Source of the DNA: Manis javanica
Taxonomy: Eukaryota > Chordata > Mammalia > Pholidota > Manidae
Direction: 5' to 3'
Assembly (NCBI RefSeq): GCF_040802235.1
Contig: NC_133170.1
Span: 43,409,501 to 43,473,500 of the forward strand
DNA: 64,000 nt
The notes beneath the pieces were generated by a model. The model was not told the origin of the DNA and did no database searches. It saw nothing but the letters and a program-made list of their open reading frames with translations. How positions within the stretch are numbered: position 1 is the first letter of the stretch; each line of letters opens with the position of its first letter. Made by a program: the position numbers and the translations under genes. Of the stretch, positions 1-64,000 are shown in pieces.

Positions 1-545
1 GAAGCCTTAAAGGGACAGGGACCCTGGTGCTAGGGAGGCAGGGTGGCGGGACTGGTGAGCGGGTGCCTGGGACCAGCGCCTGAGGACAAAAAAAAAAATT
101 ATGTGTTTTTTTTTTTTTTCTGTTCCCTCTCTCATTGCTGCTGTTGTTGTTTTGGTTTGGAGAGTGCTTTTTGGAAGTCTTAAAGGGGCAGGACAGGTCA
201 CTTAGACCAGAGGCAGGGAATCTGGGGATCTCTGGGCACTCTAACCCCCTGGGCAGCAGGGAGCACAGAGGCCCCTTATGGAGATAAATAGCCTCCCAGC
301 CGCTCCCCCTCCAACGGAGCTCCACCATTTTGGAGGAACAGCCCCAGCCAGGCCACGCCCACAGCAACAGTGGAGATAAACCCCATAGCAACCGGGCAGG
401 AAGCAGAAGCCCTGTCTGCACACAGCTGCCCAGCACAAGCCACTAGAGGTCGTTATTCTCCCAGGTGAGGAAGGCCACAAAACAACAAGAAGGGAAGCTC
501 TTCCAGCGGACACTTGTACCAGCTCTGCACACTATCTATATCACC

Positions 546-1419
546 ATGAAAAGACAAAACTACAGGCAGACAAAGATCACAGAGACAACACCTGAGAAGG
601 AGACAGACCTAACCAGTCCTCCTGAAAAAGAATTTAAAATAAACATCATGAACATGCTGACAGAGATGCAGAGAAAAATACAAGAGCAATGGGATGAGAC
701 GCAGAGAAAAATGCAAGAGCAGTGGGATGAAGTCCAGAGGGAGATCACAGATGTCAGGAAGGAGATCACAGAAGTGAAACAATCCCTGGAAGGATTTATA
801 AGCAGAATGGATAAGATGCAAGAGGCCATTGAAGGAAGAGAAGCCAGAGAACAGGAACGTATAGAAGCTGACATAGAGAGAGATAAAAAAACACTAAGAG
901 AACTATGTGACCAAGCCAAAAGGAATAATAATTCGTATTATAGGGATACCAGAAGAAGAAGAAAGAGGAAAAGGGATAGAAAGTCTCTGTGAAGAAATAA
1001 TTGCTGAAAACTTCCCCAAACTGGGGGAGGAAATAATCGAACAGACCATGGAATTACACAGAACCCCCAACAGAAAGGATCCAAGGAGAACAACACCAAG
1101 ACACATAGTAATTAAAATGGCAAGGATCAAGGACAAGGAAAGAGTTTTAAAGGCAGCTAGAGAGAAAAAGGTCACCTATAAAGGAAAACCCATCAGGCTA
1201 ACATCAGACTTCTCGACAGAAACCCTACAGGCCAGAAGAGAATGGCATGATATACTTAATGCAATGAAACAGAAGGGCCTTGAACCAAGGATACTGTATC
1301 CAGCACAACTATCATTTAAATATGATGGCGGGATTAAACAATTCCCAGACAAGCAAAAGCTGAGGGAATTTGCTTCCCACAAACCACCTCTACAGGGCAT
1401 CCTACAGGGACTGCTCTAG
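546..1419 (+). pseudogene. L1-A ORF1 (RNA-binding chaperone), one frameshift
   Basis: The reading frame starts at ATG 546 and runs to 992. A second frame from 907 carries the rest to 1419. They meet at about 925-932, where an AAT-rich stretch appears to have gained one base. The N-terminal part is a Glu/Lys/Gln-rich coiled coil containing a repeated MQEQWDE-type segment. The C-terminal part has the L1 ORF1p RRM and C-terminal domain, with LQARREWHDI and EPRILYPAQLSF recognisable. In L1 this protein trimerises on L1 RNA and is needed for retrotransposition. The frameshift separates coiled coil from RNA-binding domain, so this copy should not make a working ORF1p. Confidence 0.9.
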
Positions 1420-1614
1420 ATGGAAGCACCCCTAAAAAGAGCACAGAACAAAACACACAACATATGAAGAATGGAGGAGGAGGAATAAGAAGGGTGAGAA
1501 GAAAAGAATCTCCAGACAGTGTATATAACAGCTCAATAAGCGAGCTAAGTTAGGCAGTAAGATACTAAAGAAGCTAACCTTGAACCTTTGGTAACCACGA
1601 ATCTAAAGCCTGCA

Positions 1615-4600
1615 ATGGCAATAAGTACATATCTCTCAATAGTCACCCTAAATGTAAACGGACTTAATGCACCAATCAAAAGACACAGAGTAATAGAATG
1701 GATAAAAAAGCAAGACCCATCTATATGCTGCTTACAAGAAACTCACCTTAAACCCAAAGATAAGCATAGACTAAAAGTCAAGGGATGGAAAAACATATTT
1801 CAGGCAAACAACAGTGAGAAGAAAGCAGGGGTTGCAGTACTAATATCAGACAAAATAGACTTCAAAACAAAGAAAGTAACAAGAGATAAAGAAGGCCACT
1901 ACATAATGATAAAGGGCTTAGTCCAACAAGAGGATATAACCATTCTAAATATATATGCACCCAATACAGGAGCACCAGCATATGTGAAGCAAATACTAAC
2001 AGAACTAAAGAGGGAAATAGACTGCAATGCATTCATTTTAGGAGACTTCAACACACCACTCACCCCGAAGGATAGATCCACCGGGCAGAAAATAAGTAAG
2101 GACACAGAGGCACTGAACAACACCCTAGAACAGATGGAACTAATAGACATCTATAGAACTCTACATCCAAAAGCAACAGAATATACATTCTTCTCAAGTG
2201 CACATGGAACATTCTCCAGAATAGACGACATACTAGCTCACAAAAAGAGCCTCAGTAAACTCCAAAATATTGAAATTCTACCAACCAATTTTTCAAACCA
2301 CAAAGGTATAAAAGTAGAAATAAATTCTACAAAGAAAACAAAAAGGCTCACAAACACATGGAGGCTTAACAACATGCTACTAAATAATCAATGGATCAAT
2401 GAACAAATCAAAATAGAGATCAAGGAATATATAGAAACAAATGACAACAACACTAAGCCCCAACTTCTGTGGGACGCAGTGAAAGCAGTCTTAAGAGGAA
2501 AGTATATAGCAATCCAGGCACACCTGAAGAAGGAAGAACAATGCCAAATGAATAGTCTAACATCACAATTATCAAAACTGAAAAAAGAAGAACAAATGAG
2601 GCCTAAAGTCAGCAGAAGGAGGGACATAATAAAGATCAGAGAAGAAATAAACAAAATTGAGAAGAATAAAACAATAGCAAAACCAAGATCTGGTTCTTTG
2701 AGAGAATAAACAAAATAGATAAGCCTCTAGCCAAACTTATTAAGAGAAAAGAGAATCAACACAAATCAACATAATCAGAAATGAGAATGGAAAAATCACG
2801 ACAGACTCCACAGAAATACAAAGAATTATTAAAGACTACTATGAAAACCTATATGCCAACAAGCTGGATAACCTAGAAGAAATGGACAACTTCCTAGAAA
2901 AATACAACCTCCCAAGACTGACCAAGGAAGAAACACAAAAGTTAAACAAACCAATTACAAGCAAAGAAATTGAAACGGTAATCAAAAAACTACCCAAGAA
3001 CAAAACCCCGGGGCCAGACCGATTTAACTCGGAATTTTATCAGACACACAGAGAAGACATAATACCCATTCTTCTTAAACTGTTCCAAAAAATAGAAGAA
3101 GAGGGAATACTCCCAAACTCATTCTATGAAGCCAACATCACCCTAATACCAAAACCAGGCAAAGACCCCACCAAAAAAGAAAATTACAGACCAATATCCC
3201 TGATGAATGTAGATGCAAAAATACTCAATAAAATATTAGCAAACAGAATTCAACAGTATATCAAAAGGATCATACACCATGATCAAGTGGGATTCATCCC
3301 AGGGATGCAAGGATGGTACAACATTCGAAAATCCATCAACATCATCCACCACATCAACAAAAAGAAAGACAAAAACCACATGATCATCTCCATAGATACT
3401 GAAAAAGCATTTGACAAAATTCAACATCCATTCATGATAAAAACTCTCAGCAAAATGGGAATAGAGGGCAAGTACCTCAACATAATAAAGGCCATATATG
3501 ATAAACCCACAGCCAGTATTATACTGAACAGTGAGAAGCTGAAAGCATTTCCTCTGAGATCGGGAACCAGACAGGGATGCCCACTCTCCCCACTGTTATT
3601 TAACATAGTACTGGAGGTCCTAGCCACGGCAATCAGACAAAACAAAGAAATACAAGGAATCCAGATTGGTAAAGAAGAAGTTAAACTGTCACTATTTGCA
3701 GATGATATGATACTGTACATAAAAAACCCTAAAGACTCCACCCCAAAACTACTAGAACTGATATCGGAATACAGCAAAGTTGCAGGATACAAAATTAACA
3801 CACAGAAATCTGTAGCTTTCCTATACACTAACAATGAATCAATAGAAAGAGAAATCAGGAAAACAATTCCATTCACCATTACATCAAAAAGAATAAAATA
3901 CCTAGGAATAAACCTAACCAAAGAAGTGAAAGACTTATACTCTGAAAACTACAAGTCACTCTTAAGAGAAACTAAAGGGGACACTAATAAATGGAAACTC
4001 ATCCCATGCTCATGGCTAGGAACAATTAATATCGTCAAAATGGCCATCCTGCCCAAAGCAATATACAGATTTGATGCAATCCCTCTCAAATTACCAGCAA
4101 CATTCTTCAATGAATTGGAACAAATAATTCAAAAATTCATATGGAAACACCCAAGACCCCGAATAGCCAAAGCAATCCTAAGAAAGAAGAATAAAGTAGG
4201 GGGGATCTCACTCCCCAACTTCAAGCTCTACTACAAAGCCATAGTAATCAAGACAATTTGGTACTGGCACAAGAACAGAGCCACAGACCAGTGGAACAGA
4301 TTAGAGACCCCAGAAATTAACCCAAACATATATGGTCAATTAATATTTGATAAAGGAGCCATGGACATACAATGGCAAAATGACAGTCTCTTCAACAGAT
4401 GGTGCTGGCAAAACTGGACAGCTACATCTAGGAGAATGAAACTGGACCATTGTCTAACCCCATATACAAAGGTAAACTCAAAATGGATTAAAGACCTAAA
4501 TGTAAGTCATGAAATCATTAAACTCTTGGAAAAAAAACATAGGCAAAAACCTCTTAGACATAAACATGAGTGACCTCTTCTTGAACATATCTCCCCGGGC

Positions 4601-5297
4601 AAGGAAAACAACAGCAAAAATGAGCAAGTGGGACTACATTAAGCTGAAAAGCTTCTGTACAGCGAAAGACACCATCAATAGAACAAAAAGGAACTCTACA
4701 GTATGGGAGAATATATTTGAAAATGACAGATCCGATAAAGGCTTGACGTCCAGAATATATAAAGAGCTCACACGCCTCAACAAACAAAAAACAAATAACC
4801 CAATTAAAAAATACGCAGCGGATCTGAACAGACGGTTCTCCAAAAAAGAAATACAGATGGCCAACAGACACATGAAAAGATGCTCCACATCGCTAATTAT
4901 CAGAGAAATGCAAATTACAACTACAATGAGGTATCACCTCACACCAGTAAGGATGGCTGCCATTCAAAAGACAAACAACAACAAATGTTGGCGAGGCTGT
5001 GGAGAAAGGGGAACCCTCCTACACTGCTGGTGGGAATGTAAATTAGTTCAACCATTGTGGAAAGCAGTATGGAGGTGCATCAAAATGCTCAAAACAGACC
5101 TACCATTTGACCCAGGAATTCCACTCCTAGGAATTTACCCTAAGAACGCAGCAATCAAGTTTCAGAAACACAGATGCACCCCTATGTTTACTGCAGCACT
5201 ATTTACAATAGCCAAGAATTGGAAGCAACCTAAATGTCCATTGGTAGATGAATGGATAAAGAAGATGTGGTACATAAACACAATGGAATACTACTAA
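1615..5297 (+). pseudogene. L1-A ORF2 (endonuclease and reverse transcriptase), frameshifted
   Basis: Starting at ATG 1615, the endonuclease domain shows NVNGLN, LQETH and ILGDFN. The usual SDH catalytic triplet reads SNH here, a likely loss of an active-site Asp. The frame ends at 2709 after a small deletion near 2675. The RT part is open from 2882 to 4573 with the FADD catalytic motif at 3695-3706. A run of eight A near 4529-4536 shifts frame again, and the C-terminal Cys-rich domain (about 4985-5060) continues to 5297. At least two frame breaks plus the endonuclease change make this copy inactive, though it is young. Full L1 ORF2p is about 1275 residues; nearly all of that length is present. 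Confidence 0.93.
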
Positions 5298-5799
5298 GCC
5301 ATAAAAAGTGGAAAAATCCAACCATTTGCAGCAACATGGATGGAGCTGGAGAGTATTATGCTCAGTGAAATAAGCCAAGTGGAGAAAGAGAAATACCAAA
5401 TGATTTCACTCATCTGAGGAGTATAGAAACAAAGGAAAAACTGAAGGAACAAAACAGCAGCGGAATTACAGAACCCAAAAATGGACTAATAGGTACCAAA
5501 GGGAAAGGAACTGGGGAAGATGGGTGGGCAGGGAGGGATAAGGGGGGGGAAGAAGAAGGGGGTATTAAGATTAGCATGCATGGGGGGGAGGGAGAAAGGG
5601 GAGGGTGGGCTGCACAACACAGAGAGGACAAGTAGTGACTCTACAACATTTTGCTAAGCTGATGGACAGTAACCGTAATGTGGTTGTTAGGGGGGACCTG
5701 ATATAGGGGAGAGCATAGTAAACATAGTATTCTTCATGTAAGTATAGATTAAAAATTAAAAAAAAAAAAAGAAAGAAAGAAAGAAAAAAAAGGGGGATT

Positions 5800-6084
5800 A
5801 CTCCTTGATAGGATAAAACTATTGGTAAATCAAAAATCAATGCATGCTTTAAATATCCTTAATGTTGATCACTTAAAGGGTGTCAGATGATCAGCTATGG
5901 AGGTACTCTTTTCTGATAATATTCCTTTCTCTTAATAAAAAAAAAAAAAGCAGTTACTGTGTGCTGACCTCCAATGAGTTCTGCACAGAGGTACAGAGGG
6001 CATGTCAAAGTGTGGGCAAAGGGTCTGTTTGTTTCTATGCAGAAGATCAAGGCCTAGCTTGGATACCCAGAAAATGAAATAAGA
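5800..6084. other. unique intronic stretch between L1-A and the retroposed ERV
   Basis: About 285 bases of AT-rich sequence with an A-run at 5938-5950. No exon, repeat family or RNA gene was recognised. The left edge of the following retroviral copy is uncertain by some tens of bases. Confidence 0.5.
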
Positions 6085-6187
6085 TACGATATGAGGAGGA
6101 GCTTCCAGCATCAGCACTCTCTGGAGGACTTGTGCCGGGGGATGATCATCAAAAAGCCTCCACAGGGATCTGGACGATGCTGCGGTT

Positions 6188-6640
6188 GTGGCTGCATCCT
6201 GCCCACCGTCTCCTGGACTTGCCATAGGAATGAGGAGGGAGATGTCTAGGCTGGCATGTGCATACAGTGAGACAACGAATTTGACCGGATCTGTACTGTT
6301 GGAACTCAACCAGGAGGTGGGAGGGGTGCAAGGTGTAGCACTCCAAAATCTTATGACTATAGACTATCTACGGTTAAAAGAACGTATGGGATGTGAACAG
6401 ATCCCAGAAATGGGCTGCTTTAATTTGTCTGATTTCTCTCAGACTGTTCAAGTACAGTTGGACAATATCCATCATATCATAGACAAATTTTCACAAATGC
6501 CTAGGGTGCCTAAATGGTTTTCTTGGCTTCACTGGAGATGGATGGTAATTATAGATTTGCTTTGTTTATGTCACCGTATTCCTATTATGTTAATATGTGT
6601 GTGCAAATTAGTTAGTAGTTTAAAACCTATACATACTTAA
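6188..6640 (+). pseudogene. endogenous retroviral env, transmembrane-subunit remnant
   Basis: The open frame, without a clear ATG start, carries a heptad-repeat region, then an IDYL segment of the kind found in gammaretrovirus-like TM subunits. After it comes a Cys motif that reads C-X6-Gly-Cys where C-X6-Cys-Cys is normal, so one disulphide cysteine is lost. A second helix, a Trp-rich membrane-proximal segment and a hydrophobic anchor (about 6535-6610) follow. No surface subunit, fusion peptide or pol is present. It is a decayed fragment, not expected to function. Class assignment rests on the TM motif only. Confidence 0.78.
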
Positions 6641-7278
6641 GGTACTATACAAGAAGATATGTCAAAGAAATAATCAATCCTCCCATGTTTCCTTCCATAT
6701 GCTACATCTGCAGCTTTTCTTCTTTCTTCCTAATTACAACCCTTAAATAGAATTCATGCCTCATATCGAATTTACCGAGTATCATAATTCCTCCAGGTGG
6801 TAAAGATACCTCGAGACAAGTGCTGGGCATAGAAGCCACAGGGCATAAATCTGCAAAGAAGTAAAAAGCTAACCTTTTCAAACAATATGGCTTCTCTCTC
6901 ACTTACCAACTTTACATTTCCCTGTTATGGCCCCGGAAGATGACTGGTTAGCCAGAGACGGGTAAGATTCCTCAAGGGAGGAACAACCTAAGACAGGCAC
7001 AGTCGCAGGGGGCCATCAGGTGAGAATTTGGGGATCAACAGAGGTGAGGCTCAGAACCTCACCCCCCCTGCTTTGAGAGAAATCTGCATCCGTGGATGTT
7101 TTGCTGCCCTTGTCTAGCCTGGATTAATACTTAGTCCATAGGCACACACCTGATCATCTGATCATCTACATTTGCCCTCTTACAGCACTAAACTATGTTT
7201 TCTACCTTTATCTTGCATCTACCTACCACTTCAGCATTTTATTAAAAATAAAAATAATAATAATAATAAAGGGAGAAA

Positions 7279-7602
7279 TGTGGGATCCACATATAAATCA
7301 AGTACAAAAATCAAACGAATATTCATATTTGACCTGATTGTTTATAGGTCATAATGCGTGATCAAAACCGAAAGTTTCTGTGATGAATGCCCTTGTACTG
7401 TTCACCATGTAAGAATCTATTCACTATGTAAGAATTCGTTCACCATGTAAGAACTTGTTCGTTATGCTTCAGAAGATTGGAGACTGACGAGAATTAGACT
7501 TGAGATGGATTAATGATTGTTCATTGAGCATTGACCCCCCCTATACTGAATTTTATTGTTGTTAACAACCATTTGATCAATAAATATGAGAGATGCCCTC
7601 TC
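7279..7602 (+). repeat. LTR (U3-R only) of retroposed ERV copy 1
   Basis: The LTR begins TGTGGGATCC directly after a polypurine tract. A TATA-like TATAGG lies at 7343 and AATAAA at 7579. If transcription starts about 25 bases after the TATA, near 7368, then U3 is only about 90 bases and R about 235. Within R a 19-bp unit is repeated three times (7401-7419, 7420-7438, 7439-7457). No U5 is visible in any copy here. Confidence 0.75.
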
Positions 7603-7616
7603 AAAAAAAAAAAAAA

Positions 7617-9564
7617 CATTTAAGAACACATATATAGATGTTTCTATATGTCTCAATGGCATGCAGTAGAAATTCAGCTTTATTTTTTCAAATAAATGTG
7701 CAAATATTTTAATTTGTAAAAAAAAAAAAAGGAAAAATCTGAGTGCATTTAAAAGATATGGTTGATATGTTATTTGCTGTTATTGAATGGTATTCTTGAC
7801 ATATTATTTTAAGTGAAAAATATAAATGTATGTAGGAGGTTCCCCCAAAAGCATGGGAAGTATCATTCCACTTAACTAAAGACAGATGGCTCAGTGGATG
7901 GCCACTAGAAAGATGTTCATTTATCAATGGTAGTTATCTCTGGCTAAAGGGATTTCAAGGTTGCATTTGCTTTTCTTCATTTTTCCATGATATTTAAATT
8001 CTCTACAATTATGTATTTTTATAACAAAGTAAAGCTACTTTCAGTATGAGAAAAAAATAATCCAATATTAATTGGATTCTATGACTTTTTAAAAGGCCAA
8101 TGAAACATCTTTAAAAATCAGCAAATGGAGGTTATTTCAATCATTTTATAGTCCATTAGAGCTCTTGTAAATATAAAATATCTATGCTCATTTCCTCTAG
8201 TTGCTAAATGCACATAAGATACCTCATTATAGTTTGTCTATATTTATTCATTTGTTTATGTAGTTCTGTTTAAAACAATTAAAAGATATCCAATTCTGTG
8301 TGATAGATGCTAAACTTTTTCAAAAATGAATAAAATATTTCATAAGAGATGAAGAGAGTGAAGGAGGAATGAAGGAAGGAAGGGCAAGAGAGGGGAATGG
8401 AAGAGAGGAAAGGGGAGAGCCCCAGAAGCAGAGGGGGTGGAGCTATGCAGAGAGCTCCAGGTTGTGAGGGAAGCTGACCCAGTGGGTGGAAGCAATGGCA
8501 GTCTTTGAAAGGGAGGGTAAAGCAACCTCAGGACTGGCATCATATTGGAGAGTGTGGGGAACCAGCAGGGACTGGCCAGGAAAGGTCAGAAGGGCAGATT
8601 CCAGTCAGAGGAACAACAGATGTAGGACACAAGCCCGAGCTCTGAGCTGAAGTTTCAGAGGAAGAGCAGAGAGGAGAAGTGTGTGTGAGAGGGCAGTGGA
8701 GAGGAAGAAGCAGAGGAAGAGAGGCAGCAAGGGAGAGAGGGGCCCTGCACTGCAGAGAAGGGCAAGGCTTGTTTCTCACTAATAATAAAGACTGAGTGCA
8801 GGAATCACGCACAAGCCGTCAGCTCTATCAGGACATGTACCAGAGTCTAATTCTCAATCCTGTATTATATCAAGATTCTAATTAGCATCAGCACATCAAC
8901 AATTAAGTTGTATTTTATTTTACAGCACAATAAACATCTAACATCTTCTAGTTGTGCTATAGAATGTTTCCAGTAGTGTGTTCCTATTAGACAAGATCAC
9001 TTAATAATAATAATAGCTAGTACTTACTGAGCTCTCAGTATGTTCCAGGCACTATGCTAAGCATTTTGCAGGCACCACTTAATCCTTCACAATATTACCC
9101 CCTTTAAGAGATTAAAATAGATGATGATTGAAAAGTAAAATACCCAAGATCTAAACGATAGCAAATGGAAAAGCCAGGAGTTGAACCTGACCTGATTCAA
9201 AATTTGTACACTTGATCATTATCCAATATCCTCCTATATAACTAAGCACTTAAAATCCTGATATTTCAATACAACTAGTAGTTTTTAAGCCTAAAACCAC
9301 TAAAACAAGATAAGACTAACATTTCATCTGTCTTAGATGTTTTATCATTTTAATGATACATGTATTTCTACATTTTATATACAAAATGCATAAGAGTATG
9401 TGTTCCCAGCTGTCAAGGTTTATGACCTTATGAATGACTAGTTATATACTGATCACCTATTATATGCCAGGCATTTAACTTTCTGCACATTATCTCCATT
9501 ATTCCTCTTCACAAATCTGAGAGGCCTACAACCTCAGGCCTATTTTACACTGGAGGTTACTTAC
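7617..9564. other. EFHB intron 5 (part): purine-rich block and MIR pieces
   Basis: 7617-8340 is AT-rich unique sequence. 8340-8810 is strikingly purine-rich on the plus strand with AATAAA near 8783; it could be an unrecognised LTR or 3' UTR-like repeat. About 9005-9215 and 9430-9555 are MIR SINE fragments in minus orientation, recognised by the 'acttactgagct...ccaggcac' consensus. I looked for the next EFHB exon here and did not see it, so exon 6 is probably left of the window. Confidence 0.6.
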
Positions 9565-9675
9565 CCACATAATAATCATTGTGAGAAACAATATACAGAT
9601 CATGTCCTTCCTGTCCTTCTTTGAATACTTCTTCATAGGGTTTTAGTGGATTCACCACATCTCTAGCAGATAATT
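9565..9675 (-). CDS. EFHB: EFHB exon 5 (coding)
   Basis: This 111-base exon reads, after completing a Glu codon across the junction, LSARDVVNPLKPYEEVFKEG and ends at HNDYYV plus the first base of the next codon. I recall the human EFHB protein having a closely similar segment. The acceptor is TTCCTTTAG before 9675 and the donor is GG|GTAAGT at 9564. The phase joins exactly to exon 4, whose last base G plus AA gives Glu. It belongs to the middle of EFHB, ahead of the EF-hands, which lie outside this window. EFHB (CFAP21) is a doublet-microtubule inner protein of motile cilia and has also been described as a cytosolic calcium sensor affecting store-operated calcium entry. Confidence 0.93.
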
Positions 9676-11604
9676 CTAAAGGAATAATTAATGAAATCAG
9701 TTTTAAGGTGTTTTTCATCTGTAATATATTTAAATTGACTACAGCAAATGACACACAAAGTGTGTTGACTTCATAAGCTACATGGGCACGCTGGGCAAAC
9801 ACAGAGCCAACAAAGAAAGGACAAGAAAGACAGGACACAGCCTAGATGTCACTGTCCTCGGGAACCCCACCTCACTCCCTCGAATTCTGAAGAATATCAA
9901 ATACCAGCTAATGGCTTAGGTTGTCCTGAGCCATATTCTCAGCCTTATTAAATTCCTGATTCCGAGAATCTCCGAACAATTTCGATTTTCATTTTCTCCT
10001 GACTTCCCAAGATAACCTAAGCAAATTTGAATCACAAATCAGTTTCAGAAACACTCTTAGTGCAAATTTTGGCAGCTGCACATGGGCGCACACACCCTGA
10101 GTCTGTTTTGATCTGAATATCCATCTTCAAAGTAGCCAAAAGTAACAGGGAAACCACTGGGTCAGGAAGAAATTCTTTCTACTGGTTCCAGATTTAGAAC
10201 TATAAAATATTTAAGAGCTGCTTTCTGTGACGGGTGGTCCTCAGTTTTATATACAGTGAATTTTGATTTTTTAAATACAATTCCATTTACAATTTCACTT
10301 TTCCCTTTCATCCTAACATATTCAGATGTTTTCTTTCTTTTGGACCTTCTGTCAAGAATTGAGATCTGTAAACAAGCGTTAGGAATACCAGAAGGTAGTC
10401 CTCCTCAAGATAATCCTGTAAAGCAGTGCTTCCTTTTGATAAGTGAACCACTACACCTATTAATATACATATGCACTTTTGGAATGTTCTTTCTACTGTA
10501 TATTTAAATGAGGTACACCTAGAGTACTTTCCACATTAAATGGACTAATGCTAGAGAACAGTTATGGTATAATTACTATAATACTGTAATGCCTTGTCTA
10601 CTAAAAATTTCTTAATCATATTAAGAAATTTTATCTGTTCTACAATACATTTTTTCTTGTTTTGAATTTTAACAAATTTTAACGTTAGTCTAATTCAGTA
10701 AAGTACAATGCATATTTTGCAATCCAATGGAGGCATAATTTATCCACAGAGTGGATGTCACTATGTTTAGAAAAATAATCTAATGGACTTTTTGCTGAAA
10801 AAGATAAGGCTCCTAGATTAAAAGCCTTAATGGGTACAGAGAGACAAAGAGAGAACTGGATTTCTCTGCAGGATAAAAAAGAATGGAATTTGTGGTCTCC
10901 CATGGCAAGACCCCTGGAGAGAGGGGCCAGGAGCCCTGAAAAGGATATAGGAGATAAATGTGAGAAAGGTGTACAGGAAAGTGCTCAACAAGTGTCCGGA
11001 GGCTAGGGCTTCAGAAGAAATAACGGCCTGTGACCAATTTCATTATAAGTGGTTGTTTGTTGAAAGATGTCTTCTACCCCCTCTCAAAATGAAAGTGAAA
11101 GCCTGCTCTCCACACTGCGCATGTGTTTGGTTAATATGTGGGTAGACATTGTGGATGTGCATAAACAGAGTGTGGTGCATAGCTTTTACCAAACTTGTCT
11201 GTTCCATGGTCTACTTTATGAAACAAATGGAGTCTCATAAAGACTTAAAAGTTGGGAACACATCAGAAGCATTGGTGGAAATAAACACACAAATGGGTGC
11301 CCAGGGAGAAGGGATTGCAGCTTTCCCAGCTGGCCCTGATGTCAACTTTCCTAAGTCTCTTTCCTCCCTTTATACTAACTCCACTGTGCCTGCTGAATCT
11401 GTTCTCCAAAATCTGAATTTTTACTGCCTTGGCACACACAGAGTCTAGGATTCTGGGCCTTAGGGCAGCTTTCTTACTATGATCCCATCTTTCATTCTTG
11501 AATCACCGTTTAAACCATCACCAACCAGTTTATCAATGAGACACTAAATCCCATTTTTAAGACTTATTTTACCACCCACTCCCTACCCCTTACTTTTTTA
11601 CTAC
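9676..11604. other. EFHB intron 4
   Basis: Bounded by matching GT-AG sites. Mostly AT-rich unique sequence. Nothing that looks like an additional exon, RNA gene or young repeat was recognised. Open frames at 10685-10903 and 11149-11448 lack any recognisable similarity. Confidence 0.6.
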
Positions 11605-11785
11605 CTCTGATGAATGCTGTCCCAAATGTCGTATTGAGTATATCCATGCCTTTAGGTAATCTTGGTGTTTGATCATGAGATTTTCCCAGTGGGGCCCGTT
11701 GATTGCTAAAGTAAACTGATTCCTTTTTATCTTTAATTTTCTGTTGAAATTTTGTAATGGGTTGTGGGTTTACCAATACCTTTGC
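11605..11785 (-). CDS. EFHB: EFHB exon 4 (coding)
   Basis: The 181-base exon begins GCA AAG GTA after acceptor CTTTAG and encodes 60 codons plus one base. It contains NPQPITKFQQKIKDKKES, RAPLGKSHDQ and GMDILNTTFGTAFIR, which match the human EFHB protein as I remember it almost residue for residue. The donor is AGAG|GTAGTA at 11604. Phase 0 at the start fits the end of exon 3, and phase 1 at the end fits exon 5. No stop or frameshift is present. The segment is Lys-rich and has no calcium-binding loop. Confidence 0.95.
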
Positions 11786-12499
11786 CTAAAGAAATCATAC
11801 AAAGCACATATATAGCAACAAAAATGTCAAGATCTGAAAACTGTAATTCTAATCAGTAGCTAGAGAAAAAAGAGTATGACTGTGGAACATTTCCTATGCT
11901 CACCTTCTTCAAAGGAACTGTCAGAATTGGGGCCACAAAGCTTAAACATGCCTTAATATGAATTTTCAATGGGGTTAAAAGGTTTCAAAGGGGATAAAAG
12001 ATTTATGAGGGGAGCTCCCCAGTTATTTGGCTCAAATATTCCAAAAATGTGGAAATGCCAGGCACAGAACTGTGCGATTTCCACACGCTCTCTCCAGATA
12101 TACAGATCAGGTTTTTTGAATCTAGACTGTCCATTCAGTCACAGCCAAGACACATTCAGGCCCCAGCCCCATTCAGTGTCTACCTAGCCCTTTGTGGTGC
12201 CTCTAGGCAGTGTCACCCAGCCTTTGTCTTCTCTGTTCTCTAACAAAGCCTGACAGCATTTCTCTTCACTGTGAGAAAATGGAGCGCAACTTGGCTGTCA
12301 TTATCAGGGGAGAATATACAGTTTGTGGCTCAAACCATTAATTTCCTCCATACTCTCTGGCATTGCTTCTTGGGTCTTTCAACTGCTCAAAATTAAGGGT
12401 GGAAAGGAAATTGGAACTGATTATTTCAATAATACCTCATTTGTGCATTTTTACTTTGGGAAGTTGGTAGTGTACAGGGAAAAAAAGAAAAGTAGTTAC
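11786..12499. other. EFHB intron 3
   Basis: Short intron of about 714 bases with GT at 12499 and AG before 11785 on the minus strand. No repeat or gene recognised inside. Confidence 0.8.
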
Positions 12500-12643
12500 C
12501 GGTATTGAAATTTTAGACCTTATTCCATGTGTCAAGTAAGGGGCAATTTGGGGATCATTTGCTCTGCCATAAAATACTCTTTCGGCTCCAGCAGGTGGAT
12601 ATCTGAAGTTGAAAAATTTTTTTGCCTCAGGTGGAGTTACTGG
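12500..12643 (-). CDS. EFHB: EFHB exon 3 (coding)
   Basis: This 144-base exon (48 codons, phase 0 at both ends) starts after acceptor TTTGTAG and ends at CCG|GTAACT. It encodes TPPEAKKFFNFRYPPAG, ERVFYGRANDPQIAPYL and THGIRSKIS, a highly conserved stretch of EFHB. It has no in-frame stop, and the plus-strand frames over it are meaningless. It joins exon 2 upstream and exon 4 downstream without changing frame. Confidence 0.95.
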
Positions 12644-13080
12644 CTACAAACAGTGAGACAAGAAAATACAATCATTAAGTATAGTTTTAAAAATATTAGC
12701 AGGACTGATCTATGCCAGTGAATACCCTTCATTGCATGAGTGGAGAACTCCAGCTCCAAATAATGAAACTTCCTAAAATTTGCTTTTTTGAGGAAATAAC
12801 ATATTTTAAAATATATATTAGAAAATAACCAGGAAGTATCCAATGTAGAAAGCATGTAGTGAATAACTATTTCCTCCTGAAAAAAATGGAATCTCCAGTA
12901 GTTTCTGAAGAGCTAGGAACTGTAAGCTTGTAGTTTTCACTTCCTTGGACAAACTCAGTAGAAGACCTCAAAATATAGTAAAGAATCCTAATTGGCTGCA
13001 TTAAATTTATACAATTTTCATAAGGAATGTTGAGGGTTGCCTATCTTATGCTCACACAAATGCATATTGAAAATGCTCAC
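12644..13080. other. EFHB intron 2
   Basis: A 437-base intron with donor GTGAGC at 13080 and acceptor before 12643 (minus strand). AT-rich, no features recognised. Confidence 0.8.
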
Positions 13081-13143
13081 CCTGGGAAACTTTTCAGTCA
13101 AGCAGGTTGCAACTCTGTATCCAATTGGAATAACTTTCCCTGC
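13081..13143 (-). CDS. EFHB: EFHB exon 2 (coding, 21 codons)
   Basis: A small 63-base exon, too short to show as a stand-alone open frame. It lies between acceptor CCTTAG (before 13143) and donor AGG|GTGAGC (13080). It encodes AGKVIPIGYRVATCLTEKFP followed by Arg, matching the EFHB segment that directly follows DRTPxWPS at the end of exon 1. Phase is 0 on both sides. Its separation from exon 1 makes intron 1 about 28.3 kb. Confidence 0.95.
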
Positions 13144-16100
13144 CTAAGGAAAAAAAAAGCAACGGTTGGTCATTGTCAGAGTAGAAGGGGAACATTTTGA
13201 AGAACAGAATTTATTTCAATTCAGCCTATGCTTCTAATGCTACAATGTTACTTTCAACTGCTTAAACACCATTTAGAAAAAGAACAGCAAATTTAACACA
13301 GTTCTGATATATCATATAAACATTAAATGCAAAATTTATAGTATTGTATTTATATATACATATATATTTATTTTTTTATATATATATAAGTGCTAGCATT
13401 GTCAGTGATTCATCCAATTATAGGACCTCCATGAGATGCTGAGGGATTCAACTTTCAGAAATAATCTTCTCATACCTCACAAGTTAATTATCAGCAGTCC
13501 TATATCATTAGTGAATGGGGGTAGGGCTGCATTCAAGCTGAGCTCAAGATAAAGTTTAACTATTTCTGAGCATGTGGGTATTTTGCATGTGGGTATGTTT
13601 CCACCAACACCCTAAATTTTGGCATATGTAAACAAGTCACACCTGGCCAAGCTCCTTCAGTGAATCCCCTGAATGCACATGGCTTTGTTTCAATTAATTC
13701 TAATTTGGGTCTTATCTGTCCTTCTTCTGCCCAAGGCAAAGATTATAACTGTTCATTCCCAGCAATACACCTCTTATCTATTTCCCCTTTATCATTTCAA
13801 GGCAGCTAACAGTTATTTCTGCAAAGCATGAGTTTCTCTTTAAAAAACTGAGAGAGAGAAACTTCCTCTAAATAGTGTTCTAGGTCTCTGGAGAGGCACC
13901 AGGGGAATTAGTTTGGACAGAGGAAAGCAGACAGATGGAGAGTTGGGTGGAAGATGAATGGATAGATGTTGGCAGGGGACAGATAAGGGAGGGGTGACTG
14001 GATGAAAGTATAAATAGATGCATATAGATGGGTAGGTGAAAGTTTTCTATTATGTTAAGTGTTAAGAGCAGAATTCCTCTTAGGGGGAGAATCATCAAGG
14101 TTTAAGAGAGTATCTTAGTGACATCTCTAGGTATAAAAGAGGAAGCCCATGGACACAGCAAGACAGAAGTTAAGTGCTTTGCTAAAAAATGGGAGAAAAT
14201 ATGAACTCTTGATGGGACAGAGTAAGGGTAGGAATATTAAGAAGAAGGTGGCAGGAGGGCAAGTTCTAGCAGCAAGGTGAAAGACCCAAGATGAGAAACT
14301 GGCCAATGATAAGTCCAGCCTTAATGGCAAATTTTGAGTAAATTCTACTCACACTACTACATTATGTGAGGAGAACCTTGCATAAGAAGGGAAAGGGGCT
14401 ATACTCTAACTTGAGTTTGAAGCAGGTGGAGAAAAAGGAGGAGAGATACAAGTGATTTTTAATTCAACTGGAAATTGTAAGAAATCTCAGAGATAAATGT
14501 CTCTTGCTATTTGTGTTACAGGAGCTCCAGTCACTTTTTTAAATAGTCAATGGAAAGGTGACCTCCTAAGCCTGAAGAACATGGGAATAACCAGGAAGCT
14601 ACTCTCTGGGTGATAGATATTTAGAGAGATAGGAGTCCATGGTCTGATAGATAATTTTACTTGTCTCTCATCTGCTTCCCTTTTAAGAGTTTAACAGTGG
14701 ATATTCTAGGTATCCACCATTGTAAGCATTCTACTGGACAGAAATGCCTTTGGTATTCCTCATGAGGGCTGCCCACATGAAAAGCAGTTTTCAGATCAGT
14801 AGCTGTTATTATGTTTTGATGTCCTCGTGCCATTTGGTTGGAGACAAATGTGGAAGACATTATGTCTGAGTTCAGTAGTGCTGTGATGTGTGTGACAAGT
14901 CTCCCCCGCCCTACCCCAGTCATGGATATGTATTTCAAGGATGCCTGTACATCAGTTTGAGTGAAGGGGAGCAGAATATGCTATCCCAAAATATTCCTCT
15001 CTGGCACAGGCTTATTTTGAGCTGATTAGTTTAAGAGCAGCTCTGAAAACAGAGCAAGGTTACCCTTTTGTAAGGGACGTTTACATTATACAAAGGAAAT
15101 TATTTGTAAAGATGTCTCTTTCTCTGTACCTGGAAGAAAAGGTTGAGTCCAAGTCTCCAGAAACTCTCATCAATGGAAAAGGTGCTTACTTAAATCTTCC
15201 TAACAGTCCTTACCCTTGTTTACCATGCTTTTTTCCTGGTAACCTCTCATAAGTGGCCTTCTCCTTGCCCCAACATTTTTGTTTTGTCTTGTGAAAATTA
15301 GTAAGGGGAGACCTCACTGACATGGCATCAGGAGGCATGCAGGGTGAGCTCTCATACCCACCATTCTTCATAAAACTCAGACCCCACTAGACAAGACAGT
15401 AGCCTTCCGGCTCCCAGTAACAGCCCAGCCAATGAGAAGCCACAATATGTGAGACTCCCAGTTTCTTAAATGACGTTTTGTTTAGAACAGCCATCCCACC
15501 TAGGCGCTTTCCTCTGTAAAAGGAGTGTTTTCAACTTTGCTCTCTGGATTTGCCTATGCTCTTGCCATAGCTTGCTTGCCATAAGTTCCTTCTTTGTACT
15601 GTTCTTCTCAATATTTTGGTACTATGCATTGCCTTATTAAATAAAAGAAAGCCATAAAGGGTTATCAAAAAGTCTATAAACAATTTCAAATTGAAGGAAA
15701 AGAGCTGCAAGAGCATTAGAAATTAAGAATGATAATCAAGTATATGTAGACCCAGGACAGAATTTAGAAGCAGCTTTAATGGCCATTCTGAGTTCTACCT
15801 CCTCAACTCCGAGTGGTGGCCCAGGGTGATCCTAATGACCTCCCCAACCTGAGAAAGAGAAAGATGATCTTCCCCTTCTTTTGCCTCAGAGTCCTTTGGT
15901 AAAAAGATCCAGCCAAGAAACAAATATTAGGTGTAACCCCATCAACAAACAAACCCTAAAACACACACTGCAGTACTGTGAACTCCTTGGGACCTTTTCC
16001 TGCACTTACAGGTAATGGATAACTTTTTTTTTAATTCTGCAATAACTCAGGAAATACTGGATCTTTAGCACACGGATATACTTTTTAAATGTCAAAAAGA

Positions 16101-17340
16101 AGGATTAGTCAATGATTTCCCAATAATTTGACTTCGGAGACTTTATTTATTTGTAACATCAGCACTAGCCTAGTAGTCCTGAAAAGCCCTATAGGAATAT
16201 GTAGCTGGAAGTTTCATTTCTCTAAGTTTGTTTACTACTGACTTCATTTATAAAATAAGTCATACTTTCCAACTTTGGCAATCAAAAATGTGCATATAGG
16301 TAAGACAATGGGTTTTTGATAACATAAATCTTTTTCCCTTTCTTTTAAAGATTTCTTCCCAATTACCTTGTCAACCAAGATTGGTTTTAGAGGAGTTCAA
16401 ATTTACACTAATCCTATATAACATAACTAAAAACAGCCTGAAATGAACACTAATAATGGTTAGTGGATTTGTCAAAGGTGCAAGGGAAGTGAAGATAAAA
16501 GTCTCAAACTCAGGAAAGAAAAATGAAGCCAAACAATTATTTTACAAAGTATTTCCAACTACATCTTAGTGGCCACTGCAGCAAGGTGTCCCTGATTGTT
16601 CACTCACCTCCACATAGCATTGCTTTAGCACCCATCACCCAGAAGGACAAGGCTATTGTCCCTCAAGTTCAAGTCAAACATTTACATATGATACAGATTT
16701 GGCAAGGAACTTATATTACCCAGTTCAAAAGTGTTAAAATAACTTTTTTATTTTTATGCCTGTTATTTTTTTCTTTCTCTCTTTTTCAGAATTAATTTGT
16801 CTAAGCAATACATGGTCTTCATTTAAAAATCTAAGTGATGTAATAAAAAACAGCATTTCCCTGATTCATTTGTACTTAGTCCTGCTTTCTAAAGCCAACT
16901 GTCTTCTCTGTACTTCCTGTGATTTCTATTAATCTTCACATTTCTATACAGCACTATTATTCTGCTATGTATGAATTAGTTTAGACATCATATACTGATA
17001 GCCTTTTTATGGCAGAGAAGGCATAGCTCCCTTACACCATCACTACTTCCCTTTCTTGTTCTCTCAAAATAGTTATATCACAATTTTTGATAAAGCCAAT
17101 AATGTTTAGATAACCATAATTAGATTACTGTTCATTCCTGAATTTACCAAGTAGGTATGTATTATAAGTACGGTTTTTTCCTAAACATTGCTTTCACGTT
17201 TTTAATAGGCCTACTTTAAATTTTTCCAACTGCTCCAACTATCAAATTTCTAGGGCTATTATTATTAATATTTTTAACTTGGATTTATTCCCCCATTTCA
17301 CTAAAGTAAATCCTTTAGTCATTTCCTAAGAATGTTGTGG
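13144..17340. other. EFHB intron 1, 3' part: mostly unique sequence
   Basis: AT-rich intron. 13340-13390 is a TA-rich simple repeat. 15290-15620 has features of a decayed LTR on the plus strand (CCAAT box, then a TCTCAATATTTTGG-type 3' part), but I cannot name the family. The rest shows no exon, RNA gene or clear repeat. Confidence 0.5.
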
Positions 17341-18110
17341 TTCAAACCATAATATTTCCAGAATATCTCGCCTGGCCTTAGTGCATCTGCATCCTCAGGG
17401 CTGGAGAGAAGTATGGCTTTAGTGCATTTATGTATCAATAGGCTTCCTTCAGAGGTGGAGAGAAATTCATCTCCATATCAGTGGGCAATTACCTGGGCAA
17501 CGGAGGGCTTATCTGTACCTGAGAGGTGAGGTGGGGGGACTGGTTTTGCTTCTGCCAGAGCAGGAAAAAGAAACGGCCCTGGACTGCAGTTTGTAAGCAA
17601 TAAATGGATTTTAAACTTTATTTCTCCCTTTGACTGATTTCGGTCTTACCGGTATTTTGCCCCAGGATTTCCTTTCGCCAGACTTACAAATACATAAAAG
17701 CCAATTTTTAATTCCTTGCTTCCGTAAAACTTAGAAGAAACAGGCCCAAAATGGAGTCACCTGTACTAAGCCACATGTCAGCAAACTAGGACTTAATAGT
17801 TAACCTACCTGCAGTTTCAGCCTCTCCCAAAAGTGGATTTTCAAACCTGATCAACACTAGCAAAATAATCTACATAATAGACCCCCATCCTCTCTCCAAA
17901 GGAAGATGACCTTGCCTGAAATAATTCTCTCTGTTATGACTTTCTTGTCCCTTCCCTCTTCTCCCTCTAAAATCTGCCCTTTAGTACAGCTCTTCAGAGC
18001 TCCTTTCACTTGCTAGTGGGGATGCTGCCTAATTCATGAGTTGTTGAAAAAAGCCAGTTAGATTTTCAAATTTATTCAGTTGAGTTTTGTTTTTTAACAG
18101 ATTCTTGAGA
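17341..18110 (+). repeat. two adjacent LTR-like fragments
   Basis: About 17380-17695 resembles a retroviral LTR 3' half: AATAAA near 17600, a TTTATTTCTCCCTTTGACTG stretch and a CGCCAGAC end. About 17740-18100 is a second, different LTR-like block ending with AAAGCCAGTTAGATTTTC, reminiscent of ERVL-type LTRs. No internal retroviral genes accompany them. Family names are not assigned. Confidence 0.45.
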
Positions 18111-18130
18111 ATGTCTTTATTCCACCTTTT

Positions 18131-19290
18131 TGTTTGTTTGTTTTTATTAAAGTATCATTGATATACAATCTTATGAAGGTTTCACATGAGCAACATTGTG
18201 GTTACTACATTCACCCATATTATCAAGGCCCTCCCACACACCCCATTGCAGTCACTGTCCACCCTAAGATGCTATAGAGTCACTATTTGTCTTCTTCGTG
18301 CTATACTGACTTCCCCATGACTTCCCCACAGTATGTGTTTTAATCATAATGCCCTTTAATCCCCTTCTCCCTCCCTCCCCATCCATCCTCCCCAACCCCT
18401 TCTCTTTGGTAACCACTAGTCTTTTCTTGGAGTCTGTGAGTCTGCTTCTGTTTTGTTCCTTCAGTTTTGCTTTGTTGTTAAACTCCACAAATGAGTGAAA
18501 TCATTTGGTACTTATCTTTTTCTGCCTGGCTTATTTCACTGAGCATAATACCCTCTAGCTCCATCCATGTTGTTGTAAATGGTAGGATTTGTTTTCTTCT
18601 TCTTATGCTGAATAGTATTTCATTGTGTATTTGTGCCACCACCTTCTTTATCCATTCATCTACTGATGGACACTTAGGTTGTTTCCGTATGTTGGCTATT
18701 GTAAATAGTGCTGTGATAAACATAGGGGTGTATATGTTTTTTTGAATCAGGGATCTTGTTTTCTTCTGGTAAATTCCTAGGAGTGGCATTCCTGGGTCAA
18801 ATGGTTATTTCTATTTTTAGTTTTTTGAGGAACCTCCATATTGCTTTCCACAAAGGTTGGACAAATTTACATTCCCACCAGCAGTGTAGGAGGGTTCCCC
18901 TTTCTCTGCATCCACACCAGCATTTGTTGTTTCTTGTCTTTTGGATGTTGGCCATCCTAACTAGCGTGAGGTGATATCTCATTGTGTTTTTTTTAATTTG
19001 CATTTCCCTGATAATTAGTGATGAGGAGCATTTTTTCATGTGCCTGTTGGCCATCTGAATTTCTTCTTTGGAGAAGTGTCTGTTCAGATCCTCCACCCAT
19101 TTTTTAATTGGGTTATTTGCTTTTGAGGTGTTGAGGCATGTTAGTTCTTTAAATATTTTGGATGTTAACCCCTTATTGAATATGTCATTTATAAATATAT
19201 TCTCCAATATTGTAGGATGCCTTTTCGTTCTACTGATGGTGTCCTTTGCTATACAAAAGTTTTTTAGCTGTTGAGAAGTCTAATGCAGTT
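18131..19290 (-). mobile_element. L1-D: 5'-truncated LINE-1
   Basis: The 3' UTR starts at about 18145 on the reverse strand (ATTAAAGTATCATTGATATAC), with a T-rich stretch to its left that is the element's poly(A). ORF2 C-terminal pieces are readable on the minus strand (18797-19207 and 18478-18789), including the [18 protein letters not shown] cysteine region. It is cut off near 19290 in ORF2. The 3' UTR is the same type as in L1-B, C and E. Confidence 0.9.
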
Positions 19291-19299
19291 CTGGATTTT

Positions 19300-19860
19300 G
19301 CTCCCTGGTATGTGATGTTTTTCCTCCAGTGGAAATATTTAGAATCATATTTGTATCCCTACTTTTCAGAAATTTCACAATAATCTTATGTGGTATGGGT
19401 CTTCTTTTCTTCATTTGGCTTGATCCTCAATTAAGTACATGCAATCTTGATTTGTATCCTTCAAGGAAATTTTGCTGTATTTATGTGACAATTTTCTCCA
19501 CCTTGTTTTATTTAGTCTCTTTCTAGAACTACTGTTAGTCAACTGTTCCCTAATACTTCTAATCTGTTTGTTTTCATGTCTGGGAAATGCCTGTGATTTC
19601 ATCTTTCAATCCTCTATTGAATTTTTATTTAGATTACATATTTAAGCTCTAAAGTTATTTCTTCTTCTGACTGTCCATTTAAAAGTTCTAATCTTATTTT
19701 ATGATGCAACATCTTTTCTCTCTCAGGTAATCTTTTTAGTTTACATTTTTCTCTGTTCCCTCTGTGTTTGTGTATATATTTTCCCTTAGCTTGTTCTGGA
19801 CCCTCCTCTTCAGGTTGTAGTCTGATCATCTTAAAAGTCAGGCACTACAAGGATGATTAG
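19300..19860 (-). repeat. old L1 (L1M-type) fragment
   Basis: Reverse-strand sequence resembles the diverged 3' region of ancient mammalian L1s, with stretches like 'cttcaatcctctattgaa' and 'tctgtttgttttcatgtc'. Heavily decayed, and the boundary with L1-D is not sharp. Confidence 0.45.
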
Positions 19861-20004
19861 CAGTCCAGTGTGTGTTGCAGGGCTTGTTGACTCTTGGGCT
19901 TTCCTAAAAGGTCATCAGACAGTGAGGCAGCCTCTATTTTGGTAGAGTTCCCAAAATCCCTAATTTTTTTCCCCTTCGACTATTTAGAAAGTCCAGAGAG
20001 TTGT

Positions 20005-20195
20005 GATAATGGCAATAATAGTTGATGATTATAAAACACATAGCACATGTTGAACTTTGTTCCTAGCCTTTTCATATGTATTAATTCATTTAACACTCAT
20101 AATGATTTCCACAAGGTAGGTACTATTACCATCATCATCTCCTTTGTGAGCAAATCAAGGCACAGAGAGATTGAGCAACAGGATTATACTGTTCA
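20005..20195 (-). repeat. MIR SINE
   Basis: Minus-orientation MIR core: 'atgtattaattcatttaacactcataatg...aggtaggtactattacc...aggcacagagag'. Diverged, as expected of an ancient tRNA-derived SINE. Confidence 0.8.
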
Positions 20196-20699
20196 TATAT
20201 TTGCAGATATCTAAACCTAAGCAAGCCAGCTTCTAAAACTCTATTCTTATTCATGACCTTCTATTGTGTCTCTATGCACAGGTGATAGGATTCACTTTAC
20301 TCCTGGCTACTGGCCTTCCAGGGACCAGTTGGGAGAGGAAGCTAGGGAAACTCCATTACAGAATACACACTTTAAGTTATTAACACCTCCTTTTCAACCT
20401 AGAGTTGCCCCCTGCCTTATCTTGGGCCTGGGAAAATAAATCCACAGTTTGGGTGAAAGAGAATGGGGGCTGGTTCATAGACGCAGAGAGTCAGGGTAGC
20501 ATAGGATGGAGAAGTAAAACTGGAAACCCAACTATAATGAACATGGACTTTAACCGATTCTTCACTTTTCAGATCCAAGCTTTACTACACCTCTCTCCAA
20601 GAACTGAGCTTCTCAGGGATTATTCCAGGCAAATTGGATCACTTCTGGTAGAAATTACCACCCATCTGTTTCCCTCAAATAACTTTTTCCCTGATTTAT

Positions 20700-21077
20700 A
20701 AAATCAGTTGCCAAATCTCCACTTTCCTATTGGCTGAGGGTTTCATCCCTGGGCAAGCTCACTATGGATTAGATGAGACTGAGAAATGACAAGGGAACAT
20801 TCTTGGGGTAAAAGCGTTTATACTCGGCTTCATTCTCCCAGCAGTAGGTCAAGCACTAGAATCACACCTGCATCCAGCAGTCTGCAGATCCATAATCCAC
20901 CTCCATCTCTACCTCTGCCCAGAGCACTGGGCAGAGCACTTTATATAGTTACTCAGTCAATAATAGCTTATTGCCTATGGGTGTGGAAGCATTAGCCTAG
21001 CAGTAGGCCAATTACATCATCCAGTAGTTTAGGGTCAGGTGAGGATCCTGGCCATAGGAACTTCCATTTTTCCCACA
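20700..21077 (-). repeat. solo LTR, family X, copy 1
   Basis: On the minus strand the element starts TGTGGGAAAAATGGAAG at 21077 and contains a TATATAAAG box (about 20938-20946). It is similar along its length to 58130-58510, where the polyadenylation signal is intact. No internal retroviral sequence flanks it, so it is most likely a solo LTR. Left boundary uncertain by about 30 bases. Confidence 0.65.
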
Positions 21078-24000
21078 CTCCTCTTATAATTTCTTTTCCC
21101 TTAAGGCTTATTATCTTTAAAAAAATTACAGGCCTCAAATCAGAAAACTAGTAATGATATTAGTATCTAACGTAAGGACTCCAAATCACCATTTGACCTG
21201 ACACTGTCCTTTATAGCAAAAGGAGCAAATCCAAGATCACAGTGATTCTTTGGTTCCTCCAAGAAGCAGATACCACAATGAAACATGTAGGAAATTTGGG
21301 GGGAAAACACCTGTGAAAGATAAAGGAGATGGAGTAGGCAGGGAGAGTGTTCAGACTACAACACTTGTGAAAGAAGAGCAGGAAGGAAGAATTAACAAGG
21401 AATCTCAGCACAATTCTGAGGAAATTTTGGTCAGGCCAATGAGTAGCCTCTGAAACTAAGCTTTGTGATAAAAGAACCCCATGTTGGGTTAAAAGGGTGC
21501 AGCTCTAGTGTCCCTGCTGTGCTTAGTCACCAGAGGTCTGGCCTGGTACATACTGTCTCTGTGGTAGATCCATAGGGGCAGCAGATGGAAATTGTCAGTA
21601 GGCTAATCCCCTGCCCACCCCAACCCCGCACCAGGTCCTCTTGAAGGGATATGTGAGCCAGGCACCTCCATTTCCACCACACACCCAAAGCATTGAGTTG
21701 TCATGTCTTTCTCATCCCCTTCAGTCAAGAACAGTTCCTAATGTCCTTTCCTGGTCTTTCATGACCTTGACCTTTGTTTGTATAGGCCAGTTTTTTTGTA
21801 AAATGTCCCTCAATTTGGATTCAACTGGTGTTTTCTTATGATTCTCAGAAACAGTGCTGTGTTCTATCAGGGAGCTCCCACTGTCAATTTGTCCTATCAC
21901 TGGTAGTGTTAACTTTGATCATGAAATGAAGGCACTGTCTGCTAGGTTTCCCTACTATAAAGTTATTTTTCCTTCATAATTAATAATTATTCTATGTGAA
22001 TATACAATTCCTCACTAAATTTTCACCTACTATTTTAATATCTATTGATGATTCTTGCCAAATCATTACTACTATGATACGGTTGCTAAATGGTGGACCT
22101 CCCAATTCCATTGTTCCATCTACACTTACTAATTGACATTATACTGCAAGGAAACTTTATTTTCTTGCTATTTATTCAATCCTTCAGGTATTTACACTAA
22201 TATGGGCTCATGATTTTTATTTTAATGGTAATTTTATTCAGTGCTCAAAGCATAACAGTTTGGATCACTGAGAATCCCTTCAAGCTTGTTTCTGTGTTCT
22301 TTAGACATCTACATTATTCTTTGAGAATTTTTTTACTTTTTGGCTCTCAAAGGTGTTCCAGCTTCATATTGTACTGTACCAGCCCTAAAGTCAGCCACTC
22401 CTCCAAAGAGTCCTGATTCCTTTTAATAGTGAATGGTATTCAGAAATTAAGACCTGGATTTTTGTATGCTCATTGCTACCAAATAAGCATTACTTCTAGT
22501 TCTTCTTAGAGGATTGAGTTAGGAAATGTATGTAATGTATACACACCCACACACACTAGCATCTATATCAAGTATATAATATTCCATTTAGTTAAATATG
22601 TGTAGATACATACAGATTTGGATTTTGGTAGGGACTTGGACAGAGATATAATAGATACAGGTATACCATTAATTCTTACCAATACCTCCAATTATAATCC
22701 AGTGCAACAGGATTCCTTCTTTCCTTCCCCTTTTCACATATGTAACTTTTTTCTCTATCAGTGAAAAACTGGCTCCTACTGTCCTCAATATATTTACTTA
22801 TCTACTCAGGCTCTGTATGTACCAAATTTCCAACTGCACTGACCACCTCTTCCCTCAGCCACCTCCATGCTCCATTCCTAATCACACCAGTGCCACCTCA
22901 TTTGGCCACCTCCTGTGTCAGACCCAGTATTACAGCTTTTGGTGACCGAACACTTCTTTCACTTTCCACATGTTTGATTCCCTAGATCCAAGCTAACTCA
23001 GGAAGGTTAATACAAAACCATTTTTAGCCCCTAAAGACCCATGCAGACACAGCTACTAAGAGTAGGTGCACCACTAAAAATAGATTTGTTTAAGAAGACA
23101 CTGTGTATTCTCAGATTGCCTCAAGCAATCGAGATTTGGGAGCTGAACCAAAGCCTCTTCAAAAGCAGAGTGGATTGCATTTAAATTTGATTTCCACCTA
23201 AATGTTGCTAAGATATAAGAGAAGTCTCATTTGCCTTTGTCTCATACTTTTGTGTTCAAAATTTTTAATTTTGGATAGAATGCCCATTATCCCAATCAAA
23301 AAAGTATAGTACACATCCTCCCCAGAGTCCATAAATGTGTTCCTGGATCACTCTGTAATAGCTGAGTAGAATTACCATTACAATCACATTTTACCTATCC
23401 ACAATATTATAAAAAGAACTTGCATTTCTATACCTTACAGGAAAAATAATTCTGTTCATGTACCATTGTATGCACGAGCATATTTTGCTGTTTTGAAAGA
23501 GTATGATGCATATAGTTTTCTAGCAACTGCCTTTGTTTCTTTCTACAGCATTATGTTTGGTATGCTCTTGCTGATGGTTGCCAGATTTTAACTTATTTGC
23601 TTCCCTACTTGATAACATTAGTGATTCTGATTTCAGTTTTTCATTTCTTTTGCTTTTGTTTTTTTCCTCATGTAACATTGGTGAAGGATCCAGGAATATG
23701 ACACAAAGGTGGAATAAACATTAATTTTGTGCATTCTTAGGTATATTTTTTGTTCTTTTTAACTACAAAGCTTTGCTACAAAGTTATGCATTTCATTCAA
23801 ATCAGTGATCTATGTTTGTGTGGTTTCCTAAACATAATTCTGGATTACAAAAAAATGTAACATCATAATTACATTCCTAATTAGAAAAAAAAAAGACCCA
23901 CTGACCCAAAATGATCATGCCATCTTCCACTCACCAAACTCAGTGTGGGGAAGGATAATGACCCCATTTCTCCCACTGGGCCTTGGTCATGTTTAACCAT

Positions 24001-24640
24001 GACCATGTTTTACCCAAAGATGTCCCTAATTTTGAATATCTCAGGGAAAAAAAACAGGAGTGATAGCATTAATGTTTTTCTGCCCAGTAGGCCCTGAACC
24101 CATTATGCAAATGAAACCACCCACTTCTCTTAATTCTGCAGAGAATGGCTCTTTACAAATTCAGACAAAATGAATCATTGTACCTCTTTTTTTCAGTACC
24201 AGGGCTTGCATAACTGGCAACTTCTCACAAGATTTACAAATAGGTAGCCCAAATAGCTATCAGTTCTCTTAGAGTAGAATAGGAAAAAAAATAAGTCATC
24301 TCTTTGCATGACATTTACAATATTTAAAAATCATGTATATATTGGTCTCAAAATTCTATGTTCTAAGTTTCTGACAACAGATACTATATTAATTTCTCAT
24401 CTTTGTAGTCCCAGTGCCCAACATGCTATCCCATCTTTTAACCTTTTTTGAACCTTTCCTTCCCTCTTCCTCTCTGTACTTCAGGACTCAATACCATTTA
24501 CCAATGCACTTTATAAGGTTCAGTTGTTTTGTCTTAATAACCCAAGGGTTTCTGCCATAGTCAATGCATTAATGTGCGTCAAGGGACAGTCTCAGGATGT
24601 CTCAAAGAAATGTCCTCTATACAGATTTTGATCTCTACCA
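21078..24640. other. EFHB intron 1, middle part: no gene seen
   Basis: AT-rich intronic sequence. Open frames here are short and without recognisable similarity. No RNA gene or young repeat was recognised; very old, unrecognisable repeats are likely. Confidence 0.5.
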
Positions 24641-24649
24641 GAGTGCTTG

Positions 24650-27600
24650 CCAAAATTAAATCAAATACCTAGAAAGTTAGTCAAGGAATACACAAAAAGT
24701 ACAGAATATGACACCTAATATATAGAGTGGAGGAGGAAGAAGAAAAAGTAGGGTAGAAAAAAAAAAAGAACCTTTAGATCATTTTAGAAAGAGAGTATTA
24801 AATGATTTAACATAGACAGATGGTAAGGAAGCTATTCTTGAACCTTTGGTAACCACAAATCTAAAGCCTACAATGGTAATAAGTACATAGCTCCTGAAAA
24901 TCACCCTAATGTAAATGGACTTAATGCACCAATAAAAAGACATAGAGGTGTAGAATGCATAAAAAAACAAGATACATCTATATGTTGCCTACAAGACACT
25001 CATTTCAAATGCAAAGACAGACACAGACTAAAAGTGAAGGGACAGAAATAGGTATTTTATGCAAATTATAGGGAGAGAAAAGCAGGAGTAGCAGTACTTA
25101 TATCAGACACAATAGATTTCAAAACCAAGAAAGTAACAAGAGACAAAAAATGACATTGCATAGTGATAAAAGGGTGAGTCCAATAAGAGGATATAACCAT
25201 TATAAATATCTATGCACCAATATAGGAACACCTAAATATGTGGAACAAATACTAAAAGAATTAAAGGGGGAAATACACTGTAACACATTCATTGTAGGAG
25301 ACTTCAGCACACCAATAACAACAAAAGACAGATCAACCAGACAAACATAAGTAAGGGAACAGAGGCACTGAACAATACATTGAAACAGATAGAACAAACA
25401 GACCTCTACAGAACTCTACACCCAAAAGCAGCAGCATCCACATTCTTCTCAAGTGTACATGGAATGTTTTACAGAACAGATCATATCTTAGGCCATAAAA
25501 AGAGCCCCACTAAATTCAAAAAGACTGAAATTGTACCAACCATCTTCTTAGACCACAAAGGTATGAAACTAGAAATAAACTGTGCAAAGAAAACAAAAAA
25601 TGTGAGAAACACATGGAGGCTTAACAACATGCTTCTAAATACTCAATGGATCAATGACCAAATAAAAACAGAGATGAAGCAACATATGGAGACAAATGAA
25701 AACAACAGCTCAACACCCCAAAATCTGTGGGATGCAATGAAGGCAGTTCTAAATTGCAAGAAAGAACAATCCCAAATGACCAGTATAAACTCCCAGTTAA
25801 TGAAACTAGAAAAAGAACAACAAATGAGGCCCAAAGTCAGTAGAAGGAGGGTCATAATAAAGATCAGAGCAGAAATAAATAAAATTGAGAAGAATAAAAC
25901 AATAGAAAGAATCAATGAAACCAGAAGCTGGTTCTTTGACAAAATAAACAAAACAGATAAACCCCTAGCCAGACTTATGAAGAAAAAAAGAGTGTACACA
26001 CATAAACAGAATCAAAAACTAAAAAGGAGAAATCACAATGGACACCAGAGAAATATGAAGAATTATTACAGAGTATTATGAAAAATTATATGCCAGCAAA
26101 CTGGACAACCTAGAAGAAATGGACAACTTTCTAGAAAAACACAACCTTCTGAGGCTGATCCAGGAAGAAACAGAAAATCTGAGCATACCAATTACCAGCA
26201 ATGAAAGGACAAAATTCAACATCCTTTCATGATAAAAATTCTCAACAAAATGGGTATAGAGGGCAAGTACCTCAACCTAATAAAGGCCATATGTAACAAA
26301 ACCACAGCCAATATCATACTTAACAGAGAGAAGCTGAAAAGTTTTTCTTTTAGATTGAGAAGAAGACAAGGAACCCCACTCTCCCCACTTTTATTCAATA
26401 TAGCACTGGAGGTCCTAGCCACAGCAATCAGACAACACAAAGAAATAAAAGGCATCCAGATTGGGAAGGAAGAAGTTAAACTGTCACTCTTTGCAGATAA
26501 CATGATGTTATATATAGAAAATCCTGAAGACTCCACCAAAAATCTATTAGAACAAATAAATGAATTCAGCAGCTTCAGGATACAGAATTAATATGCAGAA
26601 ATCTGTTGTATTCCTATATACTAACAACGAATTAGCAGAAAGAGAAATCAGGAAAACAACCCCATTTACAATTGCATCAACAAGAATAACATACCTAGGA
26701 ATAAACTTAACCAAGGAGGTAAAAGACCTATACTATAAAAACTACAAGACACTCATGAGAGAAATTAAAGAAGATACCAATAAATGGAAATACATCCCAT
26801 GCTCATGGATAGGAAGAATTAATATTGTCAAAATGGCCATCCTGCCCAAAGCAATCTACAGATTCAAGGAAATCCCTATCAAAACAACAACTATTCAATG
26901 AACTAGAATACTTTTAAAATTCATATGGAACCACAAAAGACCCCAAATAGCCAAAGCAATCTTGAGAAGGAAGAACAAAACTGAGGGGATTATGCTCCCT
27001 AACTTCAAGCTCTACTATAAAGACACAGTAATCAAAAGAATTTGGTACTGGCAGGAGTACAGATCCACAGATCAACAGAACAGAATAGAGATCCCAGATA
27101 TAAACCCACACATATATGGCCAATTAATACATGATAAAGGGGTCACAAATATACAATGGAGAGAAGACAGCCTCTTCAACAACTTTTGTTGGCAAAACTG
27201 GACAGCTACATGCAAGACAATAAAAATGGATTATTGTCTAACTCCATACACAGAAGTAAATTCAAAATGGATGGATCTAAGAACTGAATGTAAGTCATGA
27301 AACCATAAAACTCATAAAAGAAAACATAGGCAAAAATTTCTTGAATACAAACATTAGCAACATTTTCCTGAACACATCTCCTCAAGAAAGGGAAACAAAA
27401 TAAAAAATAAATAAATGGGACTACATCAAACTGAAAAGCTTCTGTAAAGCAAAGGACATCACCAGCAGAATGAAAGGCATCATACAGTATGGGAAAATAT
27501 ATTCATAAATGACATATCTGATAAGTGGTTAACATCCAAAATATATAAAGAACTAACATGCCTCAATACTTCAAAAGCAAATAACCTGATTAAAAAATGG

Positions 27601-28530
27601 GTGGAGGATCTGAACAGACACTACTCCAAAGAAGAAATTCAGATGGCCAACAGGCACATGTAAAGATGCTACACATTGCTAATCATTAGGGAAATGAAAA
27701 TTAAAACCACAATGAGATATCACCTCACAACAGTTAGGATGGTCAACATCTAAAAGACAAGGAACAACAAATGTTGGCAAGGTTGTGGAGAAAGGGGAAG
27801 CTTCCTACACAGCTGTTGGGAAACTAAATTAGTTCAACCATTGTGGGAAGCAATATGGAGATTCCTCAAAAAACTAAAAATGGAAATACCATTTGACCCA
27901 GAAACTCCATTTCTAGGAATTTACCTGAAGAAAACAAGATCCCTGAATTGAAATGACATAGGCACCCTTATATTTACCACAGCACTACTTAAAATAGCCA
28001 AGATATGGAAGCAGCATAAGTATCCATCAGTAGATGAAGGGATAAAGAAACTGTGGTACATATATACAATGGAATATATTTCAGTCTTAAAAAGAAAAGA
28101 AATCCTACCATCTGCAACAACATGGATGGAGCTGGAGGGTATTATGCTCAGTAAAAAAACAGCCAGATGGAGAAAGACAAGTACCAAGTGACTTCACTCA
28201 TTTGTGGAGTATAAAACAAAGAAAAACTGAAGGAACAAAATAGCAGCAGACTCACAGACTCTGAGAAGGGTCTAGTGGTTACCAAAAGGGAGGGTATGGA
28301 GAGGGTGAGTGAGGAAAGAGAAGGGGATTAAGGGGCACTATAATTTGCAGTCACAGTAAAGGTAGTCATTGTTGAAGACACTACAGCATGGAGAAGATAA
28401 GTAATAACTCTATAGCATTCTTACTACGCTAATAGACAGTGACTGCAATGGGTGGGTGAGGACTTGATAATATGAGTGAATGTTGGAACCACAATGTTGT
28501 TCATGTGAAACCTTCATAAAATTGTTTATT
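24650..28530 (+). mobile_element. L1-B: 5'-truncated LINE-1, interrupted by L1-C
   Basis: It starts in the spacer before ORF2 (compare 30400-30596 of L1-C) and runs through a decayed ORF2 to the 3' UTR 'gtgaaaccttcataaaattg'. There L1-C interrupts it at 28529-28530. The missing end of its 3' UTR reappears at 37744-37790, directly after L1-C. ORF2 lacks about 450 bases near 26205, where early RT joins the 'acaaaattcaacatcc' region, plus a smaller piece near 25760. Confidence 0.9.
24855..27300 (+). pseudogene. L1-B ORF2 remnant
   Basis: Pieces of ORF2 are readable in several frames: endonuclease about 25150-25560, linker 25380-26081, RT 26229-26901 and C-terminal part 26962-27300, with more Cys-rich remnant to about 27850. 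The RT motif reads FADN instead of FADD near 26490, so the catalytic Asp is lost. A deletion of about 450 bases removes part of the RT. Not functional. Confidence 0.88.
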
Positions 28531-29553
28531 GAGAATTGCAGGATTAAAGATGGTGGTGTGAGAGGTGAGAGGCTTTCTCCTAAAACCACATATAACATGA
28601 AAATATAATTAATACAACTGAAAGAGCAACAGGAAAGAGGACTGTGCCAAACTGAATACACGTGGAGAAAAGAATAAACCTCATGAACAGAGTAACATAC
28701 CAAACCATGGCCTGGCAGTACCCAAGCACTTCCCCCACCCCAGCTCACAAGCAGGAGGAAGAAAAATGGAGCAGGGAGAGAGTTGGAGGCCTGGGACTGC
28801 TGAATACCTAACTCTGGAGATCTGCTCTGGGAGCACAAACCTACATTTCATGGTGCTTGCATTGTACTCTCATGATTAGGGGGTTGGAAAGCTAAGATAG
28901 GCAGAATTCCTGGAGAGACTGATATTCCAGCCACTTGTGGAAAACAGGGATCCATATCTACTGCTCTGGGACAAAAGAAAGGCGGACAGCCTGAGAGACT
29001 TCCTAACAGCAAGAGGGCTGCTAAAGGGGCAAGGATTGCACAAAGCTTACTGCTCAGGAGAAAGGACAGGTAGACAAAATTGTCCAGGAGCAATCTGCCC
29101 AGCAGGTTGGGAGCTTTCATGATCTTCAGGCTACACAGCTCCAAGGACCCCCTGTGTGATACAGAGCCTACTGCGCCTTTCTCCCAGTGAGCTCCACCTG
29201 GCTCGCAAACCAGCAAACCCTACCATAGCATTAGCCAGCCAGAGGGAAGACCTGACTACAGCAACTACAAATGCAAAGCATAGAGGCTTATACCTGTGTG
29301 CTCGGCCCACTGGTTCAGGCAGTGGAGACAGGCATACCAGCTGGGAAGCAAGAAACAGCTCTTTCCACCCCCCAAAGCACCAATATCACTCCCCTGTGAT
29401 CCACTACATTGCTTCAGGGGCTGAGCAGCTCCATAGAGTAGAGCTTCTGGGCACTAGTGGGTGCCATATACAAATATGAAACACTAAAGGAACCCGGTTC
29501 AGAGTAAAATTTTTAATACAACTCCTGAGAAAGATATACATGATATCAACCTC

Positions 29554-30327
29554 ATGAATCTTCTTGAAAGGGATTTCAAAATAAAAATAATTAACATGCT
29601 TGTGAAGGTACAAAAAAATATTCAAGAACTCAGGAATGAATTCAGGTCAGAAATCCAATCGTTAAAGACCACAATGGAGGGTATTAAAAGCAGATTAGAA
29701 ACAGTGGAGGAGACAATAAATGAAATAGAAACTAGACAAAATGAATACTAATAAGCTGAGCCACAGAGAAAAAAGGATCTCTAAGAATGAAAGAATATTG
29801 AAAGAACTGTGTGACCAATACAAATGGAACAATATTCACATTATAGGGGTAACAGAAGAAGAAGAGAAAGAAAAAGGGATAGAAAGTGTCTTGAGGAGGT
29901 AATTGCTGAAAATTTTCCCAATCTAGGGAAGGAGATAGTCTCTCAAGCCATGGAGGTGCACAGATCTCCCAACACAAAGGACCCAAGGAAGACAACACTA
30001 AGACATATAGTGATTAAAGAGGCAAAGATCAAGCATAAAGACAGACTATTAAAAGCAGCCACACAGAGAAATAAGATCACATACAAAGGAAAGCCCATCA
30101 GGCTCTTAACAGACTTCTCAGCAGAAACCTTACAGGCCAGAAGGGAGTGGCATGATGTATTTAATGCAATGAAGCAGACAGACCTCGAACCAAGAATACT
30201 TTATCCAGCAAGATTATCATTTACATTTGAAGGAGGGATTAAACAATTTCCAGATGAGCAAAAGCTGAGAGAATTTACCTCCCACAGTGTATTTTGGAGG
30301 GACTGTTTTAGATGGAAGTGTTCCTAA
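29554..30327 (+). pseudogene. L1-C ORF1, broken
   Basis: From ATG 29554 a coiled-coil segment runs to a stop at 29751. The RNA-binding half is open from about 29824 to 30327, with TLQARREWHDVFNAMKQ and EPRILYPARLSF. The two halves are in different frames. The N-terminal coiled coil lacks the extra glutamine-rich repeat seen in L1-A. Confidence 0.87.
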
Positions 30328-30596
30328 GGTTTAATAGCTGTCACAAGAGGTAATAAAACCACAGTAAAGAAACTAGAACATTTAATTACTAAACAAATGC
30401 AAAATCAAATTAACTACCCCAAAAGTCAATCAAGGGATAGACAAAGAGTACAGAATATGATACCCAATATATAAAGAATGGAGGGGAAAGAAACAAGGGG
30501 AAAAAAAACATTTACATAGTGTTTGTAAGAGCATATTAAGTGAGTTAAGCTGGACTCTTAGATAGTAAGGAAGTTAACCTTGAACCTCTGGTAACC

Positions 30597-33500
30597 ATGA
30601 ATCTAAAGCCTGCAATGGCAATAATTACATACCTACCAATAATCACCCTAAATGTAAATGGACTGAATGCACCAATCAAAAGACATAGAGTCACTGAATG
30701 GATAAAAAAACAAGACCCATCTATATGCTGCCTACAAGAGACTCACTTTAAATCCAAAGACATACACAGACTAAAAGTGAAGGGATGGAAAAAGATATTT
30801 CATGCAACTAATTGGGAGAAAAAATCAGGAGTGGCAGTACTTGTATCAAACAAAATAGACTTCAAAACAAAGAAAGTCACAAGAGACAAAGAAGGATATT
30901 ACATAATGATAAAAGGGTCAATCCAACAAGAAGATATAACAATTATAAATATCTATGCACCCAACACAGGAGCGCCTACATATGTGAAACAAATACTAAC
31001 AGAATTAAAAGAGGAAATAGAATGCAATGCATTCATTCTAGGTGACTTCAACATTCCACTCACTCTGAAGGACAGATCAACCAGACAGAAAATGAGTAAG
31101 GAGACAGAGGCACTGAAGAACACATTAGAACAGATGGACCTAACAGACATCTACAGAACTCTACACTCAAAAGCAGCAGGATCCACATTCTTCTCAAGTG
31201 CACATGGAACATTTTTAAGATTAGATCATATACTAGGCCAAAAAAAGACCTTCAGTAAATTCAAAAAAGATTGAAATTGCACCAAACAGTTTCTCAGACC
31301 ACAAAGGTATGAAACTGGAAATAAATTATGCAAAAAAAAAAATCCCACAAACACATGGAGGCTCAACAACATGCTCCTAAATAACCAATTGATCAGTGAC
31401 TAAATATAAACAGAGATCAAGCAATATATGGAGACAAATGACAACAATAATTCAACAATGCAGAATCTGTGGGATGCAGCAAAGGCCATGCTAAGAGGAA
31501 AGTATATTTCAATACAGGCCTACCTCAGAAAAGGAAAGCAATTCCATATGAGCAGTCTAAACTCACAATTAATGAAACTAGAAAAAAAAAGAACAAATGA
31601 AGCCCAAAGTCAGTAGAAGGAGGGACATAATAAAGATCAGAGCAGAAATAAATAAAATCGAGAAGAATGAAACAATAGAAAGAATGAATGAAAGCAGGAG
31701 CTGGTTCTTTGAGAAAATAAACAAAATAGATAAACCCATGGCCAGACTTATCAAGAAAAAAAGGGAGTCTACTCATGTAAATAGAATCATAAATGAGAAA
31801 GGAAAAATCACTATGGAACCACAGAAATACAAAGAATTATTGGAGAATACTATGAAAAATTATATGCTAACAAACTGGATAACCTAGAAGAAATGGAAAA
31901 CTTTCTAGAAAAATACAACCTTCCAAGGCTGACCCAGAAAGAAACATAAAATCTGAACAGACCAATTACCAGCAACAAAATTGAACTGGTAATCAAAAAC
32001 CTACCTAAGAACAAAATTCCTGGTCCAGATGGCTTACTGCTGAATTTTACCAAACATTTAGTGAAGACCTAATACCCATCCTCCTTAGAGTTTTCCAAAG
32101 AGTAGAAAAAGAGGGAATACTTCCAAATGCATTATATGAGGCCAGCATCACTCTAATATCAAAACCAGGCAACAACACCACAAAAAAAGAAAATTACAGA
32201 CCACTATCCCTGATGAACATAGATGCAAAAATGCTCAACAAAATATTAGCAAACCAACTTCAAAAATACATCAAAAATATCATCCACCATGATCAAGAAG
32301 GATTTATTCCAGGGATGCAAGGATGGTATAACATTTGAAAATCCATCATCATCCACCACATCAACAAAAAGAAGGACAAAAACCACATGACCATCTCCAT
32401 AGATGCTGAAAAAGCATTTGACAAAATTCAACATCCATTCATGATAAAAGCTCTCAACAAAAATGGGTATCTAGGGCAATTACCTCAACATAATAAAGGC
32501 CATATATGACAAATCCACAGTCAACATCATACTTTACAGTGAGAAGCTGAAAGCTTTTCCTTTAAGACAAGGATGTCCACTCTCCCCACTTCTATTCAAC
32601 CTAGTACTGGAGGTCTTAGCCACAATAATCAGACAAAAGGCATCCAATTGGCAAGGAAGAAGTTAAACTGTCCCTGTTTGCAGATGACATGATATTGTAC
32701 ATAAAAAACCCTAAAGAATCCACTCCAAAACTACTAGATCAAACATCTGAATTCAGCAAAGTTGCAGGATACAAAATTAATACGCAGAAATCTGTTGCAT
32801 TCCTATACACTAACAATGAACTAGCAGAAAGAGAAATCAGCAAAACAATTCCTTTCACAGTTGCATCAAAAAGAATAAAATACCTAGGAATAAACATAAC
32901 CAAGGAGGTGAAAGACCTATACTCTGAAACTACAAGACACTCATGAGAGAAATTAAAGAAGATACCAATAAATGGAAACACATTCCATGCTCATGGATAG
33001 GAAGAATCAATATTGTCAAAATGGCTATGTGGCCTAAAGCAATCTACAGATTCAATGCAATTCCTATCAACATACCAACAGCATTGTCAACAAACTAGAG
33101 AAAATCATTCTAAAATTCATATGGAACCACAAAAGACCCTGAATAGCTAAAACAATCCTGAGAAAGAAGAATAAAGCTGTGGGGATAATGCTCTCCAACT
33201 TCAAGCTCTACTACAAAGCCACAGTAATGTAGACAATTTGGTACTGGCACAAGAACAGACCCATAGACCAATGGAAGAGACTAGAGAGCCCCTGATATAA
33301 ACCCAAGCATATATGGTCAATTAATATATGATAAAGAAGCCATGGACATACAATGGGGAAAAGACAGCCTCTTCAACAGCTGGTGTTGGCAAATCTGGAC
33401 AGCTACATACAAGAGAGTGAAAATGGATTATTGTTTAACCCATACACAAAGGTAAACTTGAAATGGATCAAAGACCTGAATGTAACTCATGAAACCATAA

Positions 33501-34138
33501 AACTCTTAGAAGACAACATAGGCAAAAATCTCCTGAATATAAGCATGAGCAACTTCTTCCTGAACACATATCCTTGAGCAAGGAAAACAAAAGCAAAAAT
33601 GAAGTCATGGGACTACATCAAACTAAAAAGTTTCTGTATGGAAAGGACACCATCACAGAACAAAAAGGCATCCTACAGTATGGGAGAATATATTTGTAAA
33701 TGACATATCCAACAAGGGGTTAACATCTAAAATATATAAAGAACTCACACACCTCAACACCCAAAAAGCAATTAATCCAATTGATATGAAGAGACAGTTC
33801 TCCAAAGAAGAAATTCAGATGGCCAACAGGCACATGAAACGATGCTCCCCATCACTAATCATCAGGGAAATGCAAATTAAAACCACAATGAGATATCACC
33901 TCACACCAGTAAGGATGGCCAGCATCAAAAAGACTAAGAACAACAAATGCTGGCAAGAATGTGGAGAAAGGAGAACCCTCCTACACTGCTGGTGGGAATG
34001 TAAGCTCATTTAACCATTGTGGAAAGCAATATGGAGGTTCCTCATAAAAATAACAATAAAAAATACCATTTGACCCAGGAATACCACTCCTTGGAATTTA
34101 CCAAAGAATACAACTTCTCAGATTCAAAAACACATATG
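30597..34138 (+). pseudogene. L1-C ORF2, multiply broken
   Basis: The frame opens at ATG 30597 and holds the endonuclease to 31274 (NVNGLN, LQETH, ILGDFN visible) before a frameshift. RT and C-terminal fragments follow in changing frames (31597-31887, 32689-32946, 33353-33577, 33786-34013). FADD is kept near 32679-32690. The last part of ORF2 continues beyond the provirus at 37142-37391. At least six breaks make it non-functional; it is clearly older than L1-A. Confidence 0.9.
34133..34138. repeat. provirus target-site duplication, left
   Basis: CATATG directly before the 5' LTR, repeated at 37136-37141 directly after the 3' LTR. Six bases is the usual size for class II (beta-type) retroviral integrases. 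Confidence 0.95.
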
Positions 34139-34472
34139 TGTTGGCAGCCATGCTCAGAAAATAGCGCCCCATGCAGGGCAGCCGGAAGGCCCCGAACTTC
34201 CTAATGACAAATCATCCCACACCACTAAACTACATGCTAATTGCGCCTTGGCATAAGGACCAATGAGACCCACCAAATGGTTATGCTAATAAGGCATATG
34301 GAGCCGCACCAACCAGGTCAGAGCATGAGAACTATATAAGCAAGCCTCTCCTTCCCCTCTGGGTCCTGCCCAACTCATTTGTTTCACAAAGAGCTGAAGA
34401 ATAAAGCTTTCTGCAGAAGAATCCTGCTGTTGTTGCGTGCTGTTCTTGCCGGCGAGGACGGGGCGCGCGACA
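34139..34472 (+). repeat. provirus 5' LTR (334 bp)
   Basis: Starts TGTTGGCAGCC and ends GCGCGACA. It contains a CCAAT box (about 34260), TATATAA at 34333-34339 and AATAAA at 34400-34405, so R is short. U5 is GC-rich with several CpGs (34437-34470) still intact, which fits youth. No difference from 36802-37135 was found when read side by side. Confidence 0.96.
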
Positions 34473-34474
34473 AG

Positions 34475-34492
34475 TGGTGCCGAAACCCGGGA
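34475..34492 (+). promoter_or_regulatory. provirus primer binding site, tRNA-Phe
   Basis: TGGTGCCGAAACCCGGGA, two bases after the 5' LTR, is an 18/18 complement to the 3' end of mammalian tRNA-Phe including CCA. This tRNA is used by IAP elements; most other betaretroviruses use tRNA-Lys. Confidence 0.92.
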
Positions 34493-34642
34493 ACCAGAAC
34501 ATCACCGGCACAGGGAGGACCCTTCAGACATCTGGAGAGGATTCAGAACTGCAGGTCAGAAGAAAGCCCGGAGGGGTAAGTTCCGAGAGGCCCCTGCTTT
34601 TTAGGATAATGGTTGATGGTTCTCTGTAAATAAGGAGGCACC

Positions 34643-36094
34643 ATGGGGAATGCACCGTCATTAGTCACGGCGCTGCAGACAGCTCTCAAAGAGTGAAACT
34701 TGAAGGTCTCCAGCAAAGTCTTAGGATCTTTTGTGAAGGAGATAGACCATGTGGCCCCCTGGTTCATTTGTTCAGGGTCCCTCTCAATCCCGAGCTGGGA
34801 CAAACTGGGGAAAGATCTTGATAGAGAGGAGGAGGAGGGTAGCCTGAGGGGAGGCACCAGGCCCCTCTGGAAACTGATTAGAGCTTGTCTGCAAGATGAG
34901 AGATGTGAAAAGGTAATAAAAGAAGGTCAGAGAGCATTGACAGATATCCAAGAGAGCATGTCAGAAACGGAACGGGAAACAGAGAGCGCGCGCGGCCGAA
35001 AAAAGGCCACAAAAACGAAGGTAAAGAAACCTCAGAGTGAGGGAGAAAGCCCGCCTAGGGCAAAAGCGAAAGAGCCCCGAGAAGCGAGTGACGATCGCCT
35101 CGGAGAAAATAGTAAATACCCCTGGAAAGAGTTGAGGGACCTCCAACTCTCCAATAGGGAATCTGAGGAGGAATTAACGTCCGCAGAGGAAGGGGAAGAA
35201 AATAAAACCGCAGAGTGTAGAAGTAAGGGAACCAGCAAAGTTGAAAAGCGGACCAAGGAAAAAATGAAAGCAGGGTGTCCCCCGACGCCCTTTGCCCCGC
35301 CACCTTACGTGAGTGGCGCACTCTCCTTTTGCCACCCAGATACTCTTCAGGCAATTAGACAAATGTTTCCTGTATTTGAGGATAATGGCGTACGCTCTCA
35401 CCAGCCCCTGAGCCATAAACAAGTTAAGGAGTTAGCAGAATCCGTTCGGGCTTATGAAGTCAGTGCCAACTACACCATAGCACAAGTTGAGAGATTAACA
35501 GAGACAGCCATGACACCCGCAGACTGGCAATATGTAACTAAGGCATGCCTTTCTAGTATGGGGCAATACATAGAATGGAAGGCATTGTGGCATGATATCA
35601 GTATGACCCAGGCACGCGCAAACGCGGCCGAAGGACAGCCTGCATGGTCATATGATACGCTGACGGGCCAAGGACAGTGGGTAGCCAACCAGACCGCCTT
35701 CCCCTTACAGGTATACGCACAAATAAACACGTGCGCTGCCAAGGCATGGAAAGCCCTCACCAACAAAGGAGAAGTATCAGGCAATTTGACAAAAATTATT
35801 CAGGGGCCGAGCGAGCCATTTTCTGACTTTGTCGCTCGTATGATGGAGGCCGCAGGCAGAATATTTGGAGATCAGGAACAAGCGATGCCCCTGGTAGAGC
35901 AATTAGTATTTGAACAATGTACCAAGGAATGCAGACAGGCGATAACACCCTGGAAACAGAAAGGGATACACGCTTGGTTGAAAGCCTGTAGAGAAATAGG
36001 AGGGCCACTCACCAACGCGGGCCTAGCCGCAGCCATATTACAGAGCCACAAACAAGCCAGGATCACTAACAGAAGTATTAAATGCTTTCACTAA
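34643..36094 (+). pseudogene. provirus gag, premature stop and no nucleocapsid
   Basis: ATG 34643 opens with MGNAPS, a fitting N-myristoylation signal, but an in-frame TGA at 34694-34696 ends it after 17 codons. Beyond the stop the same frame is open for 465 codons to TAA 36092-36094. Readable in order: a beta-type matrix domain with an aromatic 'APWFICSG' patch; a long charged Glu/Lys/Arg linker (about 34960-35270); a PPPY late-domain motif at 35297-35308; a capsid domain; and the major homology region at 35801-35860. No CCHC zinc knuckles are present, because the deletion that joins env removes nucleocapsid. Gag assembles virus particles; this copy could make at most an unmyristoylated, truncated form if translation restarted downstream. 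Confidence 0.92.
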
Positions 36095-36455
36095 TCTGTC
36101 ACGAGGCCTGTCCCAGTATCTTTCAGGAAACTGGTCCCAGGACTTTGATGGAGCACTAGAAGAACTGCGGCGAGAAATAATCCACATCAACTCCACCCGT
36201 CTAGATATCTCCGTAGCAGAAGGACTCTCTTCCTGGTTCCTCAGAGCTCTCTCCCACGTCAAGGAGTGGGCGGGCATGGCTGGGATGGGCGTGTTCATGC
36301 TTGGAGGTCTCATGCTCCTACTCTGGTTGTTATGCAGACTCCGCAATCAACATAAGAAGGACAAGGTGATCCTTGCTCAAGCCCTAATGGCGATAGACAT
36401 TGGCGCCTCTCCCCAAGTGTGGCTCAATATGCTTAAGAAGGAAGCTCAGCTTTAG
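36066..36455 (+). pseudogene. provirus env transmembrane subunit, C-terminal remnant
   Basis: A frame of 129 codons plus TAG, offset from gag and overlapping its end by about 29 bases. It holds a helical ectodomain segment with N-glycosylation sequons, a Trp-containing membrane-proximal part, a hydrophobic anchor (about 36275-36335) and a basic cytoplasmic tail. No start codon, surface subunit, fusion peptide or furin site remains. The gag-to-env joint near 36055-36066 is the scar of a deletion that took nucleocapsid, protease, pol and most of env. Confidence 0.85.
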
Positions 36456-36801
36456 CTTGAGGTAGCTCTTGCACCCTGAGCCCATGTGGCACTGCACCAG
36501 GCCCGAGTACCTCAATGCTTAATCACAGCTTTCTTTAAGAAGCTCATGGTGCAAGAGGGTTGAGAAAAAGGGTCCAAACCCTTTGTACCAAGCGGTCCCA
36601 ACCCCAGCCAGAGGATGCGAGGCAAAGCACTGCAAGAGGTCTTGGACCCCTCTGAGAGGCATGCCTGACTGCATAGGGGTAGATGCCCAGAACCCCTCTC
36701 CAAAAAGGGGGCATCAGGAAGTATGATGGAGGTCAGGCCTCTGTCTCCGCCTCTGCTGGCAAGTTCCGCCTTGAGCTTCTGTTAGACAAAAAAGGGGGAG
36801 A
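36456..36801 (+). other. provirus post-env segment and polypurine tract
   Basis: A non-coding stretch of about 346 bases between env and the 3' LTR. It contains a perfect 7-bp hairpin, AAAGGGT-CCAA-ACCCTTT (36567-36584), and other short inverted repeats such as AGCTTTCTTTAAGAAGCT (36526-36543). This is where simple betaretroviruses and IAPs carry RNA export elements, so such a role is possible but unproven. AAAAAAGGGGGAGA (36788-36801) is the polypurine tract. Confidence 0.7.
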
Positions 36802-37135
36802 TGTTGGCAGCCATGCTCAGAAAATAGCGCCCCATGCAGGGCAGCCGGAAGGCCCCGAACTTCCTAATGACAAATCATCCCACACCACTAAACTACATGC
36901 TAATTGCGCCTTGGCATAAGGACCAATGAGACCCACCAAATGGTTATGCTAATAAGGCATATGGAGCCGCACCAACCAGGTCAGAGCATGAGAACTATAT
37001 AAGCAAGCCTCTCCTTCCCCTCTGGGTCCTGCCCAACTCATTTGTTTCACAAAGAGCTGAAGAATAAAGCTTTCTGCAGAAGAATCCTGCTGTTGTTGCG
37101 TGCTGTTCTTGCCGGCGAGGACGGGGCGCGCGACA
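36802..37135 (+). repeat. provirus 3' LTR (334 bp)
   Basis: Same length and, by eye, same sequence as the 5' LTR, including TATATAA and AATAAA. It is followed at once by the CATATG duplication and resumed L1-C ORF2 sequence. Confidence 0.96.
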
Positions 37136-37141
37136 CATATG
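37136..37141. repeat. provirus target-site duplication, right
   Basis: CATATG, the partner of 34133-34138. L1-C ORF2 reads on without loss when one copy is removed. Confidence 0.95.
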
Positions 37142-37743
37142 CACCCCTATGTTTATCACAGCACTAATTACAATAGCCAAGATATGGAAGCAACCTAAGT
37201 GTCCATCAGTAGATGAATGGATAGAGAAGAGGTGGTACATATATACAATGGAATACTATTCAGCCATAAGAAAGAAACAAATCCTACTATTTGCAACAAC
37301 ATGGATGGAGCTGGAGGATATTATTCTCAGTGACATAAGCCTGGTGGAGAAAGACAAGTGCCAAATGATTTCCCTCATTTGTGGAGTATAACAATGAAGC
37401 AAAACTGAAGGAACAAAATAGCAGCAGGAACAAAACTCGGAGACTCCAAGAAAGGACCATTGTTTACCAAAGGGGTGGGATGTGGGAGGGAAGGTAGGGA
37501 GGGAGGGAGAAGGGGATTGAGGGATATTATGCTTAGTATACATGGTGTGGGAGTCACGGGGAAAACAGTGAAGCACAGAGAAGGCAAATAGTGAATCTGT
37601 GGCATCTTACTACACTAATGAACTGTGATTGCATTGGGATATGGGTGGGGACTTGATAATATGGGTAAATGTAGTAACCACATTGTTTTCTCATGTGAAA
37701 CCTTCGTAAGAGTGTATATTAATACCTTAATAAAAATTTTAAG

Positions 37744-37790
37744 AAAAGATTGTTTATCAATTATGCTTTAATAAAAAAAAGAAAAACAAT
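37744..37790 (+). repeat. resumed 3' end of L1-B
   Basis: 'gattgtttatcaattatgc' followed by TTTAATAAAAAAAAG matches the L1 3' end seen reversed at 18140-18180 and completes L1-B after the L1-C insertion. Confidence 0.8.
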
Positions 37791-38807
37791 GGAAACAAAC
37801 ATATGGAACAATTTTCAATCCCATTATAAATCAAATAATGTGAAATAAAGCAATGCCTTACAAATCATTATTTACTTTCTGAAATTTAGTGGTACAATCA
37901 TTTAGGAAGGAATTGGCAACAGGAACTAGAAAAATATCCATCTTTTAGCTTCTGCTGAAACTGTCCTAAGGAAATAATCTATGACATATAAAAAGGCATA
38001 TGCATAAATATGTTCATAGACTATTTTTATAGAAAGATTTGAGCAAAATCTAATGTCTAACAAGAGAAGGAATGAGTTAGCTAAAGAATCACATGTTGGC
38101 TTAAAGCAGTATTTTTGTTTATCATTAAAACATTTCTTCAGGTTGCTGTAATATCACTGAAATATTTATTAAATGATAAATGAAAAATGAAGACAAATGG
38201 TTCTTATGCCTGATATAACAACTGTACAAAATATGAATGCAGGAAAGTGTCACAGAAAGTGTAGCAGAGCCAAGAACTCAGGCTCTTGAGTCAGAAGTTG
38301 TGACTTTAAATCCTGGAGGTACCACTGTGTAGCATTATGACCTTGGCCAAATTACCCAATTTACCTCAGTTTCCTCACCTATAAAATGGAATTTAGTAAA
38401 AGTAGATGCCTCCTGGGGTTGTTTTGAGAGAAAATGAATTACCACCTGCAAAGCTCCAGGAGTAGTGATGGTGATACAGCAAGCTGTCAAAAGATGTTCA
38501 TTAACATGAATGCCACAAAATGCTAGTTGGTGTTGTATTAGGGTGGTAAGATAATGGGTGTTTTCATTCTTGTTTTCTAAATTTTGTATAATGTTATTTT
38601 TGTTTTATAGTGAAAATAGGTATTTCAGTATTTAAAAATTATTTCAAGAGGAGCCTTGTTTGTAATCAAGGCTAATCTCTCCTCTGGCCTAGGATCCTAG
38701 TTCTATTCCCTCTTGTTTATCTAGGATATGGTTCCAACCATCATCTACTTAGTGCTATCTCAAACTCCTCTACTGATTCACTAAATAAATAAAAAGATTA
38801 CTAAATG
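37791..38807. other. EFHB intron 1: unique sequence with a MIR
   Basis: About 38265-38430 is a plus-strand MIR ('attatgaccttggccaaattacccaatttacctcagtttcctc' type core). 38791-38807 is the left target-site copy of the next element. No gene recognised. Confidence 0.7.
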
Positions 38808-39220
38808 CCCTCTTACAGCACTAAACTATGTTTTCCACCTTTATCTTGCACCTACCTACCACTTCAGCATTTTATTAAAAATAATAATAATAATAATAAG
38901 GGAGAAATGTGGGATTCACATATAAATCAAGTATAAAAATCAAATGACCTGATTGTTTATAGTTCATAATGCATGATCAAAACCGAAAGTTTCTGTGATG
39001 ACTGCCCTTGTACTGTTCACCATGTAAGAACTTATTCACTATGTAAGAATTTGTTCACCATGTAAGAACTTGTTTGTTATGCTTCAGAAGATTGGAGACT
39101 GTTGAGAATTAGGCTTGGGGTTGATTAATGATTGTGTATTGAGTCCCCTATACAGAATTTTATTGTTGTTAATAACCATTTGATCAATAAATATGAGAGA
39201 TGCCCTCTCAAAAAAAAAAA
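38808..39220 (+). mobile_element. retroposed retroviral LTR transcript, copy 2, with TSD
   Basis: It starts about 105 bases before the LTR in the same 3' internal sequence as copy 1, includes the (TAA)n purine tract and the whole U3-R, and ends after AATAAA in about 12 A's. It is flanked by AAAAAGATTACTAAATG on the left (38791-38807) and AAGATTACTAAATG after the poly(A) (39221-39234). The A-rich start of the duplication is the usual L1 endonuclease target. A copy with U3 at its start cannot be a normal provirus; it is reverse-transcribed RNA inserted by L1. Confidence 0.88.
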
Positions 39221-39234
39221 AAGATTACTAAATG

Positions 39235-41403
39235 GAATCTACTCCCTTCTCTTCACTGTTGCACTTCTTAAGGAAAAAGAAAATCCACAATAATGTTCTC
39301 TATTTTCCCATTCATTTTTCAGTATATTGAAATCTGAGTTCTCCCTCCATTATGCCATTCTAACAATGTTGCTCATTTCCTTAATATCCAAAGCTAATCT
39401 TTATTCAATTTACTCTATCAGAGATAACACTGCTAAGTCACTTTCTCCTTGAAACTCTCTTCCCCATCCTATCACACTTAAGAAAGGAGGGTCTGAGTAG
39501 GAGGAGGAAGCAGAGGTTTTAAATTGCCTGTGTTGGACACCAAAAGCTGGTTGGTGGTATGCCTGTGTGTGAGATCAGGTCTGAGGCCACAGACTGCAGA
39601 GTCAATGCAGAAAGGAGAAGCAGCCATGGTCAAACGGAAAGAGTGGCTGGGGAAATCAAATATGGGAACCAGAAAGCAAAGTGGGTCAAAGACCAAAGAA
39701 CAGCCTGAGTGCAAAGGGGAACAATGTCGGCAGATGGCAGAAAAAATTCTGCAGACTCCCTATGACCACTTCAGCTGAATTGTATTATCAAATCTCAGTG
39801 TATAGAATCTCTTATTCTAAGAATATCTTAAGGATTCTTCCTTTATGTTCCTCACTACCACCATTTCAGACTCACCTCTTTCTTCTCCATTCTTTCTACT
39901 ATATAGTCATCCAGCCTTTCATTTATCAAACATATACTTACTGTGTGACCACTGTATGCCTGGCATTGTGATATACCATGGAGTTATATGATAAATATGA
40001 TAAAGTCCTTGTCCTCAAGAACTCACCTAGCTGACATTTCTTTCTCTAACCATCTTCATACATGTGCTTCCCAAGGTCTTGCCTAGATCTTCTCCCATCC
40101 CCACCCACGGCTTCAACTGTCTCACATTACAGACTTCTGCATTTGATGTCCTATAGTTAACTCAACTTTTTCATTTTATATCCTTTAGATGTCTCAAATT
40201 CAGTAGGTCCAATACCAGATACTTATTTGCCACCAAACTGGAAGAGATCATTACCAACCCAGAAATTCCTAATTCATCCATCACCTTCCCTTTTTCAACA
40301 CATAGATCTACAACTGGATGGCAATTTTAACAATATCATCTCTTAAAAAGTTCTCAAAATTGTACTCTCCTCTCTATCCTAACTCTACATTAACTTCAGA
40401 CCATCATTACTCTGGAAAAATAGCCTTCTAATTTTTTCCTGTCACCCAATACTCCCCCTTCCAATCCACCATTACTACTGATAGAGAGAGTATTATCTCT
40501 TTAAAAGGAAAATTTTATTTATTTATTCCATCATTAAGATTAAGATCCACCATTGCTTCTATATTCATGTTTTACCCCTGGAACTTTAGATTCTCCCATA
40601 TATTTCTTCTTCATCTTCATCTCTTAAAACTATGCTGACTAAACAGAATTGTTTATATCTTCCAAAAACAAGATGCTTTGATCATACTCTATGCCTTCCT
40701 TTGCCCAAGATGCTGTAACACTTCCATGTGACAAATACAGTCACCCTTCAAAATTAGCTCAAATATTACTTGCTTTGTAAAGCCTTTCCCATCCCTTCCA
40801 AACAGAGTTGTCCAATCTTTCCACTGAGCTCTGTGCTTAGAGTGTACTTCTACTAAGGGAGAATCACACTTACTTTCTATTCATTTATACATCCACATAG
40901 TATTTGTTTCATGATCTGTCTCCAACACTGGTGTGCAGGCCTATACCTAGAGGGTAGGGATATGAGCTTTTTGTTTTCTATTGCCTTGTACCCAGCCTAA
41001 TGGCGACCACAAGTCCTTGCTGAAAGAATGAATTAATTCACCCAATAAATAATTTAAGGAGAAAAGAAACATATTTCTTTTTCTAGTCATTACATGAATA
41101 TTAGGATACAAAGCACACCTCAGTGAGGTTTGATAAAATACAGATTGAGGAATGAAATGAAGATCAAAGGAGAAAGGAGGGTGAAATCAAGAGGAACCAC
41201 AGAAAAAGCTGGTATTTACACAAGCAGTGAATTGGAGATTGAACAGTAACAGGTGGAAGGAGTCCGCTGGGATAAGGAATATCAGAATCCCAATGAAATC
41301 TTGCAGTTTGACTCTACAAATCCAAACAAGTCTCTCAATTTATCATCTTCATAAAGACAAGGCTATACATAGTTTCTAGGGAAAGTACTAGAAAAGAACT
41401 TAC
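39235..41403. other. EFHB intron 1, 5' part: unique sequence and L2
   Basis: About 39920-40025 and 40730-41050 resemble L2/MIR-type ancient repeats, the latter with the L2-like end 'agggtagggatatgag...ttgctgaaagaatgaat'. The rest up to the exon 1 donor at 41403 shows no recognised feature. Confidence 0.5.
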
Positions 41404-42330
41404 ACTTGGCCAGTCAGGCGTCCGATCCAAAAATTTCCCAGAGTATATGGGTCTGATTCGATCTGGAGGTTCTACTCCTGCTTCAGCCTCTTTTTTCTTT
41501 TCAGGGTGTAGAGCAACCTGGTGTTCAGGAGGTTCTATCACCAAGCCCGTTTGGGGATCTGTGGTCCTGGTTTCATCCAGCTCCTCTGGTTGGAGCAGCC
41601 CAGTGTCCACCTCCACACGAGGCTTCATTTCTGCACTGGGCTCCATCACCATACAGGTCGGCTGTGTTTCCAGTTCTGGTCTAGGTTCCATACCCAAGGC
41701 AGGCTGCTTCCACTCTGAAGTCCCCAACCCTTCAGGGGCACCAGCCACAGGACCTCTCCCTCTCCCAAGAGACTGCGGCCTCTCACACACCATGCTCACA
41801 GGAGGCTGGGTCATCCTCCCAGGAGAACACCCTGCCAGAACACATTCAGTTTCTAAACCGACTCTTCCTGGCAGCATGCCCAGGGAAGGTTTTGTTTCCC
41901 GTGAGGTTAAGACCCTGTTGGCTCCCAAATTACTCCTCTCCATGAGGGTCCTCGAAATATTCTGTCTTTTTAATCTCAGTTCGAGCTCCTCACTCAATGG
42001 AGATTTTCTTTGTGATGATGCTATCCTCGCTTCATATTTATTATTAACCGACAGGCTCTCCCTCCTGGGAGAATCTTTTCCTAATCCCTTTCTGAGCCCC
42101 AACTCCGTCGGAGATTTTATTCCCACGAAGACACTCCTCTCTCCTAAATCATCCTTTCCTTCCCGCGGGAGCCCGACCTCCGCACGAGAGGGAGATTTCC
42201 TCCCAGACACCCTCTTTCCTCCAAGGGCGTTCATCTCTAAGGGAAAAGCTGTACCTGGCTGGAGGGAAGTTTCCAAACCCTTGGGAGTCCCCAACCCTTT
42301 GAGGGACCCCATTCTCAAGAAGGAGCACAT
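41404..42330 (-). CDS. EFHB: EFHB exon 1 (first coding exon)
   Basis: From ATG 42330 the frame is open for 309 codons to the donor CCAAGT|GTAAGT (intron starts 41403). The last residues, RIRPIYSGKFLDRTPDWPS, match human EFHB as I recall it, and the next residue (Ala) is supplied by exon 2. An in-frame TAA lies just upstream (about 42370-42372), so translation starts here or at the next ATG (42312). The encoded N-terminal region is Pro/Glu/Gly/Ser-rich, low in hydrophobics and probably disordered. It has loosely repeated 'P-x-L-E-x-x-P' phrases and no EF-hand. EFHB (CFAP21) sits inside ciliary doublet microtubules. Exons 1-5 in the window give about 475 codons; the C-terminal EF-hands are off to the left. 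Confidence 0.92.
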
Positions 42331-42413
42331 CCCCGCTCGGCCTCCCAGCCACCACTTCCTGCCTACCAATTAACACGTAGCGGAGTTCACAGAAGTCGGA
42401 GGTCTGTTTACCG

Positions 42414-42427
42414 GTTACCTAGGGAAC
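42414..42427 (-). promoter_or_regulatory. RFX X-box upstream of EFHB
   Basis: GTTACCTAGGGAAC agrees with the X-box consensus GTYNCC-AT-RGNAAC at every fixed position except the central AT, which is TA here. It lies 84 bases upstream of the EFHB ATG. RFX factors drive ciliary genes through X-boxes close to the start site, which suits EFHB. Confidence 0.6.
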
Positions 42428-45400
42428 TGGGGCGTGGCTTGGCGCTCAAACGTATCAGGAGCAGGTTCCCGCCGATCTCTCTCCATCTCCTGCGTTTTCC
42501 CTCTCATTTTCTCTTTCCTCCTCTCTGGTTCTCCATCTCTCCTTCCCCCTTCTTTACTGGACTCTGAGGGCAAGGAAACTTGAAGGATGTGGTCTTGGAC
42601 ACTATAGCAAATGCACACCTTCTCTTCGGTTTCCCAAGCAATGCAATCCCCTAGGATGGGTTCAGCCATGGGCTTCCTCCTGGCCATTGGCCTATTAATT
42701 GTACAGGTGGTCTTGGAAAAAATGACCCTCTTTCTGGTGGTAACCACTAATTTTAGGTCCTTCCTTGCACACTGCATGTAGTTCTTTTATCACTAAAGAA
42801 CTATAATTATATTTAGTAGTTGTGGTATAGTAACATTGAAAGTGTGAGAACGTTTAGACTTTAATTACGTTTTAAATAGCATTTAAATATATTATAGTTT
42901 GAGATGTTACACAATAATGCATATTGAATTTTTAAGATACTGTGGCAAAACTAATTTTAAGTATGGGATTTTAAGTTGGGGTTATACATAGTCTGTCAGG
43001 TTTAAAAGTGTATTTGGTGATTTTTTATATTCCACACATACAGGGGGTGTAAAATTTGAATGAAATTTATAGGATTTCAGTATTTCTAAGAACTCTGTAA
43101 AAAGAACTTGTAAAATCCAAAAAATTTAAGTGATTAGGGGACACTATTTAACATTTGTAAAAACTGATTTTCTAGATAGCTTAATATAAATATTATTCTC
43201 CTAAGCACTCTAAAAGACTTGTTAGCATCTATGTTTGTATAAGGGTTCATTCAATTCTTTTGTTTTTACAAGTATCTATTGGGTCCCTATTTTGTGTCAG
43301 TCTTGGGAATACAATGGAATATAAACAAACCCCTATCCCATGGAATTTATATTCTAGTAGAGGTAGATAACCATCGAGTAAACCAATAAATAACATCATT
43401 TCACAGAGTGGTAAGTGTGAAAAAGAGATTGATATGGAGGGATGCTACTTTCGAATTGGTGAGTTTAGAAGTTGCTTAGGTAGGTGGCATTTGAACTGAG
43501 GCTTGCATGATACACTGCAAAGACACAAGCTTTTTAAACATGACTAGATAGTTTTTTTCTCACTGCCTTGTCATCATGCCTACAATTCCTTATGTTAGAA
43601 TTACTTTTTGGTGTCTCTAGACAGTCCCAGATAAAAGTAAATGTTGCCATTCATTACCATCTATACAAAGATTAATTCTTCAACACACAATGGAAGAAAG
43701 ATTTCCTGGAAGAGAAGGTAAATTTGGGGTGCTGTGGGTGATCATAAGACTCAAGGTGCTGGGAATTCATGAGTAGGGTTTTAGAGATTGGAGGGCAAAT
43801 GAGGCACTGAGGGCAGAGTTCAAGTCTTCATGACTTTATTTAGGGCCCATTCATTTTGTATCTTCCTTAATAAGCTCTGTCGATGAGTAGGATCCCACAC
43901 TTGACACTAAAATATATACAATTATCAGTCCTTCTCAGTCATCTGGGGTTACGGAAAAAACAGAGGCATATTGTGATTGGCAATAGAAGAGAAAAGCTCT
44001 CCTGTGGCATTTTAGCCTCTCAAAGTACCACTGGATCCTGGAATTGCTAGCCACTGAAAAGCAGCACTCTCCCAGGCAAACATTATGACTAAACTAGAAA
44101 ATATTGCGGAAGGTATTCATGAAGGTGAATTAAAAGACAAAATTGGTAGAAAGAAATAGATGAGGAAGCAATATCCTAGAATGATGAATGGGAAGCTCCT
44201 AACAATTCATAAATGTCAGCATTCATGTGTTATGAGATCTTCTTAAGTCAAATGTCCACGATTCTAAATGTAATTATGTTCACAAATATTTTGGGGTCCC
44301 TATTATATCAAAGGCCCTCTGTGAGGAATTGAAATGATGAATAAATTATTCCTGGCATTTAAGAATGTTAAAATCCTTAAGGGAAAGAAAGCCCGAAGAG
44401 AAAAGTCTAGAAACTCTTTAACTGTAAAATAAGGCAGATAGAACCATTATAGGGAGTAAAGTATCATGAACCCATAGGAAAAAGATAACTAAATCCAGTA
44501 TAAGTATCCTCAGATGCCAAAGAGAGGACCTGGCCTCCTGGCCAAGGTGAGACCTGCAGTGATGGGCAGTAGTGTTGTTTCAGGTGGAGAGAACGAAGTG
44601 ACCAAAAACACCGAGATGAGAACGAACACGCAACATTCTGGGAGCAAAGAGTACATCGGTATGAATAGGGCACAAAGCAAGAGACTGGGGGAGAGGGAGC
44701 CTATAGAAATAGAATGAAAGGATTGTAGGTTGGGACTAGAGTTAAAGAACTTTGGACTTTTGTAAGTAATGAGACACAGCCGGATATTTTTGAGTAGTGT
44801 AAAGAATGGATAGAAAAGGCCAGAATGTACATAATTCCAGTTTACATGAATATCACCACAGATTCAGGGATTAGAGAATTTTGGTTAACAGAATGGACAA
44901 TGGTTTATGAGGGAAAGAAGGAAGAGTTCAAGATGATTCTGCCCTTTTGACTCTACATGACTGGAAGGCTATTAATACCAGTCACCAAGCAGAAGCAAGT
45001 TTGGGGTGGATTAGGTATGGTTTTGGACACTGTTGACATCCCAAACTGATGTGACACGTCCTATTTCCTGATTCTTCCTGGGATTGTCCAAGAGGTATCA
45101 CCATGACTAACATATCATATTGGAACAGCCCCTTGGAAATAAAGTGCCACATATATTATTAACGCATGACACATTAAGTTCTGCCGGTTAGTAACGGGGG
45201 AGTTGATCGCAAGACTGGTTGTTGAAGGGCTCAAATTACCTTCATTGCATCACATTGACTGAGCAACCCACAGGATACTTTACCCCGATTAAACAATGCA
45301 GACAACATCGATGTCCTCACAACAGGGCTATGAATGGCAATCTGCAAAGTAGCCCTTATCCTGAGGAAAAATCAATTTAACCTCCTACCAAAGTACAAAA

Positions 45401-46160
45401 CTTAATTTTGTTTTGGGTTCAGTTGTCTGGCCAGGAGATTGCCTGTTGCATGAGATTCACCCAAAGCAGCCTGCCCTCTGTAGGTGTGCAGTGCAGAGTG
45501 ATGTCAAAGTCTGGGGTTGTCTCACTGGAATCCTGCTTACCAACTCAGCTTCTGAGCCAGCCAGCACGTTAGAATACCATTTCATCACCAAGTGACTTTG
45601 GACAAATTACACAACCTCTGTGCCTCAAATTCTTTACCTGTAGAACAGGCACGCCTCATTCAATAATTCCACAACCATGACTGAAGACTCCTGGCTGCCA
45701 GGCACTATCTGGACACGGCGGCTAGGACCACTTTGGGGACTTAGAAATACTCTAATAGAGAAAGGCGAGGCAGTTAGTCTCAGAGTGAAAAACTCGTAGT
45801 TAAGAATAAAACACAAGTCCTATAAAGCTCTCAGTAGAGTGACTCGCGAGGCAAACTGAATGAAAGCTAGATATAATTTTTAGATTTGCCCCTCCCCACC
45901 CAAAACAGATACTCTCAATAAAAGCATATTATTAAGATTTTCCTCGCCTTAAGGACAGCTTCTGGAGTGAGTAGGGTCTTATCTTCCACCCAGGGGTAAA
46001 TACCACTTACCGGCCTTTACAGACCCACCCATCCCCAGGGACACATTGGGGTCTCTCTCGTGCCAGGGGAGTCCCCCCAAAAACCCCGTAACAGAGTTGC
46101 CAAGGATGGGCTGTTGCAGGGTAAGCTAAGGGGGACTGTGAGCTAATATTCACAGAGGGC
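42428..46160. other. EFHB-RAB5A intergenic region
   Basis: No gene recognised. About 43250-43510 looks like an ancient L2/MIR-type repeat ('tctattgggtccctattttgtg...ggaatttatattctag'). About 45540-45650 is a plus-strand MIR ('agtgactttggacaaattacacaacctctgtgcctc'). The minus-strand frame at 42415-42777 has no recognisable similarity and may be 5' UTR or chance. Confidence 0.5.
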
Positions 46161-46169
46161 ACTTCGCCG

Positions 46170-47330
46170 CCTCACCGACGGTGGGAGCAACTAATCCAAG
46201 CTCTCGCCGGCTTCCCCGAAACTCGAAGAGCGAAGGAGACGCGCGAGCGCACTGACACTGCGCCGAGACCACCGCCTCCGGAGAACAATGGCGGCGGCGA
46301 GGGCGGGGTCGCGCACCCCGGGCGACGGAGGTGGCTGGACGCGCCCCACCTGCTCGCAGAGAGCACGTGACACACCTGCCCCAGCTGGGGGGGCGGAGGG
46401 GGCTTTGAAGGGGGAAGGGGGAGGGGATGGAGCGGCCGAACTGGTGACGATAGGAAGTGACGAAGGGGCGTAGTTCTCTACGTGCAGCGACGTGGCGGCG
46501 AGGCCGGCGCCGCGCGGCGGAAGTGGCTCCCGCGCTGGGACCTGAGTGTTAGTGTTTTGGTTCGCGAAGCAGTCGGCGGCCGGCCTAAGGGGAGGAGGCG
46601 GAGGAGGGAGGAGGAAGAAGAATTGGTCGGAACTGGAGCGCCGGCGTCGGCGGAGGAGGAGAAAGAGACAGGCGGAGCGGAGAGAGGCGGAGACGGAGGC
46701 CGACGGGGGCGGCACCACGGCGCAAGCCCCGCGCTGACCAGTCTGAGTGGAGCGGCGCACGGAGGAGACGCGCTGCCACAGCATCAGCTTCAGCCTCCTG
46801 TCAGACTGCGTCTGGAACCTGCTGCCGGGAAGCGTCAGCCCCGCGGCTCCGCGCCCTGCGGTCTCAGGTAACAAGCCGTGCCCCGCTGCTCAGGGCGGGC
46901 CGGGACCCCAGGTATCCGCCGTCCCTAGCTCGCGCCTTCTCCCTCTCGTGCACCGGCGCCCCAGCCCAGAGAGCTGTCTGATCCGGCACCTCGTCCTGCC
47001 AGCGCTGTTGACTCATCCATCAGGGGGCTCTGGGGACGATTTGGGGACTGGCTGAGCGAGCGACGGGTGTCACCCTCTTCCCTTCTCAAGATGGCGCCGT
47101 GAAAGAGTGCTGGAGGCCGCGGTTCCGCCTGGCCCTGTGCTGGCAGTCCTCGGGGGATTCCCGGCCACAGCCGAGCCAGGTTCAGGGGAGGAGGGCAGGA
47201 AAGATGGCTACGAGGCCTGGCGGGTCCGGCCCCAGGCGGTCCGGTGTCTGGTATCAGTTACCCAGGTGCTCTCCGCGGAGGAACCAGGCCCCCAGCAGGT
47301 GTGAATTTGGGGAGCTCCGTGCCTTCGACT
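46170..47330. promoter_or_regulatory. RAB5A: CpG-island promoter of RAB5A
   Basis: A GC-rich, CpG-dense block surrounded by AT-rich DNA, with no obvious TATA box. Visible motifs: CACGTGAC E-box (46364-46371), AGGAAGTGACG (about 46453-46463, ETS plus half CRE), GCGGAAGTGG (46517-46526, ETS), CAAGATGGCGCC (47087-47098) and AAGATGGCTA (47201-47210), both YY1-like. This is a typical housekeeping promoter, in keeping with RAB5A being expressed in most cells. The long open frames in this block on both strands are GC-content shadows. Confidence 0.9.
46540..46867 (+). other. RAB5A: RAB5A exon 1, 5' UTR (non-coding)
   Basis: The 3' end is well placed: GTCTCAG|GTAACA gives a donor at 46868. The 5' end is a guess from the position of the ETS motifs. 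No ATG was seen between about 46540 and 46867, so there is no upstream reading frame. It is GC- and purine-rich (GGAGGAGG tracts at 46590-46700), which could fold stably in the leader. Confidence 0.75.
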
Positions 47331-49835
47331 ACCAAAGATGGGTAATGGAAGGAGAAGGAGGCTTGTCAAAATAGGCTGTCTAGAGATTCTTGTCTCATCT
47401 ATGGAAGGTGGTGAAGCAGCTACAGGAACTCAGCACAGCTAGGCCGCTGAACTCTCTCAGTTGGTGGAGACCATTACACATGCTCTGCTGTTCTCTTCGC
47501 TGGAAGCTGCTCACTCCTCAAGATTTTCAGACTTTTTAAGCTCTGAACGTCATAATTCAAACAATTAGTTTTTGTCCTTTGCTTATGTGGAGATGTGGAG
47601 TCAGAGTTGGACCATTGCCTTTCATGTAACTGGTAGGAAAAAAACACTTGTACACCACTGTGATAATTCAGGACAGCTGAGAAACTTTAAGTGTAAAATG
47701 GGGATGATATTAGAGCTCGTAGGGTTGCTGTAAGCAAAAAATCGTTGAATAGTGCTTGGCACTAGTAAGTGCTCAGTAAATGTTAGTTGTTAGTACAATT
47801 TTGGTCAAAGAACATTCAGAAGAACATTAACTATAAAATGCCAGTTATTTTCAAAAAATTAAAAATACATTTTATGCAAAATATTTATTTATCAAGGCAA
47901 GTTTCAGTAAATACAAATGAATGGACATAATTTTTTACCTTAATGTTATGCTGTGTGTAATTTGTTTTCTGTTGGAGAGCCTTGGGAGGAACTATAATCC
48001 TAATAGCCTTTAAACCTAAAAAGGCAAGCTAAGTCGTAAGTTTTTAAAAATGGGAATCTGATGTTTTCCCTGTAATTTTGGTAGTATGGAAATTGGGTGT
48101 ATATTGTCCTTGATGAGTAATTCAGATTGCTGCTTTGTTGGTAATCAGACAACTGGGAAGTGTATAAATTGGTATTGTATGTAGTATCTAGAGATGTACT
48201 GGTGCATTTTAAGTCTGCATGACTGTTCATACTTGGTCATTATTTCACCAAGCATCTGCTTTCATTGCCAATTTTTAATCCCTGTTACATGTTGGACACT
48301 GTACTAGAGATTTTTTACATACATTTTCTAATTTAATTCCCACAGCAGCTATGTAAGTTAGATATTCTGAAAGTAGAGACTGGAAATGAAAGACCTTGCT
48401 CTGGCAGAAATGGGTATAGCCAGCCAGGATTAGGTCCCCAAATCTGGTATGTTTTTAAGGGGGTGGAAGGATACTTGTGGGAATTGGAGCATTTTTTATT
48501 AATTTTTTAAAAATACATGGAAGTGGGAGGAATGGTATAATGAACTCATCACCTAGCTTCATTTATGGCCAGTTTTGTTTTATTTACATCGCCATTGCTT
48601 GGAAGCCACACAGACATACCATTACATTTGTAACTACTTCAGTTTGTATTACTAAAAGATAAGGACTTCTCAAAGCTGCTGTTTAGATAAGGCAGAGGTG
48701 ATATGACTGTTCAAATGTAAGGCCTCATGGATATGTTTATTAATGAATTCATTGTCAGGAGGGACCTTTATATAAACTCATTTCATGTCGAAGGCAAATT
48801 TCCTATATTGTATAACAGTGATTTTAGGGAGGGAATCATCAGATTTAATATTCTCAGGGAACATGAGCACATTTTGATAAAAGATGGGAGAAAACTATTA
48901 TGATTGACTTGTGAGTACACTGGACAAGGATTCTTGAAATGTTTGCAAATTCCTTTGAGATTGAAAATTAATGTTACTAGACAATAACACATAGAAATAG
49001 CCATCCAAGGTAGTTTTTTCTAAATGTGTTAATACAAGATAATATGTTTATTTACTTGTTAGCCCCCAAACTGCAGAAAAGTTTAAATGAATACTAATAA
49101 GCTCACCACATAGGGATGCAGTTAACACTTCCATCTATGATGTACTTGAGCACATGAGGAAATAGTTTGAAGTCTTTTTTAACCACTAGACACACAAAAG
49201 TGGGAGCCATGAACTATTTGTTGCTTCAAAATTACCATTAATTAAAAAGCATGTACAATTTAACAGAGGCCTTCAAATAATAATAGTCAACATTTATTGA
49301 GCTCTTACATGTTCTAGGATTTGTTCTAAGAGCTTTCCAATTGTTAATTTTCTTCAAAACTATTTTATCTCCAGTAGTCTGTCTCCACAACCTGAACTCT
49401 TTGAGTCAAAACTCTGGTTGCCTGGGTTGAAAGTTATCTGCAGCTTTGTCAGAGTAACTCCGTGACCTCAGTCAAGTTACTTAATCTCTCTGTGCCTGTT
49501 TCCTCATTTTGAAGGATTGTAATAGTCTTAACTTTATAGGATCTTTGAATGGCAATGTTCATACTTGAACTACCTGGCACAAAGAGATGACTCTTTAATA
49601 AAGGTTAGCTTAAAAAAACTTCAAGCCCAGAAAATTAGAGCAGGAATTTTGGCTCAAATTTCATTCCTTTACATTATTTCATTACAAAAGTAGTGAATTA
49701 AGCTGAAAGAGGTTATTATTGTCCTACAATAATATGTTACAGGCAAAATTTACTAAAGTGACTGGTATTAGAAATAAGAGATTAGTTTTGTTTTACTGAT
49801 TTATATATTTAATTCTTTATTTTGTTTCTTCATAG
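47331..49835. other. RAB5A intron 1
   Basis: The intron (46868-49835) starts within the CpG island and ends at the acceptor TTTGTTTCTTCATAG. MIR pieces: about 47690-47795 (+), 48285-48445 (-), 49275-49360 (-) and 49385-49560 (+). 48490-48650 resembles an old L1 3' region. No exon recognised. Confidence 0.65.
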
Positions 49836-49933
49836 GTTTCTTTACCTCCAGAAAGAAATACATTGGCATCTTGCATCCTGGAAGTTCATTTACGGGACTG
49901 AGTTCCTTAGGGACTTATTTCACAAATTTGGAC
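49836..49933 (+). other. RAB5A: RAB5A exon 2, 5' UTR part
   Basis: Follows the acceptor at 49831-49835. The frame of the protein is open upstream to 49871 but holds no ATG, so 49934 is the first usable start. Confidence 0.9.
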
Positions 49934-50096
49934 ATGGCTAATCGAGGAGCAACAAGACCCAACGGGCCAAATGCTGGAAATAAAATATGCCAGTTCAAAC
50001 TAGTACTTCTGGGAGAGTCTGCTGTTGGCAAATCAAGCCTAGTACTTCGTTTTGTGAAGGGCCAATTTCATGAATTTCAAGAGAGTACCATTGGGG
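49934..50096 (+). CDS. RAB5A: RAB5A exon 2 (first coding exon)
   Basis: ATG 49934 lies in good Kozak context (GACATGG). It encodes residues 1-54 plus one base: [20 protein letters not shown], then the P-loop GESAVGKS (residues 27-34, Lys33 and Ser34 for phosphate and Mg), then the start of the effector loop up to STIG with Thr52. The donor is G|GTGAGA at 50097. RAB5A is the early-endosome small GTPase that controls endosome fusion through EEA1, rabaptin-5 and VPS34; residues beyond 54 and the C-terminal prenylated cysteines are in later exons. Exon 3 was not found up to 64000. Confidence 0.97.
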
Positions 50097-51922
50097 GTGA
50101 GACTTTATTTTTTCCCTTCTTCATTTAACTGAATCATACGTTGGCCAAGAAGGTTTTGCAGTTCCAGTTGTGTGATAATAAATCCCTTAGTAGGTCACAT
50201 TGTGAAGAAAAGAGCTGTTCAGCAGACCTCGGTTTTAGAAAATTTACCTTGGTTTTTGTTGAGATAACTTTTTTTTACAATTTGATTTCCTGGTCATCCC
50301 CAGTATGGTTGTATGGAAACTGAAACGCAGTTTCAAACATGAGTAGAGTCAATGTCCCAAATAGTAAGATTTGTTCTAGTATCTGTTGCTTGATAATGAT
50401 TAGAAGCTTCTTCAAATTAGTACATGTTTGACTGAATCATATTGGCATTAGAATAAGTAGTGAAAATAGTAATAAATAATAAGAGTTAATCTTAAAATTC
50501 AAATTTTAAATTATTGGACCATTTGTAAATCACAGTGATTTTTTTAATTGAATTGAATTTTATTACACTTAAGTTTTAGAATGCTAATGTGAAGGAAGAA
50601 AAAAGGTGAGTGATTAGTGGAGAGGGGCATGAAAGGAAAATGGGACCTGGAAAGTAAGATGCAAGAGGGGAGGAGAGAGAGAAAGCACTGCATACAGACA
50701 ATGCCTGTGGTAGGACCGAGGGGAGGGGAGGGTAAGAGGCAGGACAAGGAGCAGCCAACTAACAATGCAGTGTTATGGACAGAAGACAGGAAAATAAAAT
50801 AATAGAATTTAATTTTAAAAAATCCATGACTGTATAGCAGTAGGGCAAAACAGCTTTTTGGGGGCCTCAGTTTCATCTGTGAAATGAAGTTTTTGAATTA
50901 GATAATGTCAGAGGAACCACACAGCTTGAGATTCACAATTTCTTTGTAAGAGGTGTTCAAATAAGCAGTACTCTATTTTTTCAGGTATATGTGAGTATAT
51001 TTTAGTCTCACATATTTAAAAAGTCAAACTTTTGAAATGCCTACAGTGACAGATACCCACTGAACACACCAATTTCTTAGAACCCAACTTTGAGAAGCAT
51101 AATGTTATGCTTTACAGTTACTGTCTGTTCTCAAGTATGTATGCTTGAGAATTTTAGGCATGGCTGCAGATCCTTCTAGTAAGATAAATTGTGGGATGCT
51201 ACTGCCTCCTGGCTTTTCCCTATAGGAAATGTACTACATAAATAGTATTTCCACTTTAATAGACCCAGGGTACAATAGTCATCATCAGTCTCTTATTGTA
51301 TATCCTGTTACAGTGTTGCATCGTTTTAAAGTTTTGAATTTTTTATAAACAGGTATGTGTCAAAAATGTCTATCATGGGAGCTTTTATTCTGAGTCAGAA
51401 ATCTTGTCTTTTTAAAAAATACATATATATTACACATTCTTTTTGGCTTCTTTGTCAATATATCTATGTGTGGATGGTTTATAAATGAAATGATACCTCT
51501 CAAAGTTTAGCCTTCTCCAGAAAACAAATTGGGCCAAAGCTAACTGGCCCACATGGTAGGAAGAATTTTCAAGACTGCTCCATCATGTTCACCCACCTTA
51601 AACTGGGGCACAAAGTTAGTTACTGTAAACGCTTCTTGGCAAGTGATTGTCAGTCGCACTGTTTCCCAAAGTACATGTGGATCTAGGCTGAATGAATTCT
51701 GGGCCAGATAGGTTTGGGACCTGCTGTATACTACCTCCTGACCTCATAGTAATGAACTCAATATCTGGGAATCTTCATGGGCCTAAGACTAGAATTTTTG
51801 TTTTTGTTTTAGATACTCCTTCATCTTCTAAGTGTATTTTCTTTTAATGACTTCTCAAGGAGACATTTAAAAGAGACATTTAACCTCATGTCAGTACATC
51901 ATAAATATACATACCTCTGATA

Positions 51923-51967
<45 letters not shown>

Positions 51968-53393
51968 ATTCCACCTCCATTATTACCAGTTAGATTGTCT
52001 ACATTTCTTTAATTAATTTTTCAAAAGGTGTTCATTACTACATGTAAAGCTTCCTTAATATTTTCTACTTTTATCTGGTTTTGAAAACCAACTTTAAAAG
52101 GAATTTACATCCAAAATTCTGTGTTAATGGTTATTGGACACTTTTTCACCATGTTGACCACATATTAATATTTTTGGAAGTTATGACAGTACCTTTATGA
52201 TGACAGCTGTGAGCACTATTTTTTTTCTGTTTTTTTTATATAATTGAATATATAACATTGTGTAAGTTTAAGGTTTAAGAAGTGTTGATTTGATATGTTT
52301 ATAAAATGAGCACTGTTCTGTAATGCTCTTTGCTAAAATCTGTTAGCAAAGGCTTTTCGCCCTTAGGGGCTATAGTAAATTCTAAGCATTCAAGGACTTC
52401 AAAGTTTGAGCTATTTAATGATCAACACCACTGGTCCATAACTTGTAAGTAATAGTGTTTTCCTTTGGTTGATGCATGGTAGGAGTTAACTAACAAATGA
52501 ACTTGTTCAAGTGTTTTGCATTTCATCTGTTCCTTATTTTTTATTTGACTGTATATGGTAATGTTACTTATGGTAAGAAGAGCCTCACTTAAAATTTTCA
52601 TCTGTGTTTGATTGTGTTTTAAGGTGGAAATCATGAGCAGCATTCTTGAATTTCTATATTCTAGAACCTTACATTCATCAGAAATATTAAGGTACTTTGT
52701 GTGGTTCTTCTAAACATGATAGCTTGATTTAAGATTCCATGTTGTCTCACCATATGCCACACCCCTGCCCTTTGACCCTATAGCATTCATAAAGAAATTA
52801 AGTTATTAGGTGTGGTGGTTGTAGCACCTTGGAAAGTTCTAGCTTTATTTGTAGGAGCTAAGTCTGCATGACATTTATGTTCCTGTTTGTTTAAGACTAG
52901 CCCAGATGGTTAACAACAAGCATTAGACTCAGGGTTTGCCTTCCTTCTTTACTTGCTATCTCACCTGTGGAGGCTTCAGTAAATACCTTTTGGATGAAAG
53001 GGCTGGCCATCTTTCATTTAACACCTTGAGCACCTGAGGACTTTAAATATTTCTGGTGAGTTTGTCAAAATTTATTTCTTTTGTTTTCTTATTTTTATAT
53101 TTTTTCCTCTTTTTTGTTGTCCAAAAAAATCTGTTTTTAAAAATAAATTACGTATTTATAAACAAGTGGATCCTCAGTGTAAGTCAGGGCAAGGCTGGAA
53201 TATACAGTACAATAGCATGCAGTCATTCAACCCGTTTTTTCTTTTGAGACATAAAAGTTTGATGCACAGTTTAATTTTGTATGCACTAGCATCAAAGTAA
53301 TGTCTTACATACTCTAAAATTTAAGTTATGGAACTGTATATAAGAATATTGACAGCATTTCTCTTCTGGTACTGTAAATTTTGAGCTTTAGAG
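50097..53393. other. RAB5A intron 2, first part
   Basis: Unique AT-rich intron. 50580-50760 is purine-rich. 51924-51962 is a GT dinucleotide repeat. No exon or RNA gene recognised. Confidence 0.6.
51924..51962. repeat. (GT)n microsatellite
   Basis: About 18 uninterrupted GT units followed by TATATG. Likely length-variable. Confidence 0.95.
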
Positions 53394-53571
53394 CAATGGT
53401 TCTCAAAAGAGTGTTCACTGTTCCAGAAGCCATCTGTATTACCTAGGAACTTGTTAAAAATGAAAAATCCTATATAGAAGCAGAACTCAGGGGTTGAATC
53501 AGTAATCTTAAATTTTAGCAATCTTGAGTTTGAGGCTATTGTGATACGTGCTAAAGTTTGAGAAACCACTG
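53394..53571. mobile_element. MER5A-like hAT non-autonomous DNA transposon
   Basis: Ends CAATGGTTCTCAAA and TTTGAGAAACCACTG form the terminal inverted repeats of the MER5 group. The interior 'ggggttgaatcagtaatctta' matches the usual 'tctgattcagtaggtct' region. The 8-base flanks (CTTTAGAG / CTTTCTGT) only partly match. Confidence 0.8.
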
Positions 53572-54012
53572 CTTTCTGTGTTCTAGGTATTACCTTTGCG
53601 CTAAAGTTGTTCTCCCACAAATGGAATAATTGCTTTTCTTTTTCCTTTTGTAAATTGTGTTTTTTGGAGGATTTTAAAAGATGTTGTTTATCCAACTACT
53701 AAAGTTTGAGAATTACAAGTATTGTATACTGGTTACATCATATATTACCTCTATCTTTTTGTATAGGATCTCTTCCTACAAATCTATTAACCTATTAACC
53801 TCCTAGACCTCTTTAAAAGAGCATGGACACTTGTCTGTCCCATCAAGGGTACTCTGCCTTTTCTCTGCCAGACATATAGATACAGTATCCATGTTTTCAG
53901 TCACCTGTTTCTCATTTAAAATTACAGAAACAAATGAGATTTAAAACTTTATAAAAAAGTACTTCCTATATCTGAGCAACTAAATTTCTTCAAATTCTGC
54001 ATGCTAAATTCT

Positions 54013-56072
54013 TTTTTTTATTAAAGTATTATTGATACACATGTTCAGGTTTCACATGAACATTGTGGTTTCAACATTCACCCATATTATCAAGTCATCA
54101 CCCCCCAATTGCAGTCACTGTCTGTCAGCATAGTAAGATGCTGTCGAGTCATTACTTGTCTTCTCTGTGCTGTACTACACTTTTCCGTGTACCTACCTTT
54201 ATTGTGATTGCGAATTGTAGTGCCCCTTAATCCCCTTCTCCATCCTTACCCACCCTCCCCAACCCATCCCCTTTGGTAACCATTAGACCCTTCTGGGACT
54301 CTGGGAGTCTGCTGCTATTTTGTTTCTTCATTTTTGCTTTCTTTTATACTCCACAAATGAGTAAAGTCATTTGGTACTTGTCTTTCTCCGTCTGGCTTAT
54401 TTCACTGAGCATAATACCCTCTAGCTCCATCCATGTTGTTGCAAATGGTGGGATCTCTTTTTATGGCTGAAGAATACTCCATTGTATATATGTATCACAT
54501 TTCTTTATCCATTCATCTACTAATGGATGCTTAGGTTGCTTCCATATCTTGGCTATTGTAAATAGTGCTGTGATAAACATAGGGGTGCCTATGTCTTTTC
54601 TAATCAGGGGTCTTGTTTTCTTTGGGTAAATTCCTAAGAGTGGGATTACTGGATAAAATGGTATTTCTGTCTTTAATTTTTTGAGGAAACTCCATATTGC
54701 TTTCCGCAAGGGTTGAACTAATTTACATTCCCACCAGCCGTGTAGGAGGGTTCGCCTTTCTCTGCATCCTCACCAGCATTTGTTGTTTCTTGTCTTCTGG
54801 ATGTTTGTCTGGATGTTTGTTCTTGTCGACTGGATGTTGGCCATTCTAACTGGTGTGAGGTGATACCTCGTGGTTTTAATTTTCATTTCCCTAATGATTA
54901 GCAATGTGGAGCATCTCTTCATGTGCCTGTTGGCCATCCAGATTTCTTCTTTGGAAAAGTGTTTGGTCAGATCCTCCACCCGTTTTTTAATCAGGTAATA
55001 GTTGTTTTTTGTATGTTGAGGCATGTAAGTTCTTTATATATTTTGAATGTTTACCCATTATCAGTAATTCATTTATGAATACACTTTCCCATACGGTATG
55101 ATGCCTTTTTGTTCTGCTGATGGTGTCCTTTGCTTTACAGAAGCTTTATAGGTTGATGTAGTCCCACTTGTTCATTTTTTATTTTGTTTCCCTTGCTTGA
55201 GGAGATGTGTTCAGGAAAATGTTGCTCATGTTTATATTCAAGAGATTTTTCCCAATGTTTTCTTTTATGAGTTTCATGGTTTCATGACTTACATGCAGGT
55301 CTTTGTTCTATTTTGAGTTTACTTTGTGTATGGGGTTAGACAATACAGTTTCATTATCTTACATGTAGCTGTCCAGTTTTGCCAACAGCAGTTGAAGAGG
55401 CTGTCTTTTCCCAATTGTATATCCATGGCTCCTTTATCGTATATTAATTGACTGTATATGTTTGGGTTTATATCTGGGTTCTCTAGTCTGTTCCATTGAT
55501 CTTTGGGTCTGCCAGTAACAATTGTTTTCATTACTTTGGCTTTGTAGTAGAGCTTGAAGTTAGGGAGCCTAATCCCCCCAGCTTTGTTCATCTCGGGATT
55601 GCTTTGGCTATTCGGTGTCTTTTGTGGTTCCAGATGAATTTTAGAACTATTTGTTCCAGTTTATTGAAGAATGGTGTTGGTATTTTGATAGGGATTGTAT
55701 TGAATCTGTAGATGGCTTTAGGCAGGATGGCCATTTTGACAATATTAATTCTTCCTATCCATGAGCCCAGGGTGTATTTCCTTTTATTGGTGTCTCCTTT
55801 AATTTCTCTCATGAGTGTCTTGTAGTTTTCAGGGTATAGGTGTTTCACCTCTTTGGTTAGGTTTATTCCTAGGTATTTTATTCTTTTGATGCAGTTGTAA
55901 ATGGAGTTGTTTTTCTGATTTCCATTCTGTTAATTCATTGTTAGTATATAGGAATGCAGCAAATTTCTGTGTATTAATTTTGTATCCTGCAACTTTGCTG
56001 TATTCAGTTATTCTAATAGTTTTTTGGTGGAGTCTTTTGGATTTTCTCTGTATAATATGTCATCCAGCATCT
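54013..56072 (-). mobile_element. L1-E: 5'-truncated LINE-1
   Basis: Minus-strand L1 with a 3' end at 54013 (T-run then ATTAAAGTATTATTGATAC) and truncation in the RT domain at about 56072. ORF2 pieces read on the minus strand: 54461-54709, 54770-55024, 55319-55591 and 55588-55848. TAAATTCTT flanks both ends (54005-54013 and 56073-56081), a plausible target-site duplication. It lies in RAB5A intron 2, antisense to the gene. Confidence 0.9.
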
Positions 56073-56354
56073 TAAATTCTTCCCCCATTTATATATTTTT
56101 ACAAAAGTGCTTGGTCATGTATGTTATATTAAATGCATGCCACCCACATCAAGTAAGTTATTTGTAGAGGTTTTTTCAGAGGTAGAAATTTCAGTTAGAA
56201 TACTACATGTATGCAGATATTTAAACCAGCTTCCTAAACTGAGAAAGGCAACCAGAAAATTTAAATCTTAGTAACTTATGTTTTTCCTGTAGTATTATAT
56301 TAAGCTTTCTACTGTTACCCTTCACTTTGCTTTCAGAAAGACTTGTTTGTGTGT

Positions 56355-56838
56355 AGACAGTCCCTAACTTAAAATTTTTGACTTTACTGTGATGCAGAAG
56401 TGATACATGTTCAGTAGAAAATCATACTTCATATTTTGAATTTTGATCTTCTCCTGGACTAGCTATATGCTGTACGGTATCATTCTCATGATGCTCTGGC
56501 AGCAGGCTGCAGTTCCCAGTCAGCCAGCCAGCCATGTGATCACAAGGATAAACAACCAATACTCTTGTGACCATTCTGTTTTTCACCTTTAATACAGTAT
56601 TCAATAAGTCTCATGAGATACTCAATGCTTATCATAGCATAGGCTTTATATCATGATTTTGCCCAACTGTAGGCTAATTTAAGAGTTCTGAGCACATTTA
56701 AGGCAGACTAGGCTAGGTTAGAATATTCAGTAGGTTACCTGAATCAGGTGCATTTTGGACATAGCATGTTTTCGGCTTAAAATGGGGTTATGCCACAGTA
56801 AAGACATAATCCTATCATAAATCATGGGAGATCTGTAG
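56355..56838. repeat. ancient DNA-transposon-like repeat
   Basis: The order of segments ('aacttaaaatttttgactttactgtgatg', 'ccattctgtttttcacctttaatacagtattcaata', 'gcccaactgtaggctaatttaag', 'aggctaggttagaatattcagtaggtt') is that of a common non-autonomous mammalian DNA transposon whose name I cannot give with certainty. Ends 'cagtccct' and 'gggagatctgtag' may be its eroded inverted repeats. Confidence 0.55.
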
Positions 56839-58129
56839 TTATAATCTGTACGTTTATTGCCTTTATATTTTTGCTTCTGTACATTGTTTTCAATTATAAG
56901 TAGTTTTGAGAAAGGACAGACCTAAAGACAAACTACCAGCATATGGTTTTTGAGAAAAATGGTGTTTGAAATATTGTTCTTTCTGATAACAGCAGGAGTT
57001 AAAATTTGTGGAAGCTAATCATTTCGTTTCAGGTCTAAAAATATTATCTTTATGCATAATAGTTTCTTCTAGAAATTATTTCATATTTAAATTAGATTGT
57101 ATTATTCAGAGAGGTTGCTAGAGATTCAATATTTTATATCACTTTGTACCAATTACAACCTAAAACATTGTCTTTTAATAATCTTATTATTCTCCAATGT
57201 CCTGGTTTAAATATTACCATATGTTGCCAAACATTGCTGTGAATTAGGAGTCAGTAAGCTTTGTGTGCTAATCCTGACACTCTTTTGTAAATACTTCTTA
57301 TTGACACATTTGTAAAATGAGAGGATTGATCTAAATAAGGATTCTTCTAGAATAGATTTCTTATGTACTGTCCTCCACATTAAATAATAAAATTTAACCT
57401 TTTTATCTTCTTAAAATTTACTTCAGTTTGGGATCATGAACATCAGTTTTTGCCCTATCTTAATTCATTGATTGCCTTCTGGTGCTGCTGAAGTGTGCAA
57501 AGCAGTTTGTAGAGTGATTTTACCTGTTAGCCATAACTATAGTGAACTGCCTCCCTTGATTCACTAATTTGCTACTTTTATTCTGTTATGTACTGGTAAG
57601 ATTATCATCAAGCTTCTTTAATACTCACAAATCTACCAAGCTCCTAACACACTATGTTCAGGTTGTAGAAATCAAAGATGACTTCATAGTTTAAGATAGG
57701 AAACAGATTGAGTACTCATAAGGTAAATTAAATAAAGCCTAAATGTCCAAAGATTATGTTTTCATTTACTATATATGTATATCCCAAAAGAAGATATACT
57801 TAAAAAGGAAGTGTATCTTCAGCTTACATACCAAAGAAATCTGTAGGTTTGCATAAGCTTTGGTTCGTGGACTTCATGACATGTAATTTGCCCTCATTCA
57901 GCTCATCTTTGCTACCTTCCTGTTCTTGACTCTATTATGAACATATAAAGTATCCAGTTAATTGTTGATTTTTTTCATAGAACAGTGAGAGGCACAGCAC
58001 ATGAGAGGCACTTGATTCTGAATGATGGGGGTTGGACTGGGAAATTTAAATTTGCTTTTAATAGAGTGAGAATTCTAACTTTAAAACATAAAGGAAACTT
58101 TGTTTTCAAAAAACGTTCCTGTCTTGCCA
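56839..58129. other. RAB5A intron 2: no feature seen
   Basis: AT-rich unique sequence. No exon, RNA gene or recognisable repeat. Confidence 0.5.
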
Positions 58130-58510
58130 ATGGGTTTCAGCTCCAGACAAGTTCACTACAGATTTAGTGAGACCGAAAAAATTGACAGTGGAACATTCTT
58201 GAGGTGAAAGGATTTATGCCCAACTTTATTCCCAACGGTGGCAGGTCAGTGACGAGAGTCCCATCCACTCAGAGGGAGTCTGCACGCAGCAAGCTGGTCC
58301 CCACCTCTGGGCCTCCCTGCCCCCGCAGCTGTCTCAGTCTGTCTTCGGCACTGCCACCACTCCAGCCTGTGCTCTCCTGCAGCCGTGCAGCCCAGAGCAC
58401 TGGGCAGAGCTCTTTAGAGTCAGTAACAATGTATTCCCACACGTGCAGTGAACAAGCCAACCAAGAGTCGGGTGAGAATCCTGGCCATAGGAACCTTCAC
58501 TTTCTCCCCA
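58130..58510 (-). repeat. solo LTR, family X, copy 2
   Basis: Minus-strand relative of 20700-21077. Shared parts include 'gagcactgggcagagc' with following 'tttatatag/tttagag', 'ggtcaggtgaggatcctggccatagg' and 'ggaacattcttg.ggt.aaagg'. On the minus strand an AATAAAG signal occurs near 58223-58229. The middle is richer in G+C than in copy 1. No internal retroviral sequence is adjacent. Confidence 0.65.
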
Positions 58511-60410
58511 GTTCCTTTTCCCTTTTTGGGTCTTATACCATGATATATTATTTATATACAGTCTTATTTGTGATGCATGCTGAATTAATTTATCATAGAA
58601 TAACATTATTTGGAGTCATCATTGAGAGCCTTTTGTTATATGCCTCTTGGTGGAGGAGAGAGGGATGTCTAAGAGAGAAAAACAACAGGAGTAATTTGGC
58701 TGTCTATGTAAACGTTAATTCTAGCCAACAAATTACTAAATTCCTCAAGGTAAGAAGAAGTGTTACTGAAGTCAAATAATGGATTTTGAAAAATAAATAA
58801 TCTGAATGTTTTGCAAATGTTTTAAAATAGAATATTTGAAGTAAGTATTGATGAACAGCATTAACTCTTTGAAGTTATAAGAGTGAAACCAGTCACTTAA
58901 CAGTCTCCACAGTTGAAGATAAATCAGGTGCTCTTTAGACTCAAAAAAAGAGTACTCTGATATGGTAATCCAGTAATATACTATGTAGTTAACATCTTTA
59001 GCACTTCTCAATCAAAAAATAGCGAGGAGGTGTTCCACTTAGTTGGTAACAGTTCTCTTTGACTGGTAATGGGAATGTATCTTCAACACACAAGTTAATC
59101 CTAACTCTCTCATCTATTGTGTTCATAAATAATTTGTAAATTTTTAGAAAAATGTGACTTCTAAAAAGTGTAGGGTAATTAAGATAGTTTATAAAATAGC
59201 TTTTAAATGGTTATGTGATAACAGAACTTACAACAGCATTTTCAAAAGTCTCATCTGGATCTTACAGTGGTATATGAGGAAATACTAATTTTTTAATAAG
59301 GAAACTGAGGCAAGAAAAGTGATTTGTCTGAGGTTTTGCAACTAAGTGACAGCTGGGATTGGAGAAAGATCTTTTCTTCAGTACTGCCTATATTCTGATA
59401 TTGATTGTGTTTGTGTGTGCATATATATCCCCCACCACCACCACCGTTTCTCAAATTCTGAAGATACTGTCAAACTACAAAATCTCGTTCAAAGTTAGGG
59501 TATGCATGGCATGACAGAAGCATTCTATTATAAAATGTGTAGTATTTGACAGATAATGGACCCCCTTATATATCACTATACAAAGAAAATAATGTGAAAG
59601 CATTTTGACATAAAAATTTGAATCACCCATATTCCAGAGTTACCACACTGTTCATTTTTATGCCATCCACATGAATCACATTTCTTAATTTGTATTATTT
59701 CCTTAATTAGTTCTTGAGTGAAAATTCATATTTAAAGGGTTTACATTGAAAAGTCTGCCAACATCTAACCACTGAGTTCTTTACTCCAGAAAGTGTTACT
59801 TTGTTGTATATCCTTGCAAAGTTACTATTACATTCAAACTTGATATTCTCCCACTTTTTAATGCAGTTTGAAACATAACATACCTATGATAGACACTATA
59901 TTTTTTATTTTAATGCTGTTCCAGTTATCACTGCTCAGAAACAAATGACCTTGAAACTTAGTGATTTTAAAACAATCATTTTATTATCTCTCATGATTCT
60001 TTATCTTTGCATAAAACTAGAGCCAGGAGGTATTCTGCTTGGGGAGTAAGTGGGTTTAGTAGGTGGTTTTCTAATGTCATAGGTTGCATTCAGTGCAGGG
60101 GCTAGAATCATCTCAACAAATCCAACAGCTGATGCTGGCAGTGGGTTGGGCCCACAGTCAGAACAGTACATGTAACTAGAATTTCCTCATACGTAATGGC
60201 TGGGTTCAAAAATGTGCCCCAAAAGTACCAAGTGGAAGCTGGGGATCCATTTATGACCTAGCCCCAGAAGTCACAGTATCAATTATGTTATAGTCAGAGG
60301 CTTGCGTGGACTTGAGGGAGGAGTGTCAGTGTCTAATGTAAGAAGAATGTGGTGTGGAGAATCTTGTTGCCGCCATCGTGGAAAATACAGTCTTCCAGAG
60401 ATCTAGTGAT
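58511..60410. other. RAB5A intron 2: mostly unique, minor old repeats
   Basis: About 59280-59370 is a minus-strand MIR remnant ('ggaaactgaggcaagaaaag...ctgggattggag'). About 59920-60160 matches a common ancient LTR/DNA repeat ('cttgaaacttagtgattttaaaacaatcattttattatctctc'). (CAC)n at 59430-59444. No exon recognised. Confidence 0.5.
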
Positions 60411-60419
60411 AATCACTTT

Positions 60420-61300
60420 ATGAAGAAGTGTCCTCATTTTTATAGGCTGTTGGATCATTCCATTGCATAGAACATACCAATGTATATATGTAGTCATTTC
60501 CATAGTTTTTGGCTTGCATAGAACATACCAATGTATATATCTAGTCGTTTCTGTAGTTTTTGGTTTGTATACTGGTATTTTTGAGTACTAACACTGCTGC
60601 AGTGAATAATTCATAGTCATTTGTCATACATTCCAAGTATTTCTGTAGTGTAAATTCCTAGAAGTTGATCACTGTGTCAAAGATTATATACGTTGTAATT
60701 ATGAAAAATGTTTCCAGACTGCCCTTAACCAACAATGCACAGAGTGCCTATTACCCTACTTTACTAACTTGAGGTATTATCATACATGTAGATCTTTGCC
60801 ATTTTTATGTTTTGATCTCTGCATTTTTTTTTTTGAGAGGGCATCTCTCATATTTAGTGATCAAATGGTTGTTAACAACAATAAAATTCTGTATAGGGGA
60901 CTCAATGCACAATCATTAATCAACCCCAAGCCTAATTCTCAACAGTTTCCAATCTTCTGAAGCATAACGAACAAGTTCTTACATGGTGAACAAGTTCTTA
61001 CATAGTGAATAAGTTCTTACGTGGTGAACAGTGCAAGGGCAGTCATAACAGAAACTTTCGGTTTTTGATCTCTGCATTTTTTTATGTACATTTTTCCCAT
61101 GTTATGGGCAAGGTCGAGCATCTTTTCATATTTTAGACTGAGTTTCTTTTCCTGTGAACTATTTATGACAATATTTCTATGTATATTCATTATATTAATC
61201 ATACTATTGTATTTCATTTCATTTATTGATAAAGTTCACAGTATTGTACTCATGTTTATTTTAGTAACCACTTGTCTTATTACTATTCATATGTTTATTG
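60420..61300 (-). repeat. old L1 fragment, interrupted by retroposed LTR copy 3
   Basis: Reads like the diverged C-terminal/3' part of an ancient L1 ('gtaaattcctagaagttgatcactgtgtcaaa', 'gactgcccttaacc', 'gagcatcttttcatattttag'). A 51-base tandem duplication lies at 60465-60566. The young insertion at 60824-61061 splits it. Confidence 0.6.
60824..61061 (-). mobile_element. retroposed retroviral LTR transcript, copy 3 (R only), with TSD
   Basis: Minus-strand copy: poly(T) at 60824-60834, then the reverse of the LTR R region back to CCGAAAGTTTC at 61061. TTTTGATCTCTGCATTTT occurs on both sides (from 60810 and from 61063), a target-site duplication of about 18-20 bases. There is no U3 or U5. 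The 5' edge matches position 7368 of copy 1, about 25 bases after a TATA-like box, so it may be the actual transcription start. The signal AATAAA has become ACTAAA. The 19-bp triple repeat is kept. Confidence 0.88.
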
Positions 61301-61870
61301 TTAGACATTTTATGTTTGCAATTTTTGTTTGCTGTTAGGTCATCGTGTAATAGTGGATATTTTCTTGGAATTTTTTTTTGTACTTAATTCTGTAAGATAA
61401 ATTTCAAGATGTGGTTGGTTACTGAACCAAAAGTAATTTTATCTAATGGTGTGGGATCAAAAGGATCTCAGACTTTTCATCACATTTTTCCTCCCTTAGT
61501 GATACTTCCCATTTCTTTGGTTGTTGATTGGCACGGGTAGTTTTGCTCTTTCTGTGATTACAGATTTCCTCTAACTGTTACTCTGGAGGCTAGAGTCTTC
61601 TCTGTCTCTTCTCCCTTCTTTAACTTGCTCTTTTCCATTCCTGTGTTGTAAAATCCTGAGATAACTGGAACTTTTAGACTCACTTAGTGGATGGGCTTTT
61701 GCTAAGCATTAAAGAGTCACTTTCATGGCCAGTAATGTTTTGAAGGTCTGGGGTATTTCCTTGAGATCTAGGAAGAATTAAGTTTGGGTTCTTGAACCAA
61801 ATAGAGAAGGGCCATCACCAAGGAGAAAGAGGAAAGAAATTTTCTTTGCAAAATAGTCTGGACATTGTCC
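61301..61870. other. RAB5A intron 2: no feature seen
   Basis: AT-rich, probably old L1 remains at its edges. No exon recognised. Confidence 0.4.
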
Positions 61871-62780
61871 TTGCACATTATATTTGATTTTTTATAGTTT
61901 GAAAATGATATGCTGAGATGTTGAGTTTTCAATATTATCTTTCTTGGTATTCTGTGGGCTCCCTGGATCTGTAATTTGTTGTCTGACATCAATTTAGGGA
62001 AATTTTCAGTCATTATTGACATCTTCTGATCCCTTCTCTTTCTGGTACTCCATTACAAATAGATAATATCTTTTGTAGTTGTCCCATAGCCCTTGGATAT
62101 TCTGGGGGTTGTTTTTGTTTTTGTTTTCATTCTTTGTATTTCAGTTTTGAAGATTTCTATTGATAAATCTTCAAGGTCTGAAGATTCTTTCCTCCATCAT
62201 GTTCAGTGTTGTAATAAGCCCATCAAAAGCATTCTTCATTTCTGACAGTGTTTGATTTCTGGCATTTCATTTTGGTTCTTTCTTAGGGTTTCCATCTCTC
62301 TGCTTCCATCTCTCTGCTACCCATCTGTTGTTGAATATTGTCTGCTTTATCCATTAGATCTATTAGTTAGCACATTAATCCCAGTCTGATAATTCCAACA
62401 TCCCTGCCATGTCAGCTTCTAATGCTCACTTGCTCTGTCTCGTCATACTGTTTTTTTGCCCTTTAGTATGCTTTGTAATTTTTCTTGCTAGCTGCATATG
62501 ATGTAGTAGGTAAAAACAACTGCTGTAAATAGGCCTTGGGTAATGTGGTGAAGAGTTGGGGGAGAGGAAGTGTTCTATAGTAATTATTATTTTAATGATT
62601 AGGTCTGTCTTTTTGTGAGCCTGTGCATCTGGACAGTGAACTGGGCTGGAGTTAAATATTTCCCTTCTCCTGTATAGAGAAAGCTAGAGCTGGATGGCAT
62701 TGAGTATTCCTTCTGTCATCAGGTCAGACTAATAATATCCCATCAGGTAAACTAGTTTCTCCTGAGAGCAGACTTTGTTA
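61871..62780 (-). repeat. ancient L1M-type LINE fragment
   Basis: Typical landmarks of old L1 3' regions on the reverse strand: 'ctgataattccaacatccctgccat', 'ttttttgccctttagtatgctttgtaatttt', 'tgctgtaaataggcc' and 'gattaggtctgtc'. Strongly diverged. Confidence 0.75.
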
Positions 62781-63934
62781 AGAACAGTGTGGGTCTGGCT
62801 TATTTAAGAATGGTTCCTTTTTACTTCACCCTGCTGGAGGCACAAGGGAATTTTTCTCTGGTCTTTTCTGTGAGAACTTGATCGAGTTCCTGGAAGTGAA
62901 AGTCACAAAAGCATGGTGGCCTGCTTTGACTGGCTCCCCTGGAGTTTTAAGCTCAGACTTGTGCTCACCTGCCATCCAGCAATCTGTCAGTTACAGTTTG
63001 GGTTTTCCTACCTGATCACTGTATCTCCAGTTTTGGGGGCAGCAGACTGCCTTGTGGCCTCACTTCTCTAGGAAATATAAGAAGAGTTTTTTGGGGTTTT
63101 TTTTCAGTTCAGCTTTTTACTTGTCAGGATGAAGTGGCAACTTCTAATAAGCTCCTACATGTAGAACTGAAAACCAGAAATCATCTTTTCCTTGCATATT
63201 ATAAGAATTGAATATAGATAAAATGGCTTTCATAGATACATATCACTTAAAGCTATGTTTATTTCATTACTTTTTCTCTGTTGCTGTTTGTTGGGGAGCA
63301 TTTGTCGGATAGTTAATAACTAACGACAGACAACCTTTCCCTTTTCTCCCATTTTCCCTTTCTTCTTTGAAAAGTGCATCTTCATTCTGCCTCATTTGGT
63401 GTACATGCTTGTTATATAAATCCGTTATGGTGAGTAAAGACTATAAACAGATTATGCCCTTGGTGGGTAACCCACATGCTCTTAATCTTAGCCTTGTTCA
63501 AATGCTGGCTTTATCAGTTTTTCTAGGGTTTGAGGCACTCAAAATTACTACCCAAATTCAAACTCCTAAAATTAATTTCTAAACAGTGTGCAGTGGTGTA
63601 ATATCAGAAATACTAGTATGATAGCGTTCAGCTGGTGATGTGATTACCTTATGTCCTAGAGAGTGGATTCCTTTAGGAGAGTTGGGTATCCTTTAAGAGG
63701 TAACTGTCAAGCTTTAATAGTAAAAAAATTTTGACTTTCCTTATTCTTGGGTTATTTCTGAGAAAATTACATGAATTAATCTTTCAAAATTGATCTTTTG
63801 CCTAGACAATACTGGAGAAATAACTAGTTCTTATTCTTTACTTCATTTTGCTGACTCCATGCAGACTCTTACCTATATATCATTAATATTTTCTGAAATT
63901 GCAATTCATTTGGCAACAATTATCTCTAGATGTT
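62781..63934. other. RAB5A intron 2: no feature seen
   Basis: No exon, RNA gene or clear repeat recognised. The frame at 63367-63582 has no recognisable similarity. Confidence 0.45.
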
Positions 63935-64000
63935 GCTGAATGATTTTTGTTACAATAAAATATGCATAATATAAAATTTACCATTTTAACCATGTACAAG
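63935..64000. repeat. start of an old L1-type repeat
   Basis: 'aataaaatatgcataatataaaatttaccattttaacca' is a common phrase of ancient mammalian LINE repeats; it continues beyond the window. Confidence 0.6.

Follow-up and report, generated by a model that had tools for sequence, protein, structure and literature searches.

A young, internally deleted IAP-family provirus in a pangolin genome, probably copied in trans

In a window of 64,000 nucleotides of the Manis javanica genome (the whole stretch of DNA that was analysed), we identified a provirus that is very probably a young, non-autonomous member of the IAP family of pangolins (class II, probably IAPE-like), copied in trans and derived from a rodent-linked source. 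The provirus measures just 2,997 bp, a point absent from the initial annotation of this DNA, and reads, from 5' to 3', LTR, primer site, leader, gag, the end of env, polypurine tract and LTR (Table 1). Nucleocapsid, protease, polymerase and most of env are missing. The element has retained the sequences needed in cis for copying (the LTRs, primer site, leader and polypurine tract), while its own coding capacity was lost with the missing genes and with a stop early in gag. Given this lost coding capacity and the early gag stop, mobilisation in trans is most likely, with an RNA that would have been packaged, reverse-transcribed and integrated by the Gag-Pol of a full-length relative. The copy landed in an old L1 within intron 1 of EFHB, most likely within about the last 2 My, and its family may have reached pangolins from a rodent IAP lineage or from a fairly recent common source, a relationship that is supported by the trees described below, its direction being the more tentative part.

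Structure, integration site and age of the provirus

The initial annotation had reported a 334-bp LTR pair without mismatches, CpGs included, and a perfect 6-bp CATATG duplication. Both observations hold: when the two LTRs were aligned, as the annotation had proposed, 334/334 bases were identical in a side-by-side comparison (34139 against 36802), all 12 CpGs of each LTR were common to both, and the duplication was found intact on either side of the element, where a random 6-base match would have a probability of 2.4e-4. The boundaries of the repeat lie exactly at TG...CA, and the adjoining base differs on the left and on the right. The element therefore shows the paired TG...CA LTRs and short target duplication of an LTR provirus, as well as a primer site after the 5' LTR and a polypurine tract before the 3' LTR. 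Two L1 pieces abut at the insertion point, and an empty site reconstructed from the flanks and one CATATG (400 bases) is 83-87% identical to other L1 pieces, with no gap at the insertion point in 4/4 pieces tested within the window. As other L1 copies are unbroken across this point, we consider this a true and clean integration.

Table 1. Features of the provirus and its surroundings, in positions of the window
Feature	Position	Strand	Basis
Target-site duplication CATATG, left copy	34133..34138	+	sequence
5' LTR, 334 bp, TG...CA; TATATAA at 34333, AATAAA at 34400	34139..34472	+	
Primer binding site TGGTGCCGAAACCCGGGA, 18 bases, 2 bases past LTR	34475..34492	+	
GGTAAGT, putative major splice donor in leader	34575..34581	+	consensus match only
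gag start, MGN..S (myristoylation-type) N-terminus; in-frame stop at codon 18	34643..34696	+	
Remaining gag, one open frame, 464 aa from first listed start 34700	34697..36094	+	
Internal join of gag to env transmembrane sequence; gag frame ends KCFH-stop	36089..36093	+	
C-terminal end of env transmembrane protein, 120 aa and stop	36093..36455	+	P0121 homology
Polypurine tract AAAAAAGGGGGAGA, adjoining 3' LTR	36788..36801	+	
3' LTR, same sequence as 5' LTR	36802..37135	+	base-by-base comparison
Target-site duplication CATATG, right copy	37136..37141	+	sequence
L1 copy split by the provirus; 78-82% to L1 at 1-5600	30443..37553	+	
EFHB (CFAP21) first coding exon, 344-aa frame	41335..42369	-	PDB EFHB chains
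Later EFHB exons	~13152-13078, 12640-12485, 11785-11606, 9676-9560	-	EFHB probe

Between the LTRs, the 2,329 inner bases are taken up by gag, the end of env and short untranslated segments, and no further plus-strand frame of at least 130 aa was found inside the element besides these two. The N-terminus of the window Gag reads MGNAPSLV, and its frame encodes, in order, Gag_p10/MA (PF02337, 1.4e-13), a linker, the CA N-domain (PF00607, 6.8e-33) and the CA C-domain (PF19317, 1.2e-14), without nucleocapsid: gag is interrupted within the first nucleocapsid Cys-His motif, near 36090. The env end contains one strongly hydrophobic span of 19 residues, and its first in-frame ATG does not occur before 36276. 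Its sole protein match, from 17 candidates scored, is P0121 (125 aa; 51% identity, 59/116 residues, E 8.2e-30), with homology that begins just past the join, where the first complete env codon lies (36093). Against PDB the env end gave two weak matches only (E 0.43 and 1.4) and against Pfam a single sub-threshold match, as did the gag pieces and env end together against NCBIfam. With Rfam, 0 matches were found in the whole window and 0 in 34100-37180 at E up to 1, ARAGORN found no tRNA, and folding of 36480-36720, before the 3' LTR, in search of an export-type RNA element returned an ordinary stability (z -0.12).

The provirus lies antisense in intron 1 of EFHB. The first coding exon of this gene was recognised by comparison of its 344-aa frame with PDB (4 EFHB sequences with E of 0.01 or less, the best at 4.4e-110), and four later pieces follow in order when aligned to an EFHB probe, the first of these alignments having a stop at its outer edge. 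By human synteny, RAB5A is presumably the neighbour of EFHB. The stretch 46001-48000 has a G+C content of 57% and long open frames on both strands, and is perhaps a CpG-island promoter next to EFHB. A 19-bp minisatellite of about 3 copies occurs at 7399-7460, 39014-39074 and 60969-61030; these sites are three copies of one repeat, in each of which a similar tail precedes an A-run, probably a host L1 3' end or a SINE. Nothing indicates a host function of the provirus.

To date the insertion, we recomputed the earlier arithmetic of 1 difference per 0.75 My at 2e-9, which is correct. At assumed rates of 2-2.2e-9 per site per year, 0 differences in 668 LTR bases give a 95% upper bound of 2.0-2.25 My, and an insertion 1 My old would have a probability of 0.23-0.26 of showing no difference. 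An age below about 1 My, as the initial annotation had put it, is thus fair as a likely value but does not stand as a firm limit. When CpG sites are set to mutate 10x faster, the bound becomes 1.24 My and the probability of 0 differences after 1 My falls to 0.09; a rate of 4.5e-9 gives a bound of 1.0 My. The ratio of observed to expected CpG is 0.51 for the element and 0.50 for its internal region, against 0.02-0.13 in four flanking stretches, and this retention is an independent sign of youth. At the assumed rates, the provirus was inserted within about the last 2 My (95%). Polymorphic ERVs with identical LTRs are known from both M. javanica and M. pentadactyla, in a survey that required intact genes (PMC10435555). 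The provirus has the identical LTRs of an autonomous invading ERV (ERVi of that source), but not the intact gag, pro, pol and env.

Relatives within the IAP family

The initial annotation had suggested an IAP-like class II element with a tRNA-Phe primer site in a genome other than that of a rodent, and the CA matches, the pangolin Gags and the L1 sequences all bear this out. Retroviruses of this type are known mainly from mice and rats. Compared with PDB, CA matched 148 sequences at E up to 1, of which the best was 6hwi (4.1e-37), which we take to be mouse IAP, followed by HERV-K (3.5e-24). The element thereby combines the two features by which we assigned it to the IAP family, a CA of IAP type and a primer site (at 34475) that we assume to be of the tRNA-Phe type. 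A protein search with CA matched 347 Gags; among the best 120 of these 347, those with a name are mostly 'igE-binding protein-like', and CA identity is 98% for P0001, 94% for P0003, 93% for P0002, 84% for P0004 and 79% for P0005, P0006 and the Rattus norvegicus proteins P0007 and P0008. P0002 and P0003 are 'igE-binding protein-like' Gags of Manis pentadactyla and the closest named sequences among the matches listed, and the eight listed cetacean rows show a CA identity of 57-64%. The Gag of P0001 differs from that of the window at only 5/464 residues (99% identical) and has its nucleocapsid. Besides the stop, three Gag residues are private to the window copy among the compared relatives (P0003 lacks one of these sites), which suggests some wear in this copy or its parent. 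As for the L1 at 1-5600, its ORFs are long but broken, with ORF2 pieces of 382 and 609 aa. Among the best 120 of 2011 matches (7979 candidates scored), the Manis javanica protein P0204 matches the 609-aa piece at 90% identity across 63% of that piece, and because it is partial it ranks only 83rd by E-value; the other 119 rows are at most 80% identical. Together with the Manis Gags, this match points to a pangolin host, probably Manis.

For the placement of the element among these relatives, a CA tree was built from 86 rows, namely the window, 84 of the 120 matches (36 near-identical ones were dropped) and, as outgroup, a HERV-K whose branch is very long. The window and P0001-P0005 form a clade of six rows with a support of 100/100; its named neighbours are Phodopus and Rattus, with other rodents and Cynocephalus further in. 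We also analysed a tree of 33 rows (22 named rodents, five cetaceans, the window and P0001-P0005, with nine named rows, three each of Microcebus, Cynocephalus and Phocoena, and all other unnamed rows set aside), on which an AU test rejects the 22 rodent rows as one clade (p 0.00125). In the 86-row tree, Microcebus and Cynocephalus are likewise placed among rodents, meaning that pangolins are not the only hosts with such a cross-order placement. Transmission of IAPs across orders has indeed been proposed in earlier work (PMC4643047). The viral contigs that we scanned gave no match to the CA peptides of the window, 18 pattern-matching stretches with the Gag alignment, none of which was confirmed, and 0 matches to the 18-base primer site; in the open-licence literature, we found no paper on pangolin IAPs.

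The gag-env join and alternative explanations

The join between gag and env recurs in a second pangolin protein. P0002 has 482 residues and ends in ...IKCFH at the same codon as the window frame, the only Gag with a KCFH end among the 120 matches listed. In spite of this common end, the two joined Gags are not each other's closest relatives: the window differs from the unjoined P0001 at 5/464 residues and from the joined P0002 at 56/463, while P0002 differs from the unjoined P0003 at 5/275. At 18/19 informative gag sites, the window pairs with P0001 and P0002 with P0003, the exception being the join residue itself. In a gag tree calculated without the join codon, a clade of window and P0002 is rejected by the AU test (p 4.9e-11), and the pair of window and P0001, which has a weak support of 97/0 in the CA-only tree, is fully supported (100/99). 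This pairing of joined with unjoined Gags leaves two readings: two separate origins of the join, which would point to splicing, or an exchange of gag through recombination.

A single deleted genome may have arisen in the pangolin lineage and later swapped its gag with full-length copies by template switching, an explanation whose chances of being right or wrong we consider evenly balanced. It accommodates a P0002 of M. pentadactyla that ends at the same codon and residue, even though the joined copies pair with unjoined ones, and recombination between competent and defective ERVs of cattle has been called pervasive (PMC10924933); it does require crossing-over near the join in one or more of the lineages. 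Alternatively, a donor within the nucleocapsid region of gag could have been spliced to an acceptor in env, and the resulting RNA packaged, copied and integrated separately in two lineages. This we regard as rather unlikely, although it is consistent with the KCFH end of both P0002 and the window frame, and with the informative sites and AU test that divide the joined copies between lineages. The usual consensus on the exon side of a splice donor is MAG, to which a donor right after TTTCA, where gag ends, would fit at 0/3 positions, and it is because of the weakness of this implied donor that we favour recombination over splicing. In addition, P0002 is a single database protein, the model of its gene may already include a splice, and recombination would be expected to yield the same trees. 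MLV does provide a precedent, in the form of a spliced RNA with its donor in gag that is packaged, reverse-transcribed and integrated (PMC2925334). A more far-reaching version is in our opinion doubtful: RNA spliced from the gag nucleocapsid donor to env would have entered the germline by reverse transcription time and again, and proviruses with this join would have arisen independently in two or more pangolin IAP lineages of a rodent-derived virus.

The common end of P0002 also bears on the assembly, as a full-length provirus might have been collapsed into LTR, gag and env. Such an artefact is extremely improbable, seeing that P0002 is encoded on a 110-Mb contig of M. pentadactyla, that there is no N within the window and that the target-site duplication is perfect. 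An older insertion with LTRs homogenised by gene conversion would escape our dating, since LTR identity alone is no bar to an older age. However, conversion of the LTRs would have left the internal region untouched, and CpG is retained there as well, in contrast to the flanks; the few Gag differences from P0001 likewise argue against this explanation, which is very unlikely. Finally, the IAP lineage could have descended vertically from an ancestor that rodents and pangolins share, with no cross-order transfer, and over-sampling of rodents in the databases may exaggerate the nesting of the window clade among rodent IAPs. We find this improbable given the nesting itself, the youth of the insertion and a CA that is closer to the two Rattus norvegicus rows than to the cetacean ones. 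A recent copy of an IAP with a rodent-linked source remains our preferred reading.

Comparison with known systems and implications

By analogy, full-length relatives would have mobilised the provirus in trans, as in the case of the 1-Delta-1 IAPs of mouse and the D-type ERVK of cattle. The former are likewise class II IAPs and a common deleted form that is copied in trans, in a host with approximately 1000 IAPs with identical LTRs and in which most listed germ-line insertions are intronic (PMC6466679). Their deletion, however, spans 1.9 kb of gag and pol, leaving a Gag-Pol fusion, whereas the pangolin provirus lacks everything from the nucleocapsid through most of env and retains the env end. 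The D-type ERVK[2-1-LTR] of cattle is also defective and internally deleted, and is thought to be trans-mobilised by competent kin (PMC10924933), but it belongs to another family, measures 6.8 kb and is active today.

The combination of an IAP-type Gag with env sequence is reminiscent of mouse IAPE, but of its own env the pangolin provirus has just the last 120 residues. IAPs have been described as lacking env and a myristoylation signal, and IAPEs as having env (PMC9412291). The MGN..S start is found in the window, P0001, P0002, P0004 and P0005, and 27 of 116 rows fit this pattern overall (23 others). With regard to the join, the SD' RNA of MLV and its retroelement SDARE similarly connect a site inside gag to one downstream of pol and keep both LTRs (PMC2925334), but these belong to a gammaretrovirus with known splice sites, while splicing of the window element is hypothetical and its acceptor would fall inside the TM region.

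Among pangolin ERVs, a parallel is ERV-Alpha-Mpen of Manis pentadactyla, which has a Phe primer site, ERV2-group LTRs and kin in M. javanica, but is described as full-length, was placed between alpha- and betaretroviruses and was dated to 1.41-3.47 My (PMC12584738). It is the stated exception to a Cys-His box and PPPY rule for pangolin ERVs (PMC12584738), whereas P0001 has both the Cys-His box and the PPPY motif. Copies under 4 kb were left uncounted in that study, and the words IAP, intracisternal and rodent are absent from its main text (PMC12584738). Although filed as alpharetrovirus-like, ERV-Alpha-Mpen likely belongs to the family of the window provirus and may be its full-length IAP relative.

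Taken at this strength, an IAP-type virus has very probably moved recently in a non-rodent host, the pangolin, by way of a defective copy, and surveys that require intact genes or copies over 4 kb would miss such an element. If the repeated splicing that we consider doubtful were true, the provirus would be the germline equivalent, in a rodent-derived virus of IAP type, of the SD' retroelement of MLV. In either case, the common join offers a clean test between a repeated origin from spliced RNA and one deleted ancestor followed by recombination.
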